Shown here in pieces: positions 1 to 64,000 of a DNA stretch of 64,000 nucleotides. A program made the translations under genes and the position numbers. The stretch is from Arcobacter sp. F2176 (GTDB taxonomy: Bacteria > Campylobacterota > Campylobacteria > Campylobacterales > Arcobacteraceae). Below the pieces are notes generated by a model, which saw nothing but the letters and a program-made list of their open reading frames with translations, had not been told where the DNA came from and ran no database searches. Numbering within the stretch: position 1 is the first letter of the stretch; each line of letters opens with the position of its first letter. The DNA lies in NCBI RefSeq assembly GCF_004116465.1, contig NZ_PDJV01000002.1, forward strand, positions 229,022 through 293,021, read 5' to 3'.

Positions 1-174
1 GATTTTTTCCCATTCTTTAGTAAATCTATTTTCTATAAAGGCGTTCATAGGTGTTCCATGTCCTATAAATAGGGCAGGAGCTATTTTAGTACTTTCTTTT
101 GCCCATGATGGTAGGGTGGCAAATAGGGTGCTAATACCTGCTAAGTAAGTAAATTTTCTTCGAGTGATACTCAT
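1..174 (-). CDS. LigB-family extradiol dioxygenase, 5' part only, with Tat signal
   Basis: The first 58 codons of a gene that runs off the left edge. The start is the ATG at 174. Residues 1-28 form a twin-arginine type leader: TRRKF followed by a hydrophobic stretch and a possible cleavage site after SWA. The mature part opens with ALFIGHGTPMNAF, which resembles the N-terminal metal-site region of 4,5-DOPA-extradiol dioxygenase (YgiD/LigB) proteins, where the His of GHGTPM is a metal ligand. Family proteins use non-haem iron or zinc to open catechol-type rings. The Tat leader implies folding in the cytoplasm and export. The C-terminal two thirds are not visible, so the substrate cannot be judged. 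Confidence 0.72.
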   Translation of the reverse strand, partial: MSITRRKFTYLAGISTLFATLPSWAKESTKIAPALFIGHGTPMNAFIENRFTKEWEKI

Positions 175-260
175 ATTTCAAATTATCCTAATAATTATAG
201 TTTATTTTGAAGTATAAGATTATTTTATTAATTGATTATTAATATGTGTAAAATAGGGGT

Positions 261-695
261 TTATGCTACAAACATCAATTTTGCAAGAATGACAATTGCT
301 ATTGATAAAACTAAAGCATATGTATGAAAATAATTCATAAAAGCTATTGGTTCTTTTTTTGTGAGTTTGCAATACATAGTATAAATAACACCAATAATGA
401 TAAGAAATACAAAAAAAACTTTGATTAATAGTAAAACTTGTAGTGAAGAATTTATAACTCCTACTTCACTATTTATGTATTTACTAAACATATATCCACC
501 AGTGAATATAAGAACCAAAACAATAAGAGGATATATTTTAAGTCCACGCCCAACTATTGCTTCAATCATTTTTGCATGTAATTCTTTTCCCAATTTATTT
601 TTAACTGCTGGAAAAATAATTACATCTGCAAAAATAAAACCTATAAAAATAATTGCACTTAGTAGGTGTAAGATTAGTACGAAGGTATATTCCAT
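261..695 (-). CDS. Small four-helix membrane protein, CopD/DUF2269-like
   Basis: A 144-residue integral membrane protein with four predicted helices (about 4-26, 50-70, 84-105 and 121-142). The N-terminal helix carries the LHLLSAIIFIGF pattern, in which a His lies in the first helix; this is common in small CopD-like or DUF2269-like membrane proteins. The start ATG at 695 is preceded by AAGGA at a good distance. A near-perfect Fur-like palindrome lies about 30 bp upstream (724-738), so it may be iron-repressed. It is a single gene between the dioxygenase start and tex. The function is not known; the family assignment is weak. Confidence 0.55.
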   Translation of the reverse strand: MEYTFVLILHLLSAIIFIGFIFADVIIFPAVKNKLGKELHAKMIEAIVGRGLKIYPLIVLVLIFTGGYMFSKYINSEVGVINSSLQVLLLIKVFFVFLIIIGVIYTMYCKLTKKEPIAFMNYFHTYALVLSIAIVILAKLMFVA

Positions 696-723
696 TAGAA
701 ATCCTTAATTATAAATTAACTAG

Positions 724-738
724 TGATAATTATAATCA
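724..738. promoter_or_regulatory. Fur-like operator
   Basis: TGATAATTATAATCA, which matches the 7-1-7 palindrome TGATAATnATTATCA at every position but one. It sits upstream of the small membrane protein gene that starts at 695. In AT-rich DNA single boxes can arise by chance, but the same palindrome recurs several times in the iron block of this window. Confidence 0.5.
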
Positions 739-827
739 GTATTGGATTTAATGGCATTGATTAGAATCAACATTTAAATTTGATTTTTCTTAATGCTATT
801 TCGAAAATGCTCACATTTTTTTAGTAT

Positions 828-2936
828 TTATTTTAAACTAAGTCCTACTTTATTTTTTTTTAAATCTATTGATATGATTTTTATCTTTTTTAGTTGTTGG
901 TTTATGCTAAGTATTTCACTAGGGTGTGAGATTCTTTTTTCGCTCATTTGTGAGATGTGTATCATTCCATCATTTTTTAGACCTATATCTACAAAAGCTC
1001 CGAAGTCTGTGATATTTCGTACGATTCCAGAGACAAAAAATCCCTCTTTTAAGTCTTCTATTGTTTTGATATCATCTGAAAACTCTATTTCATCAAATTC
1101 GCTTCTTACATCAAATCCTGGTTTTTGTAACTCATTTATAATATCTTCTAAAAGAAGTTTTGAAGTGTTTAGCTCTTTTGCTATATTTTCAATATCACTT
1201 GTTTTTATATCTTCTATTTTATATTTTTTTTGTAAGGTACTTACTAAAGCATAATTTTCTGGGTGAATTGCAGTATTATCCAAAATAGAACTTCCCTCTT
1301 TTATTCTTAAAAATCCCACCCCTTGTTCATAAGCTTTTGAACCTATACCTTTTACATCAAGTAGTTCTTTTTTTGATTTAAATTTTTTGATTTTTTCTCT
1401 ATGGGCTATAATGTTTTTTGCCATAGTTTCACTAAAACCTGATACAAAAGATAAAAGCTTATATGAAGCAGAGTTTATGTCAACTCCTACTTTATTTACT
1501 AAGTCTATTGTTACATTTTCTAGTTTTGAAGCTAAATCTTTTTGATTTACATCGTGTTGGTATTGTCCAATACCAAGTGATTTTGGGTCTATTTTAACCA
1601 AAGCTGCCATTGGATCACGAAGCCTTGAAGCTATTGAAATGGCACCTCTAATTGTAACATCAAGGTTGGGATACTCTTCATTGGCTATTTTTGAAGCAGA
1701 ATAAACACTTGCCCCTATTTCACTTACAACTGCAAATTTTACATCTAAAGAGTTTTCTTTTATAAAGTTTGATACAAAAGAGGCAGTTTCATTTGAAGCT
1801 GTTCCATTTCCTATGGCTATTGAGTTTACCTTGTGTTTTTTTATCAAAGCCAACAGAGTTTTAGCAGAGTTAGCAAAGTCTTCTTTTGGTTTTGTTGGAT
1901 AAATAACTGCACTATCTAAAAAAAGTCCATCATCACTTATAACTGCCACTTTACAACCAGTTCTAAATCCAGGGTCTAGTCCTAAAATAGTCTGATTAAC
2001 TAGGGGTGGAGTTAGAAGTAGTTCTTTTAGGTTTTTTCCAAAAAGATTTATGGCTTCATATGAAGCTTTTTCTTTTAAGATTGTTATAGCTTCTCTTTTT
2101 AAACTAGGAAGTAGAAGTCTTTTTAGTCCATCTTTATAGGCATCAAATACAAGCTCACTTGAACTATTTGCCCAAGTTGGGATTTTGTATTTTTTTATAT
2201 TTTCACAAATAAAATCTTCATCAACTTCAATTTTAAAAGTTAGTTCTTTTTCATTTGTTGCTCTATTTATGGCTAAAAATCTATATGATTTTATATATTT
2301 TATTTTTTCATTTACTTCTGATAAGTTTTTATAAAGGCCATTTTTATCAAATGTTTTTGTGGGCTTAGTTTGTATTGTTCCGTAGTTTAAAATACTATTT
2401 CTAACTACTTCTTTTGATTTAAAATCATCTGCATATCTTTGGGCGATAATATCACTTGCACCTTTTAGTGCTTCATCTACACTTGTAACTTCTTTATTTA
2501 AAAAAGATTTGGCTTTTTCTTGGCACTCTTTTTTACTGTATTTTAAACACTGTATAAAGTTTGCTAGAGGTTCTAAACCATTTTGTATGGCAATTGTAGT
2601 TCTAGATGATTTTTTGTCTTTAAAGGGTGTGTAAATATCTTCTAGTGCTTGAAGTGTTGTGGCAGAATTTATATTTGCTTTGATTTTATCATCTAAGAAG
2701 TTTTTTTCTTGTAGAAGATTTAATATCTCCTCTTTTCTTTTTAAAAGTTTTAGTGAATAATTATAAATCTCTTCAAAAACTCTTAGCTCTTCATCACTTG
2801 CATTTGAAGTTTGTTCTTTTCTATATCTTGCAATAAAAGGAATAGTACACCCATCATCAAGAAGTTGTAAGATATTTTTGATAACACTTTTAGAAAAAGA
2901 TGTTTTCTCTTCTAAAAGTGTTATTAAGTTATCCAA
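828..2936 (-). CDS. tex: Tex-family S1 RNA-binding transcription accessory protein
   Basis: A Tex/YhgF-type protein (702 residues with the start chosen here). The order is a helical N-terminal Tex domain (1-300), a YqgF/RNase H-like fold opening with ILGLDPGFRTGCKVAV (about 320-440), helix-hairpin-helix motifs (about 480-560) and a C-terminal S1 domain (GFFVSGIVRNITDFGAF, about 630-702). Tex proteins bind nucleic acid and associate with transcription complexes. The reading frame is open from a GTG at 2957, but the TTG at 2936 has AGAGG six bases upstream and gives the usual short N-terminus; its overlap with the preceding PhyH gene is only 8 bases, which implies translational coupling. Last gene of the sucCD-phyH-tex run. 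Confidence 0.9.
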   Translation of the reverse strand: MDNLITLLEEKTSFSKSVIKNILQLLDDGCTIPFIARYRKEQTSNASDEELRVFEEIYNYSLKLLKRKEEILNLLQEKNFLDDKIKANINSATTLQALEDIYTPFKDKKSSRTTIAIQNGLEPLANFIQCLKYSKKECQEKAKSFLNKEVTSVDEALKGASDIIAQRYADDFKSKEVVRNSILNYGTIQTKPTKTFDKNGLYKNLSEVNEKIKYIKSYRFLAINRATNEKELTFKIEVDEDFICENIKKYKIPTWANSSSELVFDAYKDGLKRLLLPSLKREAITILKEKASYEAINLFGKNLKELLLTPPLVNQTILGLDPGFRTGCKVAVISDDGLFLDSAVIYPTKPKEDFANSAKTLLALIKKHKVNSIAIGNGTASNETASFVSNFIKENSLDVKFAVVSEIGASVYSASKIANEEYPNLDVTIRGAISIASRLRDPMAALVKIDPKSLGIGQYQHDVNQKDLASKLENVTIDLVNKVGVDINSASYKLLSFVSGFSETMAKNIIAHREKIKKFKSKKELLDVKGIGSKAYEQGVGFLRIKEGSSILDNTAIHPENYALVSTLQKKYKIEDIKTSDIENIAKELNTSKLLLEDIINELQKPGFDVRSEFDEIEFSDDIKTIEDLKEGFFVSGIVRNITDFGAFVDIGLKNDGMIHISQMSEKRISHPSEILSINQQLKKIKIISIDLKKNKVGLSLK

Positions 2937-3663
2937 GCAATACCTCTGATACATCACTTCTTGTGTTTTTTAGAGGTTTGTTACTAATAGCTCTTGTTGT
3001 ATAAACAAAAGAGATTTTTGGTTTATCTGTTATGTTTTTGCCTGCATGGTGCAAAGTTTTACAATGAAACAGAACTATATCCCCTCTTTTTAGGTTTGTA
3101 TGAACTCTGTTTTTGATTATCTCCATATTTTTAGGGTGTTCATCTAGGAAGTTTGATTTTTCATCAAATTGATCTTTTTCAAGATTTAGTTTATGACTTC
3201 CTGGAACAAATTCTAAAAGTCCATTTTCTATAAACTCATCATCAAGACTAAGCCAAATAGAAATCAAATCATTATTATCAAAGTGCCAATATCTTCTATC
3301 TTGATGCCAAGATGTTCTTGATGAATCCTTTGGCATCTTTGTCATTATTGAGTTATGGTGAGCTAAGGTTAAAACTACCTCTTCACCAAATAGTTGTTGA
3401 AGCATTGGAAGAGTCTCTTCATATGTCATCCATTCTTTAAAAACATCTTCTCTTTGGTAAACTTGTCTTAATCGTCTTACTGTATTTGTCTCATCATTTG
3501 CTTCTAAGTATTCAGATTCTGTCTCTATTGGTTTAATTTTATTTTTTAAATGATAATTTGCTTTTTCTAAGATTTTTTCACATAAATCATGTGGTGCAAA
3601 ATCCTTGATAAGTATAAAACCATCTTTGTGAAATTGTTCTATTTGTTCTTGTGTTAATTTCAT
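2929..3663 (-). CDS. Phytanoyl-CoA dioxygenase (PhyH) family protein
   Basis: A 244-residue non-haem Fe(II)/2-oxoglutarate dioxygenase-like protein. The metal-binding HxD pair is seen in SWHQDRRYWHF (His120, Asp122), and the distal His lies in the FHCKTLHHAGKN segment near residue 205, followed by a candidate 2-oxoglutarate-binding Arg. The N-terminus (QEQIEQFHKDGFILIKDF) is typical of the PhyH family. It lies 13 bases after sucD on the same strand. Because the enzyme would turn 2-oxoglutarate into succinate, its position after succinyl-CoA synthetase is suggestive, but the substrate cannot be read from the sequence. Confidence 0.82.
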   Translation of the reverse strand: MKLTQEQIEQFHKDGFILIKDFAPHDLCEKILEKANYHLKNKIKPIETESEYLEANDETNTVRRLRQVYQREDVFKEWMTYEETLPMLQQLFGEEVVLTLAHHNSIMTKMPKDSSRTSWHQDRRYWHFDNNDLISIWLSLDDEFIENGLLEFVPGSHKLNLEKDQFDEKSNFLDEHPKNMEIIKNRVHTNLKRGDIVLFHCKTLHHAGKNITDKPKISFVYTTRAISNKPLKNTRSDVSEVLLG

Positions 3664-3676
3664 TTAATACTCACTA

Positions 3677-4549
3677 TTATTTAGGATGAACTTCTTTTAA
3701 AGCAGCACCAATGGCAGTAATTGTTCTAACTGTTGTTACTCCTGCTCTCTCTAGGGCTAAGTATTTCTCTTCAGCTGTTCCTTTTCCTCCATCAATAATT
3801 GCACCTGCATGTCCCATTCTTTTGCCTTTTGGAGCTGTTACTCCTGCGATATAAGAAACAACAGGTTTAGTAATGTTGTATTTGATGTATTCAGCAGCAG
3901 CTTCTTCTTTTGCTCCACCAATTTCTCCAATCATTACGATTGCTTTTGTATCAGGGTCTTCTTCAAACATTTTTAAAATATCTATAAAATCACTTCCTGG
4001 AACGGGATCTCCACCAATACCTACACAAGTACTTTGTCCAAATCCTGCTAATGTTGATTGATTTACAGCTTCATAGGTTAGTGTTCCAGAACGAGAAACA
4101 ATTCCAACACTTCCAGCCATGTGGATATTTTCTGGCATGATTCCCATTTTACATTGATTGGGAGTTATTATTCCTGGACAATTTGGACCTATAAGTCTTG
4201 AACCATTTAAATCAACTACTGCTTTTATATCTAGCATATCAATTGTAGGGATTCCTTCTGTGATACAAACAATAGTCTCTATTCCATTTTCACTTGCTTC
4301 TATAATAGCATCTTTACAAAAAGGTGCTGGAACATATATAATTGAAGCATTTGCTCCTGTTAATCTTTTAGCACATTCAACTGTGTTGTAAATAGGTAAG
4401 TCAAAATGTCTTTGACCTCTTTTACCTGGAACTACTCCTGAAACTACATTTGTACCATATGCTATGGCTCTTTGAGTATGGAAACTAGCTTGTGCTCCTG
4501 TTAAACCTTGAACTAATACTTTTGTATTTTTATCAATTAAAATAGCCAT
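3677..4549 (-). CDS. sucD: Succinyl-CoA synthetase, ADP-forming, alpha subunit
   Basis: A 290-residue SucD of normal length. The N-terminus ([18 protein letters not shown]) is the CoA-binding Rossmann domain, GPNCPG lies mid-protein, and the phosphorylated His is in MGHAGAI near residue 247, followed by GGKGTAEEK. With SucC it interconverts succinyl-CoA and succinate with phosphorylation of a nucleotide in the TCA cycle. The ATG overlaps the sucC stop by one base (TAATG), so translation is coupled. Confidence 0.97.
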
Positions 4550-5721
4550 TATTTAACTCCTTTATTTGATAGCTCAATGATTTTTAAAGCGGCCTTATCT
4601 AAATCAGCCTCTTCATAAACTGTTACAGTTGAATTTTTTATCAACTCAAGTCCCTCTTTTGCATTTGTTCCTTCAAGTCTTACTACAATTGGAATATTTA
4701 TATTCATCTTTTGGGCAGCTCCTATAATACCAGCAGCAATAATATCACATCTTACAATTCCACCAAAAATATTTACTAAAATACCATTTACTTTTGTATC
4801 AGAAAGAATAATTTCAAAAGCTTCAATAACTCTTTTTTCATTTACACTTCCCCCTACATCAAGGAAGTTTGCTGGTTCTCCCCCATGAGTTTTTATTAAA
4901 TCCATAGTTGCCATTGCTAAACCTGCACCATTTACCATACAAGCAATATTTCCATCTAAACTTACATAATTTAAATCTAATTTTTCAGCTTTTAGTTCTC
5001 TTTCATCTTCTTGTGAATCATCTCTTATCTCATTCATTTTTGGTTGTCTATAAAGTGCTGAATTATCAACTACAACTTTTCCATCTAAACAGATAAGTTT
5101 ATTATTTTTTGTTACAACTAAAGGATTTATCTCTACTAGTGATAAATCTTTTTGTACAAACATTTTATATATATTTTTCATTAAATCTATCATTTGAGCA
5201 CTAAGGTCTTTGTCAAAACCTAAGTCTTCACAGATTTGTCTACATTGAGCTGGCATGATTCCAACAATCGGATTTATTGGATTTCTTAGGATTTTTTCAG
5301 GAAATCGCTCCGCCACTTCTTCAATATCCATACCACCTTCACTAGAAGTAATTATCATAATTCTCTGAGATGTTCTATCAACAATAAAGGCTAGGTATAT
5401 TTCATCTTTTATATCACAAGGTTCTTCTATGTAAATAGAATTTACAGGTTGTCCTTGTGCACTTGTTTGGTGCGTTATTAGAGTACTTCCCAATAATCTT
5501 CTTACTTCTTCATTGGCTTCTTTTTTAGAATTAACTAAAACAACTCCACCCACTTTACCTCTTCCACCTGCATGAACTTGAGCTTTGATTACCCATTTGT
5601 TTTTTCCAACACTTCTTAAGATATCATCTAGTTGAGAAGGGTGAGTTAAAAGTTTGCCTTTTGTAGTAGGAATGTCGTATTTTCTATATAAGTTTTTTGC
5701 TTGATACTCATGTAAATTCAT
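4549..5721 (-). CDS. sucC: Succinyl-CoA synthetase beta subunit
   Basis: A 390-residue SucC. It starts with [15 protein letters not shown], typical of the family, followed by an ATP-grasp domain ([15 protein letters not shown] near residues 45-60) and a C-terminal CoA-ligase domain with [13 protein letters not shown]. It binds nucleotide and forms the active heterotetramer with SucD. It is the first gene of the sucC-sucD-phyH-tex run; the 200 bases upstream are shared with the divergent flavodoxin operon and contain two Fur-like boxes nearer the flavodoxin side. Confidence 0.97.
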
Positions 5722-5841
5722 AATTTCTCCGAATTTTAATCATAGTAATTTTTATTAATTTAATTGCCTATTTATATCTAAATTGAAATAGAAATTTGCT
5801 TAATTGCTATACACAAAAAAAGTATAATAAAATGTTTATTT

Positions 5842-5856
5842 TGATAATAATTATCA
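5842..5856. promoter_or_regulatory. Perfect Fur-like operator
   Basis: TGATAATAATTATCA, an exact 7-1-7 inverted repeat. It is identical to the box at 7319-7333. It lies about 70 bases before the start of the 147-residue ORF of the flavodoxin operon, in the divergent region with sucC. Fe-Fur binding here would repress the flavodoxin operon when iron is plentiful, as known for flavodoxins in other bacteria. Confidence 0.8.
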
Positions 5857-5896
5857 TAATAAGAAAAAATTAAGTTTCTTTTATTTATAATACTTG

Positions 5897-5913
5897 ATAT
5901 TGATTATCAATAT
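5897..5913. promoter_or_regulatory. Second Fur-like palindrome
   Basis: ATATTGATTATCAATAT, an 8-1-8 inverted repeat 11 bases before the ATG of the first gene in the flavodoxin operon. It partly matches the Fur consensus (TGAT...ATCA core) and would overlap the ribosome-binding region or a promoter. Confidence 0.55.
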
Positions 5914-5924
5914 AAAGGATAAAG

Positions 5925-6368
5925 ATGAGTTTTAATGAATGTACTAATTTAATAAATTCAATACATGATAATAAAAATACAAATGAAAATTTTTTTAATT
6001 ATGTATATAAAAAAATAGCAAGAAATACAAAAAATAGATTTGTGGAAAAGTATGAAGATTGTATTGATATCGTTTTATCAAACCATCCATCCATAAAAGT
6101 TATTCCTTTATGCACAAATATGAATAAAGAAAATTTATCAATAAAAAATGAAGTGAAAATTGCTTGCGATATAGTACTTAACAGCGAATATAAATATGTA
6201 TATTTTGTATATCCAAAAAATAGAAATTTCAATAAACATATTCAAGTAAAAATACCATTACTTGAAGAATCTTGTAGTGAATATATGGTGAAATTGATAC
6301 CTTATTCATTAAATGACATTATTAAAAAAAGGAGTTGTAGTGAAAACAGCAATATTTTATGCAAGTAG
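5925..6368 (+). CDS. Unknown 147-residue protein heading the flavodoxin operon
   Basis: A soluble, Lys/Asn-rich protein that I do not recognise. No signal peptide or membrane segment is seen. Four Cys are scattered (near 6, 46, 62 and 80) and three more occur near the C-terminus (117, 137, 145). The start ATG has AAGGATAAAG directly upstream. Two Fur-like palindromes precede it. The 3' end overlaps the flavodoxin start by 29 bases in another frame, so the two are co-transcribed and probably translationally coupled. Its presence in front of an iron-sparing redox protein suggests a role in iron stress, but this rests on context only. Confidence 0.65.
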   Translation: MSFNECTNLINSIHDNKNTNENFFNYVYKKIARNTKNRFVEKYEDCIDIVLSNHPSIKVIPLCTNMNKENLSIKNEVKIACDIVLNSEYKYVYFVYPKNRNFNKHIQVKIPLLEESCSEYMVKLIPYSLNDIIKKRSCSENSNILCK

Positions 6369-6840
6369 TACGGGAAATACTTCAAATATAGCAGAATTAA
6401 TAGGAAAAGAATTATCAATAGATTCAATTCATGATATTGCAGATGTAAGTCTATCAAAAATTAATGAGTATGAAAATGTAATATTTGGAATATCAACTTG
6501 GGGTGATGGTGATTTACAAGATGACTGGGATGATAATTTTGAACAATTAAAAGAAGTAGATTTTTCATCAAAAAAAGTAGCTTTGTTTGGATTAGGAGAT
6601 CAAGATGGATATCCAGATACATATTTAGATGCTATGGGTATTGTTTATGAACAACTAAAAAGTATGGGTGCAAATGTGGTAGGGGAATGGGAAAGAGATG
6701 AATCCTATGAGTTTGATGACTCAAAAGCTTTTGTTGATAATAAATTTGTAGGTTTGGCTTTGGATGAAGATACACAAGATGATTTGACTAATCAAAGAGT
6801 TTCAAAATGGGTATCTTACATAAAAGATGATTTTATTTAG
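6340..6840 (+). CDS. fldA: Flavodoxin, long-chain
   Basis: A 166-residue flavodoxin. The FMN phosphate loop is SSTGNTSN (residues 9-16); STWGDGDLQDDW and GLGDQDGYPDTY are the two isoalloxazine-flanking loops, and the insertion typical of long-chain flavodoxins is present. The start is the GTG at 6340, preceded by AAAAAGGAG at five bases; an in-frame ATG at 6313 adds nine residues not found in flavodoxins. Flavodoxin replaces ferredoxin as electron carrier when iron is short and serves pyruvate/2-oxoglutarate oxidoreductases in Campylobacterota. Two upstream Fur-like boxes fit iron repression. Confidence 0.95.
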   Translation: MKTAIFYASSTGNTSNIAELIGKELSIDSIHDIADVSLSKINEYENVIFGISTWGDGDLQDDWDDNFEQLKEVDFSSKKVALFGLGDQDGYPDTYLDAMGIVYEQLKSMGANVVGEWERDESYEFDDSKAFVDNKFVGLALDEDTQDDLTNQRVSKWVSYIKDDFI

Positions 6841-6848
6841 GAGTTAAG

Positions 6849-6953
6849 ATGAATAATAAAAAAGTAAATATAGAAAAGTTATTGAAGAAAATACAAATTT
6901 TAAAAGAAGAGGTTGGTTTAACAAATAAGAAAATTTTTAAAACAAAGAAATAA
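6849..6953 (+). CDS. 34-residue basic micro-protein after flavodoxin
   Basis: A small ORF with TAGGAG overlapping the flavodoxin stop and five bases before the ATG at 6849. The product is very basic (about a dozen Lys) with no hydrophobic segment: MNNKKVNIEKLLKKIQIL at the N-terminus could form an amphipathic helix. It ends immediately before a bidirectional terminator, so it belongs to the flavodoxin transcript. Function unknown. The strong ribosome-binding site in the right place is the main support. Confidence 0.55.
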   Translation: MNNKKVNIEKLLKKIQILKEEVGLTNKKIFKTKK

Positions 6954-6956
6954 GAA

Positions 6957-6990
6957 AAGTTAAGGGGGTACTAATGCCCTTAGCTTTCTT
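6957..6990. terminator. Bidirectional terminator between convergent genes
   Basis: Stem TAAGGG/CCCTTA (6961-6966 with 6977-6982), extended outward by AAG/CTT across a T-G pair, with a 10-base loop. A T-rich tract follows on the plus strand and A-rich bases precede. It serves the flavodoxin operon and overlaps the stop codon of the minus-strand gene ending at 6980. Confidence 0.7.
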
Positions 6991-7207
6991 TTAGTGTATT
7001 AGATTTTTTAATTTTATTTTTTGGTTGATATAGCATGTGATGCCACAATGCAAATCCGCAAAAAGCAACGCCAGCTACTACATGAACTTTTTTTGCAACT
7101 TTATTTTTCATAAACATAGAAGTTACTACTGTTGCTCCTAAAGTTGCTGTCATTCCAATCTTTGCAGCTTCTTTTTGAATCTCTAAATCAATTGGCATTT
7201 CTTTCAT
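6980..7207 (-). CDS. Small membrane protein downstream of the fez-like cluster
   Basis: A 75-residue protein with two hydrophobic helices (about 17-34 and 41-60). The first has a small-residue pattern (GMTATLGATVV), and the second includes a Cys and a His-rich end (CGFALWHHMLY). It overlaps the preceding 39-residue ORF by 20 bases, and both lie behind two Fur-like boxes. His and Cys at a membrane face would suit metal or haem contact, but this is speculation. No family recognised. Confidence 0.68.
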   Translation of the reverse strand: MKEMPIDLEIQKEAAKIGMTATLGATVVTSMFMKNKVAKKVHVVAGVAFCGFALWHHMLYQPKNKIKKSNTLKES

Positions 7208-7307
7208 TTCTTTTTTTCCTTTTATCTAGAACTTTTGCAGTTTTATTTACAGTTTTTACCGTTAAAATTGCTGTTAAAGCTGTTGCAAGTGGTAGTAAAA
7301 ATGGCAT
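7188..7307 (-). CDS. 39-residue hydrophobic/basic micro-protein
   Basis: The ATG at 7307 is preceded by AAAAGGATTA, a good ribosome-binding site. The N-terminal 20 residues (MPFLLPLATALTAILTVKTV) form one membrane helix and the rest is strongly basic (DKRKKRNERN). The beginning resembles the 76-residue protein of the main operon (MPLPFLIGVAVGAG), hinting at a related membrane-anchor role. It overlaps the 75-residue gene and starts 12 bases from a perfect Fur-like operator. Too short for a family call. Confidence 0.6.
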   Translation of the reverse strand: MPFLLPLATALTAILTVKTVNKTAKVLDKRKKRNERNAN

Positions 7308-7318
7308 ATTAATCCTTT

Positions 7319-7333
7319 TGATAATAATTATCA
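7319..7333. promoter_or_regulatory. Perfect Fur-like operator
   Basis: TGATAATAATTATCA, a perfect 15-base palindrome and an exact copy of the 5842-5856 box. It sits just upstream of the small-gene pair reading from 7307 and downstream of the P1B ATPase stop at 7387, so it marks a separate promoter. Confidence 0.8.
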
Positions 7334-7363
7334 ATATTTTATCTAAAGAAACTTAAATAAAAC

Positions 7364-7378
7364 TAATAACTATTATCA
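7364..7378. promoter_or_regulatory. Weaker Fur-like operator
   Basis: TAATAACTATTATCA matches TGATAATnATTATCA with two mismatches. It lies 45 bases (centre to centre) from the perfect box at 7319-7333, giving a tandem pair in front of the small gene pair. Confidence 0.5.
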
Positions 7379-7386
7379 ATATACTA

Positions 7387-9498
7387 CTACTTTACACCCC
7401 TTATTGAATTAAGCAATAATCCAATGGTTGTACCATTATGTAAAACAGCTGTCACAATTGGAGAAAATAGACCAAATGTAGCACCTGCTAGTATGCAAGA
7501 GTTGATTCCAACAGTTGCATTGAAATTGTTATTAATCAGATTCATTGTTTTATTAGCATATTCTTTTGCTTCAACAACTGCAGCAATATCATCTTTTAAA
7601 AGACTAATATCAGCAGTTGCTTTTGCAATATCGGCACCTCTACTCATAGATATTCCAACATGGGCAGATATTAATGCAGGTGCATCATTTATTCCATCAC
7701 CAATGAAAGCAACTTTTTTGCCTTCATCCATAAGTTCTTTTACTATTTTTGCTTTGTCTTGTGGGAGTAATTCTGCTCGTACTTCATCAATACCAATTTC
7801 ATCAGCAATAAGTTTTGCTTTTTCTTTCGTATCACCTGTTAGCATTATGATATTTTTAACACCTAGTTTTTTTAATTTACTAATAGAATCTTTTGTATTT
7901 TCTCTTAATTCATCAGCGAGTCCAATGGTTCCTAAAAGCTTTCCATCATAACCAATATAAAGTAGAGTTTTACCATTTTTTAATGAATTATTGATTTTAT
8001 CTTTATGTTCAGAAAAATCTATTTTTTCATCATCTTCAACAAAGTGTCTACTTCCAATTACTACAGCTTTTCCTTTTACTTCTGTTTTTACCCCATGTGC
8101 AACAATAAATTCAACTTCTTCATGGTGCATATGAACAAAACCTCTCTCTTTTGCTGCTTTTACAACAGCTTCTGCTACTGGATGGAAATAGTGTTCTTCA
8201 GTTGAAGCTGTTAAATTTAAAACTTCCTCTTCTGTCCAATCATCACTATAGGATTCTACAGAGATTACTTCTAATTCTCCGCAAGTTAAAGTACCAGTTT
8301 TGTCAAATACAAAAGTATCTGCATTACTAAGTGCTTCAATAGATTTTGCACCTTTTATCATAATTCCATTATGTCCAGCTTTTGAAATAGTTGATTTAAA
8401 AGCAACTGGAGTTGCTAGTTTTAAAGCACAAGAGTAATCTGCTTGTAAAATAGAAGCTACTCTTTCAAAATCCCTTGCAAAAATATAAGAAACTCCAGCA
8501 AGCCCAAGTGTTACAGGAACTAGTTTATTTGCTAGTTTATTTGCTTTTAATTGAACTGATGATTTTTCATTTAGTGAATTTTCAATATAGTGTTTAATTC
8601 TTTGAGTTGCTGTATCTGAACCTACATGTTCAGCCCAGATTCTAAATCTTCCCTCTTCAACAATAGTTCCAGAGATAACTCTATCCCCTCTATATCTTAC
8701 GATTGGTTCAGCTTCTCCTGTCATAGATACTTGATTTACACTACCTGTTCCTTCTAAAATGTGTCCATCAACTGGTATTGTATTTCCAATACCAACAACT
8801 ACGATATCTCCAACTTTCACTTCATTACTTTTTATTAAAACTTCAGTAACCTTGTTATCAACTATTTTTTCAACCCAAGCTTCTTCTACATTTGGTTTTG
8901 CTAACTCTTTTAATAAATCATCACTTTTATGAACAGTCGTCTCTTCAATATATTCACCAAGTTCTAACATCATATTTGTAGAGTTTGCAGCAAGATAATC
9001 TTTTCTATAAATTGAGATGGCAACAGCTGCACTTTCTAAAACCTTTGAAGTTAAACCTTCTTCTAAAAGCTCTTTTGAACCATCAATTAAAAGTGGAATA
9101 GAAGCACTTGTAGTAATCCCAGCTTTTAATAAATCATTGTTAATAAATCTTTCAGAGATAAGCGCACTAGAAGCTCTTAACATACCGTTTATTGAAGGCT
9201 CTTCATCACTTACACAAGATACACAAACAGCTTCATTTTGGCAATTATTTAGTAATTCATCAAGTGTTAATTCACTTAAAATAGCTTCAATTTCATTTGT
9301 AATGTCTTTATTTATTTCAAAAATAATTGAAAATGCTTTTTTATTTATTCGTACACTTTCAACATGATTAATTTTTTTAAGATAATTTTTTAAAATATCT
9401 TCATCTATAAATTTTTCTTTTAGTAAGAAATATTTATATCTAAGTCTTGAAGAAGTTTGGTGTACTTTAATAAATTTATTATTCATAGGTTTATTCAT
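7387..9498 (-). CDS. fezB: P1B-6-type heavy-metal ATPase, ferrosome-associated (FezB-like)
   Basis: A 703-residue P-type ATPase. The N-terminus has an HMA-like fold with the basic motif SRLRYKY (18-24) instead of the CxxC metal motif; a small Cys group follows (86, 92, 95). The actuator has TGEAEP (260), the phosphorylation motif is DKTGT (399-403), the P1B HP pair is at 439-440, and GDGINDAP is near the C-terminus. The transmembrane metal motif is SCA (356-358), not CPC, CPH or SPC. As I recall the P1B classification, SCA marks the P1B-6 group, which includes FezB, needed to load iron into ferrosomes. It is last in an operon of six, overlapping its neighbour by 8 bases. Alternative: a plain iron or manganese exporter. 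Confidence 0.82.
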   Translation of the reverse strand: MNKPMNNKFIKVHQTSSRLRYKYFLLKEKFIDEDILKNYLKKINHVESVRINKKAFSIIFEINKDITNEIEAILSELTLDELLNNCQNEAVCVSCVSDEEPSINGMLRASSALISERFINNDLLKAGITTSASIPLLIDGSKELLEEGLTSKVLESAAVAISIYRKDYLAANSTNMMLELGEYIEETTVHKSDDLLKELAKPNVEEAWVEKIVDNKVTEVLIKSNEVKVGDIVVVGIGNTIPVDGHILEGTGSVNQVSMTGEAEPIVRYRGDRVISGTIVEEGRFRIWAEHVGSDTATQRIKHYIENSLNEKSSVQLKANKLANKLVPVTLGLAGVSYIFARDFERVASILQADYSCALKLATPVAFKSTISKAGHNGIMIKGAKSIEALSNADTFVFDKTGTLTCGELEVISVESYSDDWTEEEVLNLTASTEEHYFHPVAEAVVKAAKERGFVHMHHEEVEFIVAHGVKTEVKGKAVVIGSRHFVEDDEKIDFSEHKDKINNSLKNGKTLLYIGYDGKLLGTIGLADELRENTKDSISKLKKLGVKNIIMLTGDTKEKAKLIADEIGIDEVRAELLPQDKAKIVKELMDEGKKVAFIGDGINDAPALISAHVGISMSRGADIAKATADISLLKDDIAAVVEAKEYANKTMNLINNNFNATVGINSCILAGATFGLFSPIVTAVLHNGTTIGLLLNSIRGVK

Positions 9499-9832
9499 TA
9501 TTCGCTTGCATTTGAGCTTTCATATCTTCATACTTTTCTTTTAACTCTTCAATTCCTGCTTGAAAAAGTTCACTTCCTTTTCCAAAAACTTGGAAAGCTT
9601 TTTCTTGGGCATTTTTATTTGTAAGTAAATATGTAACTGCTGCACCTATTAACGCACCTTTTACAAAATCTCCGGTATTAAATCCACTTTGTGTTCCCTC
9701 AACATTTGTTTGTTGTGTTGCATTTGTAGGATTTGCATTTTGATTTATATATGGGTTTTGGTTGATATTAGCAGTAGTTCTTATATCACTTGGTCTGCTA
9801 CTTTCTATATTTATATCGTATTGATTATTCAT
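9491..9832 (-). CDS. Glycine-zipper membrane protein of the fez-like operon
   Basis: 113 residues: a hydrophilic Asn/Gln-rich N-terminus (1-48), one helix with small-residue spacing (GDFVKGALIGAAVTYLL, about 52-68) and a charged, probably coiled-coil C-terminus (73-113). GxxxG-like helices that promote membrane packing are described in ferrosome and magnetosome membrane proteins. Eight-base overlaps with both neighbours show tight coupling with the ATPase. The exact role is unknown; a structural or scaffolding role on the organelle membrane is inference from the operon. Confidence 0.75.
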   Translation of the reverse strand: MNNQYDINIESSRPSDIRTTANINQNPYINQNANPTNATQQTNVEGTQSGFNTGDFVKGALIGAAVTYLLTNKNAQEKAFQVFGKGSELFQAGIEELKEKYEDMKAQMQANNE

Positions 9833-10187
9833 TGATTTCCTCTTCCAAAAGACAGTTTTCGTTTGTTAGATATTTTTTATCAAGTTGTTCTTCAATAACT
9901 TCTAGGGCATAGATTCCCATAGCTCCAACAGAAAGAGCAGTAACAGCTTTCAATAATCCACCTTTTTCACCTAAATAATTAGCAGTAGCAATAGCAGCAC
10001 CAGTTGCAATTGCTCCTTGTGAAGTCTTTTTAATAGTATCTTTAATTGCAGCTTTTTTTTCTAATTCATTTGATTTTACTTTTTTATAATTGATAGCTCC
10101 GCTAATTACAGCAGATGCAATAGCTCCACTAATTACATGTCCTAGGACATTTCTTTGAGCTCCAGTATTTATAACGATCTCTTTCAT
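9825..10187 (-). CDS. Alanine/glycine-rich membrane protein of the fez-like operon
   Basis: 120 residues with hydrophobic stretches rich in Ala and Gly: GHVISGAIASAVISGAI (about 16-32), GAIATGAAIATANYLG (about 57-72) and LLKAVTALSVGAMGIYALEV (about 76-96). The spacing of small residues is glycine-zipper-like. The C-terminus is acidic and ends EEEINE. The start ATG overlaps the stop of the 76-residue gene by four bases (ATGA). No enzymatic motif. Probably a membrane structural protein of the same system. Confidence 0.75.
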   Translation of the reverse strand: MKEIVINTGAQRNVLGHVISGAIASAVISGAINYKKVKSNELEKKAAIKDTIKKTSQGAIATGAAIATANYLGEKGGLLKAVTALSVGAMGIYALEVIEEQLDKKYLTNENCLLEEEINE

Positions 10188-10414
10188 TTCTCTTCCTTGT
10201 TTATTTCTTCTTTAACTTCTTTTGTCTCTTTTTTTTGGCATAAGTTATCTTTTAATTCACTAACATTTTTTTTAGTTTTACTTATTGTTTCATTTGCAAA
10301 TTCTTTTGATTTACCAACTATTTCATCTGTTTTAGTTTTTACTTTATCTGATTTGTTATATGCAAGTACAGCACCTGCTCCTACGGCTACCCCGATTAAG
10401 AATGGTAATGGCAT
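10184..10414 (-). CDS. YtxH-like membrane-anchored coiled-coil protein
   Basis: 76 residues: an N-terminal glycine-zipper helix (LPFLIGVAVGAGAVLAY, 3-19) followed by a long Lys/Glu-rich amphipathic tail with a single Cys. This is the architecture of YtxH-type proteins. GAGGAG precedes the ATG. It lies 3 bases after the ferritin-like gene and overlaps the next gene by 4. The role is probably membrane anchoring; exact function unknown. Confidence 0.72.
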   Translation of the reverse strand: MPLPFLIGVAVGAGAVLAYNKSDKVKTKTDEIVGKSKEFANETISKTKKNVSELKDNLCQKKETKEVKEEINKEEK

Positions 10415-10417
10415 TTT

Positions 10418-11095
10418 CTACTCCTCATTTTGATTTTTTGAAATATAATTATTCATAAGTGCAATGATTGCACCACCAAAAACAGCACCACTTGTCATAG
10501 ATAAATTAAGTTTTGAAAATATTTTTGTAATCGAACTTTCATCAATATTTCCTGACATAATATCATCAAGTAAAACTTGATATTCGCCAAGTTTTTCCAT
10601 CATATTTTCTTGGTTAATATTTACATTGCTATTACTAGTATAATGCATAAGTACAGAGTTTCTAAAAGCTGGTAGATGATTATTAAAAGATGCTGCTTGT
10701 AATTGATAAAGTACATTTTTTATATCATCTTGAGTTACATGACTTAATAGATTATTGTACATTGCTATATTATTAATCTCTGCTGCAACTCCCATCTCAG
10801 AACATTCAATTAATGTATTTGGAATTTCAATTTTTGAGTACCAATCATTAATAGGTACTTCAACTGCATACTTTTCCATTAGTTTAATCAAAGCACCATA
10901 ATGTATTGCTTCTGCTTCTTTGATATTTACAAATGGTTGCACTAAACCAAATTTTTCAATTATTTTTGTGTAAGTTTCATATGCTTTATATTCATCATAC
11001 ACAGCAATTCTTAATATTTGAGTTGTAATAGGTATTTGACTATTTATATCAACTCTAGCACTTGTTAAAAGTTGCTCATCTATATTTGTCTCCAA
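10418..11095 (-). CDS. Ferritin-like four-helix protein (DUF2202-like) with C-terminal hydrophobic segment
   Basis: 225 residues. The central part (about 25-165) is helical with spaced Glu and His residues of the ferritin-like kind (DEYKAYETY, IKEAEAIHYGAL, MGVAAEINNIAMYN), suited to a di-iron site. The C-terminus has a small-residue hydrophobic helix (MTSGAVFGGAIIALMNNYI, about 198-216). The start is a TTG at 11095, directly after the stop of the preceding gene, with a very strong AAAGGAGG eight bases upstream. In this operon an iron-oxidising or iron-binding protein tethered to a membrane is a natural guess. The DUF2202 link is by pattern only. Confidence 0.72.
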   Translation of the reverse strand: METNIDEQLLTSARVDINSQIPITTQILRIAVYDEYKAYETYTKIIEKFGLVQPFVNIKEAEAIHYGALIKLMEKYAVEVPINDWYSKIEIPNTLIECSEMGVAAEINNIAMYNNLLSHVTQDDIKNVLYQLQAASFNNHLPAFRNSVLMHYTSNSNVNINQENMMEKLGEYQVLLDDIMSGNIDESSITKIFSKLNLSMTSGAVFGGAIIALMNNYISKNQNEE

Positions 11096-11410
11096 TTAAA
11101 TAACCTCCTTTGCTAAATTGTTAATTAAATCAGTTATTTCATCTATATTCTCTTGATTTATTAAATCTTCCCATGTTTTTGGCTTAAATACTTTTGGGTC
11201 ATATTTAATTGTAACTGAAGCAATAATTTTATTTATCTTAATGTGTTCTATCCCAGATATTTTTTCTGGAAGGGTCTGAATATCTTCAATAGAAATATTT
11301 CCAGCAGAATCCTTTATTTTAGGATTGACTCTTACTCTTAGTCTTCCTGGAGTATGTGCAATTATTGTAAAAAATTTTGCTATATTTATAATTTCTTCTG
11401 TAGTAATCAA
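11096..11410 (-). CDS. HMA-like domain protein heading the fez-like operon
   Basis: 104 residues. The motif HTPGRLRVRVNP (about 18-29) followed by a beta-alpha-beta pattern (ISGIEHIKINKIIASVTIKYDP) resembles the HMA-like N-terminus found in P1B-6 ATPases; the ATPase of this operon has the related SRLRYKY. No CxxC metal motif is present. The start is TTG at 11410 with AAAAGGA upstream. It is the promoter-proximal gene, behind a Fur-like box at 11468-11482. It may interact with the ATPase or act on the organelle membrane; that is inference. Confidence 0.72.
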   Translation of the reverse strand: MITTEEIINIAKFFTIIAHTPGRLRVRVNPKIKDSAGNISIEDIQTLPEKISGIEHIKINKIIASVTIKYDPKVFKPKTWEDLINQENIDEITDLINNLAKEVI

Positions 11411-11467
11411 ATTTATTCCTTTTGATGATTATTATATATATAATCTTAATAATATCTTATTGTAAAT

Positions 11468-11482
11468 TTGTAATCATTATCA
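11468..11482. promoter_or_regulatory. Fur-like operator of the fez-like operon
   Basis: TTGTAATCATTATCA, two mismatches to TGATAATnATTATCA, 58 bases before the TTG start of the first gene. A second, weaker partial match (TGATGATTATTATAT) lies at 11423-11437 close to the ribosome-binding site. Confidence 0.6.
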
Positions 11483-11498
11483 AAAAAAGTATTTTAGT

Positions 11499-11951
11499 TT
11501 ATTTTTGACAGGTTTGACATAAACCATATATTGTTACTACATGGTCTTTTAGAAGAAAGTTATTTGTTTTTGCTATTTCTAATTGTTTTTGTTCCATAAT
11601 TTCATCTTCAAATTCGATTATAGTGTGACATGAATTACAAATAAGATGATCATGGTGGTTTGAATAGTCAAGTTCATAGTAGTTTGCTTTTTCAAGGATA
11701 TTTAAGCATTTTATTATTTTAAGTTCTTCAAATAATTTTAAAATTTTGTATACGGTTGCAATAGAAATATTTACATTATACTGAATTTTAAGTTCTTGAT
11801 TTATATTTTCTGCTGTTAAGTGACCTTTTGAGTAGTAGAGGGCTTTTAGAACATAATCTTTTTGGATAGTATTTTTTAATTTAAGATTTTGGAAGTGCTG
11901 TTTATATCTTCTTAATAAGTTATTAAAGTGTGTTTCATTCTTTTCAAGCAT
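11499..11951 (-). CDS. Fur-family transcriptional regulator
   Basis: 150 residues with the Fur layout: a winged helix (about 15-85; recognition region near NVNISIATVYKILKLFEEL) and a dimerisation domain with HHDHLICNSC (Cys/His metal motif, about 97-106) and a C-terminal CQTC, completing a structural Cys4 zinc site. It could be a second Fur or a PerR-like paralogue dedicated to this cluster; residues alone do not decide. It follows a 43-residue membrane ORF with an 8-base overlap, and the fez-like operon begins 89 bases beyond its stop on the same strand. Confidence 0.9.
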   Translation of the reverse strand: MLEKNETHFNNLLRRYKQHFQNLKLKNTIQKDYVLKALYYSKGHLTAENINQELKIQYNVNISIATVYKILKLFEELKIIKCLNILEKANYYELDYSNHHDHLICNSCHTIIEFEDEIMEQKQLEIAKTNNFLLKDHVVTIYGLCQTCQK

Positions 11952-12075
11952 TTAATAATTCTTTTATCATAATAAAAGAAACAGCTACAAAAAGTGCAGA
12001 GTAATATACTTTCCATAAATTAGCATGTATTTTTATATTTTTCTGAAGTAAAGACATCTTTTTAACTTTTTTCAT
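11944..12075 (-). CDS. 43-residue single-helix micro-protein coupled to the Fur-family gene
   Basis: The ATG at 12075 is preceded by AAGG at seven bases. The product has a basic N-terminus (MKKVKKMSLLQKN) and one membrane helix (LWKVYYSALFVAVSFIMI). Its TGA stop overlaps the ATG of the regulator by 8 bases, a classic coupling arrangement. Two Fur-like boxes lie upstream. A membrane peptide whose translation feeds into that of an iron regulator could be a coupling leader or part of the storage system. Confidence 0.6.
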   Translation of the reverse strand: MKKVKKMSLLQKNIKIHANLWKVYYSALFVAVSFIMIKELLNA

Positions 12076-12101
12076 TATATAACCTTGTCATTGTTATATA
12101 A

Positions 12102-12116
12102 TGATACTTATTGTGA
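12102..12116. promoter_or_regulatory. Fur-like box, distal repeat
   Basis: TGATACTTATTGTGA shares AATGATACTTATT with the box at 12134 as a direct repeat 32 bases away, about three helical turns. The right half-site is degraded. Confidence 0.4.
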
Positions 12117-12133
12117 CCTTAAAGTAATATTAA

Positions 12134-12148
12134 TGATACTTATTATCA
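12134..12148. promoter_or_regulatory. Fur-like operator in the divergent region
   Basis: TGATACTTATTATCA, one mismatch from the consensus palindrome. It sits between the regulator transcript (minus strand from 12075) and the divergent gene at 12206, so it could control both. Confidence 0.65.
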
Positions 12149-12205
12149 TTATAATTTAGATTTAAGTTTATTGTTCATATAATCAGGAAATTGAAAAGGA
12201 TTATT

Positions 12206-12595
12206 ATGCTAAATTTAACTTTAATTTCTTCAGTAGCAAAAAGTGCATTAGTTGGAGCAGTTGCCACAAAATTGGTTGATACCTTTGTTTCTACAAAAAT
12301 AAATAATAAAATAGAACAAAATAAATGGCTTAGAAACACAAAGTTAGAGCTATTTTCAAAATTAACAGAAGATATTTTATCAATGGGTCATGAAAATGTT
12401 GATGAACAATTAAGACAGATAAATAAAACATCAGCAAAAATAATTCTATTATTAAATGATAGAAAATTAACCAATAAAATAGAAACATATACAAGCACAC
12501 TAATAAAATTAAAAAGTACAAGAAGAATAGAAAGTAGTATGGATTTTGTAAATAAAGATATGATTGGTTATTTACAAAGAAATATTCGAATATAA
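12206..12595 (+). CDS. Unknown protein with N-terminal hydrophobic helix, divergent from the Fur-family gene
   Basis: 129 residues from the ATG at 12206, which has AAAAGG six bases upstream (an in-frame TTG at 12191 is possible but lacks a site). The N-terminal 30 residues form a small-residue-rich hydrophobic helix (VAKSALVGAVATKLVDTF), and the rest is a charged helical, probably coiled-coil domain (NKIEQNKWL, NVDEQLRQINKTS). The plan, a glycine/alanine helix plus coiled coil, is the same as in three proteins of the fez-like operon. It lies behind a Fur-like operator. No known family recognised. Confidence 0.65.
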   Translation: MLNLTLISSVAKSALVGAVATKLVDTFVSTKINNKIEQNKWLRNTKLELFSKLTEDILSMGHENVDEQLRQINKTSAKIILLLNDRKLTNKIETYTSTLIKLKSTRRIESSMDFVNKDMIGYLQRNIRI

Positions 12596-12611
12596 AGGTA
12601 ACTCTTTTGAG

Positions 12612-13262
12612 TTATCCCTCTTCAGAGTTGAAAAAGTATCCACTATTTGATGAAGCATAAATATACTGCTTTGGAAGTTTCCTTCTTAATCTTTTTATAA
12701 GTGTCCTTATTGCGTCTAAAGATGCATATTCACCTTCCCATACATAGTTTTGTATATTTTCATAAGTTACTAGTTTATTTATATTCGTTAAAAAAAGATT
12801 CATCATTAAGTTTTCTTTTTTTGTAAGTATTACTTTTTCATCTTTAAATTTGATTACTCCATCGCTAAAATTAAAAGTACAATCTTTATCTATTGTTATT
12901 TCTTTTTTAGAAATTTTGCATAATTTATTAACTTTTATTAATAATTCATCAATAAAAAATGGTTTTTTTAAGTAATCGTTACAACCAAAATCATAAGCAT
13001 TTTTTATTATTTCAAATTCGACAGTTGCTGATATAATTATAATGGGAACCTCTTCATAATACTTTCTTATTTTTTGTAATATTCTAATACCATCAATATT
13101 TGGTACATTAATATCTAAAATAAAGCATGAAAAACCTTCCGTAATATTTTCATATGCATCTTTCCCATCTAAAAAAGCGTAAACCTTATGGTCATTTTTC
13201 TCAAATTTCAACTTTATAGTTTCATTCAATGTTTTATTATCTTCAAGTAAAAAAATTTTCAT
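12612..13262 (-). CDS. OmpR-type response regulator
   Basis: 216 residues. The receiver domain has the acidic pair near residues 7-8 (EDN), phospho-acceptor Asp50 (CFILDINVPNIDG) and Lys in NDYLKKPF near 100. The C-terminal winged helix (about 130-216) includes VTYENIQNYVWEGEY and DAIRTLIKRLRRKL, typical of OmpR/PhoB regulators. It lies 7 bases after its partner kinase. Being at the end of the acetoacetate gene run suggests control of carbon use, but no target site was identified. Confidence 0.9.
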   Translation of the reverse strand: MKIFLLEDNKTLNETIKLKFEKNDHKVYAFLDGKDAYENITEGFSCFILDINVPNIDGIRILQKIRKYYEEVPIIIISATVEFEIIKNAYDFGCNDYLKKPFFIDELLIKVNKLCKISKKEITIDKDCTFNFSDGVIKFKDEKVILTKKENLMMNLFLTNINKLVTYENIQNYVWEGEYASLDAIRTLIKRLRRKLPKQYIYASSNSGYFFNSEEG

Positions 13263-13269
13263 AGTTTGC

Positions 13270-14382
13270 CTACTCTTTCTTTATTGGTATTTTGATTGAA
13301 AAAATAACATTATCAACATCATTTTTCACACTAATTTTTCCAGACATTTTATCTTCAACAATGAGTTTAGCCATATATAATCCAAGTCCAGTACCTTCAC
13401 TTTTAGTTGTAAAGAAAGGTTCAAATAGTTGACCTATAATTTCCTCAGGAATTGGTCCTGCATTATCTGAGATTTCAATAATATTGAATCTTTCATTTTG
13501 GTAAACTTTTATTTTGATAAGTGGATTAAAGACTTTCTCATTTTCAATTTTAATTATTTTATTTTTTGCATTGTTAATTATATTTAATAGAACTTGTTTT
13601 AATTCATTTTCATAACCATAAATATAGATTTCTTCATTTACATTTTTATATTCCAAACTAACATTAATATTTAAATAAAAAATTTGTTTTCCAATTATCT
13701 CAAATATCTCTTTTATCGCTTTTTTTATTTCAAAACTTTTTTTAACAGTTGATGGTTTTAAAAAATTTCTAAAATCACTAAGTGTATTTGACATATATTT
13801 TATTTGAACCATTGTGTCATTTACAAAATCATGCATCATATTTTCATTAATCTTATTCATAGCATGGAGTAATTCAAACCTTTGAACTTGGGCAGATAAC
13901 TCAACTAATGGTTCATTCCATTGATGGGCAATAGAAGCTATCATTTCTCCCATTTCTGCAAATTTACTTTGTTGAATTAAGAACTCTTTTTCTGTAATTC
14001 TTTGAGTGATATCAGTCATTATGCAAATAATACCTGCTACATTACCTTCTTGGTTTAAACAAACAGTTTTACTTAGGTTGTAGTATCTTACTTCTCCACT
14101 TTTTTTTACAAAATGAACTTCATCTTTATTTGATTTTAATGTTTTCATTATATTTGCATCAATTATTTTATGTCTTGTAACTACAGAAATAGGAAAAAAA
14201 TCATAAGCAGATTTTCCTATAATATTTTCTTTAGAAGCATCACAAAGTTTTGAAAATCTAGAATTACATCTTATGAAATCACCATTTATATCTTTATAAT
14301 AAATAGGATTTGGTAATGAATCTAATAAAATTTCTTCAAAATCTAGTTGTTTATCTAATTCATTATGAAGTTCTTTTCCCAT
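13270..14382 (-). CDS. Cytoplasmic PAS sensor histidine kinase
   Basis: 370 residues with no membrane segment. A PAS domain (about 15-130; PNPIYYKDINGDFIRCNSRF) with a PAC-like tail (IICIMTDITQRITEKEF), then the phospho-acceptor box IASIAHQWNEPL (His near 152), then HATPase with N-box NIINNAKN, ISDNAGPIPEE, and GTGLGLYMAK (about 340). The AHQWNEPL box is characteristic of the large Arcobacter-type kinase set. A soluble PAS sensor reads an internal cue (redox, ligand or metabolite). It lies 24 bases after the thiolase gene and ahead of the response regulator. Confidence 0.92.
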   Translation of the reverse strand: MGKELHNELDKQLDFEEILLDSLPNPIYYKDINGDFIRCNSRFSKLCDASKENIIGKSAYDFFPISVVTRHKIIDANIMKTLKSNKDEVHFVKKSGEVRYYNLSKTVCLNQEGNVAGIICIMTDITQRITEKEFLIQQSKFAEMGEMIASIAHQWNEPLVELSAQVQRFELLHAMNKINENMMHDFVNDTMVQIKYMSNTLSDFRNFLKPSTVKKSFEIKKAIKEIFEIIGKQIFYLNINVSLEYKNVNEEIYIYGYENELKQVLLNIINNAKNKIIKIENEKVFNPLIKIKVYQNERFNIIEISDNAGPIPEEIIGQLFEPFFTTKSEGTGLGLYMAKLIVEDKMSGKISVKNDVDNVIFSIKIPIKKE

Positions 14383-14406
14383 AAAGTTTTCCTTGTAAAA
14401 GTCTTA

Positions 14407-15606
14407 CTATTTTACTTTTTTGAGTAAAATAGCAGTTCCTAATCCTCCACCAATACAAAGAGAAGCCAATCCATATTCTGAATTTTGTTTTAGCATTTCA
14501 TGGACTAATGAAACGATAATTCTATTACCACTCGCTCCAACAGGATGACCAAGTGCAATAGCTCCTCCATTTACATTTATTTTTTCTTGTATGGTTTGGT
14601 TGGTTAGCTTGATTTTATCTTTTAAAAGTTCAAATACTCCTAAAGATTGGGCTGCAAATGCTTCATTAATTTCTATTACATCTATATCATTTATTGAAAT
14701 ATTTGTCTTATTTAAAAGTTTTTCAATAGCATAAGCAGGACTTAGTCCCATAACTGATGGATCTATTCCAACTTCTGCATAATCAACTATTTCAGCTAAA
14801 GGGGTAAGGTTGTACTCTTTTACAACTTTTTCAGAGGCCAATAATGTAAAACTTGCACCATCATTTATTCCAGATGAATTACCAGCTGTTACTGTTCCTT
14901 GTTCTTTAAATGCAGCTCTCAAATTAGTAAGTTTCTCTAAAGATGTATTTTTATTGATAAATTCATCCGTACTAAAAACTATATTTTCTTTTCTTTCTTG
15001 TACTGTGATTGGGGTTATTTCATCAATAAATTTTCCATTTTCATTGGCGATTAAGGCCTTTCTTTGAGAATTTAGTGCATATTCGTCTTGGGCTTCTCTA
15101 GTGATATTGAACTTCTCTGCAATATTCTCTGCTGTAATTCCCATATGATAATTCCCAAAGGCATCAGTTAATGCATCATTAATCATAGAATCAACCATCA
15201 AAGAATTACCCAATCCTAACCCTAATCTTGCTTTTGATGAAATTAAAAAAGGAGCTTTTGACATAGACTCTACGCCACCTGCTACAATTAGATTTTTGTT
15301 TCCTGATTTTATTTCAGATGCAGCATTCATAACAGCTTTCATTCCTGAACCACATAACATATTTAAAGAGTAAGCAACAGTAGAATTTGGGAGTCCACCA
15401 TATATTGAAGCTTGACGACCAACTCCTTGCGCATGTCCTGCTGATAATATATTTCCAACTATAACTTCATCAACTAAAGTATTATCGATATTTTTCACTA
15501 AATCTTTTATTACTTGTCCCGCTAAATGTCCAGGATCAATATTTTTCAATGATCCTAAATATTTTCCAATGGCACTTCTTTTTGCCTCTACAATATAAAC
15601 TTTCAT
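14407..15606 (-). CDS. atoB: Acetyl-CoA C-acetyltransferase (thiolase)
   Basis: 399 residues, the usual thiolase length. The nucleophilic Cys is in LNMLCGSGMKAV (near 87), and the C-terminal motifs are NEAFAAQ, GGAIALGHPVGASGNR and SLCIGGG with the second catalytic Cys and His. It cleaves acetoacetyl-CoA with CoA to two acetyl-CoA, the last step of ketone-body breakdown, feeding citrate synthase. It follows bdhA at 8 bases. Confidence 0.95.
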   Translation of the reverse strand: MKVYIVEAKRSAIGKYLGSLKNIDPGHLAGQVIKDLVKNIDNTLVDEVIVGNILSAGHAQGVGRQASIYGGLPNSTVAYSLNMLCGSGMKAVMNAASEIKSGNKNLIVAGGVESMSKAPFLISSKARLGLGLGNSLMVDSMINDALTDAFGNYHMGITAENIAEKFNITREAQDEYALNSQRKALIANENGKFIDEITPITVQERKENIVFSTDEFINKNTSLEKLTNLRAAFKEQGTVTAGNSSGINDGASFTLLASEKVVKEYNLTPLAEIVDYAEVGIDPSVMGLSPAYAIEKLLNKTNISINDIDVIEINEAFAAQSLGVFELLKDKIKLTNQTIQEKINVNGGAIALGHPVGASGNRIIVSLVHEMLKQNSEYGLASLCIGGGLGTAILLKKVK

Positions 15607-15614
15607 TTTATTCC

Positions 15615-16391
15615 TTATTGAATTGTATATCCACCATCCATAACTAAGGCTTGTCCTGTTATAGATTTTGCACTTTCACTTGCAATAAACATTGCATAAT
15701 CTGCAATTTCATCTGTAGTTAATAACTTTTTTTGAGGAACTAATGAAAAAATAACCTTTTCTAAGGCTTCTTCTTCACTAACACCTCTATTTTTTGCTAA
15801 ATCAGCAATTTGATTTCTCACAAGTGGAGTATCTACATATCCTGGGCATAAAGCATTAACTGTTATATTCTCTAGTGCACCTTCTAATGCAGCAACTTTA
15901 GTTAATCCAAGTAGTCCATGTTTAGCTGAGTTGTACCCCGCTTTACCAGCAAAACCTACAAGTCCATTTATTGAAGCCATATTTATGATTCTTCCCCATT
16001 TTTGTTTTTTCATGATAGGAAATACCTCTTTTATAGCAATAAAAGGTGCTACAAGCATAAGTTTTAGCATTAATTCATATTTTTCAGTTGGAAAATCCTC
16101 AATATTACTTACATGTTGAATACCTGCATTTGATATAAAAATATCTATTGTCTTATAGTGTTCAACTGTCATATTTATAAGATCTTTAATTTCATCTTCT
16201 TTTAAGACATTGCACTTTATTCCAAGTGCTTCATAGCCTTTTTCTCGCAAACTATTTACTGCCTCATTTAAAGCTTCTTCATTTATATCTGATAGAACTA
16301 CTTTTGCACCATTTTTTGCAAAAGTAGTTGCAATATCAAGTCCAATTCCTGAAGCTGCTCCTGTTATTATAGTAACTTTATTTTTGATCAT
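15615..16391 (-). CDS. bdhA: 3-hydroxybutyrate dehydrogenase (SDR family)
   Basis: 258 residues, a classical short-chain dehydrogenase: TGAASGIG cofactor loop (about 10-17), NAG motif (SNAGIQ), catalytic Ser (NMASINGL) and YNSAKHG Tyr-Lys. The C-terminus ends GQALVMDGGYTIQ, as in D-3-hydroxybutyrate dehydrogenases. It converts D-3-hydroxybutyrate and NAD to acetoacetate. Its position between the CoA-transferase and thiolase genes supports this reaction. Confidence 0.92.
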   Translation of the reverse strand: MIKNKVTIITGAASGIGLDIATTFAKNGAKVVLSDINEEALNEAVNSLREKGYEALGIKCNVLKEDEIKDLINMTVEHYKTIDIFISNAGIQHVSNIEDFPTEKYELMLKLMLVAPFIAIKEVFPIMKKQKWGRIINMASINGLVGFAGKAGYNSAKHGLLGLTKVAALEGALENITVNALCPGYVDTPLVRNQIADLAKNRGVSEEEALEKVIFSLVPQKKLLTTDEIADYAMFIASESAKSITGQALVMDGGYTIQ

Positions 16392-16407
16392 GAATAACCT
16401 TTAAATT

Positions 16408-17049
16408 TTATTTTATTAGATTTGATGCAATTTTGTATGATGCTGGAGTTACTTCTTTAATATCATTTAAGGTAACACCTTGCATTAATTCTATTAATAC
16501 TAATTCATTATTAATAAATTCAAAAACACCCATTTCCGTAATAATCATATCAACTACACCTTTTCCTGTTAAAGGTAAAGTACATTGTTTCAATATTTTA
16601 GGATTTCCTTTTGCAGTATGAAGCATAGAAATAATAACTTTTTTTGAACCATTAACTAAGTCCATCGCTCCACCCATTCCAGGTAAAAGCTTTCCTGGTA
16701 TTTTCCAGTTAGCTAAATTACCTTCTTCATCAACTTCTAACGCTCCTAAAACTGTAATATCTATATGCCCACCTCTAATTATTTCAAAAGAAGTAACAGA
16801 ATCGAAAAAAATTCCACCATCTCTTAAAATCACATTAGATCCTCCTGCATCTACAACATTTTTATCTATATTATTTTCATTTGCTTTGTCCCAAATACCT
16901 GCAAATCCATTTTCAGAATGTAGATTTATGTGTATATCTTTAGGAATAAAATTAACAGCTTGTGTTGGAAGTCCTATTCCTAAATTAATAAAATCTCCAT
17001 TATTAAATTCTTGTGCAACTCTTTTTGCAATAATTTCTTTAGCTTCCAT
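16408..17049 (-). CDS. scoB: 3-oxoacid CoA-transferase subunit B
   Basis: 213 residues. The catalytic Glu lies in the SENGFAG motif near residue 46, and the GIGLPTQAVNFIP start is typical. With subunit A it moves CoA from a donor (succinyl-CoA in Sco-type, acetyl-CoA in Ato-type enzymes) to acetoacetate. The succinyl-CoA type is favoured by the company of bdhA and by a TCA cycle with sucCD, but residues do not prove the donor. Two bases separate it from subunit A. Confidence 0.92.
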   Translation of the reverse strand: MEAKEIIAKRVAQEFNNGDFINLGIGLPTQAVNFIPKDIHINLHSENGFAGIWDKANENNIDKNVVDAGGSNVILRDGGIFFDSVTSFEIIRGGHIDITVLGALEVDEEGNLANWKIPGKLLPGMGGAMDLVNGSKKVIISMLHTAKGNPKILKQCTLPLTGKGVVDMIITEMGVFEFINNELVLIELMQGVTLNDIKEVTPASYKIASNLIK

Positions 17050-17050
17050 A

Positions 17051-17698
17051 TTATGCCTTTATGATGTGATTTACATAAACAAATGGAGTATGAATGAAAT
17101 TTGGATCAAGGATTCCAGTTTCAACAATTTCTTCTACTTCAACAATAGTGATTTTAGCAGCTCCAGCCATAGGAACATTAAAATTTCTAGTTGAACCTTT
17201 ATAGATGAGGTTTCCTGCTTTGTCAGCTTTATGTGCAGATATGAATGCAATATCTATATGAATTGGTTTTTCTAAAATATAATCTTTTCCATCAATATGT
17301 ATAACCTCTTTTCCAATTTGCACTTCAGTGTTCAAACCAGTTTGAGTCAAAGCTCCACCAAGACCAGCTGCTGCGCATCTTATTCTTTCTGCAAGTGTAC
17401 CTTGGGGTATTAATTCAACTTCTAAAAAGCCTTCATTTACTTGTTTTTGTGTTTCTTTATTTGTACCAATATGAGAGGCTAATAATTTTGTTATTCTTTT
17501 ATCATCAATTAATTTTCCAATACCAAAATTATCCCTTGCTGTATCTGTTGCAACTAAAGTTAAATTGTTTACATTTGTTTTTAGAATCTCATCTATAATG
17601 TTATGGGCATTTCCACACCCCATAAAACCACCAATAGCAATTGTCATTCCATCATGTAAAAAATCTTTTATCTTATCAATTGTTATTTCTTTTTCCAT
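17051..17698 (-). CDS. scoA: 3-oxoacid CoA-transferase subunit A
   Basis: 215 residues with the CoA-binding glycine loop GGFMGCGNAHN (18-28) and the PQGTLAERIRCAAAGLGG segment. It forms the active enzyme with subunit B. It begins the scoA-scoB-bdhA-atoB run. A strong terminator-like hairpin lies only 18 bases upstream of the ATG, leaving no room for a separate promoter in between (see the hairpin entry). Confidence 0.92.
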   Translation of the reverse strand: MEKEITIDKIKDFLHDGMTIAIGGFMGCGNAHNIIDEILKTNVNNLTLVATDTARDNFGIGKLIDDKRITKLLASHIGTNKETQKQVNEGFLEVELIPQGTLAERIRCAAAGLGGALTQTGLNTEVQIGKEVIHIDGKDYILEKPIHIDIAFISAHKADKAGNLIYKGSTRNFNVPMAGAAKITIVEVEEIVETGILDPNFIHTPFVYVNHIIKA

Positions 17699-17716
17699 AA
17701 GATTTTCCTCTTTATA

Positions 17717-17750
17717 AAAAAGGCTTATTAAATACTTAATAAGCCTTTTT
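17717..17750. terminator. 15-bp hairpin between mmsA and scoA
   Basis: Perfect inverted repeat AAAAAGGCTTATTAA (17717-17731), loop ATAC, and its complement (17736-17750). With T-runs on both sides it is a strong intrinsic terminator on either strand. It ends the TRAP/mms transcript 8 bases after the mmsA stop, yet sits only 18 bases before scoA on the same strand, so read-through or attenuation may set scoAB expression. Confidence 0.88.
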
Positions 17751-17758
17751 ATTAGTTA

Positions 17759-19258
17759 TTATTTTGAATGATCAGCTTTAAAATCAAATGCAACATCTTC
17801 ATTTTCTTCATCTTCAAACCATTTTTCTGTAACAGTTTTTGTTTCTGTATAAAAAGTTATTGCTTGTTTCCCGTAAGCATGTAAATCACCATAGAAAGAA
17901 CCTCTCCATCCTGTAAAAGAGAAAAATGGTAAAGGGACAGGAATTGGTAAGTTAACACCTACTTGTCCTACTTGAACTTCTCTTCTAAATTTTGTTGCAC
18001 TTGCTCCACTTGAAGTGAAAATTGATGTTCCATTTCCAAACATATTATTATTTATAATATCTAGTGCTTCATTTAAATTTTTTGGTTCTAATATAGATAG
18101 TACAGGTCCAAAAATCTCTTTAGTATAAATTGACATATCTGTTGTTACTCCTGTAAAAATAGTTGGTCCAACCCAATTCCCTTCATCATATCCATCAACT
18201 TTTGCATTTCTTCCATCAAGTACTAGAGATGCTCCATCTTTAACACCTTCTTCTATGATACTTTCGATTCTATTTAGGGCAGTTTTTGTGATAATTGGTC
18301 CATAATTAGCACTTTTATCATTCCATGCTCCAGGTTTTACTTCTTTTATTTTTTGAATTAATTCAGGAATCCACTCTTTTGATTTTCCTACAAATAAAGC
18401 AACTGAAATTCCCATACATCTTTGTCCTGCTGCACCCATAGAAGATCCTACTAAGGCATTTAATACATTTTCTTTATTTGCATCAGGCATAATAACCATA
18501 TGATTTTTTGCTCCTACAAAAGCTTGTGCTCTTTTTAGGTTTGCAGTTGCTCTTGAATAAATGTATGCACCAACTTCTGGTGATCCAACAAAAGAGTATG
18601 CTCTAACTTTTGGATTATCTAATAAGTAATCAACTTGATCTTTTTGTCCATGAACAACTTGTAATAAATCTTTAGGTGCTCCAGCTTTAATGAATAGTTC
18701 TGCAAGTTTCATAGTTGTATTTGGAACCATTTCTGATGGTTTTAAAATAAATGCATTACCACTAACTATTGCCATTGGAAACATCCATAGAGGAATCATT
18801 GCTGGAAAATTAAATGGTGTAACTCCTGCACAAACACCTAATGGTTGTTTGTAAGAATATGTATTCATTTTATTTGAAACATGTTCAACAGTTTCTCCCA
18901 TCATAAGTGTTGGTGCACTACAAGCGAACTCAACAACTTCATATCCTCTTACGATATCTCCTTTTGCATCATCAAAAGTTTTTCCTTGTTCAATACTTAA
19001 TATTTCAGCTATTTCATCAATATTTTCTTTTATCAAAGTTTGGTAGTTAAACATTAATCTTGTTCTTGTCATTATGGGAGTGTCTTTCCATGACAAATAA
19101 GCTTTATGAGCTTTTTCAACTGCATCATCTATCTCATTTTTTGTACATAATGGTACTTGTACCTGTACTTCTTGTGTTAATGGAGAAACTTTATCAAAAT
19201 ATTGAGTTGTTTCACTTTCTATAAATTTATTACTTACTATAATTTCTAATTTTTTCAT
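17759..19258 (-). CDS. mmsA: Methylmalonate-semialdehyde dehydrogenase (CoA-acylating)
   Basis: 499 residues, aldehyde dehydrogenase superfamily. Catalytic Cys in [10 protein letters not shown] (about 284), FVGSPEVG cofactor region and the N-terminal [17 protein letters not shown] that is typical of MmsA, as is the [18 protein letters not shown] end region. It converts methylmalonate semialdehyde to propionyl-CoA and malonate semialdehyde to acetyl-CoA. It lies in one run with the TRAP transporter and mmsB, matching degradation of 3-hydroxyisobutyrate or a similar acid. Confidence 0.94.
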
Positions 19259-19279
19259 TTAATTTCCTTATAATTTAAT

Positions 19280-20671
19280 TTAATATGCGATTGAAGGTAA
19301 CCAAGTTACTACTTCTGGGAAGAAAAATACTATCGCTAACCCAATAAGTTGTAAGATTATAAAAGGAATTACACCTTTATATATATCTAACAACTGAATT
19401 TCTGGTGGACATACACCTTTTAAATAAAATAATGCAAACCCAACTGGTGGTGTTAAAAACGAGGTTTGCAAGGTCATTGCTACAAGTAGCACAAACCAAA
19501 CTAAGGTTGCATTATCAATTCCAAAACCATTAATTTCAATGGCAAGATGAGAGATGATTGGTGCAACTAAAGGTAAAATAATTAGTGTAATTTCAATCCA
19601 ATCTAAAACAAAACCTAAAAGAAACACTAATCCTAAAATAAATAAAATAACAATAACAGGGTTCTCAGAAATTGAGTGTAGGGCAGATATTATTACTTCA
19701 TCTCCACCTAATTCTCTTAATACTAATGAAAAGCATGTAGCTCCTACAAAAATAGCGAATATATACCCTGATGTATTCATAGTTGACATACATATTTTTT
19801 TAACTTTACTTAATGTTAAATGTCCATTTATTGCCATCAAAATTAAGGCTCCAAGTGCACCAATCCCAGAAGCTTCTGTTGTTGTTGCTAATCCAAAAAA
19901 TATTGAACCTAATACTGATAATATTAAAATAACTGGAGGAATAATATTTTTAAATAAATCCCAATATAAAACAATATCTGAGCCTTCATGTTGTTCTTCA
20001 TTATCTTGAATTAAAGGCATTTTTTTAGGTTTAATAAATCCTAATATTACTAAATACGAAATATATAATAAACCTAAAATCAATCCTGGAAATACTGCTC
20101 CCATAAAAAGATTTCCAACTGAAATACTTAATTGGTCTGCCATAATAATAAGCATAATACTTGGTGGTATTAAAATTCCAAGGGTTCCTGAACTTGCTAT
20201 AACACCCAATGCTGTTTGTTTGTCATATCCTTGCTTTAACATAATTGGTAAACTCATTACAGCTAAAAGAACAACTGATGCTCCAATTATTCCTGTTGAT
20301 GCAGCAAGTAGTACTCCTAAAAGTACAACAGTGATTGCTAATCCACCTCTCATTTTCCCAAAAAACATTTGTAAAGATTTTAAAAGTTTTTCCGCAATTC
20401 CTGATTCATCTAAAGCTAAGCCCATAAAAATAAATAAAGGCAATGCTACTAAAACCCAATTATGCATTATTTGAAATATTCTATTTGATACAAGTCCAAT
20501 CGTACTAAAATCTAATCCTGTTATTGTCCCAAAATACATATCTGAAATATATCCCACTACTACAAATAATATTCCCACTCCACCTAGAACCCAAGCAACT
20601 GGAATTCCTGTGATAAGTAGTAAGATAAATGATGCAAACATTGAAATAACTAAATAATCATTAATTTCCAT
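19280..20671 (-). CDS. dctM: TRAP transporter large permease, DctM type
   Basis: 463 residues with about 12 to 13 membrane helices. Family hallmarks include the GIPVAWVLGGVG start, SGTLGILIPPSIMLIIM and the TPPVGFALFYLKGVCP region. With DctQ it moves an organic acid inward with sodium. It overlaps dctQ by 11 bases. The substrate is probably the hydroxy or oxo acid handled by the flanking mms genes. Confidence 0.95.
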   Translation of the reverse strand: MEINDYLVISMFASFILLLITGIPVAWVLGGVGILFVVVGYISDMYFGTITGLDFSTIGLVSNRIFQIMHNWVLVALPLFIFMGLALDESGIAEKLLKSLQMFFGKMRGGLAITVVLLGVLLAASTGIIGASVVLLAVMSLPIMLKQGYDKQTALGVIASSGTLGILIPPSIMLIIMADQLSISVGNLFMGAVFPGLILGLLYISYLVILGFIKPKKMPLIQDNEEQHEGSDIVLYWDLFKNIIPPVILILSVLGSIFFGLATTTEASGIGALGALILMAINGHLTLSKVKKICMSTMNTSGYIFAIFVGATCFSLVLRELGGDEVIISALHSISENPVIVILFILGLVFLLGFVLDWIEITLIILPLVAPIISHLAIEINGFGIDNATLVWFVLLVAMTLQTSFLTPPVGFALFYLKGVCPPEIQLLDIYKGVIPFIILQLIGLAIVFFFPEVVTWLPSIAY

Positions 20672-21266
20672 TTTTTCTGCCTTTTAATAAATAGCTTGTA
20701 TGTCTAATAACTCTTGAAATACTTGCAATTAATAATAAACTAAAGCTAATTGGCATAACACTTTTAACAATCCATCTATAAGGTAATCCTGTAGGTGAAC
20801 TTGATCTTTCGTTTATTCTTAGTGCTTCTTCTGTCAGATCCACACCATATTTAATAACAATTAATATAAATGGAATCATTAATATTAAAACACCAAATAT
20901 TTCAATTTTTCTTTGTAGTCTTGGATTAAATTTCACTCTTAAAATATCAACTCTAACATGTGAGTGATTAACCATTGCATAAGATAATCCAAACATTATA
21001 ATGGTGGCATATAGATGCCACTGTAACTCTTCTAGTTGCACTAAATTTATAGAAAATAAATATCTTAAAAGTACTTGTATAACTATTATTGCAATTAAAA
21101 GAATAGACAGCCATGAAATGGCTGTCCCAACTTTAAATACAAAAGCATTTAAAATTTTACAAATTTTAGGAAACTCTTCATCTTTTGAAGTTACTTCACT
21201 ATCCCTTGTATGTGTAATATCATCATAAATTTTTAATGGTTCAACTATGTGGTCTGTTATTTTCAT
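20661..21266 (-). CDS. dctQ: TRAP transporter small permease, DctQ type
   Basis: 201 residues with four membrane helices (about 42-68, 85-105, 125-145 and 165-190). ELQWHLYATIIMFGLSYAM and HVRVDILR are signatures of the DctQ/TRAP small subunit. It forms the membrane complex with DctM. It lies 20 bases after dctP in the same operon. Confidence 0.93.
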   Translation of the reverse strand: MKITDHIVEPLKIYDDITHTRDSEVTSKDEEFPKICKILNAFVFKVGTAISWLSILLIAIIVIQVLLRYLFSINLVQLEELQWHLYATIIMFGLSYAMVNHSHVRVDILRVKFNPRLQRKIEIFGVLILMIPFILIVIKYGVDLTEEALRINERSSSPTGLPYRWIVKSVMPISFSLLLIASISRVIRHTSYLLKGRKNGN

Positions 21267-21286
21267 AGTATTCCTTTTTAAATTTT

Positions 21287-22339
21287 TTAGTTTCTAGGTA
21301 AAAATGCTAAGTCATTCCAGTATTTATAATTAGCTCTAAATTCTGATAAATCTTTCCATACGGCATCAAATTCTGGATCTTTTCTAAGGTCTACTAATGC
21401 TTCTTTCCAAGCACCTCTAAGCGCTTCTAATGTTTCTGGCGATAATTTTTTTACAATTACACCTCTTTCTTTTATATTTTTCTTAATAACAGCACCTTGT
21501 ATAGCTTCACTTTCTGCTAATGAGTCAGTTATATTTGCTTCACAAGTAGTTGATACTGCACTTTGTTGTTGTACACTCATACTATTCCATGTGTCTTTAT
21601 TAATTAATAATTCAAAAAATGTAGCTTGTTGATGCCAACCTGGGAAATAATTATATTTAGCAATTTTAGAAAATCCTAATTTTTGGTCAACTGCAGGCAT
21701 TGAAAATTCAGTTGCATCAATTACACCTTTTTCTAATCCAGAAAATAGTTCACCACCTGGAAGTAATGATACAGATGTTCCTAATTTAGTTAAAACATCT
21801 CCCCCTAAACCTGCGAATCTCATTTTTAGACCTTTAAAGTCTTCTGGGCCATTAATTTCTTTTGTAAACCAACCAGCAGTTTCTGGAGAAGATATTGAAC
21901 AAGGTAATACATGTACATTATATTTTGCAGTATCATACATTTTTTGATACAGCTTTAATCCATTTCCTTTATACATCCAAGCAATAAATTCTGGAGCTTC
22001 TGGACCAAATGGTACAGCTGAGAAAATTGCTGCCGAAGGAATTTTACCCTTCCAATAACCAGCATATGCCCAACCTGCATTTACTTTACCATCAGATACA
22101 GCATCTAAGATTTCAAATGGAGCAATAAGTTTATTTGGTTCATAAATCTTTACTTTTATTGTTGAAGAAATTGATTCTACTGTTTTCTTAAAAGAGACTA
22201 GCGGTGTTCCTAAACCAACTAAATTAGTTGTATATGCTGTTGGAACTTTAAGTAAAACTTTTTTATCTTCAGCCAAACCAGAAGTGGCACCAATGCTTAA
22301 AGTGATAACAGATGCCATCGCTAAATTCGTAATTTTCAT
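21287..22339 (-). CDS. dctP: TRAP solute-binding protein, TakP-like
   Basis: 350 residues, with a Sec signal (MKITNLAMASVITLSIG, cleavage after GLAE or nearby). The body is a DctP fold; KVNAGWAYAGYWKGK and SAVPFGPEAPEFIAWMYKG resemble TakP-type proteins, which bind 2-oxo acids. The periplasmic protein delivers substrate to DctQM. The ligand may be 2-oxoisovalerate, 3-hydroxyisobutyrate or 3-hydroxybutyrate; binding cannot be settled by reading. Confidence 0.92.
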   Translation of the reverse strand: MKITNLAMASVITLSIGATSGLAEDKKVLLKVPTAYTTNLVGLGTPLVSFKKTVESISSTIKVKIYEPNKLIAPFEILDAVSDGKVNAGWAYAGYWKGKIPSAAIFSAVPFGPEAPEFIAWMYKGNGLKLYQKMYDTAKYNVHVLPCSISSPETAGWFTKEINGPEDFKGLKMRFAGLGGDVLTKLGTSVSLLPGGELFSGLEKGVIDATEFSMPAVDQKLGFSKIAKYNYFPGWHQQATFFELLINKDTWNSMSVQQQSAVSTTCEANITDSLAESEAIQGAVIKKNIKERGVIVKKLSPETLEALRGAWKEALVDLRKDPEFDAVWKDLSEFRANYKYWNDLAFLPRN

Positions 22340-22386
22340 AGTAGTCCTTTGTTTTTTATAATTTAATTTTTATATTAATATCTTTC

Positions 22387-23274
22387 TTACTTTGTAGAAA
22401 AATAATCATAAATAGATGAAAAATCTTTGTGTCCATTACCCATATTTGAGTATTGTGCATATAAACATCTAGACAGAGATCCTAAGGGTGTAGCTGATTT
22501 ACTTTCAGAACTAGCTTGCATAGCTAAATTCATATCTTTTAACATTAAATCCAATGCAAATCCCCCTTCATAGTTATTACTTGATGGAACATTTTCTAAT
22601 ATATTAGGTGATGGATTGTAAACTTCTAAGGTCCAATTTCTTCCGCTACTATTTAACATAATTTCAGATAAAATTTTTGGATCTAAGCCATTTGCAATTC
22701 CTAATTGTAAAGTTTCTGATGTTCCCACCATCAAAATTCCTAATAACATGTTATTACAAGCTTTTGCCATTTGACCAGCACCAGATTCTCCTGCATGAAA
22801 TATATTTTTACCCATACACGATAATAAACTTTTAATTACTTCAAAGTTTTGTTTAGTTCCCCCAACCATAAAACTTAAAGTTCCAGCTTTTGCTCCACCT
22901 ACACCACCTGATACAGGTGCATCAAGGATATTAATATTTTTTTTATTTGCTTCTTGTGATAATTTTTTTGTTGTAGCTACATCAATAGTGCTACAATCAA
23001 TTACAATGCAATCTTTTGAAACTTTTTCTAATAGATTAGTTTCGCCTAAATATAATCCCTCTACATGTTTACCAGCTGGTAACATACTAATAACAAACTC
23101 TGCATCTTCAACACATTCCCCTGCAGTTTTTGCAATAGTTGCACCAAGTTTTTCTGTTCTTTTTAATGGTTCAGCAGCTAAATCAAATACTTTCAATTTA
23201 TGTCCAGATTTGATTAAATTTATAGCCATAGGTTCACCCATATTCCCTAAACCAATAAAAGCTATTTTTGACAT
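22387..23274 (-). CDS. mmsB: 3-hydroxyisobutyrate dehydrogenase
   Basis: 295 residues, beta-hydroxyacid dehydrogenase family. NAD loop GLGNMGEPMAINL (7-19), substrate motif DAPVSGGVGGAKAGTL (about 120-135) and the catalytic Lys in GAGQMAKACNNML (about 170). It oxidises 3-hydroxyisobutyrate to methylmalonate semialdehyde, the substrate of MmsA. It is first in the mmsB-dctPQM-mmsA operon, 47 bases before dctP. Confidence 0.93.
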   Translation of the reverse strand: MSKIAFIGLGNMGEPMAINLIKSGHKLKVFDLAAEPLKRTEKLGATIAKTAGECVEDAEFVISMLPAGKHVEGLYLGETNLLEKVSKDCIVIDCSTIDVATTKKLSQEANKKNINILDAPVSGGVGGAKAGTLSFMVGGTKQNFEVIKSLLSCMGKNIFHAGESGAGQMAKACNNMLLGILMVGTSETLQLGIANGLDPKILSEIMLNSSGRNWTLEVYNPSPNILENVPSSNNYEGGFALDLMLKDMNLAMQASSESKSATPLGSLSRCLYAQYSNMGNGHKDFSSIYDYFSTK

Positions 23275-23383
23275 TTATACTCCTTTAATTTATAAGTTAC
23301 ATTTGTTATAAAAATACCAGTTCTCTTTTTCCAAAATGATTATAATTGTAAAAAATGACAAAATTATGTCATTACTTTATATT

Positions 23384-24529
23384 TTATGAAAGTGCATTTC
23401 TATGAAGTTTTGTAACAAAATGCTTTAACATATGGATGAAGAATCCTTTTGCAAAGTACTTATTAAATAGTAATCCAATGGCATAATTACCACCTAGAGA
23501 TATGAGTGTACCTTTTAGTTTTGGCTTGAAAGTATCCATGATATTGTATTGAGAATTATTAATTTCTTTTTGAATATATGAAGCAACATAATGACCTGCA
23601 CTGATGGCTAATTGTGCAGTAGGGGCAAAATATTTATTATTATAAGTAACTTCTGCTACATCTCCAACTACAAATATATTATCTTCACCTTTTAGATGTA
23701 AGTAGTCATCCGTAATATATTGATTAAGTTTATTTACTTCGTAATCTTTTTGTGAATCAATTGTTATTGCTTTTATTCCACCTGTAAATATGAAATAGTC
23801 ATATTTTATTTGGGTATCATTTGCTAAATATATATTTTTTTCATCCACATCTTTTATAAAAGATCCTAAATATATTTGTATACCTAGTTCTTTTAGTCTT
23901 TTTTGGCATTCTGAAACTAATCTTTCATTCATATTTGGTAGGACTGTATTCATCCCATCAACAATAGAGATATTTATTTTAGAAATATTCTTATTTTTAA
24001 ATACTGTTGACATTTCTGCTGCAATCTCAACACCTGAAAGTCCAGCTCCACCAATAACAATATTATATTCCTCTATATCAGAAGAACTCATATTTATTTT
24101 TTCTAGGATATCTAGATACATTTTATTTACTTGAGTTGCTCTTTGGAGAGTTTTTATTCCTGTAGAATATTTTTGTATATTTGGAACTTGAATTGGAAAA
24201 TTAGTGAGAGAACCTGTAGCTATAATTAAATAATCATAATTAAAAGTCTTTTTTTCTATTGTAGTGATAGTATTAGTTTTTGAATCAAAAGAATGAATTT
24301 CTTTTTTGTAAAATGTGATATTAGAATTTAGCTTTTGTACAAAATTATTTATACTTATTGTTACCTCTGAAGTATCATATTTTGTAGCAACAAAGCCATA
24401 AGCTTCCACTTGCATGTAATGATAGTCATTTTTATCAAAGAGTAAAATCTCAATATTTTTGTTCTTTGAAAGTTCTTTTGCCGCATATAAACCCGCGTAG
24501 CTTGCCCCAATAATAATTACTTTTTTCAT
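23384..24529 (-). CDS. ndh: Type II NADH dehydrogenase-like FAD oxidoreductase
   Basis: 381 residues. FAD motif IIGASYAGLYAAKEL (6-20), NAD motif VIGGAGLSGVEIAAEM (about 160-175), VGDVAEV and the quinone-side AQLAISAGHYVASYI, all typical of NDH-2. A single Cys rules out sulfide:quinone reductase chemistry, which needs a redox Cys pair. The basic C-terminus (LKHFVTKLHRNAL) may associate with the membrane. It would pass electrons from NADH to quinone without pumping, beside the complete complex I encoded further on. Confidence 0.82.
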   Translation of the reverse strand: MKKVIIIGASYAGLYAAKELSKNKNIEILLFDKNDYHYMQVEAYGFVATKYDTSEVTISINNFVQKLNSNITFYKKEIHSFDSKTNTITTIEKKTFNYDYLIIATGSLTNFPIQVPNIQKYSTGIKTLQRATQVNKMYLDILEKINMSSSDIEEYNIVIGGAGLSGVEIAAEMSTVFKNKNISKINISIVDGMNTVLPNMNERLVSECQKRLKELGIQIYLGSFIKDVDEKNIYLANDTQIKYDYFIFTGGIKAITIDSQKDYEVNKLNQYITDDYLHLKGEDNIFVVGDVAEVTYNNKYFAPTAQLAISAGHYVASYIQKEINNSQYNIMDTFKPKLKGTLISLGGNYAIGLLFNKYFAKGFFIHMLKHFVTKLHRNALS

Positions 24530-24644
24530 AATTGTACCTTTTATATTTAATTGAAAAAATAGTACAAATAAATAATGGCATATTTATGGCATAGTATTAT
24601 TGCTTAGTGATTTTGAAAGAAATTGTGTAGTTTTTTTATGAAGG

Positions 24645-25004
24645 TTAAAATGTGCTAAAAGTGAGTATTACTTTGGCTACTAAATGAATATCTTCTTCTT
24701 TGTAAACTAAATGAGAGAAATCAGGATTGATAGAGATAAAAATTTTATTTAATATATCATATTTTTTAACCCACATCTTATTTTCATAATAGACTAAATA
24801 AATACTTGAATCTTCAAGTTTTTTATTTGATAAGTCTGCAATTATTACTGCCTTGTGATTTATAACTGGCTCCATTGATTTACCATCAACTAAAATGGCA
24901 AAGAGTGACTTCTCTTTATATGGACTTTTTATAAAGTGTTTAGAAAATTGTATTTTTTTTATTTTATTACCATCAAAAATATCTGTATATTCTAAATTAA
25001 TCAT
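24645..25004 (-). CDS. Stand-alone S24/LexA-type peptidase domain protein
   Basis: 119 residues made only of a peptidase S24/S26-like fold: catalytic Ser in DGKSMEPVI (about 42) and Lys in KMWVKKYD (about 80). The N-terminal helix-turn-helix of LexA or phage repressors is missing. It overlaps the PsiE gene by 4 bases (ATGA), so the two are co-translated. Such minimal S24 proteins might cleave a partner or act as a UmuD-like accessory; no umuC partner is adjacent. Function unclear. Confidence 0.75.
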   Translation of the reverse strand: MINLEYTDIFDGNKIKKIQFSKHFIKSPYKEKSLFAILVDGKSMEPVINHKAVIIADLSNKKLEDSSIYLVYYENKMWVKKYDILNKIFISINPDFSHLVYKEEDIHLVAKVILTFSTF

Positions 25005-25513
25005 TTATTTTCCACCTTTTCTTTTTTTATGTATTGATGCACATATATTATAAGAACAAAAAACAAAGCAGAGGTAAAACCTAAAACAAGTAAAAGAAAT
25101 GTTTCAGATGGTTCAGTTTGAAGTAGTATTAGTTTTCGAACCAAAACAACAAAAGCTATTTCTAAAAATGTAATTGCATAATCAAAACTATGTTTGATAA
25201 AAAAAGATTTTACGATTGCTAAAATAATCAAGATAAATAAACCATCTGTTAAAATATTTTTTATTGAGTCAAAGTCTAATACGCCTTGATTAATAGTCAT
25301 AGCAATAACTTTATGTGATAGGCTCATAAGACAAACAGCAAGATACATAATCATAACAATAATAAAAGCATATCTAAGGATATTGATTATTTTTAATAAT
25401 ACAAAGTCAATTCTTTGATCTAAAAAACGATCAAAATTTGTAATATTTGAAAAAAATCTTTCAAATAAATTTTTATCTTTTTTAGTGACAATGTTTTCTA
25501 TTTCTTCGCTCAT
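25001..25513 (-). CDS. psiE: PsiE-family membrane protein
   Basis: 170 residues with four membrane helices (about 46-70, 85-105, 115-130 and 137-160). YAITFLEIAFVVLVRKLIL is the core of PsiE proteins, first seen as phosphate-starvation inducible in E. coli. The N-terminal 40 residues are charged and cytoplasmic. Its biochemical role is not established in any species. It is paired with the S24-like peptidase. Confidence 0.75.
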   Translation of the reverse strand: MSEEIENIVTKKDKNLFERFFSNITNFDRFLDQRIDFVLLKIINILRYAFIIVMIMYLAVCLMSLSHKVIAMTINQGVLDFDSIKNILTDGLFILIILAIVKSFFIKHSFDYAITFLEIAFVVLVRKLILLQTEPSETFLLLVLGFTSALFFVLIIYVHQYIKKEKVENK

Positions 25514-25565
25514 TTGTAAAGTCCTGCTATTTTTGCGAAGTATATTCCAAGTATTATTATTTTTT

Positions 25566-25635
25566 GTTTAAAAGCAGATAAGTTTTAAAAAGTAATTAAA
25601 GGGTGGCAGAGAGCAAGGGATTCGAACCCTCGGAG
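25566..25635. repeat. Distal copy of tRNA-Ser 3' end (putative att site)
   Basis: A 70-base direct repeat of 27302-27371. The inner 33 bases (25603-25635) are identical to the 3' acceptor and T-arm of the tRNA-Ser gene plus one flanking base; the outer 37 bases match in 31 positions. The copy lacks the rest of the tRNA, though a TTTTCAAAA remnant like the anticodon arm follows. This is the pattern left by integration into a tRNA 3' end. The gene between the repeats encodes a KAP NTPase. Confidence 0.8.
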
Positions 25636-25720
25636 ATTTTCAAAATTAAACCTTTTTAGATATAAAATCTAAGTAAGAGAGAACTCTAGGCTATGTTTAA
25701 ATAGTGACTATGACTGTCAT

Positions 25721-25745
25721 AAAAAAGGTATTTCTGTATAGAAAT
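25721..25745 (-). terminator. Probable terminator of the KAP NTPase gene
   Basis: Stem ATTTCT/AGAAAT (25730-25735 with 25740-25745), loop GTAT, followed on the minus strand by ACC and a run of six T. It lies 40 bases after the KAP gene stop. The stem is short, so confidence is moderate. Confidence 0.5.
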
Positions 25746-25785
25746 CTATTAGAAAAAACTTAGGCACCTTTTTTTCTTTAATATT

Positions 25786-27174
25786 TTATGTTGAATAATT
25801 TTCTACAAAATCAATATCAGATAATATTTCGGATAGTCTTGAAATAAAAAGGAATGATATCTTTCCGTCAGTATCAAGTCTATTTCTAATATTATATTTT
25901 TTAATTTCTAATTCTTTTAAAATTTCTTCTAAAGTTTCTTCTGTAAATGGAATATCAGTATAATCCATTACAATAGATCTTCTTTGTTCATCAGGGCTTA
26001 AGCAAATATTGTTAAAAATTGTGCGCAAATTATTAAATTTCGATTTTGGTACACTTGCACCAAATAACATTGCATATATAATTTCTTTTTCCTGTAATAG
26101 TTTTTTTAGTGAAGTATTAGATGCAATATCTTTTATAACTTGAAAAACTTTATTATCTTTTAGTTGTTGATATTTTTCTGGATAATATACTTTAAGTGCT
26201 ATTAAAAAACCTAGAAGTTCTCTTTTATATTCACTTTCATAATTTTTTGTGATAATAATCATTTTATAAAAAGATAATGTTTGTTCTATAGTTCTAAGAT
26301 TTGCATTGTTTAAAGCAGAAATTTCTGCAAATAGATTAATAGTTCGGTCACAGTTTATAGAGAATGTTTGATTTGCTATATTTTTCGTATATGATGCAAT
26401 ATTTCTTACTGGAAGATTTAAACTTATATCTACAAATTTTCTAAGATAGTTATCTACATTAATTTCACTGCTAAATACCGATGCTACTGAGTTCTTTAGT
26501 GCTTTTCTATCTACTGCAAGTATGAAAATAATATTTTTAGTATTAAAAAAATGTTTTATTGTCTCGAGGACTCCAATTGTATAGTCAGGTCTACATCTAT
26601 CTAATTCATCTATAAAAATCACAAGAGGTTTTTCAGTAGACTCTTTTATGTCATTAGTAAATTCCTGCAAAGATTCTTTAAATTTAGAAATTGACTTTTT
26701 TGATTCTTGATATTGTTCTACATATGAAGCTGTTATATTTCCAATACTTTCTCCAATATCTTTTTCTACATCATTATCATCTAAATTTAATGATATTCCA
26801 GTAGTTAACTTTACACCTAGTTTAACTACATGTTTTGCTATTGGTGCAGCATGTTTTTTTACTCTTGCAAATCGTCTTTGAATTGGATTTTCTAAATTTT
26901 TCTTTTTTTCAATAGCTGTAGAAATTTCACCAATAATGGTTAAGAATGGATTTTCTGTAAAATCATTCTCCCAAGCATTAAATGTAATGCAAGTATATGA
27001 ATTAGTTATTAAATGTGTTTCCCACAATTTAATAAAAAAAGACTTGCCAGAACCCCAAGGTGCTTCAAGACTTATAACATATGATTCCGTAATACTATTT
27101 AATAGCGTTGTGAAAAATTCAATATCTTGATCTCTTTCTAGATTATCTATAGTTGATGTATGTTTTATTAGCAT
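25786..27174 (-). CDS. KAP-family P-loop NTPase
   Basis: 462 residues. Walker A EAPWGSGKSFF (about 38-48), the KAP-typical FNAWEND shortly after, and Walker B PLVIFIDELDRCRPDY (about 185-200) followed by VLETIKHFF and FILAVDRKAL with the sensor region. There are no clear transmembrane helices in the usual KAP insertion, only an amphipathic Lys/His-rich stretch (about 105-130). KAP NTPases are patchily spread and often linked to mobile elements and phage exclusion (for example PifA of plasmid F). It is the only gene between two tRNA-Ser-derived repeats, with no integrase. A defence role is an inference. Confidence 0.85.
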   Translation of the reverse strand: MLIKHTSTIDNLERDQDIEFFTTLLNSITESYVISLEAPWGSGKSFFIKLWETHLITNSYTCITFNAWENDFTENPFLTIIGEISTAIEKKKNLENPIQRRFARVKKHAAPIAKHVVKLGVKLTTGISLNLDDNDVEKDIGESIGNITASYVEQYQESKKSISKFKESLQEFTNDIKESTEKPLVIFIDELDRCRPDYTIGVLETIKHFFNTKNIIFILAVDRKALKNSVASVFSSEINVDNYLRKFVDISLNLPVRNIASYTKNIANQTFSINCDRTINLFAEISALNNANLRTIEQTLSFYKMIIITKNYESEYKRELLGFLIALKVYYPEKYQQLKDNKVFQVIKDIASNTSLKKLLQEKEIIYAMLFGASVPKSKFNNLRTIFNNICLSPDEQRRSIVMDYTDIPFTEETLEEILKELEIKKYNIRNRLDTDGKISFLFISRLSEILSDIDFVENYST

Positions 27175-27301
27175 AGTATTGTAATTCCCAATAATAGAAT
27201 TTATTATTTTTATAATAACCCAATAATTATAAAATATAATTTAAAAGGTAAAATTGATAAATATTAATTTAAAAAAAGAAATAAAACTTCCTGACAAAAA
27301 T

Positions 27302-27371
27302 TTTTAAAAGAAGATAAGTTTTTGAAAGTAATTAAATAGTGGCAGAGAGCAAGGGATTCGAACCCTCGGAG
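27302..27371. repeat. Proximal repeat: 3' end of intact tRNA-Ser and downstream flank
   Basis: The partner of 25566-25635. It comprises 37 bases downstream of the tRNA and the 3' end of the functional tRNA-Ser gene. The distance between repeat starts is 1,736 bases. Confidence 0.8.
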
Positions 27372-27428
27372 GCGTGAACCTCGCCGGTTTTCAAAACCGG
27401 TCCATTCGACCAACTCTGGCAACTCTCT
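27340..27428 (-). tRNA. tRNA-Ser (anticodon TGA)
   Basis: 89 bases with encoded CCA. Acceptor stem AGAGAGT/GCTCTCT, anticodon stem CCGGT/ACCGG around loop TTTGAAA, and a long variable arm (CGAGGTTCACGCCTCG-like) as required for tRNA-Ser. It is last in the eight-tRNA array. Its 3' end is duplicated at 25603-25635. Confidence 0.95.
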
Positions 27429-27458
27429 ATATTTGTTATTAGTGTGTAATTTATAAAA

Positions 27459-27535
27459 TGGAGCTGGTGAAGGGAGTTGAACCCCCGACCTGCTGATTAC
27501 AAATCAGCTGCTCTAGCCAACTGAGCTACACCAGC
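27459..27535 (-). tRNA. tRNA-Thr (anticodon TGT)
   Basis: 77 bases, CCA encoded. Acceptor GCTGGTG/CACCAGC; anticodon arm GCTGA-TTTGTAA-TCAGC. Confidence 0.96.
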
Positions 27536-27547
27536 GTGTGTTAGAAA

Positions 27548-27624
27548 TGGTGTCAAGAGGGAGACTTGAACTCCCGACCTCCGGCTTATGAGACCAGCGC
27601 TCTAGCCAGCTGAGCTACCTTGAC
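27548..27624 (-). tRNA. tRNA with CAT anticodon, probably elongator Met
   Basis: 77 bases, CCA encoded. Acceptor GTCAAGG/TCTTGAC with a G-T pair, anticodon loop CTCATAA. It lacks the GGG/CCC anticodon stem of the initiator. A CAT anticodon could also belong to lysidine-modified tRNA-Ile; elongator Met is favoured but not proven. Confidence 0.9.
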
Positions 27625-27639
27625 ACTATGGCTAAATTT

Positions 27640-27716
<77 letters not shown>

Positions 27717-27732
27717 GTATTAAAAATTGTAA

Positions 27733-27808
27733 TGGTGACCCGTAATGGATTCGAACCATTGGCCCCCTCATTAAAAGTGAGATGCTCTACCAACTGAGCT
27801 AACGGGTC
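27733..27808 (-). tRNA. tRNA-Lys (anticodon TTT)
   Basis: 76 bases with CCA. Acceptor GACCCGT/ACGGGTC, anticodon arm CTCA-CTTTTAA-TGAG. Confidence 0.96.
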
Positions 27809-27821
27809 ATTACATAAAAAG

Positions 27822-27898
27822 TGGAGCGGGAGACGAGACTCGAACTCGCGACAATCTGCTTGGAAGGCAGAAGCTCTAGCCAACTGAGCTACTCCCGC
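27822..27898 (-). tRNA. tRNA-Gly (anticodon TCC)
   Basis: 77 bases with CCA. Acceptor GCGGGAG/CTCCCGC, anticodon arm TCTGC-CTTCCAA-GCAGA. Confidence 0.96.
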
Positions 27899-27905
27899 TC
27901 TTTTA

Positions 27906-27992
27906 TGGTGCGAATGATCGGAATCGAACCGATACTCCGAAACCGGAATGGGATTTTAAGTCCCACGCGTCTACCTATTCCGCCACACTCGC
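27906..27992 (-). tRNA. tRNA-Leu (anticodon TAA)
   Basis: 87 bases with CCA and a long variable arm (TTCCGGTTTCGGA region), as expected for tRNA-Leu. Anticodon arm TGGGA-CTTAAAA-TCCCA. Confidence 0.95.
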
Positions 27993-28008
27993 ACATAAAA
28001 AAACAATT

Positions 28009-28083
28009 TGGATGGGGTAGCAGGATTCGAACCTGCGAATATCGGCACCAAAAGCCGAGGCCTTACCACTTGGCGATACCCCA
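28009..28083 (-). tRNA. tRNA-Gln (anticodon TTG)
   Basis: 75 bases with CCA. Acceptor TGGGGTA/TACCCCA, anticodon arm TCGGC-TTTTGGT-GCCGA. It is first in the array, ten bases from the predicted transcription start. Confidence 0.95.
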
Positions 28084-28099
28084 ATCAAAATGGACTGAA

Positions 28100-28128
28100 A
28101 TAATATTAAAAAAATGCAATATTGTCAA
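28100..28128 (-). promoter_or_regulatory. Promoter of the tRNA array
   Basis: On the minus strand TTGACA (28128-28123), a 17-base spacer and TATTAT (28105-28100). The predicted start lies near 28093, just before tRNA-Gln. A perfect -35 and near-perfect -10 at ideal spacing in front of eight closely packed tRNAs. Confidence 0.8.
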
Positions 28129-28178
28129 TAGTATTTAGCTTAAATCTATCTAAATTTGGAAATTTAAGATAAAACTTA

Positions 28179-30194
28179 TTAAATTTCATCTTTTATCTTT
28201 TTCAAATCCTCGATTTTATCTATATATTCACCTTTTCTTGATTCAACAAAGTTTATTCTCTCTTCATTTATTTCTAGATATTGTTCTTTTGAATATTTTA
28301 TAATTTTAAATAAATAGTTTCTTTTTGAAGTTAAAAAGTCTTCAATTTTTTCAAATCCAAAATTTGCTTTTAATTTTGTTAGTATCTCATCTTCTCTTGG
28401 ATGATATACTGTAAATTTTGTTGGTTCTTTTTCATATAATATTATTGATTCAGCTATTTGTTGTTCAAAGTGAGCAATAGTAGCTTGTGTCGTTTGAATA
28501 TAGCTATATGATAAGGCACCATTAAAATATGCAAACTTTTTTCTAAGTGCTGAAATATTTTCTAATATTGCTCTATGGTATGAAATTAGTACATTTTCAT
28601 AAACTTTTGCTGCAAAGTGTCTTGTTGTTGAAAACTCTACATCTGAAGCAACATCTCTATTTTTTTTAATTAATTCATACGGTTCTTGCCATCTGTGAAC
28701 ATTACTTTTTATTGTTCGATAAACATCTCTAAATGATTCGTCTGCACTTAGTTCTATTTGTTTTAAATCTTTAATTGATTTTTTAAACATTTTGTCAATT
28801 GTTTGGTCGTCATAAAATAGGTTTTTATATACATTATCACTGTCTATCCAATATGTATTGTATTCTATTTTTGCATAGTTTTCTTTATTTAAAAAGCCTG
28901 TTTTATTTTCGTATCTATTTGCTTTTACTGTTTTGATATTTTTAAATGTTTCATGTGCCATTTTTTCCATAATAGCTTCTAATGAGTTGTAAATGGCAAA
29001 TAGCTCTTTAGAGTATTTTTTGTGAATATTGTCTAAGGCATTTAACACATCATTTTCTGATGATTTCAGAATTTCTACTAGATTATCATATACTCCTAGG
29101 ATATTTTGATATTCACTTACTAAAATATCGCAAATCCCCATAAGGTCTCTTTTAATAGCAAACTCTTTTGATTCTAAGGCTTGAGGTCTTATTGTATTTT
29201 CTATAAAATCGATTACTTTTTGTATATTTGATTCTTCTTGAAGTTTTATATTATCTTTTGAGTCTTGAAGATTTATTTTTGATATTTTATTTTTATATTC
29301 TGTAAATTTATTTTCAAAAAAGTTTAAAGATTCAACTTCGTTATTTTTTAAATCATTTTTAAATTCACTGATGAATTTTTCATATTCATCATTCATTAAA
29401 ACATCTTTATCATGAGCTCTAGCTTGAAGTGCCATTTTAGCTGAGATGGGAGTAACTTGGGCAAAATATTTAGAGAATTTTTCCCTTACATATTTTGTTG
29501 TAGTTTCAATTTGTTCTTGGGTAAATTTGTCTTTTTGATTAAGTACACATAGAGATTTATTTTTAAATTGTTCCATATACTCTTCTAGTACTTCTGCTTC
29601 AGATTTTTTACCTGCATTATCTATAAGTGTTAGCCAAATAATACCACCCACATCTCTTAGTACTTTTCTTGTGGTATCTGTATCACTTTGACTTTGAGAA
29701 TTAAGTCCTGGAGTATCTACAAAAGAGATATCTTTTAATATGTCCATAGGCGCATAAAGTGTAAGATACTTGATCTCACTCATCTCACTCTTTCTTTGAT
29801 CTGTAAAGTCAGCTATTGCTTCAATAGGGGCATATTCTTGAGCACCTGAGTAATAAGTTATTTTTAATTTATACTCTTCTCCATAATTTAAAAAGTTAAC
29901 TTTTGAAGTAACAGGAGTAATTCCTGTTGGCAAAATATTTTTTGAAAGTAGGGCATTTAAAAATGTAGATTTACCTGAAGAAAATTGTCCAGTAATTGCA
30001 ACTTCCATAGGGTATCTTGCTCGTCTTAATTGTTTATCTAATATAGATTTTAATTGAAAAGATGGGTGAAACTTTTCATCCATAAGCTTTACACTTACTT
30101 TTTTTATATCACCTACTAATCCAGTTTCAAATACCTCTTCTTTTTCAAAAAACTTATCGCTGTACTCTTTTACAAAACTATTTAAGATACTCAT
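28179..30194 (-). CDS. Dynamin-like GTPase, second of a pair
   Basis: 671 residues. GTPase motifs: G1 GQFSSGKSTFLNAL (about 67-80), G2 Thr region PTGITPVTSK, G3 DTPGLNSQ (about 158) and a G4-like LNQKDKF. The C-terminal 350 residues are helical (stalk/neck) with a coiled-coil end. Bacterial dynamin-like proteins tubulate or fuse membranes. Campylobacter jejuni has an adjacent pair (Cj0411/Cj0412) that assembles as a hetero-tetramer; this gene overlaps its partner by 4 bases, so the same arrangement is likely. Confidence 0.88.
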   Translation of the reverse strand: MSILNSFVKEYSDKFFEKEEVFETGLVGDIKKVSVKLMDEKFHPSFQLKSILDKQLRRARYPMEVAITGQFSSGKSTFLNALLSKNILPTGITPVTSKVNFLNYGEEYKLKITYYSGAQEYAPIEAIADFTDQRKSEMSEIKYLTLYAPMDILKDISFVDTPGLNSQSQSDTDTTRKVLRDVGGIIWLTLIDNAGKKSEAEVLEEYMEQFKNKSLCVLNQKDKFTQEQIETTTKYVREKFSKYFAQVTPISAKMALQARAHDKDVLMNDEYEKFISEFKNDLKNNEVESLNFFENKFTEYKNKISKINLQDSKDNIKLQEESNIQKVIDFIENTIRPQALESKEFAIKRDLMGICDILVSEYQNILGVYDNLVEILKSSENDVLNALDNIHKKYSKELFAIYNSLEAIMEKMAHETFKNIKTVKANRYENKTGFLNKENYAKIEYNTYWIDSDNVYKNLFYDDQTIDKMFKKSIKDLKQIELSADESFRDVYRTIKSNVHRWQEPYELIKKNRDVASDVEFSTTRHFAAKVYENVLISYHRAILENISALRKKFAYFNGALSYSYIQTTQATIAHFEQQIAESIILYEKEPTKFTVYHPREDEILTKLKANFGFEKIEDFLTSKRNYLFKIIKYSKEQYLEINEERINFVESRKGEYIDKIEDLKKIKDEI

Positions 30195-32527
30195 GCTTTA
30201 AGCTCCCTACTAAATGTTTCAAGTTTTTTGACTTTTTTGTGAATTTCTATAGTTAATTCATCTTTTTGTGAGTCATTTTCTTCAAATGAAGAGATTCTGT
30301 CTTGTAAAGCTTTTTCATCTTTTATTAATTTTTTCTCAAAAACTTTAAGTGGTTCAGAAATTTGTGTAAAGAAATTATCAATTAAAATTTGTGAGACATT
30401 TTGAGCTTTTTCTTTTATATTTTTTTCGATTGGTTCAAACTCTTCTTTTATAAACTCTTGTAAATTTCTATCTAATTCACCTAGTTTTGAATCTTTACTT
30501 TTTGAAACTTCATTTGTTATTTTATTTATTAATACCTCATTTGATGATGTTAAAAACCCTGTTTTAAAATCATTTTCAAAGAATCCTCTAGCATCAAAAT
30601 TTTCATTTTTATGCCCAATAGTAAATCCCATTTCTTGATATTTTTGTTCAAATACTTCACCAATATTCTGAGACTTTTTAATAAATTTGTATCTATAGTC
30701 TCTAATAACATCTACAATTCCATCTTTTATAGCTGTTTCAACGATACTTTTGATTCTTTTTGACTCTGGTCTTTTCTTAGTCTTTTCAAAAGAGTATTTA
30801 ACATCTGAAAAAACTCTTTTTCTAATAATCTCTTGTAAATCTAAAAGCTCATTTTCCAAAAATGTTTCTAAGGTAAGAATATAACTTTTGGCATCATTTT
30901 TATATACAACAATGTCTTCATTCATTGCTTCAAAAATTGATTCATTTGTAGATTTTTTCTTTGCAAAGTCCTTTAAATCTTCTTCTAATTCTTCTTTTGA
31001 TTTACCTAATAAAATCAATTCATAATTAAAAGATTTTATCTCTTTTTCTATTGTTTTTCTAAGTTGAGTTTTAATACCTTTTATTATCAAATCAGTTTTT
31101 GAGGAGCTTTTACCAAATAGTGTTTCTTCAAGATAGTTTTCAATGTCTAAAATACCTGTATCTTCTACTTTAAAGCCAGCATCTAATGCTTTCTTTTCTC
31201 TTCCTGTTCGATGGTACAATGCCATCATTCCAGAAATTGGTATAAATTTTATATTTCTAAGTATATAATCTAGCTGGCTATCTTTATTTTGAGCTTTTAA
31301 TTGAGCTTCAATGGAAGTTTTTGTGTAGTCTATTACTTCTTGTAATTGCTCTTTTTCAACAGTATCTGCTCTTGTTATTACGATTAAAAGTTTTGTTATA
31401 TTTTGATAAAGTAGGGCGTCTATTATAAACTCTACATCTTTTAATGTCGCACTTTGGGATACATTCATTAAGTGAATCATTAAATCACATTGATTTAAAT
31501 ACTCTTTTGTTATCTCTTCTCTTTGAATTACAGGGTCATCTAATCCTGGAGTATCAACGATTTCTATTCCATCTTCTAAAAATCTTAAATCAGATTTTAG
31601 TTCAACATATTTTACTAAATTACATTTTTTACCACTGGCTTCTGCTGATGTATAAGCTGCAAGATTATTAATATCAACTTTTTCGCTATATGAATCTTCT
31701 TGTATATAATTATTTATTTCATCACCAAATATTTTTTTAGTTTCATGTACAAACTCTTTGATTGACTCTAATTGTTTTCCTGATTGTTCAATTCTATTCC
31801 ACTCTTCTTTATTCCAATAAAAAACATTTGCTTCTGGTGTACCATGCTTTACAATAGTCAAATTTGCTGTTTCTGGAACTACTGCACTACCTAGAATCTC
31901 TTTTCCCATTAGAGCATTTAGCATTGTAGATTTACCAGCATTCATAACACCTGTAATTCCTATTGAGAACTTCTGATTTTCTAGATATTCTTTTGTATTT
32001 GCTAATTCTTCTTTATACTCTTGTGATTGAAAAATTTCTTCTAATTCTATTATTAGGTTTTCAAAATCAATTTTTATTTCTTTAAATGATTTTGATTCAT
32101 CAATTTGAATATGATCATCTTTTGAATCTTCATCACAAAGTCCTAGTTCTTTAGGATCAAAAAGAGATATTAGTTTATTAAAATTTGAAGAGTCTAAAAT
32201 ACGCTCTTTTTTTAGATACTCTAAACTCTCATGAAGTTTCTCAATTTGACAGTTTTTTGTATCATTTTCAATTGAATCTATTATGCAATATTGTAGTTGA
32301 TTTAACTCATCTAAACTTTTTACTTTTTTGTTTGTAACATGGGTAATTAATTTTTTAAAACTATCTAATGATATATACTTTTCATAATCTTTTCTTGTAG
32401 GGGCTAGTACTAATGCTGCTACTTCAAAAAACTCATCTCTATTTTTGTAGTGCTCTGTTCCATATGTAATTTTCTGCTCACAAGTTTTACCATGATAAAG
32501 CAAAAAATAATCGTTAACTAATGACAT
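30191..32527 (-). CDS. Dynamin-like GTPase, first of a pair
   Basis: 778 residues. An N-terminal helical extension of about 190 residues precedes the GTPase domain: G1 GVMNAGKSTMLNAL (near 195), G3 DTPGLDDP (about 325), G4 TRAD (about 386). The rest is helical with long coiled coils (about 500-560 and 690-778). The longer partner with an N-terminal extension matches the DLP1-type subunit of the Campylobacter pair, which links two DLP2 molecules. No recognised operon partner beyond the second GTPase. Confidence 0.88.
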   Translation of the reverse strand: MSLVNDYFLLYHGKTCEQKITYGTEHYKNRDEFFEVAALVLAPTRKDYEKYISLDSFKKLITHVTNKKVKSLDELNQLQYCIIDSIENDTKNCQIEKLHESLEYLKKERILDSSNFNKLISLFDPKELGLCDEDSKDDHIQIDESKSFKEIKIDFENLIIELEEIFQSQEYKEELANTKEYLENQKFSIGITGVMNAGKSTMLNALMGKEILGSAVVPETANLTIVKHGTPEANVFYWNKEEWNRIEQSGKQLESIKEFVHETKKIFGDEINNYIQEDSYSEKVDINNLAAYTSAEASGKKCNLVKYVELKSDLRFLEDGIEIVDTPGLDDPVIQREEITKEYLNQCDLMIHLMNVSQSATLKDVEFIIDALLYQNITKLLIVITRADTVEKEQLQEVIDYTKTSIEAQLKAQNKDSQLDYILRNIKFIPISGMMALYHRTGREKKALDAGFKVEDTGILDIENYLEETLFGKSSSKTDLIIKGIKTQLRKTIEKEIKSFNYELILLGKSKEELEEDLKDFAKKKSTNESIFEAMNEDIVVYKNDAKSYILTLETFLENELLDLQEIIRKRVFSDVKYSFEKTKKRPESKRIKSIVETAIKDGIVDVIRDYRYKFIKKSQNIGEVFEQKYQEMGFTIGHKNENFDARGFFENDFKTGFLTSSNEVLINKITNEVSKSKDSKLGELDRNLQEFIKEEFEPIEKNIKEKAQNVSQILIDNFFTQISEPLKVFEKKLIKDEKALQDRISSFEENDSQKDELTIEIHKKVKKLETFSRELKA

Positions 32528-32605
32528 TCAATCTCCATTAAAGGCTTTTTCTGTACACATGAGAAATAATTAAAAAATAAATTAATTTTAATACCCCTAA
32601 AATAC

Positions 32606-32640
32606 AAAAAGTTAATTACCCATAGGATAATTAACTTTTT
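32606..32640. terminator. Strong hairpin terminator after frdB
   Basis: AAAAAGTTAATTA (32606-32618) and its exact complement (32628-32640), with a 9-base loop. It has A- and T-runs for termination in both directions. A second hairpin precedes it at 32652-32679. Confidence 0.85.
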
Positions 32641-32651
32641 ATACTTTTTAT

Positions 32652-32679
32652 TTATACAAGAGAAAACTCTCTTGTATAA
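32652..32679. terminator. Hairpin directly after the frdB stop codon
   Basis: 11-bp stem TTATACAAGAG (32652-32662) with its complement at 32669-32679 and a 6-base loop. It abuts the frdB stop on the minus strand. Without a clean T-run it could stabilise the mRNA 3' end or act in tandem with the terminator at 32606-32640. Confidence 0.6.
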
Positions 32680-33411
32680 TTATCTTAATGCTACTAATCT
32701 TCTTCGTAAATATGCAATTTTATTTTGTAATGGTAAATGTTTTGGACAATGATCTTCACATGCCATTAATGACATACAACCAAAGATTCCATTATCATCA
32801 CCAACTAATTCATAAAAATCTTCAGCAGTTCTATTGTCATGAGGATCAACTTCAAATCTTGCAATTCTATTTAATCCAACAGGACCAACAAAATCAGGTC
32901 TCATTAACATTGTTCCGCAAGAAGCAACACAAATTCCACACTCAATACATCTATCTAATTCAAATGTTTGATCTGCAATATCTGGGTCAATTTTTTCTTC
33001 GATTTTTGTGATGTCTGGTTTATGATTTGTATGAATCCATGATTCAACTCTATTAGACATTGCATCCATCCATTTACCTGTATTAACTGATAAATCTTTA
33101 ATTAGTTCGAATGCAGGCATTGGAAGTAAAGTAATAACTCCATCTGGATAATTAGCAATTAGTGTTCTACACGCAAGTGCAGGTTTTCCATTAACTACCA
33201 TTCCACAAGATCCACAAATACCAGCTCTACAAACGAAGTCAAAAGATAAATCTGCATCATGCTCTTCTCTAATTTTCATTAGTGCAATAAAAAGAGTCAT
33301 ACCTGGTGTCTCTTCTAATTTATACTCTACATAATGAGGTTTAGAAATTTTACTTCTTGGATTAAATTTAAGTACTTTTATAGTAACTTCTCTACCTTTG
33401 TGGTCACTCAT
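32680..33411 (-). CDS. frdB: Fumarate reductase iron-sulfur subunit
   Basis: 243 residues. N-terminal [2Fe-2S] domain with [21 protein letters not shown] (Cys near 62-82), then [4Fe-4S] [11 protein letters not shown] (about 155) and the [3Fe-4S]/[4Fe-4S] motif [17 protein letters not shown] (about 212-228). Electrons pass from the haem subunit to FrdA. The C-terminus ([12 protein letters not shown]) is like Wolinella FrdB. The start overlaps the frdA stop by one base. Confidence 0.96.
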
Positions 33412-35396
33412 TATTTATCTCCTACTCTTTCATTTTTTTCTTTATAATTCATTGGTAATTCAAATGGCATAAGTGCATGTTGTAGCTCATGTCTATCTTT
33501 ACCTTCTGCTTGCATTTTTTCAGTTATTTCATCAACTTGGGCTTGTCTTTTTGCAGATAAATCATTTTCAATAATCATCCCTTTAGCACCATAACCTCTA
33601 AATGCTGGAGGCATTTCCATCTTCATAATGTCTAATGGCTCATAAGTGATTTCTGGTTCGATTGCATTTTTATCTGGCCAAGAAGTTAATGTTCTATTTA
33701 ACCAGTTCGCATCATCTCTTTTTAAATAATCTTCTCTATAATGTGCCCCTCTTGATTCAGTTCTATCTCTAGCGCCTTTAGCAACACATAATGCAATTTT
33801 TAACATTTTTGGAACTCTATAAGCTTCTTCAAGTTCTGGATTTCCAACTCTTTCTTTTGATTTAACAGTAATTTGTTTAGTTTTAACTAATAATTCTTTT
33901 AATTCATTAACAGCTTCTTCTAAGTGAGGTCCATCTCTAAAGATACCTACTTTTTGATCCATTAGATTTTGCATTCTATTTTTGATTCTAAATATATCTT
34001 CATTTCCATTGTAAGATAAAATCTCATTTAAATATGCATCTTCTTCATCAAGGAATTTTTGAACTGTTTTAGTACCAATTGTTACATCATTTTCTAAACA
34101 GAAATCAGCAAAATAATTACCAATAATCATACCAGCAACAACTGTTTCAGAAACAGAATTTCCTCCAAGTCTATTGAATCCATGCATATCCCAACAAGCA
34201 GCTTCACCACAAGCAAATAGACCTTTTAATGTTTGTGATTCACCAGTTGGTTTTGTTCTAATTCCACCCATTGAGTAATGTTGCATAGGTAAAACTGGAG
34301 CCCAACCTTTTGGACCTTCATCAGCTGGATCAATACCATTAAAGATTTGACAAATTTCTTGCACATCTCTTAAGTTTTTCTCAATGTGTTCACGACCAAG
34401 AATAGAGATATCTAACCAAATATGATCACCATATGGAGAAGGTACACCTTTACCATTTCTAATATGTTCAATCATTCTTCTTGAAACAACATCTCTTGAT
34501 GCAAGTTCTTTTTTCTCAGGTTCGTAATCTGGCATAAATCTATGTCCATCTACATCTCTTAAAATTCCACCATCACCTCTACACCCTTCAGTTAATAAAA
34601 TACCTGATGGTACAATTGGAGTTGGGTGAAATTGAACAGCTTCCATATTTCCTAGAGTTGCAATTCCTGTTTCAAGTGCAATAGCAGCACCAATACCTTC
34701 ACAAATAACTGCATTAGTTGTTTGTTTAAATACTCTTCCATATCCACCTGTTGCGATACATGTTCCTTTAGCAACATAAGCTTCTAATTCTCCAGAAATC
34801 AAATCTCTTACAATAGCACCATAACATCTTCCATCTTCATGTATAATTGATACAGCTTCTTTTCTATCTCTAATATCAACTTCATGTTTTAAAGCTTCAT
34901 TTGCAACACCAAATAACATTGTATGTCCTGTTGCATCAGCTGTATAACATGTTCTCCATTTTTTAGTTCCACCAAAGTCTCTTGATGTAATTAATCCATG
35001 TCTATCAGCATCTTCAGTAATTGTTGTTTTTTTAGCATTGATAACTGCTTCTCTTGCACCTTCTCTAACTCTTGTCCAAGGCACACCCCAACCAGCTAAT
35101 TCTCTAATAGCTTTTGGTGCAGTATTTACAAACATTCTTGCAACTTCTTGGTCACATCCCCAATCCGAACCTTTTACAGTATCTGCAAAGTGTAAATCTT
35201 CATTATCCCCATCACTCATTTTAGAGTTACCTAAAGATGCCTGCATACCACCTTGTGCAGCAGCACTATGTGATCTTTTAACTGGAACAAGTGATAAAAC
35301 TACTGTATTTAAGCCTTTTTTTTGTGCAGCAACTGCAGCTCTTAAACCTGCTAAACCACCACCAATAACTAATGCATCACAATAATTAATTTTCAT
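33411..35396 (-). CDS. frdA: Fumarate reductase flavoprotein subunit
   Basis: 661 residues, normal for epsilon-type FrdA. FAD motif [15 protein letters not shown] (10-24), the His for covalent FAD in [14 protein letters not shown] (about 42-55), the active-site [13 protein letters not shown] (about 390) and [12 protein letters not shown]. It reduces fumarate to succinate in the cytoplasm. This two-way enzyme may also work as succinate dehydrogenase when oxygen is used. One-base overlaps join it to frdC and frdB. Confidence 0.97.
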
Positions 35397-36187
35397 TATG
35401 CCACTCTCCCATTATTTATTTTATATTCCATTACTTGTGCTGTTGGAGTATATCTTTCCCCAACTTTTCCTGCAGCTGCGTGATCCATACCAATTTTCAT
35501 ATAAGCTGCTAATGTAGCGAAACCTAAAACTAAAAAGAACACTGTAAGAATTTTTTTATAAGCTTTTAATTTTTTTCTTGAAGCTTTTGGATCTTTACCG
35601 TCAAACCATCCCCATTTAACAGCAAGTCTATATAATCCAATAGTTCCATGGAATTCAACTGCTAATAGTAAAAGAATATATAAAGGCCACATCCAGTTAG
35701 ACCAAACTCTATCTGCACTTGCATATGGTCCGATTGCATCTGCTTGAGTCATAATAATATATAAGTGAACTGAACCTAAAAAGAACATTGCAAAACCAGT
35801 AAATGCTTGAACAAACCACAATTTTGTATCTTCATGAGCCATGCTATTTGCATGTGCTTTCATCACTTGATATTGTTTGAAATTAGCTGGTAATTTTCTC
35901 ATACCCATTGCAGCATGTGAAATAAATACTACAAATACAAAAAATGCAATTGCAGAAACAATTATAGGTTGCCCCTCATTGAAAATAAAACTAGCTTCAA
36001 AGAATTTTGTAACTGAATACATAAAATCTTTACTGACTAAAATTGTTGAGACAAATAGCATATGTCCCCACATAAATAGACCAAGGAATAATCCCGTCGC
36101 ACTTTGCAAATAATCTAATTTTGCAGGAGTTCTACTTTTCTTCCCTTCAACTGTTTTGCCTAAATAACCTTCTATTAGGTCACTCAT
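35396..36187 (-). CDS. frdC: Fumarate reductase di-haem cytochrome b subunit
   Basis: 263 residues with five membrane helices and the His ligands of a di-haem quinol:fumarate reductase ([42 protein letters not shown]). It is of the Wolinella type, not the E. coli FrdCD type. The ATG at 36187 with AAGG seven bases upstream is chosen over an in-frame TTG two codons earlier. Quinol oxidation feeds FrdB. It is the first gene of frdCAB. Confidence 0.95.
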
Positions 36188-36334
36188 TATCAATCCTTTG
36201 TGTTTAATTTATGATGGAATATTTCAAACAAAAAATTCCTTTTAAAACATAGCATCATTATAGCGAAGATAATCTTGAATAGAATTTTAAAAATTCAATT
36301 AATTCTATCTTAAATTATCTTTAATAATTTTTGC

Positions 36335-36365
36335 CTTAAAAAAAAGGTCGATAAAATCGACCTTT
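36335..36365 (-). terminator. Terminator of the nuo operon
   Basis: 10-bp stem AAAGGTCGAT/ATCGACCTTT (36343-36352 with 36356-36365), AAA loop. On the minus strand eight T residues follow (36335-36342). It lies 60 bases after the nuoN stop. Confidence 0.9.
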
Positions 36366-36424
36366 AAAAAATTAGTACTAAAAAAATAATTTTTAATACT
36401 AATATAGTAATTTATTGACAGTGT

Positions 36425-37927
36425 TTACTTTAGAAACAAAGATTCAATTGCTAATTTTGAAACCTCTATTATTGCATCAATATTTGGTGCAGGAATGAAA
36501 AATACTATAGCAGAACCTATACCACCCCATACAACTAAAGCAGCCAAAAACGCTACAATATATGTAGATATCCTTTTATCATTGAATCCTTCACTTGTAC
36601 AAGCATCAGTTGCTGGATAAAAATACATCATAGCAATTAATCTAAAGTAGTAGTAAACAGAAATGATAGTTGCAATAATTGCAACTATTGTTAAACTTGC
36701 ATATCCTGAATTAATGGCTTCTGTAAAGATATAAAATTTTCCAATAAATCCAATTGTAGAAGGAATACCTGCTAAAGAAAATAAGAAAATAGTCATAGCA
36801 GCTGCTAAGAAAGGTCTTTCATGTGCTAACCCTTTAAAATCTTCATATGTTACTCTAACTTTTGTCTCAGAAATAATATGAGAAATAAGTCCAAATGCAC
36901 CAATTGCAGTTAATAAATAAGATATTAAATAGAACATAATTGCATAAGCATTGTCAATATTTTGTCCTAAAGATATAAATCCTAATAAGATATATCCTGT
37001 ATGAACTATTGAAGATGCAGCAAGCATTCTTTTAATAATTTTTTGAGTAATTGCAATCCATGTACCATAAGCAAGTGTAAATATAATAAGTACATATAAA
37101 ATAGGATCCCAAAAATTTTGAATAGTTGAGAATGTTTGTAAATATGCTCTTAAAAATAGTGAGAATATTGCTACTTTAAATGTAGATGCCATATATGCAG
37201 TTACTAGCATTGGAGCACCTCTATATACATCTAAAACCCAAGATTGGAATGGGAAAGCTGCAATTTTGAAAAGGAAAGTAAATAATAATAGTGTTATACC
37301 AATATAAATAAGATTTAAATCGCTTCCACTATGTGTTGTAATATAAGTTGAAATATCATTTAAGTTTGTACTTCCACTTACACCATAAATTAATACTGTT
37401 CCTAATAGGAAAAATGCACCAATAAATGAACCCAAAACTAAGTATTTAAACATAGCTTCAACTCTTTTAGCATCTTCACTTTGGAAACCAACTAATATGT
37501 ATATTGCAAATGATGCAATTTCTAGTGAAATATAAGCAGTAATTAGCTCGTTTGAATTAGCAATTAACATCATTCCAAATAGAGCAAACATCAATACTGA
37601 AAAAAACTCACCTTTAAAATATGAATGTTCATAAAAGTAATGTTCACCAATTAGTACAATAAGTAATGTACCAAAAATCAATAATACACCAAAAAAGTTT
37701 GCATATGTATCAAAAACTAAAGCATTATTAAATAATTGATTATATGGTTTAACAGAAAAAAGATCACCAAATTCTGCAACAGAAAAACCTAAGGCAATTA
37801 TCAAAAATATTGATGTAGTCGTAATAAAATGCTTAAGTGTAAACTTGTCATACATACTCATAAACATCAATACAAGAGCACCTACAAGTACGGTTAGAAG
37901 GGGTACTAGATATAAGAATTCAGTCAT
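36425..37927 (-). CDS. nuoN: NADH-quinone oxidoreductase subunit N
   Basis: 500 residues, about 14 helices. Antiporter-like subunit: YKLAPF-type region ([18 protein letters not shown]), a buried Glu in [17 protein letters not shown] and Lys in [16 protein letters not shown]. It pumps protons as the innermost of the three antiporter-like subunits. Overlaps nuoM by one base and ends the operon. Confidence 0.96.
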
Positions 37928-39408
37928 TATCTCATCACTCCAATTTTTAATATGTCATTTAAAAAGTGAGTTACAGTTGGCTCAAACTTATCAATGAATG
38001 GTTCTGGGTAAACACCCATTAGAAATACTAAGATTATCCATGGTGCTAAACCGATAATCTCTTTTATTTTAAGGTCTCTCATTTTTCTTGGTTCTCCAAC
38101 TCTATCTTGTAAAATAGCTCTTTGGAACATCCATAACATATATGAAGCACCAATGATAACTGTAAGAGCTGAGATATAACCTAATGTATGATTAAATTCA
38201 TAAATTCCAAAAATGATTAATAATTCTGAAACAAATCCATTTGTTCCAGGTAATCCAATATTTGCAAATAACATGATTGCAAATATGAAAGTAAATATTG
38301 GAGCAACTTTTGCAATTCCACCTAAGTCACTAATAGTTTTAAATTTAGATTCATCATGTAAAATACCAACAAGTAAAAATAAAGCACCTGTTGCAATTGC
38401 ATGAGCAATGATTAAATATAATGCTCCATTAATACCGTAAGCATTTAATGAAAATATACCTGCTGCTATAAAACTTAAGTGAGATGCCGATGAATATGCA
38501 AACATTCTTTTAATGTCATTTTGCATTAGTGCTGCGATTCCAAAATAAACTAAACCAAATAATCCAATAAATACAAACCAAGTAGAGTATTCAATATAAA
38601 TTTCTGGAAATATTGGAATCATAAATCTAACGATTGCATAAACTCCAAGTTTTGCCATGATTGAAGATAATAAGAAAACAGCACCAGTAGGAGCATTTTT
38701 ATATGTATCCATAATCCAAGTATGTAATGGGAAAATTGGAATTTTAATACCAAAAGCAATAACAAATGTTAAAAATAAGTATACTTGCTCATGATAAGAC
38801 AAGGTTGTAATTTTTGTAAAATCATTGTATTGGAAAGACCAAAAACCAAACTCGTTAAAAAATGTAACACCAAGGTAAATAATACCAATAAACATCAACA
38901 ATGAACCAGCCATTGTATAAATAGTAACTTTAATAGTTGTAAATACTTTATCCCCAAAACCATCAATACCAATCATTAAGAATACTGGCAATAACATAAC
39001 TTCCCAGAAGAAGTAGAATAAAATAACATCTAAAGATAATAATGCACCTGTAACACCTGTTTGTACAAGTAGCATATTAATCCAATAACCTTTTGTTCTA
39101 CCTTCCCATAATAGTAAATATGAAGTAGGAATTAAAATAGCAATAAGCATTAAAATAGTTAAAGAAAAACCATCAACTCCGACATAATAATTTATACCGT
39201 AAGTTTGAATCCAAGGTGCATTTGTGACAAATTGCATTCCAGCATTTGGGTCAAAGTTGATATAGATTTTTAAAACTAATGCTAATACAACAGTAGTAGT
39301 TAAAAATGCTATATTTCTAACTGCTTCCACATTTGCTGTTGTAATCATCAAACCAAAGGCAACAATTGCTGGTAAAAATATAATAAATGATAAACTTTCT
39401 GCACTCAT
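37927..39408 (-). CDS. nuoM: NADH-quinone oxidoreductase subunit M
   Basis: 493 residues, about 14 helices. Catalytic Glu in [16 protein letters not shown] (about 140), Lys-bearing [21 protein letters not shown] and [15 protein letters not shown]. Middle antiporter-like proton pump subunit. It lies one base from nuoL. Confidence 0.97.
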
Positions 39409-39409
39409 A

Positions 39410-41299
39410 CTACAATCCTAACGAAATAAATAAATAAATGAAGATTGCACTCATGCCAACAAGCATGAATAGACCATAAAATCTTACATTTGCATTTTGA
39501 AGCCTACCAACTACTTTACCAAGGTTGATAAACTGGTTACAACTTCCCATGATGAAGTTATCAATGATTTTTTCATCTACTACTTTATCAATAAAAGTTG
39601 ATAATTTTTTTGCACTTTGAACAAATACTGCGTTATATATTTCATCAACATAGAATTTATTAGCAACAAGTCCTTGTTCACTTTCAGGATTATATATATC
39701 AAAGTTTGCATATTTTTTATATGCTGTATATATTCCAGCAACTGCAAATAAAACAGATACTACCATTAAAATATATTCTGTGCTGTGACTCATATGTAAC
39801 TCTTTTGAATCAAGTTGTGCAAGCCATGTATCAACCATGTGATGACCACCTAAAACTTCTGGTAAGTTTAAGAACCCAGCAGATATAGCACCAACTGCTA
39901 AAACTAACAATGGTAAGGTTATTGTCTTAGACGTATAAACATATTGATTGGTATTGTTTTTATTTGGAGCAACAAAAAGAATAAAATATAATCTAAACAT
40001 ATAAAATGCTGTTAAAAATGCTGTAAACATTCCAATTGCCCAAATCCCATATTGACCTTCATGAAATGCTGCACCTAAAATTGCATCTTTTGAAAAGAAA
40101 CCAGAAAATGGAGGAATTCCTGAAATTGCAATAACACCAACTAACATACAAAAGCCAACAATAGGAGTACTAACTCTATGTTGTGCCATTTTGAAGATAT
40201 TTTGCTCATGGTGTTGAGCCATAATCATACCACCTGCTGCCATGAATAACATTGCTTTGAAGAAAGCATGTGTAAATACATGAAATAATCCTGTTGAATA
40301 AAAACCTAATCCAACACCTATAAACATATATCCAAGTTGTGACATAGTTGAGTATGCAAGTATCTTTTTAATATCTTGTTGTTTAGTTGCAATGATAGCA
40401 GCAAATAGAGCTGAAAAAGCCCCAATATAAGCAATAAATGTACCAACACCTTCAATACCTTCATAAAGGAAATGGAATCTTGCAACCATATAAACACCAG
40501 CTGTTACCATTGTAGCAGCATGTATAAGTGCTGAAATTGGAGTAGGACCTGCCATTGCATCTGGAAGCCATGTATATAATGGAATCTGTGCTGATTTACC
40601 CATAGCTCCCACAAATAATAAGAAACCAGAAAGAATAAGTAGTTCAGTTGAGGCATTACCTAAGTTTGCTTCTATTGAAGTAAATGATAAATTTCCTTGT
40701 CCAATTGCAAAAAATAGTGTAATAACACCTAATATAAATCCGAAGTCACCAACTCTATTTACAATAAATGCTTTATTTGCTGCAAGAACATTCTCTTTGT
40801 TACCATAGTAAAATTTAATTAATAGGTATGAACAAACTCCAACACCTTCCCATCCAATGAATAAAATAATTGGATTGTCAGCAAGTACTAGAATTAGCAT
40901 TGATGCTAAGAAAAGGTTAAAATATGCAAAAAACTTACCAAAACCTTCATCTTTGTGCATATAACCAACTGCATAAATGTGAATTAAAGAACCAACAAAA
41001 GTTACGAACATAGCCATAAAGATCGATAGATTATCACCTAAAAATTTCATTTCAATAGTTAACTTATCTACTTCTAACCATGTAAAGATAGTTTGATGAT
41101 AAGTAGCATTATTGTTAACCATATTTATAAAGATTATTAAAGTAAAAATAAAACCAATGATTGGAGCGATTGTACCTATTAATGAAAATAATCTTTGTGG
41201 TAGGGCTCTTTTCTTTATATTATAAAAGTAGAATCCACCATTTAATATAGCACCAAGTAATGGAGCTAATATTATCCATACTAATAAATCTGTATGCAT
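39410..41299 (-). CDS. nuoL: NADH-quinone oxidoreductase subunit L
   Basis: 629 residues. FIGWEGVGVCSYLLIKF holds the conserved Glu; GKSAQIPLYTWLPDAMAGPTP and KILAYSTMSQLGYMF are NuoL signatures. The C-terminus carries the long lateral helix that clamps NuoM and NuoN. Distal proton pump of complex I. Confidence 0.97.
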   Translation of the reverse strand: MHTDLLVWIILAPLLGAILNGGFYFYNIKKRALPQRLFSLIGTIAPIIGFIFTLIIFINMVNNNATYHQTIFTWLEVDKLTIEMKFLGDNLSIFMAMFVTFVGSLIHIYAVGYMHKDEGFGKFFAYFNLFLASMLILVLADNPIILFIGWEGVGVCSYLLIKFYYGNKENVLAANKAFIVNRVGDFGFILGVITLFFAIGQGNLSFTSIEANLGNASTELLILSGFLLFVGAMGKSAQIPLYTWLPDAMAGPTPISALIHAATMVTAGVYMVARFHFLYEGIEGVGTFIAYIGAFSALFAAIIATKQQDIKKILAYSTMSQLGYMFIGVGLGFYSTGLFHVFTHAFFKAMLFMAAGGMIMAQHHEQNIFKMAQHRVSTPIVGFCMLVGVIAISGIPPFSGFFSKDAILGAAFHEGQYGIWAIGMFTAFLTAFYMFRLYFILFVAPNKNNTNQYVYTSKTITLPLLVLAVGAISAGFLNLPEVLGGHHMVDTWLAQLDSKELHMSHSTEYILMVVSVLFAVAGIYTAYKKYANFDIYNPESEQGLVANKFYVDEIYNAVFVQSAKKLSTFIDKVVDEKIIDNFIMGSCNQFINLGKVVGRLQNANVRFYGLFMLVGMSAIFIYLFISLGL

Positions 41300-41610
41300 T
41301 ATTTTTCTCCTTGTTTAAGTGCTGTAAATAAATCAGTATCTAATGATCTTTTTGTTCTAAATAAAAGAATTATTACTGATAAGAAAATGGCAGCTTCAGC
41401 AGCAGCAATTGCTATAACCATTACTGTAATTACTTGTGGATCCATATTGAAATGGTATCTAGCAAAAGTAACTAAAAATAGATTTATTCCATTTAACATA
41501 AGTTCTATTGACATATATATTACAAAAATATTTCTTCTTGCAATAACTCCAATTGCGCCAATTGAAAAAAGCATCATTGAAACAAATGCATATGATGTTA
41601 GTGATATCAT
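41299..41610 (-). CDS. nuoK: NADH-quinone oxidoreductase subunit K
   Basis: 103 residues with three helices. Conserved Glu in YMSIELMLNGINLFLVTF and in AAAEAAIFLS, the pair that links proton channels. Overlaps nuoJ by 4 bases. Confidence 0.96.
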   Translation of the reverse strand: MISLTSYAFVSMMLFSIGAIGVIARRNIFVIYMSIELMLNGINLFLVTFARYHFNMDPQVITVMVIAIAAAEAAIFLSVIILLFRTKRSLDTDLFTALKQGEK

Positions 41611-42122
41611 GATTGTATTCCTCTAGTTTTTTTTCTTTTAGCTAATACAATAGCACCAACTAATGCAACTAAAAGTAGTATTGAAATCAACTCAAATGAG
41701 ATTAACCAATTTTGGTATAAAAGCATTCCAATCTCTTTTATTCCACCAAAATTTGTCTCAATAATACTCATGTCCTTTTTTGGTAGTGCAGATACAGCTG
41801 TTAATATTACAACATTCAATGGCAACATAACAATCGCACCTATAATAATATTTCTAACTTTTTTAGGCTCTTTTGGTAAATCATGCTCATCAATATTTAA
41901 AAACATTAAGATAAATAAAAGAAGAGTCATAATTGCACCTGCATAAACTATTATTTGTACCATGAAAAGGAAAGTTGCACTTAACAATGCAAAAAGTCCA
42001 GATACAGATAAAATAGATATTAATAATCCAAGTGCTGCATACATAGGTTGTTTATGTGTTAGCATAGTGATTCCACCAGCTATTGCCATAAAACTTAAAC
42101 CAATAAATAAAATATCAGTCAT
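41607..42122 (-). CDS. nuoJ: NADH-quinone oxidoreductase subunit J
   Basis: 171 residues, five helices. VQIIVYAGAIMTLLLFILMFLN is the typical NuoJ helix with the pi-bulge. It overlaps nuoI by 8 bases and nuoK by 4. Confidence 0.95.
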   Translation of the reverse strand: MTDILFIGLSFMAIAGGITMLTHKQPMYAALGLLISILSVSGLFALLSATFLFMVQIIVYAGAIMTLLLFILMFLNIDEHDLPKEPKKVRNIIIGAIVMLPLNVVILTAVSALPKKDMSIIETNFGGIKEIGMLLYQNWLISFELISILLLVALVGAIVLAKRKKTRGIQS

Positions 42123-42627
42123 TTGATAAATCCTTTGCTCTTTCGTTATTCATTAAGTATTTTTTATCTACAACAAATTCCTCTCTTGAACTTCCTGTAA
42201 AACTTAAAATACCTGTATCCATTCTAATTGCATCACATGGACAAGCTTCAACACAATATCCACAATATACACACTCTAAAAGATCTATTTTAAACTCTTT
42301 TGGTCTTTTTTCAGCTTTGCCATCAAATCTTTCCTCAGCATCAATAAAAATACATTCAGCTGGACATGCAGTTGCACACATATAACATGCAACACATTTT
42401 TCAGATTCATCTTCCCATTTTGTAAGTCTATGAACCCCTCTGTATCTTTCATTTGTTGCTACATCTGTTGGTTGTTCTTCTGGATACTGAATTGTTTTTA
42501 AATTTGAAACATCTTTTAAATTCTTTGTAAAGTGACCAAAAGTTGTTTTCATACCACCCATAATAGCTGGTATGAAAAGCTTATCTTTAAAAGTTTGACC
42601 CTGTCTTTTTATTATTTTAATACCCAT
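42115..42627 (-). CDS. nuoI: NADH-quinone oxidoreductase subunit I
   Basis: 170 residues, ferredoxin-like with two [4Fe-4S] motifs: CVACYMCATACPAECI (about 78-93) and CVYCGYCVEACPCDAI (about 118-133). It carries electrons toward NuoB. The N-terminal 60 residues form an amphipathic membrane-edge helix and extension. Confidence 0.96.
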   Translation of the reverse strand: MGIKIIKRQGQTFKDKLFIPAIMGGMKTTFGHFTKNLKDVSNLKTIQYPEEQPTDVATNERYRGVHRLTKWEDESEKCVACYMCATACPAECIFIDAEERFDGKAEKRPKEFKIDLLECVYCGYCVEACPCDAIRMDTGILSFTGSSREEFVVDKKYLMNNERAKDLSND

Positions 42628-42628
42628 C

Positions 42629-43912
42629 TTACATTCCTGTCAAAACTATAACTGAAGCAGTTATAATAATATTTAATAGTGATAATGGTAGTAAAACTTT
42701 CCATCCTAACATTTGTAATTGGTCATATCTAAATCTTAATAAAGTCCATCTAACCCACATAAATACAAATACCATCATTAGGAATTTTACTAAGAAAGTT
42801 ACTACTTGAATAACAGCAACTGCAATACTTGAACCATTTTCACCTAAACCTGTAGCTAATAAAGCACCTAAGGCTATAAATGAAACTATACCTATAGTCC
42901 AAAACGCTTTTACTAAAATACCTGTTTCTTTTGCTCTAATATCTTTTTTATCATACCAGTTATTATTTTTCTTAATCCATTTAGTAAAGATATAAATTTT
43001 AATAGGTAATAAAGCCATAAGTACAATAATTACAATGTCAATATTGGCTTTTAATGTTTGTGTATCTAACCAAGGTATTTGATATCCACCAAAGAATAGT
43101 GTCACAATAATAGCTGATGCTCCAGCCATAGCAGCGAATTCTGATACTTGGAAAAGTCCAAATCTCATTGCACTATATTCTGTATGATAACCTGCAACAA
43201 TTTCTGATTCACCTTCTGCAATATCAAAAGGAGTTCTATTTGTCTCTGCAAAAGCACAAACAATAAAAATAATAGCAGCAAGTGGTTGCATAAATGCACC
43301 CCATGAAGGAATTATTTCCCAAAAAGTTCCACCTTGAAAATGTACAATGTCATTTAAGTGAATAGAACCGTAAGTTAGTAGCATAGAGATTAAAGCTAAT
43401 GCCATTGATGCTTCATAAGAGATAACTTGAGCTGATGCTCTAATTGCACCTAAAAGACCATATTTACTTCCTGATGCATAACCACCTAAAATGATTCCGT
43501 ATACAGATAATCCAGCATATGCTAAGAACCACATAATACCTAATTGCATTGGTAGGGCTTGCATTGAATGGCTTTGACCATCAATTACAACATTATCTGC
43601 AAAAGGAATAACTGCAAATGTTAGGAAATAACAAACAAATACTATTGAAGGAGCAATAGTAAACATAAATTTATATTTAATATGTCCTGGTGTAAAGTCT
43701 TCTTTAAATACAAGTTTTAGCATATCTGCTAAACTTTGTATTAATCCACCTAGTCTCATTGGTCCAATATGACATCTATTTGGTCCTGATCTATCTTGGA
43801 TAAATCCAGCTATTCTTCTCTCCCACCATACAAACACAGGTGTTAAACCAACTGCTAGTACTACAGCTAAAAGAATATTTACTATAATAACAATTATTGA
43901 TGCTGTATTCAT
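42629..43912 (-). CDS. nuoH: NADH-quinone oxidoreductase subunit H
   Basis: 427 residues, longer than many bacterial NuoH (about 325-350) by an insertion around residues 290-340 (KWIKKNNNWYDKKDIRAKE). Signatures: WWERRIAGFIQDRSGPNR and FAETNRTPFDIAEGESEIVAGYHTEYS. It forms the quinone chamber with NuoB and NuoD. It overlaps nuoG by 4 bases. Confidence 0.95.
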   Translation of the reverse strand: MNTASIIVIIVNILLAVVLAVGLTPVFVWWERRIAGFIQDRSGPNRCHIGPMRLGGLIQSLADMLKLVFKEDFTPGHIKYKFMFTIAPSIVFVCYFLTFAVIPFADNVVIDGQSHSMQALPMQLGIMWFLAYAGLSVYGIILGGYASGSKYGLLGAIRASAQVISYEASMALALISMLLTYGSIHLNDIVHFQGGTFWEIIPSWGAFMQPLAAIIFIVCAFAETNRTPFDIAEGESEIVAGYHTEYSAMRFGLFQVSEFAAMAGASAIIVTLFFGGYQIPWLDTQTLKANIDIVIIVLMALLPIKIYIFTKWIKKNNNWYDKKDIRAKETGILVKAFWTIGIVSFIALGALLATGLGENGSSIAVAVIQVVTFLVKFLMMVFVFMWVRWTLLRFRYDQLQMLGWKVLLPLSLLNIIITASVIVLTGM

Positions 43913-45345
43913 ATATTTCCTTTTTCTATCATAGTTTTAATAGTTTCAACTATTGATGATATTGTTTTTGCTTGATTATTTCTTTTCATACCTGAAACAG
44001 TTTTTTGTTTTATTCCATCAATATTTATGTAAGTTCCACTTTTTTCATAAAATGATGCAGTTGGAATAGCAACATCTGACTTCTCAATAGTTTTAGCATT
44101 GTGAGAAAAACAAGAAATAACTTTTTTACCTGTTAGTAACTCAATATTATCATCAAAATAGTTATTATCAAAAACTACTATAAGTGATGCTGCATCAAAA
44201 TAAGTTTTAAATGAAGACTCATCTTCAGATATACCTACTTCTTTAAAAGAGGCTCTATTTGCACTTTTGTCATTCTTTTTCAAATAATCATCACCAAAAG
44301 TTTCATCTATGTATTGTGGTGAATATCCAGAAATATTCGCTTTTACAGCATCTGCAAATGCTTTTACATTTTGTAATTCTTCTAAACATAAGTTTGGACT
44401 TACAAGAAATAAGGCATTGTTATTTTTTGCAACTTCTGTATATAAAGCAGCTATTGCATTACTTGTAGTATCTTCTTTACCATTTACTATTGCTTTTTCT
44501 AATCTATTTTCTTCTTCATTTTTATATGATAATCTACCGTAATCACACATGAAATAACCATTAACATCATTATTAAGTCTAGGTCTAAATCTGAATATTT
44601 TGTCATCTTCATACTTTTCTTTTCTATGGTCAACAAAGATATTACATCCTTTTGAACAACCATTACAAATAGAATTAAATGTCTCCATAAACCAAACTCT
44701 TTGTTTGAATCTAAAGTCTTTTGAAGTTAAAGCACCTACAGGACATAAATCTACTACATTCATAGCATAAGGATTACTAAGTGGTCTTCCTGGGAATGTA
44801 CCAATAACTGAATGGTCAGCTCTATTGATAACACCTAACTCATTTGTTCCTGTTATGTCTGAACAAAATCTAACACATCTAGTACAAAGAACACATCTTT
44901 CTTGGTCTAGCATTACATTAGAACCTAAGTCTTCTCTTTTTCTTGCATGATTTTTTTCTTCAACATTTATTCTAGATTCATAAAAACCTGATTCCATGTA
45001 AAAATCTTGTAGTTTACACTCTCCTGCTTGATCACAGGTAGGACAGTCAATAGGGTGATTGATTAGTTCTAACTCTAAGATATCTCTTCTCACAGCCATA
45101 ATATTATCACTTGTTGTACTAACTACCATACCTTCTTTTACAGGAGTATCACAGGCAATTTGGGGTCTTTTTTGTCCAGCGATTTCAACCATACACATTC
45201 TACAGTTTCCATCTTTCCCCAATGCTTTGTGATAACAAAAATGAGGAATATGTATATCTTCATCTAATAATTTATCAATTAAGAGACTTCCTTTTTCTGC
45301 CTCCATCTCCTGATCATTGATTATCAGTTTTACCATTTCGCTCAT
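43909..45345 (-). CDS. nuoG: NADH-quinone oxidoreductase subunit G, short form
   Basis: 478 residues; E. coli NuoG has about 900. The N-terminus is complete: [2Fe-2S] (HFCYHKALGKDGNCRMCMVE), the His-Cys3 [4Fe-4S] site (HPIDCPTCDQAGEC) and CVLCTRCVRFC, with an extra CNGCSKGC cluster near 225. The molybdopterin-like domain after about residue 250 is largely lost. The 3' end overlaps nuoH normally, so this is a short form, not a broken gene. Confidence 0.9.
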   Translation of the reverse strand: MSEMVKLIINDQEMEAEKGSLLIDKLLDEDIHIPHFCYHKALGKDGNCRMCMVEIAGQKRPQIACDTPVKEGMVVSTTSDNIMAVRRDILELELINHPIDCPTCDQAGECKLQDFYMESGFYESRINVEEKNHARKREDLGSNVMLDQERCVLCTRCVRFCSDITGTNELGVINRADHSVIGTFPGRPLSNPYAMNVVDLCPVGALTSKDFRFKQRVWFMETFNSICNGCSKGCNIFVDHRKEKYEDDKIFRFRPRLNNDVNGYFMCDYGRLSYKNEEENRLEKAIVNGKEDTTSNAIAALYTEVAKNNNALFLVSPNLCLEELQNVKAFADAVKANISGYSPQYIDETFGDDYLKKNDKSANRASFKEVGISEDESSFKTYFDAASLIVVFDNNYFDDNIELLTGKKVISCFSHNAKTIEKSDVAIPTASFYEKSGTYINIDGIKQKTVSGMKRNNQAKTISSIVETIKTMIEKGNI

Positions 45346-45379
45346 TTAATAAATCCTCTTTAAAATTTTGTTGTATTAA

Positions 45380-46666
45380 TTATTTTCCAGTATATAACTG
45401 TCTAGGTCTTGCAATTTTTGCAGTTTTATCATGTTTTAATTCTGACCATTGTGCTAACCATCCTGGTGTTCTACCAATAACAAAGATTGGTGTAAACATT
45501 GCAATTGGAATTCTAAGAGCAGTTAAAATAACTCCTGAATAGAAATCAATATTTGGATATAATCCTCTTTGGATAAAATAATCATCACTTAATGCTGCTT
45601 CTTCTACTGCTGCTGCGATATCAAGTAATTTAGAATCAAGATTTAACTCTTCTCTTAATTTATCTTGTAATCCTTTTAATGCTTCAGCTCTTGGGTCTCT
45701 ATTTTTATAAACTCTATGCCCAAATCCCATCAATCTAAATGGATCATTTTTATCTTTTGCTTTAGCAATATAAGAAGGTACATTTTTAACATCACCTATC
45801 ATTTTTAATTGATCCATAACTTTTTCATTTGCTCCACCATGTGCAGAACCCCATAAAGCAGAAATACCAGAAGCAATTGCAACATAAGGGTGAGCTTCAG
45901 TAGAACCAACATTTCTTACAGTTGTTGTAGAGGCATTTTGCTCATGGTCAGCATGTAAAGTAAAAATAGCATCAAGAGCATCTACTTCTACTTGTCTTAT
46001 CTCTTGGCTTTTACCATTTCCTAGGTATTTCATCTTTCCACCTGGATATGCTCTTAACATATATAAGAAGTTTTCAGTGAAATATTTATCCACATCTGGA
46101 TAAATAAGTGGTGTACCAATAGAATTTCTATAAGCCATTGCAGCAATTGTAGGCATTTTAGCTAAGATTCTTCTTCTCATCATTTTAAATTGTTCTTCAT
46201 CTTCTAAATGTAAGTGATCTTTATAAAATGCTGCTAATGCCATAGTTGCCGCTCCCATAGTTGCCATTGGGTGAGCACCATCAGGTAAGGCATCAAATAA
46301 TCTAATAATACCTTCATTTAAAAATGATCTATGTCTAATTTCTAAATCAAAGTTTCTTGAAGCTTCTTCTGTTGGAAGTTGACCCCTCATAAGTAAATAA
46401 GAAACATCTAAAAATGAGTGTTTACCAGCTAAATCAGCAATATCATATCCTCTATATCTTAATTCAGAATTTTCACCATCTATGAATGTGATTTTTGAAT
46501 CACAAGATGCAGTTGATGTATAACCAGGATCATAAGTAAACATTCCAGTATCTTTGTAAAATGTTCTAATATCAACAACACTTGGGCCTCTTGTACCATC
46601 TATAATATTGTACTCATAAGCTTTACCACTTCTATTGTCTGTTAATGTAAATGTATCTTTTGCCAT
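45380..46666 (-). CDS. gltA: Citrate synthase, type II
   Basis: 428 residues. Active-site segments: GSAHGGANEKV (catalytic His about 305), GFGHRVYKNRDPRA (about 340) and IDFYSGVIL (Asp near 395). It joins acetyl-CoA and oxaloacetate. Its N-terminal beta domain is like the NADH-regulated hexameric GltA. It lies between nuoF (9 bases) and nuoG (34 bases) on the same strand, inside the complex I operon. Confidence 0.97.
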   Translation of the reverse strand: MAKDTFTLTDNRSGKAYEYNIIDGTRGPSVVDIRTFYKDTGMFTYDPGYTSTASCDSKITFIDGENSELRYRGYDIADLAGKHSFLDVSYLLMRGQLPTEEASRNFDLEIRHRSFLNEGIIRLFDALPDGAHPMATMGAATMALAAFYKDHLHLEDEEQFKMMRRRILAKMPTIAAMAYRNSIGTPLIYPDVDKYFTENFLYMLRAYPGGKMKYLGNGKSQEIRQVEVDALDAIFTLHADHEQNASTTTVRNVGSTEAHPYVAIASGISALWGSAHGGANEKVMDQLKMIGDVKNVPSYIAKAKDKNDPFRLMGFGHRVYKNRDPRAEALKGLQDKLREELNLDSKLLDIAAAVEEAALSDDYFIQRGLYPNIDFYSGVILTALRIPIAMFTPIFVIGRTPGWLAQWSELKHDKTAKIARPRQLYTGK

Positions 46667-46675
46667 CTATTTTCC

Positions 46676-47947
46676 TTATAGTTTATTTTCAATTAATTCA
46701 AGAAATTCATGTTTATATTTTTCAACAATACTTTTAATAATATCTTTTACAGCTGGTGCAAAAACACAAATGGTTTTTCCATTCATTGTGTCACATACTT
46801 CTAAAAGTGTTTCTATATCATCTTCTTTTGCAACACCTTCTATTAATTCTTTTAAAATTTTATCAATCCAACCAGTTCCTTCTCTACAAGGAGTACACTG
46901 ACCGCAAGACTCATGGTGATAAAACTCAATTAGATTTTTAGCAACATCAACCATAGAAACACCTTCTGGAATTATCATCATTCCACCTGTTCCTAAAGTT
47001 GAACCAATTTCCCACATAGATTCATAATCTAAATATGCTTTTTCAACATCATCAGCAGTTAAAATAGGACAAGAAGCTCCACCTGGGATTACGGCTTTTA
47101 ATTTAAGTCCATCTTGCATTCCTCCACCAATTTCATTAATTACATCAGTCATTTTACAACCATATTGTAATTCATAAACACCTGGATTTTTAACTGGACC
47201 ACTCATCGCAAATAGCATAGTTCCTGGAGCTTTTTGGGTCCCATATTTTGTATATGATTCAAAACCATTTTCAACAATATTTGGAACTGATGCAATTGTT
47301 TCAACATTATTTACAGTTGCTGGCATATCATAGAACCATTCACACTCTTTACCATGTGGCTTAAGTCTTGGATGTCCTCTTTTACCCTCAAGAGATTCAA
47401 TAAGTGCAGACTTTTCACCACAAATATATGCTCCACCACCTCTATGAACTGTAATATCAACTCTAAAATCATGTTTACCCATAATTTTATCCCCAATAAT
47501 TCCAGCTGCATAAGCTTCTTCAATAGCTGCATCTAATCTATCGATAAACCATTTATATTCACCTCTAATGTAAATATAAGCGTCATGTGCACCTATTGCA
47601 TAACAAGAGCAAATAATACCTTCTATTAAAAGGTGTGGATCATATTGAAATATTTGTCTATCTTTGAAAGTTCCTGGTTCTGATTCATCTCCATTTACGA
47701 TTAAGTATCTAGGTCTTTCATCAACTGGTGGCATAAGTTTCCACTTAGGCCCACAAGCTGCACCACCACCACCTTTTCCTCTTAGCCCACTTTTACAAAC
47801 TTCTTCTGTAACATCTTCAGGAGCCATAGTAAATAGTTTTTCAATAGAAGTATATCTTCCATTTTTTAGTGCAACATCTAATTTATGAGAATCAGGAATG
47901 TCAAAATTTTTACTTACAATTTTTACAATCATATCATTTGCAGCCAT
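46676..47947 (-). CDS. nuoF: NADH-quinone oxidoreductase subunit F
   Basis: 423 residues. NADH/FMN site: GLRGKGGGGAACGPKW (about 53-68), NGDESEPGTFKDRQI and GGGAYICGEKSALIESLEGKRG-type segment, and the [4Fe-4S] motif SCGQCTPCREGTGW (about 345). It takes electrons from NADH. Campylobacter jejuni lacks NuoE/F and uses flavodoxin instead; here both genes are present. Confidence 0.97.
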   Translation of the reverse strand: MAANDMIVKIVSKNFDIPDSHKLDVALKNGRYTSIEKLFTMAPEDVTEEVCKSGLRGKGGGGAACGPKWKLMPPVDERPRYLIVNGDESEPGTFKDRQIFQYDPHLLIEGIICSCYAIGAHDAYIYIRGEYKWFIDRLDAAIEEAYAAGIIGDKIMGKHDFRVDITVHRGGGAYICGEKSALIESLEGKRGHPRLKPHGKECEWFYDMPATVNNVETIASVPNIVENGFESYTKYGTQKAPGTMLFAMSGPVKNPGVYELQYGCKMTDVINEIGGGMQDGLKLKAVIPGGASCPILTADDVEKAYLDYESMWEIGSTLGTGGMMIIPEGVSMVDVAKNLIEFYHHESCGQCTPCREGTGWIDKILKELIEGVAKEDDIETLLEVCDTMNGKTICVFAPAVKDIIKSIVEKYKHEFLELIENKL

Positions 47948-48423
47948 TATTTACACTCCTCTATAAGATTTTTAAGAGATTCAACTGTTTGATTTTCATG
48001 GTATTGACCATTTAAAGCAAACATTGGTGCACCACCACAAGCTCCTAAACATTCAACTTCACTTAAGTGAAATTTTCCATCTGCAGAAGTTTGACCTGGT
48101 TCGATTCCAATTGTATCTTTTATAAATTTTTTAAGATTATTTGCACCCATTAACATACATGATAGAGTTTTACATAACTCAATATGATATGTTCCAATAG
48201 GTTTTAAGTTGAACATTGTATAAAATGTTGCGAATTCATAAACTTCAATTGGTTGTTTTCCAATTTTATCAGCTACAAAAATCATGGCTTCTGGGCTTAC
48301 CCATCCCTCTTGCTCTTGTACTAACCATAAAGCTGGTAATAACATAGCATCTATTTTTGGGTATTTTTTAGCTGTTATTTGGAATTTTTCTTCATTTTCT
48401 TTTGTGTATTGAAATTTTGCCAT
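47947..48423 (-). CDS. nuoE: NADH-quinone oxidoreductase subunit E
   Basis: 158 residues, thioredoxin-like [2Fe-2S] protein. Ligands in HIELCKTLSCMLMGA and VECLGACGGAP (about 85-130). It joins NuoF in the NADH module. One-base overlaps with both neighbours. Confidence 0.96.
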   Translation of the reverse strand: MAKFQYTKENEEKFQITAKKYPKIDAMLLPALWLVQEQEGWVSPEAMIFVADKIGKQPIEVYEFATFYTMFNLKPIGTYHIELCKTLSCMLMGANNLKKFIKDTIGIEPGQTSADGKFHLSEVECLGACGGAPMFALNGQYHENQTVESLKNLIEECK

Positions 48424-50057
48424 TATCTATCAAACTCCCCTGCAATAAAGTTCATTGATGCCATTGTAATAACTGCATCAGCTAACATTGAATTTTCTAC
48501 AATTTTTGCATAAGCTGCAAGTGAATAGAAACTAGGTGGTCTACATTTTACTTTATATGGTGTTCCTGTTCCATCACTTGTAATGTGGAAGCCTAACTCA
48601 CCATTTCCACCTTCAGTAAATCCATAGTATTCACCTTTTGGAACTTTAATACCTTCAAATGTAAGTTTGAATTGATTCATTAAACCTTCGATATTTCCAT
48701 AAACATCTTTTTTGGCTGGTAAGAATATTCCTGGAGCTCCTACATTAATAGGACCATCTGGCATCTCTTTCATTGCTTGTTCAATGATTCTAATAGATTG
48801 TTTCATCTCTTCAAATCTACACATAAATCTATCATAAACATCACCATGAGAACCAACTACAACATCAAAGTCAAAGTTTTCATAACCATAGTAAGGTTTG
48901 TCTTTTCTTAAGTCAAAAGCAACACCAGTTGCTCTTAAGTTAGGACCTGTAATTCCAGCATTTAAAGCAAATTCTGCATTTATAATACCAACATCTTGTG
49001 TTCTATCTTGGAATATTCTATTTCTTTCAACTAATGATAAAGCATCTTCAATAGCTTTTTCAACATCTCTTAAAACTTCATTTAAATCTTTTTCAAACCC
49101 ATCATACAAGTCAAACTCTAAACCACCAATTCTAGTATAAGAGTTAGTTAATCTAGCACCAGTTAGTTTTGATAAAATATCATAAGCTTTGTCTCTTGGA
49201 GCAAAAAGATACCAATAGTTTGTTAAACCACCCATATCAACCATATTTGCTGCATTACAAACAAGGTGGTCAGTTATTCTACTTAGTTCCCCAATAACGA
49301 TTCTAATCATTTTAGCTCTTGGAGTAATGTCTATTTTTAACATATCCTCAACTGCTTTTGCATATCCAATATTATTTAAAATAGCACTACAGTAATTAAG
49401 TCTATCAGTATATGGAATAACTTGAGAGTAGTTATGTGTTTCACAGGCTTTTTCAAAACCTCTATGTAAATAACCAATCTCTGTAACACAGGCAGTTATT
49501 GTTTCCCCTTCCATTGCAACAAAGTTTCTAATTGTACCATGAGAAGCGGGGTGTGATGGACCTACATTTAATAACATCAACTCTTCTAAATCATCTTGAC
49601 TATAACCTTTTGATTTTAGTAATGGAACCATTTCATCCATCAAATCTTCAGTTTCAGTACAAATTTGTCCATCAGTAATATTGTAATCTTTTCTTAATGG
49701 ATATCCAACAAATTGATGGTGGTTTAAAACTCTTTTCATATTTGGATGACCAATGAAGTTAATACCATATTGATCAAAAGTTTCTCTCTCAGCCCAGTTT
49801 GCAGCTTCATATAAATCACTAATAGTATCAACATTTAAGTTGTTATCAGCAACATAAGCTTTAATTACAATTTGTTTTTTGAAAGTTTTATCTCTTAATA
49901 TGTAGATAAGTCCAAATCTTGAAGGAGTTACATCTGGATATTTTAAATAATCAATTGCAGTAATGTCAAGAAGTAAGTTATATCCTTCTTCATCTTTTAA
50001 TCTTTTGATAGTTGATTTAATTTCATTTTGTGAAATTAACATATCTGGTTTAAGCAT
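48423..50057 (-). CDS. nuoCD: Fused NADH-quinone oxidoreductase subunit CD
   Basis: 544 residues. NuoC part (1-150; YKLLLD-like ITAIDYLKYPD and FDQYGINFIGHPNMKRVL) followed by NuoD (about 160-544; NVGPSHPASHG, ITACVTEIGYLHRGFEK, GFHITSDGTG). NuoD supplies the quinone-site His and Asp. Fusion of C and D is known in some bacteria (E. coli has it). The ATG at 50057 follows AGGA by seven bases and overlaps nuoB by 8; an in-frame TTG precedes it. Confidence 0.95.
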   Translation of the reverse strand: MLKPDMLISQNEIKSTIKRLKDEEGYNLLLDITAIDYLKYPDVTPSRFGLIYILRDKTFKKQIVIKAYVADNNLNVDTISDLYEAANWAERETFDQYGINFIGHPNMKRVLNHHQFVGYPLRKDYNITDGQICTETEDLMDEMVPLLKSKGYSQDDLEELMLLNVGPSHPASHGTIRNFVAMEGETITACVTEIGYLHRGFEKACETHNYSQVIPYTDRLNYCSAILNNIGYAKAVEDMLKIDITPRAKMIRIVIGELSRITDHLVCNAANMVDMGGLTNYWYLFAPRDKAYDILSKLTGARLTNSYTRIGGLEFDLYDGFEKDLNEVLRDVEKAIEDALSLVERNRIFQDRTQDVGIINAEFALNAGITGPNLRATGVAFDLRKDKPYYGYENFDFDVVVGSHGDVYDRFMCRFEEMKQSIRIIEQAMKEMPDGPINVGAPGIFLPAKKDVYGNIEGLMNQFKLTFEGIKVPKGEYYGFTEGGNGELGFHITSDGTGTPYKVKCRPPSFYSLAAYAKIVENSMLADAVITMASMNFIAGEFDR

Positions 50058-50565
50058 CAAGGATTCCTTTGAACTTTTTTACTCTATCTACAATAATAGA
50101 TTCATTTTGAGCTTTTTTCTGTATACTTATAATTGCATCAAGTACTGCTTCTGGTCTTGGAGGACAACCTGAAACATATTCATCAACTGGAATAATTTGA
50201 TCAACTCCTTGCAAGGTTGTGTAGTTATCATAAAATCCACCAGAACTTGCACATGCTCCCATTGATATAACCCATTTAGGCTCACACATTTGATCATAAA
50301 TCTTTTTTAATACAGGTGCTTGTTTATATGTAATAGTTCCTGCGATAATTAGTAAGTCTGCTTGTCTTGGAGAAAATCTTACAACTTCTGCTCCAAATCT
50401 TGATACATCGTATTTAGCAGCTGCCACTGACATAAACTCAATCCCACAACATGCTGTACCAAATACCATTGGCCATAATGAATATGATCTTGCCCAGTTT
50501 ACTGCTTTGTCAAGTCTTGTTGTGATTACTGAATCACCTAATATTGATTCTGCTCCTACTCCCAT
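50050..50565 (-). CDS. nuoB: NADH-quinone oxidoreductase subunit B
   Basis: 171 residues. [4Fe-4S] N2 ligands: GTACCGIEFM, GACASSGG and SGCPPRPEAV. Passes electrons to quinone. It overlaps nuoA by 10 bases. Confidence 0.97.
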   Translation of the reverse strand: MGVGAESILGDSVITTRLDKAVNWARSYSLWPMVFGTACCGIEFMSVAAAKYDVSRFGAEVVRFSPRQADLLIIAGTITYKQAPVLKKIYDQMCEPKWVISMGACASSGGFYDNYTTLQGVDQIIPVDEYVSGCPPRPEAVLDAIISIQKKAQNESIIVDRVKKFKGILDA

Positions 50566-50918
50566 GATAATGCCTTTTTCTTATAGATGTAAATTAAACC
50601 TGCAAATAATAATCCCATAAACATAAACATTTCGCCAAGACCTAAAAATCCTAGTTCTCTAATATTTACAGCCCATGGAAACATAAAAATTATTTCGACA
50701 TCAAATAGTACAAATAAAATTGCTACTAAATAAAATTTGATACTAAACCTAAGTTTAGTCCCACCAACTGGGTTACTTACACCAGATTCATAAACGGTAT
50801 TTTTTGATTTGTCCTCTTTGTTTTGAGGTCCAACAAATTTTGAAAGTATAAATATTGATACTACAACAATACCTATAACAACAAAAATTGCTGCTGACAA
50901 TAATAGTTCATTTGACAT
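50556..50918 (-). CDS. nuoA: NADH-quinone oxidoreductase subunit A
   Basis: 120 residues, three helices. YESGVSNPVGGTKLRFSIKFYLVAILFVLFDVEIIF has the conserved Cys position replaced by Ser (YESG vs the usual YECG). First gene of the operon; its promoter must lie in the 130 bases upstream, shared with the end of the patB gene. Confidence 0.94.
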   Translation of the reverse strand: MSNELLLSAAIFVVIGIVVVSIFILSKFVGPQNKEDKSKNTVYESGVSNPVGGTKLRFSIKFYLVAILFVLFDVEIIFMFPWAVNIRELGFLGLGEMFMFMGLLFAGLIYIYKKKALSWE

Positions 50919-51050
50919 GCTTAATCCATTTCATAATAATATGTATATTGATTGTACACTAAGTTTATTTCAAATAGCTAGCATTTGTTACAAAAAAAAG
51001 CAAAGAGAAAAAAGTGAGAAAAAAGGTAATACTTTATTTTTTATTTAATT

Positions 51051-52199
51051 TTATCTTCCAAAATTAATAATTTTATTTAATCCTTTTTTAAGCTGAGTTT
51101 TTGATGTTGCTGTATTAAATCTGAAGTGTGATTTTCCATTTTTCCCAAAAGTTAATCCATCATTTAAAGCAACTTTACAATCATTGAGTAATATCTCTTT
51201 TATTTCTTGATGTGGTAAATTATATTCTTCAAAGTTAAGCCATAAAAGGTAAGTAGCTTCGGGCTTTTGTACTTTTATTTTAGTATTATTTTCAAGTGTT
51301 TCAATAGTAATATCTATGTTTGATTCAAGGTGATTTAGTAGATTTTCTAACCATTTTGTTCCATGTTCATATGCACATTGCATAGCAATCAAACCAAAGA
51401 CATTTATAGTTCCGATTACTCTTTGTTTTATAATATCATCTAATTTATTTTTTAATTCATCATTTAAAGTGATACAATATGAAGCATTTAACCCTGCAAT
51501 ATTAAATGTCTTTCCAGGAGAGTTTAAGGTTACAGTAATATTAGCAATTTTTTCACTAATTGAGGCAATTGGAGTAAATTTTTTGAATGCTAAATCTGCA
51601 TGTATTTCATCACTTACAATAGTAATGTTATTTTCAATACAAATATTTGCTAACTCTTCTAACTCTTTTTTATCCCAAACTCTTCCAACTGGATTATGAG
51701 GAGAACACAAAGCTATCATTTTTGTTTTTGGTGTAATAATTGATTTTAAGTGCTCTAAATCCATTGTATAGTAGCCATTATTTTCTTTTAATGGATTTTC
51801 TAAGATTCTTCTATTATTTGCTTTAATGCATTGAAATAAGGGAAAATATACAGGAGTTTGAACTATAATTTCATCATCAACATTGCTAAATGCTTCAATA
51901 CAAGCAGCATATGCTGGAACTACTCCATTACATAAAGATATAGATGCAGTGTCAATATCCCATTGGTGTTGAGAACTCATCCAGTTTTTTATTGCTTCAA
52001 ATATCTCTTTATTTTGTTTTCCATATCCAAAGACATTGTGCTGCGCTCTTTTTTGTATAGCCTCTTGTAAAAAAGGTGGTATTTCAAAATCCATATCAGC
52101 AACCCAAAATGGATCCAAATCAGTTTTCCCAAAATATTGTTCTAAATTATCATATTTACTACACGAACTATTTTTTCTATCAATTATATTATCAAACAT
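51051..52199 (-). CDS. patB: PatB/MalY-type aminotransferase (C-S beta-lyase)
   Basis: 382 residues, PLP fold type I. WVADMDFEIPP (about 33-43), NPVGRVW (NPxGRxW motif, about 168) and the PLP-Lys in LNSPGKTFNIAGL (about 228). The family cleaves cystathionine or cysteine conjugates. A single gene, divergent from ubiD. Confidence 0.9.
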   Translation of the reverse strand: MFDNIIDRKNSSCSKYDNLEQYFGKTDLDPFWVADMDFEIPPFLQEAIQKRAQHNVFGYGKQNKEIFEAIKNWMSSQHQWDIDTASISLCNGVVPAYAACIEAFSNVDDEIIVQTPVYFPLFQCIKANNRRILENPLKENNGYYTMDLEHLKSIITPKTKMIALCSPHNPVGRVWDKKELEELANICIENNITIVSDEIHADLAFKKFTPIASISEKIANITVTLNSPGKTFNIAGLNASYCITLNDELKNKLDDIIKQRVIGTINVFGLIAMQCAYEHGTKWLENLLNHLESNIDITIETLENNTKIKVQKPEATYLLWLNFEEYNLPHQEIKEILLNDCKVALNDGLTFGKNGKSHFRFNTATSKTQLKKGLNKIINFGR

Positions 52200-52284
52200 A
52201 TGTAAAACCTCTATTATAAACTATTTTTTATTGATAAAATGATATAAGATTTATACTAATTATTTGTTTACATTAGAGGGAAAT

Positions 52285-54096
52285 ATGGAAAAAGCAATAG
52301 AGCTACTTAAAAAAAACGATTTATTAAAAGTTATTGACGATGAGTTGGATATATACTTAGAGATACCACACATCGCATATGTAGAGGTTAAAAAAGAGGA
52401 TTCAAAAGCGATTTTATTTACAAATCCTATTGATAAAAGAACTGGAAAGAAATTTGATATTCCAGTATTGATGAATGTATTTTGTAATGAAAAAGCTGTA
52501 AAACTCTTCATTGGTGATGGTGATAAAATAGGAAGTGAGATAGAAAGCTTACTAAAAATGAAACCACCAACAACTTTTAGTGAAAAACTCTCAACTTTTG
52601 GAAAACTTTTCGCACTTAAAAATACTATTCCTAAAAAAAATAAAGGAAAAGGTGAATGTCAACAAGTAATAAAATTAGGTGAGGATGCTAAATTATCTGA
52701 TTTACCTATTTTAACAACTTGGGAGCAAGATGGTGGGCCTTTTATTACTATGGGGCAAGTTTATACAACTAGTTTAAATGGAGAGCTTAAAAACTTAGGA
52801 ATGTATAGACTTCAAGTTTATGATGATCATACTTTAGGAATGCATTGGCAAATACATAAAGATAGTAATCACTTCTTTCATGAATATAAAGCCGCAGGTA
52901 AAAAAATGCCAGTATCAATTGGAGTGGGTGGAGATCCTATGTATATTTGGTGTGGACAAGCACCTTTACCTATTGGAATTTTTGAACTTATGCTTTATGG
53001 TTTTGTTAAAAATAAAAATGCACAGCTTGTGAAAAGTATAACAAATGATATATATGTACCAAGAGATAATGACTTCATAATAGAAGGCTTTGTTGATCCA
53101 TCTAAGATGAGAATTGAAGGACCTTTTGGTGACCATACTGGTTACTATACTTTAGAAGAAGAATATCCATTTATGGAAGTTAGTGCAATCACATCAAAGG
53201 CAAAACCTACATATTTAGCGACAGTTGTTGGTAAACCACCTTTAGAAGACAAATATATGGGACATGCAACAGAGAGAATATTCTTGCCACTACTTAAAAC
53301 TACTGCACCTGATTTGATTGATTATTATATGCCTGAAAATGGAGTTTTTCATAATCTAATAATTGCAAAAATCAAAACACTATATCCTGGACATGCAAGT
53401 CAAATGATGCATGCATTTTGGGGAGTAGGGCAAATGAGTTTTGTAAAACATGCAATTTTTGTAAACCATGATGCACCAGAACTTACGAACCATGAAGAGA
53501 TAACAAAACATATTCTAAATAGAATAGATATAAATGACCTGTTTATCTCAAGAGGTGTAGTTGACGCACTTGATCATTCAAGTCCAAAATTTGCTGTTGG
53601 TGGTAAACTAGGTCTTGATTGTACAGGAGAAGAGATAAGTGATAGTGGAGTTAAAGTTTTAGCTGATGGGGAATTATTGACTAAGATGAAAGAAATTTCA
53701 AGTGATATCATTAATCTAAAACAATATTACAAATATACAAAAAATCCAGTTACTATAATAACTGTAAATAAAAATAGAAGCCAAAAGTATCTATTTGAAG
53801 AGCTTAAACCTCTGTATGAGCACTTAAGAATACTAATAATAGTAGATCAGGCTAAAAATGATGTAAGTAATCCTTACATGCTTATTTGGAGAGTTTGTAA
53901 TAATATAGATTCAAATAGAGATATTTTTATAGCAAATGATACTTTAGGTGTAGATGCTACAAATAAAAACTCATATGATAACTTTCAAAGAAGATGGCCG
54001 GATGATGTTGATTGTACAAAAAGTGTAATTAATGATTTGAAAAATCGTGGGATTTTAGATTGTTCTGATGAACTTATAGCTAAGTTCCAAATATAA
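52285..54096 (+). CDS. ubiD: UbiD-family decarboxylase
   Basis: 603 residues. The ATG at 52285 has GAGGGA five bases upstream; a TTG at 52264 would add seven residues with no homologous pattern. UbiD signatures: PTYLATVVGKPPLEDKYMGHATER, GGDPMYIWCGQAPLP, and the prFMN/metal-site Glu-rich part MRIEGPFGDHTGYYTL. It removes a carboxyl from an aromatic quinone precursor. Campylobacterota make menaquinone by the futalosine route, in which a UbiD-like enzyme acts, so menaquinone synthesis is likely. The prenyl-FMN supplier UbiX is not in the window. Confidence 0.92.
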   Translation: MEKAIELLKKNDLLKVIDDELDIYLEIPHIAYVEVKKEDSKAILFTNPIDKRTGKKFDIPVLMNVFCNEKAVKLFIGDGDKIGSEIESLLKMKPPTTFSEKLSTFGKLFALKNTIPKKNKGKGECQQVIKLGEDAKLSDLPILTTWEQDGGPFITMGQVYTTSLNGELKNLGMYRLQVYDDHTLGMHWQIHKDSNHFFHEYKAAGKKMPVSIGVGGDPMYIWCGQAPLPIGIFELMLYGFVKNKNAQLVKSITNDIYVPRDNDFIIEGFVDPSKMRIEGPFGDHTGYYTLEEEYPFMEVSAITSKAKPTYLATVVGKPPLEDKYMGHATERIFLPLLKTTAPDLIDYYMPENGVFHNLIIAKIKTLYPGHASQMMHAFWGVGQMSFVKHAIFVNHDAPELTNHEEITKHILNRIDINDLFISRGVVDALDHSSPKFAVGGKLGLDCTGEEISDSGVKVLADGELLTKMKEISSDIINLKQYYKYTKNPVTIITVNKNRSQKYLFEELKPLYEHLRILIIVDQAKNDVSNPYMLIWRVCNNIDSNRDIFIANDTLGVDATNKNSYDNFQRRWPDDVDCTKSVINDLKNRGILDCSDELIAKFQI

Positions 54097-54126
54097 ACTA
54101 AAGTAGTAAAGCTACTTTAGTTTTTT
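54095..54126. terminator. Bidirectional terminator between ubiD and fbpC
   Basis: 12-bp stem AAACTAAAGTAG/CTACTTTAGTTT (54095-54106 with 54112-54123), loop TAAAG, T-run on the plus strand. It ends ubiD and overlaps the fbpC stop at 54117. Confidence 0.88.
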
Positions 54127-55106
54127 ACACTTATGATTTTGTCTTTATTTATATCTAAATATATCTCTTCTTCTAAAGAGATATCACTATCTATATATAC
54201 TCTTAATTTAATTTGAGATTCTAACTCTTTTTCAAAGCTAAGAATCACCTCTTCATATTCGCCACAATAAAGTCTATTTACAGTATTTAGTTTATAGTTA
54301 TTTGCTTTATTTGTTATTTTTGTTTCATGTATTCTAATGATACTTGTTTTTTCCAAGTCTAAATTTAAATCTTCTGCAATAAATTTTGGTAAGGTATTAA
54401 CTTCCCCTAAAAAGTTTGCAATATAAAAACTATTTGGATTTTTATATATGTTTTTTGGAGTATCAAATTGTACAATTCTTTTATTATGAATAATTCCTAT
54501 CTTATCAGACATAGATAAGGCTTCTTTTTGATCGTGTGTTACTAATATAGCTGATAATCCTAACTCTTTTATTAGATTTTTTAGCCACAATTTTGTTTTT
54601 GCTCTTAAAATAGAATCAAGATTTGAAAAAGGCTCATCAAGAAGTAAAATCTTTGGTTCATAGGCTATTACTCTTGCTATTGAAACTCTTTGTTGTTGAC
54701 CACCACTTAATTCATGGATTTGTTTATTTTTATGTTCTATTAAATCGAATTGTTTTAATAATTTATCAACTCTTTTTTGTCTCTCATTTGCTTTTAGTTT
54801 AAATAGGGCAAATTCTATGTTTTCTTTTACATTTAAATGGGGAAATAAAGCATAATCTTGAAATATATAACCAATATCTTTGTTACACTTATTTGCTCCA
54901 TTTATCAAACAGGTTTCATTTAAAAATATAGAGCCAGTATAACCATCTTCTAGTGAAGCTATACTTCTTAAGATAGTACTTTTACCACAACCACTAGGTC
55001 CTAATATTGTAACTATTTCTCCAGCCTGGACATCAAAAGAGATATCATTTAATATTTCATTATCTCCAAAAGCTATAGAAAAGTTTTTTACGCTAATACC
55101 AATCAT
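54117..55106 (-). CDS. fbpC: Ferric iron ABC transporter ATP-binding protein
   Basis: 329 residues from the ATG at 55106 (AAGG six bases upstream). Walker A GPSGCGKST (about 35-43), signature LSGGQQQRVSIAR (about 130), Walker B LLLDEPFSNLD (about 152) and a C-terminal TOBE-type regulatory domain. It powers FbpB. It lies 8 bases after fbpB. Confidence 0.93.
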   Translation of the reverse strand: MIGISVKNFSIAFGDNEILNDISFDVQAGEIVTILGPSGCGKSTILRSIASLEDGYTGSIFLNETCLINGANKCNKDIGYIFQDYALFPHLNVKENIEFALFKLKANERQKRVDKLLKQFDLIEHKNKQIHELSGGQQQRVSIARVIAYEPKILLLDEPFSNLDSILRAKTKLWLKNLIKELGLSAILVTHDQKEALSMSDKIGIIHNKRIVQFDTPKNIYKNPNSFYIANFLGEVNTLPKFIAEDLNLDLEKTSIIRIHETKITNKANNYKLNTVNRLYCGEYEEVILSFEKELESQIKLRVYIDSDISLEEEIYLDINKDKIISVKN

Positions 55107-55117
55107 CAAATTCCTTA

Positions 55118-56695
55118 CTAATTTTTCATTTTTTTTGCGAGAATTAAAACAGATATAATTCCAAGTATTACAATAAACATTGCTGGAACACTTGATTCAA
55201 ATATCTGCGCTTGACCAACTAACTCATGGGAAAATACTGCAAGTGTGTCAAAATTAAATGGTCTTAATATCATAGTTAAAGGCAACTCTTTTATTACTTC
55301 AATAAATATGATTATTAAGCTTACAACTATTGAGTTTTTTATCAATGGAAATATTACTTTAAAAAAAGTTGCAAATGAGCTTATATCCATTGTTTTACAA
55401 GCATCATCATAAGTTTGAGGAATCTTTGAAAATCCAGACTCATAATTATTAATTGAAATGGCTAAAAATCTAACTACATATCCAAAAATAACAGCCACAA
55501 TACTTCCTACAAGTAAAATATCAAAAGCTTTATTTACAATTAAAAAGAATGATAAAATTCCAACAGCTATAACTGAACCTGGAATAGAGTACCCAAGCTT
55601 TGATATTTGGGTTATATAATCTGCTAATTTACTTTTGTGCACTCGAACATTATACGTAAAAACAAAGGCCAAGAAAGTAATTAAAACAGATGTTCCAATT
55701 CCTAATGATAAGGTTTGATAAAAGACAGTCAAAAAGTCTTCATTTATTGTTGATTTATATGATAAATAAAACCAATAACTCATTTGAGAAAAAGGAAGTA
55801 AAAATCCTAAAAAAAATGGAATAAAACATAAAATAAAAGCTAATACATTTTTATATCCAGTTAATTTTTCTTTTTTAATTGGTTTAAAATCTTTTCCAGC
55901 ACTTCTATATCGTGTATTTTTTCTTTGATACTTTTCCAAAAATATTAATAAAAATATAAATAGCATAAGCATAGAAGCTAGTTTAGAAGCATCTTCAACA
56001 CTTCCCATTCCAAACCAAGTTCTAAATATTCCTGTTACAAAAGTAGAAACTCCATAATAATCCATAACACCAAAATCAGAAACAGCTTCCATAACAGCTA
56101 AAATAACCCCTGCAACAATCGCTGGTCTAGATATTGGAATAATAACTTTGTAAAATATTTGAAAATTAGTAAGTCCCATTGTTTTTGAAGCATCAACTAT
56201 TGATGAAGATTCAGAGTTTAAATAAGTTTTAGAGATTAAGTATACATAAGGATATAAAACAAATGACATTACTAAAATAGCACCTTCTATTGACATAATA
56301 TCAAAAAAATAAACTTCCCCTAAATTTTTACCAAGTAGGTCTAAAATAAAAGTTGTAACACTTCCTGTTATATCAAACATGCCTCCATAAGCATATGAAA
56401 CAATATAAGTAGGAATTGCAAAAGGAAGTATCAATGCATAATGAAAAAAATTAGAACCAGAAAAGGTAAAAAGTGAAGTTATATAAGCAGTTGAAAATCC
56501 CATAATTGAAGTCAAAACTGCAACCCCAACCATAATGTACAAAGAATTAAATATATATCCCCATAATACAGTATCTACTAAATGTTTCCAGTTTGGAGTA
56601 CTTACAAATATATTTGATAATATAAATAGTGCAGGCATAGAAATAAGTAGAGTTAGAAGAACACTACTTATTGTTAGTTTGTTAAAATATTTCAA
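55118..56695 (-). CDS. fbpB: Ferric iron ABC transporter permease
   Basis: 525 residues: two fused permease halves of about six helices each, typical of FbpB. EAA-loop motifs are seen in SSIVDASKTMGLTNFQIFYKVIIP and TYDDACKTMDISSFATFFKVIFP. It lies between fbpA and fbpC. Confidence 0.93.
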   Translation of the reverse strand: MKYFNKLTISSVLLTLLISMPALFILSNIFVSTPNWKHLVDTVLWGYIFNSLYIMVGVAVLTSIMGFSTAYITSLFTFSGSNFFHYALILPFAIPTYIVSYAYGGMFDITGSVTTFILDLLGKNLGEVYFFDIMSIEGAILVMSFVLYPYVYLISKTYLNSESSSIVDASKTMGLTNFQIFYKVIIPISRPAIVAGVILAVMEAVSDFGVMDYYGVSTFVTGIFRTWFGMGSVEDASKLASMLMLFIFLLIFLEKYQRKNTRYRSAGKDFKPIKKEKLTGYKNVLAFILCFIPFFLGFLLPFSQMSYWFYLSYKSTINEDFLTVFYQTLSLGIGTSVLITFLAFVFTYNVRVHKSKLADYITQISKLGYSIPGSVIAVGILSFFLIVNKAFDILLVGSIVAVIFGYVVRFLAISINNYESGFSKIPQTYDDACKTMDISSFATFFKVIFPLIKNSIVVSLIIIFIEVIKELPLTMILRPFNFDTLAVFSHELVGQAQIFESSVPAMFIVILGIISVLILAKKMKN

Positions 56696-56713
56696 TTATT
56701 TTAAAACCTTTCT

Positions 56714-57721
56714 TTATTTCCAACCAGCTGAGTCAAATATTCTTACTGCTTCAGCATTGTGTTTACCTAATTCATCAAGAGAGATATTGTCAGGTGTAAA
56801 TGTTCCCCAAGATTTTGCAACTTTTGATTCATGCACGCTTTTTAGTATTGGATATTCATAATTATCTTCAGCAAAAAGTTTTTGTGCTTCTGGGCTTGCT
56901 AAAAACTCTATAAATTTTATGGCATTTGCTTTATTTGGAGAATATTTTGCAACCCCTGCTCCACTTATATTTATATGTGTTCCACCATTTTCAAATTTTG
57001 GAAAAAATACTTTAACTTTATTAACAGCATCAACATCTGATAAATTTTTACTTCCGTACATTTTACCAACATAATATGTATTAACAATTCCAATTTTACC
57101 AATACCATAAGCTATCGCTTTTACTTGGTACATATCATCACCTTTTGGACTTCTTGCCATATTTGCAACTATTCCTTTTGCCCATTTTAAAGCATAATCT
57201 TTTCCATGGTGAGCTACAACTGCTGCTAATAAAGATTGGTTATATGCATTATTTGAAGATCTAATCATGATTTGACCCTTGTATTTTGGATCAGCTAAAT
57301 CTTCGTATGTTGATAACTCATTTCCTATTCCCTCACCTTTTTTATAAACTGTAACTCTTGATCTTATTGTTACACCAAACCATTCATTATCTTTGTCTCT
57401 TAGATTTTTTGGAATATTTTTTTCTAGATAATCTGATTTTATGGCTTGTAATAGACCTTTTGTTTTGGCTTTGTATAAACCAGCTGCATCAACAGTAATA
57501 AGAACATCTGCAGGAGATTTATCTCCTTCTGTTTCCATTCTTTTTATTAATTCATCTGCCATTGCTTTTACTACATTTACTTTGATACCTGTTTCTTCTT
57601 CAAATAATTTAAATATTTTTTTATCTGTATCATAATGTCTATGTGAATAGACATTTACTTCTCCACTTGCATAAAGTGAGCTTGCTAACAATAATATAAT
57701 TGGTATAAAAATTTTTAACAT
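56714..57721 (-). CDS. fbpA: Periplasmic ferric iron-binding protein FbpA, copy 1
   Basis: 335 residues with a Sec signal (IPIILLLASSLYASG). Iron site: His in VYSHRHYDTDKK near the mature N-terminus and the Tyr pair in IVNTYYVGKMYG (about 207-208). It captures Fe3+ and delivers it to FbpBC. A Fur-like box lies upstream at 57798-57812. A close paralogue is at 60276. Confidence 0.94.
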   Translation of the reverse strand: MLKIFIPIILLLASSLYASGEVNVYSHRHYDTDKKIFKLFEEETGIKVNVVKAMADELIKRMETEGDKSPADVLITVDAAGLYKAKTKGLLQAIKSDYLEKNIPKNLRDKDNEWFGVTIRSRVTVYKKGEGIGNELSTYEDLADPKYKGQIMIRSSNNAYNQSLLAAVVAHHGKDYALKWAKGIVANMARSPKGDDMYQVKAIAYGIGKIGIVNTYYVGKMYGSKNLSDVDAVNKVKVFFPKFENGGTHINISGAGVAKYSPNKANAIKFIEFLASPEAQKLFAEDNYEYPILKSVHESKVAKSWGTFTPDNISLDELGKHNAEAVRIFDSAGWK

Positions 57722-57797
57722 ATGGGATTCCTTTTAGAATATAAGAATAATTTTTGCAATGATTATAAGAAAAAATAACTTTGCTTATCCTTAATAA

Positions 57798-57812
57798 TAA
57801 GAATGATTATCA
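57798..57812. promoter_or_regulatory. Fur-like operator between fbpA and the chemoreceptor
   Basis: TAAGAATGATTATCA, two mismatches from TGATAATnATTATCA. It lies between the divergent fbpA and MCP genes, 77 bases from the fbpA ATG. Confidence 0.55.
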
Positions 57813-57899
57813 CTAATTATAGCGATAAAAAAGTGACTTTGGTTCTTTTTTCTTTGCTTTTTTATGTTAATATTTGGTTAATAAATGAAAAGGATAAAG

Positions 57900-60215
57900 A
57901 TGAAGAATTTATCAATAAAAAGTAAATTACTTTTGATAATAATATTTACTATAATAATAGTAGCAGGTCTAATAGCAGTTAAATCTATTTATTCATTAAA
58001 TGAATTAACAAAAGAGAATATTGCAACTTATAAAAAGAATGCATATGAAGAACAAGAGAAAGAGTTAAAATCATATGTTGATTTTGCTAGAAATGTAGCA
58101 GTAGAATATTATAAAAAATCAGATATTAATATTATTAAAGAAAATATTAAAAAAGATTTAGAAGGACAAATGAATTTTTTATTTTTTATGCTTGAAGATT
58201 TGTATAAAAAATTTAATGGAAAAGTTTCAGATGAAGAGCTGAAAAGAATTTTACTAGATGCAGTAGGTTCTGCAAGATATGGTACAAATAATGGCTATTT
58301 TTTTGTTTATAATGAAGATGCAATTGTATTAAAACACCCAATAAATCAAGCAAAAGAAGGAAAACGATATCCCAAACCTCATATTTTGAATTTCATTGAT
58401 TTAGCAATTAAAAATGGGCAAGGATTAGTTTCATATGAACAAACTGTTCCCAATAAACCTCCAAGAGAAAAAGTCGCATTTGTAAAATTATTTAAACCTT
58501 ATAAATGGGTAATTGGAACAGGTTCATATTTAGATAATATCACTGAAAAATTACAAGCAGAAGCTTTGTCAACTATAAAAGCAATGAGATACGGTAAAAA
58601 TAATAATGGTTATTTCTTTATATATGATTATGATGGAAATAATGTTATGCATCCTATTAAACCACAAAATGTTGGTAAAAACTTTATGAAATCAGCACAT
58701 ATAAGAGATTTGATTTCTTTAGCAAAAAAAGATGGTGGATTAGTAAAATATAATTTTATCAAACCAAATGATAAAAAGTTGTACGAAAAATTAGGATATG
58801 GTATAGGATTTGATGAATGGAAGTGGATGATAGGAACAGGTGCATATACAGATGAAATAGAAGCAAATATTAATAAAATGCAAAAAGAGTCAGATGAAAA
58901 AATACAATCAATTGTATTTGGAATCTTACTTATAGCTCTTATTGTTTCATTTATTGTAGGTTTATTTGTAGTATATTTTATAAATAAACAAATAACTAAT
59001 CCTTTAAGCACATTTCAAAATGGATTACTTAACTTTTTTAGTTATTTAAATAAAGAGACTTCTGCTGTAGAAAAAATTGTTATTAGTAATAAAGACGAAA
59101 TAGGGACAATGGCTAATATTGTAAATATTAATATTGAGAAGACACAACAATTAATTGAAGAAGATGAAAAAGTCATTGAGAATGTTAAAGATGTTGTAAT
59201 GGCTGTAAACTCTGGAAATTTAAGTACAAGAGTTACTCAAAAAACTGAGAATCAAGGTTTAGAAGAGTTGAAAAATATTTTTAATGAGATGATTGATTCT
59301 ATTTCTAGTAAAATAAATAACAATCTAAATGATATTGATTCTGCATTAAATGAGTTGAAAAATATGAACTTTACACATAGAATAAAGAATCCAAATGGAA
59401 AAGTTGCAATTGCATTAAACTCTTTAGCTGACACTATTAATGAAATGTTAGTTAATAATATGAATAATGGTCTAAATCTACAAAGTTCTGCAAAAGAACT
59501 TTTAAAAAATGTAGCAATACTAAATACTGCTTCAAATGAATCAGCTGCTTCTTTAGAAGAAACAGCAGCAGCAATTGAAGAAATCACTTCAAATATTGCA
59601 AGTAGTGCAGAAAATATCTTACAAATGGTTTCTTTTGCAAATAAAGTATCTAAATCTGCTATAGATGGTGAAAATCTAGCAAATAAAACAACAATCTCAA
59701 TGGATAGTATAAATAATGAAGTTATTGCAATTAGTGAAGCAATTACTGTCGTTGATCAAATTGCATTTCAAACAAATATTTTAAGCCTAAATGCTGCAGT
59801 AGAAGCGGCAACTGCAGGAGAAGCTGGAAAAGGTTTTGCTGTTGTTGCAGCTGAAGTGAGAAATCTAGCTTCAAGAAGTGCAGATGCGGCAAAAGAAATT
59901 AAAGAGCTTGTAGAAAAAGCAACAGTAAAAGCAAACGAAGGTAAAAATATCTCAAATCAAATGATTAATGGTTATGCAGAATTAAAAGAAAATATTACAC
60001 AAACTTTAGGATTAATTTCAAATGTTGAAATTTCAAGTAAAGAGCAAAGAATGGGAATTGAACAAATAAATGATGCAGTAGCAACTTTAGACCAACAAAC
60101 GCAAAAAAATGCAAGTGTGGCTAACTTAAGTAATGAAATTGCAGAAGAGACTCAAAAAATTGCAGGTAAGATTTTAGAAGAAGTTGAGGAAAAAGATTTT
60201 ATTGGTAAAAAATAA
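57900..60215 (+). CDS. Methyl-accepting chemotaxis protein with two Cache modules
   Basis: 771 residues from the ATG at 57900 (AGGATAAAG upstream). Membrane helices at about 7-30 and 335-362. The periplasmic part carries two similar sCache_2-like modules, each with NGYFF and WxxGTG motifs (about 130-215 and 230-320). A HAMP/second HAMP-like region follows, then the signalling domain with the hairpin tip [20 protein letters not shown] and [13 protein letters not shown]. It sits between two fbpA genes, one of them divergent across a Fur-like box. The ligand is unknown; organic acids are typical of this Cache class. Confidence 0.93.
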
Positions 60216-60235
60216 ATTTAAATAGTTTATTCAAA

Positions 60236-60263
60236 ATAAGTAGTGTATTATTACACTACTTAT
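60236..60263. terminator. Hairpin between the chemoreceptor gene and fbpA copy 2
   Basis: 12-bp perfect stem ATAAGTAGTGTA/TACACTACTTAT (60236-60247 with 60252-60263) and TTAT loop between convergent genes. The T-tracts around it are short, so it is a probable bidirectional terminator. Confidence 0.7.
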
Positions 60264-60275
60264 CTATTGAAATTT

Positions 60276-61283
60276 TTATTTCCATCCTGTTTGGTCAAAG
60301 ATTCTAACAGCCTTTGCGTTATTTTCTCCTAAAGTATTGATAGAAATTGTATCATCAGTAAATGTTCCCCATGATTGAACTAATTCTGATGCTTTAACAT
60401 CTTTTAAAATTGGATACTCAAAATTACCTTCTGCAAAGATTCTTTGTGCATCAGCACTTGCTAAAAATTCTATAAATTTTATAGCATTATCTTTATTAGG
60501 AGCATATTTTGTAACTCCAGCTCCACTAACATTTATATGAGTTCCCCCATTTTCAAATTTAGGAAAAAAGATTTTTACTTTTTTTACCGCTTGAGCTTGT
60601 GATTTATCTTTATTATCAACCATTTTACCTATGTAGTAAGTATTTGCAATAGCAATAGAACCAATGCCATTAGCTACAGCTTTTACTTGATATCTATCAT
60701 TACCTTTTGGTTCTTTTGCCATATTTGCAACAATTCCTTTAGCCCATTTTAAAGCAAACTCTTCCCCATGATGTGCAATAACTGCTGCTAAAAGTGATTG
60801 ATTATATGCATTATTAGAAGATCTAACCATTATTTTACCTTTAAATTTTGGATCTGCCAATTCTTCATATGTTGATAGTTGATCTTTAATCCCCGATCCA
60901 ACTTTGTATACAGCAACTCTTGCTCTTTTTGTTAATCCAAACCATTGGTTATCTTTGTCTCTTAATTGAGCTGGTATATTCTTTTCTAAAATATCAGATT
61001 CTATTGTTTGTAACAAACCACTAGATTTAGCTTTGTATAATCCTGCTGCATCAACTGTTATTAAAACATCAGCAGGTGATTTTTCTCCTTCTGTTTGTAT
61101 TCTTTTAATTAAAGCTTTTGCTTCAGCTTTTACTATATTTACTTTTATACCAGTTTTTTTTTCAAACATTTTAAATAGTTCTTTGTCTGTATCATAATGT
61201 CTATGTGAATAGATATTTACTTCTTGTGTAGCAAATAATGAACTTGAAAATATTAATATACTGATTCCTAATTTTTTTAACAT
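60276..61283 (-). CDS. fbpA2: Periplasmic ferric iron-binding protein FbpA, copy 2
   Basis: 335 residues, the same length as copy 1 and, judged by eye, about three quarters identical. Sec signal (ISILIFSSSLFATQ). Iron-site His in IYSHRHYDTDKE and Tyr pair in IANTYYIGKMVD are kept. There is no permease gene with it; it could share FbpBC or act as a separate receptor. A Fur-like box lies at 61348-61362. Confidence 0.93.
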   Translation of the reverse strand: MLKKLGISILIFSSSLFATQEVNIYSHRHYDTDKELFKMFEKKTGIKVNIVKAEAKALIKRIQTEGEKSPADVLITVDAAGLYKAKSSGLLQTIESDILEKNIPAQLRDKDNQWFGLTKRARVAVYKVGSGIKDQLSTYEELADPKFKGKIMVRSSNNAYNQSLLAAVIAHHGEEFALKWAKGIVANMAKEPKGNDRYQVKAVANGIGSIAIANTYYIGKMVDNKDKSQAQAVKKVKIFFPKFENGGTHINVSGAGVTKYAPNKDNAIKFIEFLASADAQRIFAEGNFEYPILKDVKASELVQSWGTFTDDTISINTLGENNAKAVRIFDQTGWK

Positions 61284-61347
61284 GTTGCCCCTTTTATTTT
61301 TGAAACTATGAATAATATAAAACTAAAACTTAGTATATTCTTAGTTA

Positions 61348-61362
61348 CAATAATCATTATCA
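61348..61362. promoter_or_regulatory. Fur-like operator of fbpA copy 2
   Basis: CAATAATCATTATCA, two mismatches from the consensus. It lies 65 bases before the ATG of copy 2 and 75 bases before trpG on the other strand. Confidence 0.5.
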
Positions 61363-61436
61363 TTATATTTATTGTTTATAATACTTTTATAAAGTAAATT
61401 TGATATAATATATTTTTAAATAAGGAAAATGAGAAA

Positions 61437-62006
61437 ATGATATTAATGATTGATAATTATGACTCTTTTACATATAATATTGTGCAATATTGTTTAGAGT
61501 TAGGTGCTGATTTAAAAGTAATAAGAAATGATGAACTAAGCGTGGAAGAGATTGAACAACTTAATCCTGAAAAGATAATAATTTCTCCAGGCCCTGCAAC
61601 TCCAGATGATGCAGGAATATGTTTAGAAGTCATTGAATATTTTGCTGATAAAAAACCTATATTTGGTATTTGTTTAGGACATCAAAGTATTGCACAAGTA
61701 TTTGGTGCAAAAGTTGTTAGAGCAGATAACATGATGCATGGAAAAATCTCAAAAGTAAAAGTCTTAAATGATACAATTTTATTTAATGGACTGCCAAATG
61801 AATTTACTCAAACTAGATATCATTCATTAACTGTTATGCAAGATAATTTACCCTCTTGTATTAAAGTTACCTCTAAAAGTTTAGATGATAATGAAATTAT
61901 GTCTTTGGAAATTGAAGGTAAAAAAATTTATGGAGTTCAATTTCATCCAGAATCAATCATGAGTGAATATGGATATGAAATAATTGGTAACTTCTTAAAA
62001 ATATAA
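61437..62006 (+). CDS. trpG: Glutamine amidotransferase subunit of anthranilate/aminodeoxychorismate synthase
   Basis: 189 residues. Class I amidotransferase with nucleophile Cys in FGICLGHQSIA (about 78) and His/Glu in GVQFHPESIMSEYG (about 170). Start MILMIDNYDSFTYNIVQY is typical of TrpG/PabA. It supplies ammonia to TrpE or PabB; neither is adjacent, so a shared TrpG/PabA role is plausible. Its stop overlaps the next gene by one base. Confidence 0.95.
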   Translation: MILMIDNYDSFTYNIVQYCLELGADLKVIRNDELSVEEIEQLNPEKIIISPGPATPDDAGICLEVIEYFADKKPIFGICLGHQSIAQVFGAKVVRADNMMHGKISKVKVLNDTILFNGLPNEFTQTRYHSLTVMQDNLPSCIKVTSKSLDDNEIMSLEIEGKKIYGVQFHPESIMSEYGYEIIGNFLKI

Positions 62007-63205
62007 TGATTAAACAAAAATTTTACAACTATATCTTTGGAATAACCTTAGCCACCTTTTTTGTTGTACTAATTTTTGTTGCCAATAGTTTAAGCATTTC
62101 ATATAATGAAGCACTAAATGTTTTAGTAAATAAATCTGTTTTATCTTATATAACAAAATCTAGTACATATTTTTTTGGGAGTAATGATATATCTATTCGA
62201 CTTCCTTTTATTATACTTTATGTTTTTAGCGTTATATTAATGTATTTACTTACTAAGGATTATTTTAAAAAAGAAATAGATAGATTATTTAATGTACTTA
62301 TATTTATGTTTCTTCCTGGAGTTGTTAGTGCTTCTTTATTAATAAATAGTTCAATTGTTGTTATATTCTGTACCTTAATATATTTATATTATTATAAACT
62401 TTATTCAAAGCATAATTACTATTTGTTATTCTTCTTTTTATTTGTGGATAATTCCTTTGCAGTTTTCTTTTTAGCATTATTTTTTTATTCATTAAATAAA
62501 AAAGAAAATAAATTGTTAATAATATCTTTGATTTTATTTGCTTTATCAATGTATATTTATGGATTTGAATCTACTGGAAAACCAAGAAGTTATCTATTAG
62601 ATACTTTTGGAATATATGCTTCAATTTTTTCTCCATTAATATTTTTATATTTCTTTTATTCATTGTATAGAGTTGGAATTAAAGGGACGCATTCAATATA
62701 TTGGTATATTTCAATTACGGCTATGATATTTTCTCTTTTATTTTCTTTTAGACAAAAAATTTATATAGAAGATTTTGCTCCATATGTTGTGATATCGCTA
62801 CCAATTATGTTGAAATTATTTATGCATTCATTAAGAGTTAGGTTACCAGAATTTAGAAGGATACATTATAATATTATAAAATTATCTCTTTTTTTTCTTT
62901 TTATTAATACCTTTTTACTTTTATATAATAAACCACTTTATTTGATTTTAGATAATCCAGAAAAACATTTTGCATATAATTATTATTTTGCAAAAGATAT
63001 TGCAAAGATTTTAAAAAAGAATAAGATTAATAATATAAAAACTTTTGACAGAAAACTTCAAAAAAGATTAGAATTCTATGGCATTGTAAAAGGTAATGAT
63101 TATTTTGTTTCTTTGTATGATCCAATAAAGTATGATCAAAAATTTATAATAAAGTATTTTAATAAAGACTTATTAGATATCTATGTGCGAAAAATCAAAC
63201 AATAA
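62006..63205 (+). CDS. Multi-spanning membrane protein, glycosyltransferase-like
   Basis: 399 residues with about ten helices and a soluble C-terminal tail (about 325-399). The N-terminal region (SISYNEALNVLVNKSVLSYITK, then SNDISIRLPFIILYVFSVILM) loosely matches GT-C/ArnT-like membrane transferases, in which an early luminal loop carries the acid residue. The catalytic Asp/Glu pair is not clear. It overlaps trpG by one base and the prepilin-like gene by 23 bases. Confidence 0.65.
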   Translation: MIKQKFYNYIFGITLATFFVVLIFVANSLSISYNEALNVLVNKSVLSYITKSSTYFFGSNDISIRLPFIILYVFSVILMYLLTKDYFKKEIDRLFNVLIFMFLPGVVSASLLINSSIVVIFCTLIYLYYYKLYSKHNYYLLFFFLFVDNSFAVFFLALFFYSLNKKENKLLIISLILFALSMYIYGFESTGKPRSYLLDTFGIYASIFSPLIFLYFFYSLYRVGIKGTHSIYWYISITAMIFSLLFSFRQKIYIEDFAPYVVISLPIMLKLFMHSLRVRLPEFRRIHYNIIKLSLFFLFINTFLLLYNKPLYLILDNPEKHFAYNYYFAKDIAKILKKNKINNIKTFDRKLQKRLEFYGIVKGNDYFVSLYDPIKYDQKFIIKYFNKDLLDIYVRKIKQ

Positions 63206-63824
63206 AAAATCATATTTCTTATTTGAAATTATATTTGTAATACTATTAATATCATATTTTTCATATTCACTTCTGCCTAAAAATACTCAACCAGAATTTA
63301 AAGTAGCAATAGATAGATTGGTACTTTATTTAAATCAAACAAAACTACAAGCTTTTATTGATGATAAATATGATTTATCAAATCCAAAATGGTTTAGAAA
63401 AAGATGGACGTTGAAGTTTTTTAATTGTAGTGAAAATGTTGGTGGTATTTATTATTCTATATATAGTGATACAAATATGACCGGACATCCAAACGCAGAT
63501 GAGAGTTTAAAAGACCCACTTAGTAAAAAATATATTTACTCATCAAATAGTTGTGAAGAAAATAATTCCAATAGTGAATATGTTTTATTAACTAAAAAAT
63601 TTGGAATAAAAAATATAAGTATGACATGTAATAGTACTACTTCATCAATAGGACAATTATCATTTGGAAGTGATGGAAAAGTCTATTCAAGGTTAAGTAC
63701 AGAAGAAAACGATGAGTCTTCATATTTATTAAACGAAGATTGTATTATAAATTTTATATCTAAAAAAGGCGATATATCGGGCATTAAGGTACATGCAAAT
63801 ACAGGATTTATTGAAAAACTCTAA
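63183..63824 (+). CDS. Type IV prepilin/pseudopilin-like protein
   Basis: 213 residues. The N-terminus has a short basic leader, then FLFEIIFVILLISYFSYSLL, with Glu at the fifth position of the hydrophobic helix as in type IV pilins and pseudopilins; the Gly before the cleavage site is not present (KSYFLFE instead), so processing is uncertain. The rest is soluble with several Cys (for example near 76, 110 and 146). It overlaps the preceding gene by 23 bases. No pilus assembly genes are adjacent. Confidence 0.62.
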   Translation: MCEKSNNKKSYFLFEIIFVILLISYFSYSLLPKNTQPEFKVAIDRLVLYLNQTKLQAFIDDKYDLSNPKWFRKRWTLKFFNCSENVGGIYYSIYSDTNMTGHPNADESLKDPLSKKYIYSSNSCEENNSNSEYVLLTKKFGIKNISMTCNSTTSSIGQLSFGSDGKVYSRLSTEENDESSYLLNEDCIINFISKKGDISGIKVHANTGFIEKL

Positions 63825-63861
63825 AAATTTCAAAATTTAAGCTAAATTTAATTCCCAGCAC

Positions 63862-63890
63862 TTGACAAAGGCAAAAAAACCTATTATAAT
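63862..63890 (+). promoter_or_regulatory. Consensus sigma-70 promoter of an rRNA operon
   Basis: TTGACA (63862-63867), exactly 17 bases, TATAAT (63885-63890). Both hexamers are perfect consensus. The start of transcription should be near 63897. The downstream leader has rRNA-type features. Confidence 0.92.
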
Positions 63891-63896
63891 TCCCGT

Positions 63897-64000
63897 CCAA
63901 TTTGAGTGACAAACGTCGCAAAGGGTTGATGTTCTTTAACAAACTACGGTTTTAAGAAGTAAGTAACTTTTATAAACCGAATATGATATAAAACAAGAGA
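63897..64000 (+). promoter_or_regulatory. rRNA operon leader with boxA-like element
   Basis: Leader RNA region. TGTTCTTTAACA (63930-63941) resembles the boxA antitermination element TGCTCTTTAACA of rRNA operons. The 16S gene should begin just beyond the window; no mature rRNA sequence is recognisable inside it. Confidence 0.75.

What the first reader, a model, noticed from the sequence alone, without database searches (positions are those of the whole stretch)
7188..12595. A Fur-boxed ferrosome-like (fez) gene cluster in an Arcobacter-type genome
The six-gene operon 11410-7387 joins an SCA-motif P1B ATPase (as I recall, the P1B-6 hallmark) with an HMA-like basic-motif protein, a ferritin-like protein with a hydrophobic tail, and three small glycine-zipper or coiled-coil membrane proteins. 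This is the layout of ferrosome (fez) clusters, which build membrane-bound iron granules in other phyla. Regulators and small ORFs flank it. The set of accessory proteins seems different from those I know, and iron organelles in Campylobacterota would be notable.
Basis: partly seen in the sequence, partly recalled or inferred. Interest (0 to 1): 0.93.

Follow-up and report, generated by a model that had tools for sequence, protein, structure and literature searches.

The report
Ferritin-bearing ferrosome genes in Arcobacter relatives
A relative of Arcobacter carries a gene cluster homologous to those that build iron-storing compartments (ferrosomes) in other bacteria, with an added ferritin-like protein, and about a third of the genomes sampled from its phylum carry a cluster like it, so these bacteria likely make such compartments.

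Summary
In detail: six tightly packed minus-strand genes (11410-7387) encode an HMA_2 protein, a ferritin-like (DUF2202) protein with a glycine-zipper tail, three small glycine-zipper proteins and an SCA-motif P1B ATPase. In an 81-row tree the ATPase falls in the SCA clade with a Rhodopseudomonas palustris protein, apart from E. coli CopA and ZntA. The R. palustris-type locus has the same core (HMA2, small proteins, ATPase) but no match to the ferritin-like HMM. Of 397 Campylobacterota genomes sampled, 136 have such an ATPase; the ferritin-like gene was found in 128 of those 136 loci. Its likely metal ligands are intact in 32 of 32 loci of the window's family but in 3 of 68 of another. Best reading: a Campylobacterota-type ferrosome locus, a new variant of a known kind. 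Granule formation is untested. The two founding ferrosome papers were not readable here, so priority for Campylobacterota cannot be judged.

The parts
7387..9498 (-). FezB-type P1B ATPase, 703 aa, HMA_2-like N-terminus, DYSCALKLATP motif
   Evidence: SCA clade of 50 rows, SH-aLRT 99; DYSCA[LI][KR]L in 136 of 136 Campylobacterota loci
9491..9832 (-). 113-aa YtxH-like glycine-zipper protein, homologous to the gene before fezB in the R. palustris-type locus (E 1.3e-16 in that small ORF set), Azospirillum, Vibrio
9825..10187 (-). 120-aa glycine-rich membrane protein, homologue in the R. palustris-type (E 2e-6), Vibrio and Azospirillum loci; weak MamC similarity (E 0.003, far below cut-off)
10184..10414 (-). 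76-aa glycine-zipper plus amphipathic helix protein; R. palustris counterpart only weak (E 0.044)
   Evidence: (133 of 136 loci)
10418..11095 (-). ferritin-like (DUF2202) protein, four-helix bundle plus C-terminal glycine-zipper tail; likely iron ligands E35, E62, H65, E106, H140
11096..11410 (-). HMA_2 protein with HTPGRLRVRV basic motif, first gene of the operon
   Evidence: found in 136 of 136 loci
11467..11483 (.). Fur-box-like palindrome (2 mismatches) upstream of the operon
   Evidence: enrichment across loci
7318..7334 (.). perfect Fur-box-like palindrome TTGATAATAATTATCAA between fezB and the fezC-like gene
7188..7307 (-). 39-aa hydrophobic ORF, in one ORF with the fezC-like gene in an Arcobacter plasmid copy
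   Evidence: 69.7% identity over 33 aa of L037:9191-9520
6980..7207 (-). 75-aa FezC/DUF4405-like transmembrane hairpin with invariant K16, H42, H56: predicted heme-b redox module
   Evidence: DUF4405 E 0.0069, below cut-off; 125 of 125; homologues in fez loci L042, L046, L048, L040
11499..11951 (-). Fur-family regulator next to the operon (one of four Fur-family matches in the genome)
   Evidence: a Fur-family gene found in 80 of 136 loci
12133..12149 (.). Fur-box-like site (3 mismatches) upstream of the Fur-family gene

Best explanation
This is a Campylobacterota version of the ferrosome (fez) locus, homologous in its ATPase and at least three companion proteins to the Rhodopseudomonas palustris type, and it likely builds membrane-bound iron stores when iron-starved cells meet iron. 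Predicted working: iron shortage lifts Fur repression at the operon and at the separate fezC-like gene; the glycine-zipper proteins would shape or line a vesicle membrane; FezB would pump Fe(II) into it, helped by the HMA_2 protein; the ferritin-like protein, tethered by its glycine-zipper tail, would bind or oxidise iron at that membrane; and the heme-type hairpin protein would move electrons so that iron can be stored as Fe(III) or released as Fe(II). Shown here: the genes, their homology, the conserved order, the Fur-box-like sites. Inferred: substrate, membrane shaping, redox role, granules.
For: Tree: SCA clade of 50 rows (SH-aLRT 99) holds the window's ATPase and the R. palustris protein P0127; CopA, ZntA and a TPC-motif ATPase lie in another group. 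Plasmid ATPases of nearly full length: Azospirillum 46%, Vibrio 39%, Cereibacter 38%. 136 of 397 sampled phylum genomes have the ATPase, with a gap between 572 and 292 bits; in those 136 loci: HMA2 136, ferritin-like 128, 76-aa family 133, 120-aa family 128, fezC-like 105 in the map and 125 by raw HMM. Fur-box-like sites are enriched: 54 of 136 upstream regions reach 13 of 16 matches against 2.8% of base-shuffled controls; 27 of 99 fezB-fezC gaps against 1.7%. FezC is a heme-b cytochrome related to DUF4405 (PMC11334425, passages read).
Against: No granule, expression or transport data. The 76-aa protein's match to the R. palustris-type locus is weak (E 0.044), and the fezC-like HMM has no match in that 9.5-kb stretch. 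The DUF4405 match is below Pfam's cut-off. 82 of 136 operon upstream regions do not reach 13 of 16 box matches, and 26 of 125 fezB-fezC gaps under 40 bases were not scored. Ferritin-like ligands are complete in only 52 of 128 copies. In 8 of 136 loci no ferritin-like gene was found, so it is not essential to the system. The tree is a quick one of hand-picked rows, flags three long branches (the TPC-motif ATPase, L060 and the genome's own L002) and an odd residue make-up in 48 of 81 rows, and has no D. magneticus, S. putrefaciens or C. difficile FezB. P0127 was not shown to be RPA2333 itself.
Confidence: 0.78

Rival explanations
1. A fez-related iron exporter or detoxification module that works in the ordinary cell membrane and makes no organelle: FezB exports Fe(II) and the ferritin-like protein oxidises it.
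For: P1B ATPases are mostly exporters (general knowledge); the ferritin-like protein has a ferritin fold and intact likely ligands in the window's family.
Against: The small glycine-zipper proteins kept in 128-133 of 136 loci, with homologues of at least two in the R. palustris-type locus, are not part of known exporter operons, to my knowledge; Fur-box-like sites suggest induction in iron shortage, when export would make little sense (inference).
Confidence: 0.13
2. An ordinary heavy-metal (Cu, Zn, Cd or Co) export operon, as automatic annotation names it ('P-type Zn(2+) transporter').
For: NCBIfam puts the ATPase over the cut-offs of the general heavy-metal and cadmium-family models; some protein records carry the zinc name.
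Against: Below the copper model's cut-off and far below the ZntA and CopA equivalog cut-offs; the tree separates it from CopA, ZntA and a TPC-motif ATPase; no CPC motif; neighbours are HMA_2, ferritin-like and glycine-zipper genes.
Confidence: 0.04
3. A magnetosome-related remnant (the 120-aa protein resembles MamC, the 76-aa one Mms6).
For: NF038051 MamC E 0.0034 and NF040917 Mms6 E 0.064.
Against: Both scores are far below cut-offs (17.7 of 100 and 13.5 of 200 bits) and fit shared glycine-rich repeats; none of the ten proteins scanned had a magnetosome-family match over a cut-off.
Confidence: 0.02

Closest known systems
Six-gene fez operon of Rhodopseudomonas palustris (RPA2333-2338; Grant et al. 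2022, paper not held, recalled; locus numbers from PMC12016538)
   Different: No match to the ferritin-like or fezC-like HMM in the stretch fetched; FeoA- and FeoB-like ORFs upstream (by eye) instead of a Fur-family gene
Azospirillum brasilense plasmid six-gene cluster (NZ_CP059451.1)
   Same: HMA2, small glycine-zipper proteins, YtxH and ATPase at 46% identity; its first gene has an HMA_2 domain followed by a hairpin that resembles the 75-aa protein by eye
   Different: No match to the ferritin-like HMM; the fezC-like HMM does not detect its hairpin at E 0.01
Pseudothauera rhizosphaerae fez-type cluster (L041)
   Same: Ferritin-like protein (core HMM E 4.5e-24) between HMA2 and the small proteins, then ATPase
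   Different: Betaproteobacterium, with Feo-like ORFs downstream (by eye); tail of its ferritin-like protein matches only at E 0.4; shows the ferritin-like variant is not confined to Campylobacterota
FezC / DUF4405 cytochromes (PMC11334425)
   Same: Short membrane protein with conserved histidines; weak DUF4405 match
   Different: 75 aa and no HMA2 domain; the heme-tested FezC sequence was not compared
MJ0754 (PDB 3q4n, 3q4r; DUF2202, ferritin superfamily)
   Different: The window's protein adds a glycine-zipper tail and sits in a fez operon
Clostridioides difficile FezA/FezB (PMC12574912, passages read)
   Same: Membrane protein plus FezB transporter under Fur
   Different: Only FezA and FezB are named there, against six to eight genes here; sequences not compared

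Membership tests
ferrosome (fez) gene cluster | ATPase belongs to the FezB clade, apart from CopA, ZntA and P1B-5 | tested here: met
   with R. palustris P0127 as the named reference; D. magneticus, S. putrefaciens and C. difficile FezB not included; the P1B-5-type reference is known by its TPC motif only (recalled)
ferrosome (fez) gene cluster | SCA motif in the metal-binding transmembrane helix (P1B-6 hallmark; recalled, from no call) | tested here: met
   DYSCALKLATP in the window; DYSCA[LI][KR]L in 136 of 136 loci; R. palustris DYSCAVKFGTP
ferrosome (fez) gene cluster | Accessory set and order as in a ferrosome-forming species (HMA2, three small membrane proteins, FezB) | tested here: met
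   HMA2 E 1.4e-13, 120-aa E 2e-6, 113-aa E 1.3e-16 (E for a small ORF set); the 76-aa protein weak (0.044)
ferrosome (fez) gene cluster | FezC heme-binding membrane protein | tested here: inconclusive
   Two invariant His in 125 of 125 copies; DUF4405 E 0.0069 below cut-off; heme-tested FezC not compared
ferrosome (fez) gene cluster | Fur control | tested here: inconclusive
   Fur-box-like sites above chance; no binding or expression data
ferrosome (fez) gene cluster | Membrane-bound iron granules that depend on the genes | not testable with these tools
   needs microscopy
ferritin superfamily (DUF2202) | Four-helix ferritin fold | tested here: met
ferritin superfamily (DUF2202) | Diiron ligands (E, ExxH, E, and H on the fourth helix) | tested here: met
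   E35, E62, H65, E106, H140 in the window and in 32 of 32 loci of its family; no Glu three before the fourth-helix His, as in MJ0754; metal binding untested
Cu/Zn/Co exporting P1B ATPase | Groups with CopA, ZntA or P1B-5 | tested here: not met

The most novel reading that the evidence does not exclude
Much of Campylobacterota builds a hybrid iron organelle: a ferrosome whose membrane carries its own ferritin-like ferroxidase, a ferritin domain joined to a Fez-type glycine-zipper anchor, together with a heme redox protein, so that pumping, oxidation and release of iron sit on one membrane; in some lineages the ferritin domain has since lost its iron site and become structural.
Probability: 0.38. 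Interest if true: 0.85.

Novelty: new variant of a known kind. Interest (0 to 1): 0.66.

Why it matters
Ferrosomes are recent, and to my knowledge only a few species have been shown to make them. This result predicts them in about a third of sampled Campylobacterota genomes, including relatives of Arcobacter and Aliarcobacter butzleri (named ferritin-like hits), and adds a ferritin-like component that links the two known ways of storing iron. It gives direct gene-deletion targets and a ready comparison between loci with and without likely iron ligands in the ferritin-like protein.

Tried and rejected
A copper/zinc exporter reading was rejected by the tree. A magnetosome reading was rejected because the MamC and Mms6 scores are far below cut-off. 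I first thought the ferritin-like gene was unique to Campylobacterota; Pseudothauera (L041) and a MAG labelled Gammaproteobacteria (L048, whose ATPase falls inside the Campylobacterota clade, so transfer or misbinning) also have it. The idea that its tail is the same module as the small protein in the same slot of the R. palustris-type and Vibrio operons was only partly supported: among 10,565 ORFs of the other loci the tail HMM's best matches that are not ferritin-like genes are fez small proteins (L046 6.6e-8, L036 1.6e-5), but the Vibrio and R. palustris-type proteins themselves do not reach E 0.1, the Pseudothauera ferritin-like protein reaches only 0.4, and profile comparison gives the module 60% probability against the tail and 92% against the 113-aa family; so it is a shared Fez-type anchor rather than proof of one slot. 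That the Azospirillum and Duodenibacillus HMA2-hairpin proteins are relatives of the 75-aa protein rests on eye and a forced alignment; the HMM did not detect them at E 0.01. I lowered the novel case from 0.40 to 0.38 for this.

Limits. The plasmid search stopped at its 5000-record limit. The tree used 81 hand-picked rows: the window, 24 of 136 Campylobacterota loci, 36 of 80 genome-contig loci, 11 other loci and 9 proteins. The tail's fold (residues 156-225, pLDDT under 50) was not resolved. In the locus maps the 113-aa and 76-aa families cross-match, so 85 of 136 for the 113-aa family is a lower bound (raw HMM 136). Some loci end at contig ends, so 'not found' is not always absence. 80 of 82 genomes with a ferritin-like hit also have the ATPase; the other two, G177 and G204, are weak hits. 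An RNA fold of the fezB-fezC gap was slightly more stable than shuffles (z -2.03, 8 of 200 as good) and was not followed.

Paper searches: ferrosome+Arcobacter 0; ferrosome+Campylobacter 2, and ferrosome+ferritin-like 2, judged from listing and abstract starts, plus passages of PMC12574912; Aliarcobacter + iron storage + P-type ATPase 0; DUF2202 0; P1B-ATPase/Campylobacter/ferritin-like/FezB/Arcobacter, three of five, 2 (listing); ferrosome alone 30 (listing); ferrosome/fez/P1B-6, two of three, 8 (listing). Passages were read in PMC11334425, PMC12574912, PMC12016538, PMC12748827 and PMC12004955. The library is open-licence PMC only, so these searches do not show that nothing is in print.
Full report
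What is there. The window lies in a 3.27 Mb, 98-contig genome (G000). The closest named ATPase hit is 98% identical to an [Arcobacter sp.] protein, so I call it an Arcobacter relative. On the minus strand six genes run from 11410 to 7387 with gaps of 0, +3, -4, -8 and -8 bases. Two further small ORFs (39 aa at 7188-7307 and 75 aa at 6980-7207) follow behind a perfect Fur-box-like palindrome at 7318-7334. A Fur-family gene (11499-11951) precedes the operon with its own weaker box; the genome has four Fur-family matches.

The ATPase. It scores over the cut-offs of NCBIfam's general heavy-metal and cadmium-family models, not the copper one. Its metal motif is DYSCALKLATP where copper and zinc exporters have CPC. 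A tree of 81 hand-picked ATPases (quick IQ-TREE, SH-aLRT, midpoint root) puts it in an SCA clade of 50 rows (99) that includes a named R. palustris protein. CopA, ZntA, the genome's two other P1B ATPases, a TPC-motif Sinorhizobium protein and others form a separate 24-row group, and a 7-row group with a GTG-type motif is the nearest outgroup. The tool flagged three long branches, all in the 24-row group, and odd residue make-up in 48 of 81 rows. In the window's own 26-row subclade (100), 25 rows come from Campylobacterota loci or the Arcobacter plasmid; the exception is L048, a MAG labelled Gammaproteobacteria. Two of the three loci of family f6 were in the tree and group with the Azospirillum/Pseudothauera proteins instead (87). 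P1B-6 as the name for the SCA type is recalled, not from a call.

The accessory genes. R. palustris CGA009 makes ferrosomes from RPA2333-2338 (PMC12016538, passage). It has FeoA- and FeoB-like ORFs (by eye), an HMA2 gene, proteins of 103, 160 and 199 aa, and the ATPase. The Campylobacterota HMMs match the HMA2 (1.4e-13), 160-aa (2e-6) and 199-aa (1.3e-16) proteins, and the 103-aa one only weakly (0.044); E-values are for that small ORF set. Neither the ferritin-like nor the fezC-like HMM has a match there. Azospirillum, Vibrio and Cereibacter plasmids hold ATPases over 97-99% of the query at 46, 39 and 38% with similar small genes. I did not show that P0127 is RPA2333 itself.

The likely missing part. 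Lys16, His42 and His56 of the 75-aa protein at 6980-7207 are invariant in all 125 copies that its HMM found in the 136 Campylobacterota loci; all lie downstream of fezB on the same strand, 92 within 400 bases. The HMM also finds homologues in fez-type loci L042 (Sulfurospirillum), L048 (two), L046 (Desulfarculaceae, 9.2e-17), L040 (Hahella, 1.8e-5) and on the Arcobacter plasmid, but not the similar-looking hairpins behind an HMA2 domain in Azospirillum and Duodenibacillus. In an alignment of seven such outgroup sequences, those two included, His56 is present in 7, His42 in 6 and Lys16 in 6. DUF4405 is its only Pfam hit and below cut-off. Because FezC is a DUF4405-like heme-b cytochrome (PMC11334425, passages), I predict a heme redox role.

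How widespread. In 397 Campylobacterota genomes, drawn evenly from a larger group, 136 have the ATPase at 572 bits or more; the next matches are 292 bits or less. All 136 loci were fetched. HMA2 was found in 136, ferritin-like in 128, the 76-aa family in 133, the 120-aa family in 128, fezC-like in 105 in the map (125 by raw HMM), a Fur-family gene in 80. By family code: f3 73, f1 32, f2 19, f10 7, f6 3, f7 1, f13 1; f1, the window's own family, has it in 32 of 43 genomes. Family codes carry no names; I did not establish which genera f2 and f3 are. Named carriers are Arcobacter species and Aliarcobacter butzleri (protein hits), a Sulfurospirillum contig and two Arcobacter plasmids.

Regulation. 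54 of 136 operon upstream regions reach 13 of 16 matches to the Fur-box-like palindrome against 2.8% of base-shuffled controls, and 27 of 99 fezB-fezC gaps against 1.7%; 26 further gaps under 40 bases were not scored. 82 of 136 upstream regions do not reach it, so control may differ by lineage or the consensus may not fit all.

Verdict. The locus is homologous to a ferrosome locus and keeps its core, with a ferritin-like protein, a separate fezC-like gene and a nearby Fur-family gene as its distinguishing features. What it works like: iron loading of a membrane compartment. What is untested: granules, substrate, redox role. The founding papers on ferrosomes (Grant 2022; Pi 2023) were not readable here, so I cannot say whether Campylobacterota loci were already listed in them. 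None of my searches of the open library showed ferrosomes reported for Arcobacter or tied to a ferritin-like protein (listings and abstract starts).

Noticed in passing
L149-L152, L154, L158, L159, L161, L164-L166, L172, L193, L218, L220, L223, L224, L228: 18 of 136 fez loci carry a second P1B-type ATPase (698-774 aa) upstream of the fez genes on the same strand, with a basic R-x-RLKS-type motif near its N-terminus and the metal motif SCPC(A/S)T(V/I)LAAS; it could be a paired transporter for iron release or delivery (only about 5 kb upstream was held, so a lower bound).
   Followed up: partly
L038:5893-8130 and L049, L051, L054, L061, L090, L111: A P1B-like ATPase group with a GTG-type motif (for example DFGTGIRV) instead of SCA or CPC is the nearest outgroup of the SCA clade (midpoint root) and in Gloeothece sits near an HMA2 gene and a DUF5132 gene; function unknown.
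   Followed up: no
window 5841-5857, 5894-5910, 6313-6840: Two Fur-box-like sites with one mismatch each precede ORF 5925-6368 (no Pfam family) and a flavodoxin gene (6313-6840), likely another iron-starvation unit next to the fez locus.
   Followed up: partly
L037 (CP134847.1, Arcobacter sp. AZ-2023 plasmid): A plasmid-borne copy of the cluster lies near TonB-dependent receptors, an integrase and a Tn3 transposase; its ATPase is annotated in two pieces, while a similar plasmid (CP129951.1) matches in one.
   Followed up: no
L048 (MAG labelled Gammaproteobacteria): Campylobacterota-type fez cluster with ferritin-like gene and two fezC-like genes; its ATPase groups with Arcobacteraceae, so transfer or misbinning.
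   Followed up: partly
G000:C24:30837-32475: A ferritin-family match with an in-frame TAA next to a second weak one and a Fur-family gene in the window's own genome.
   Followed up: no
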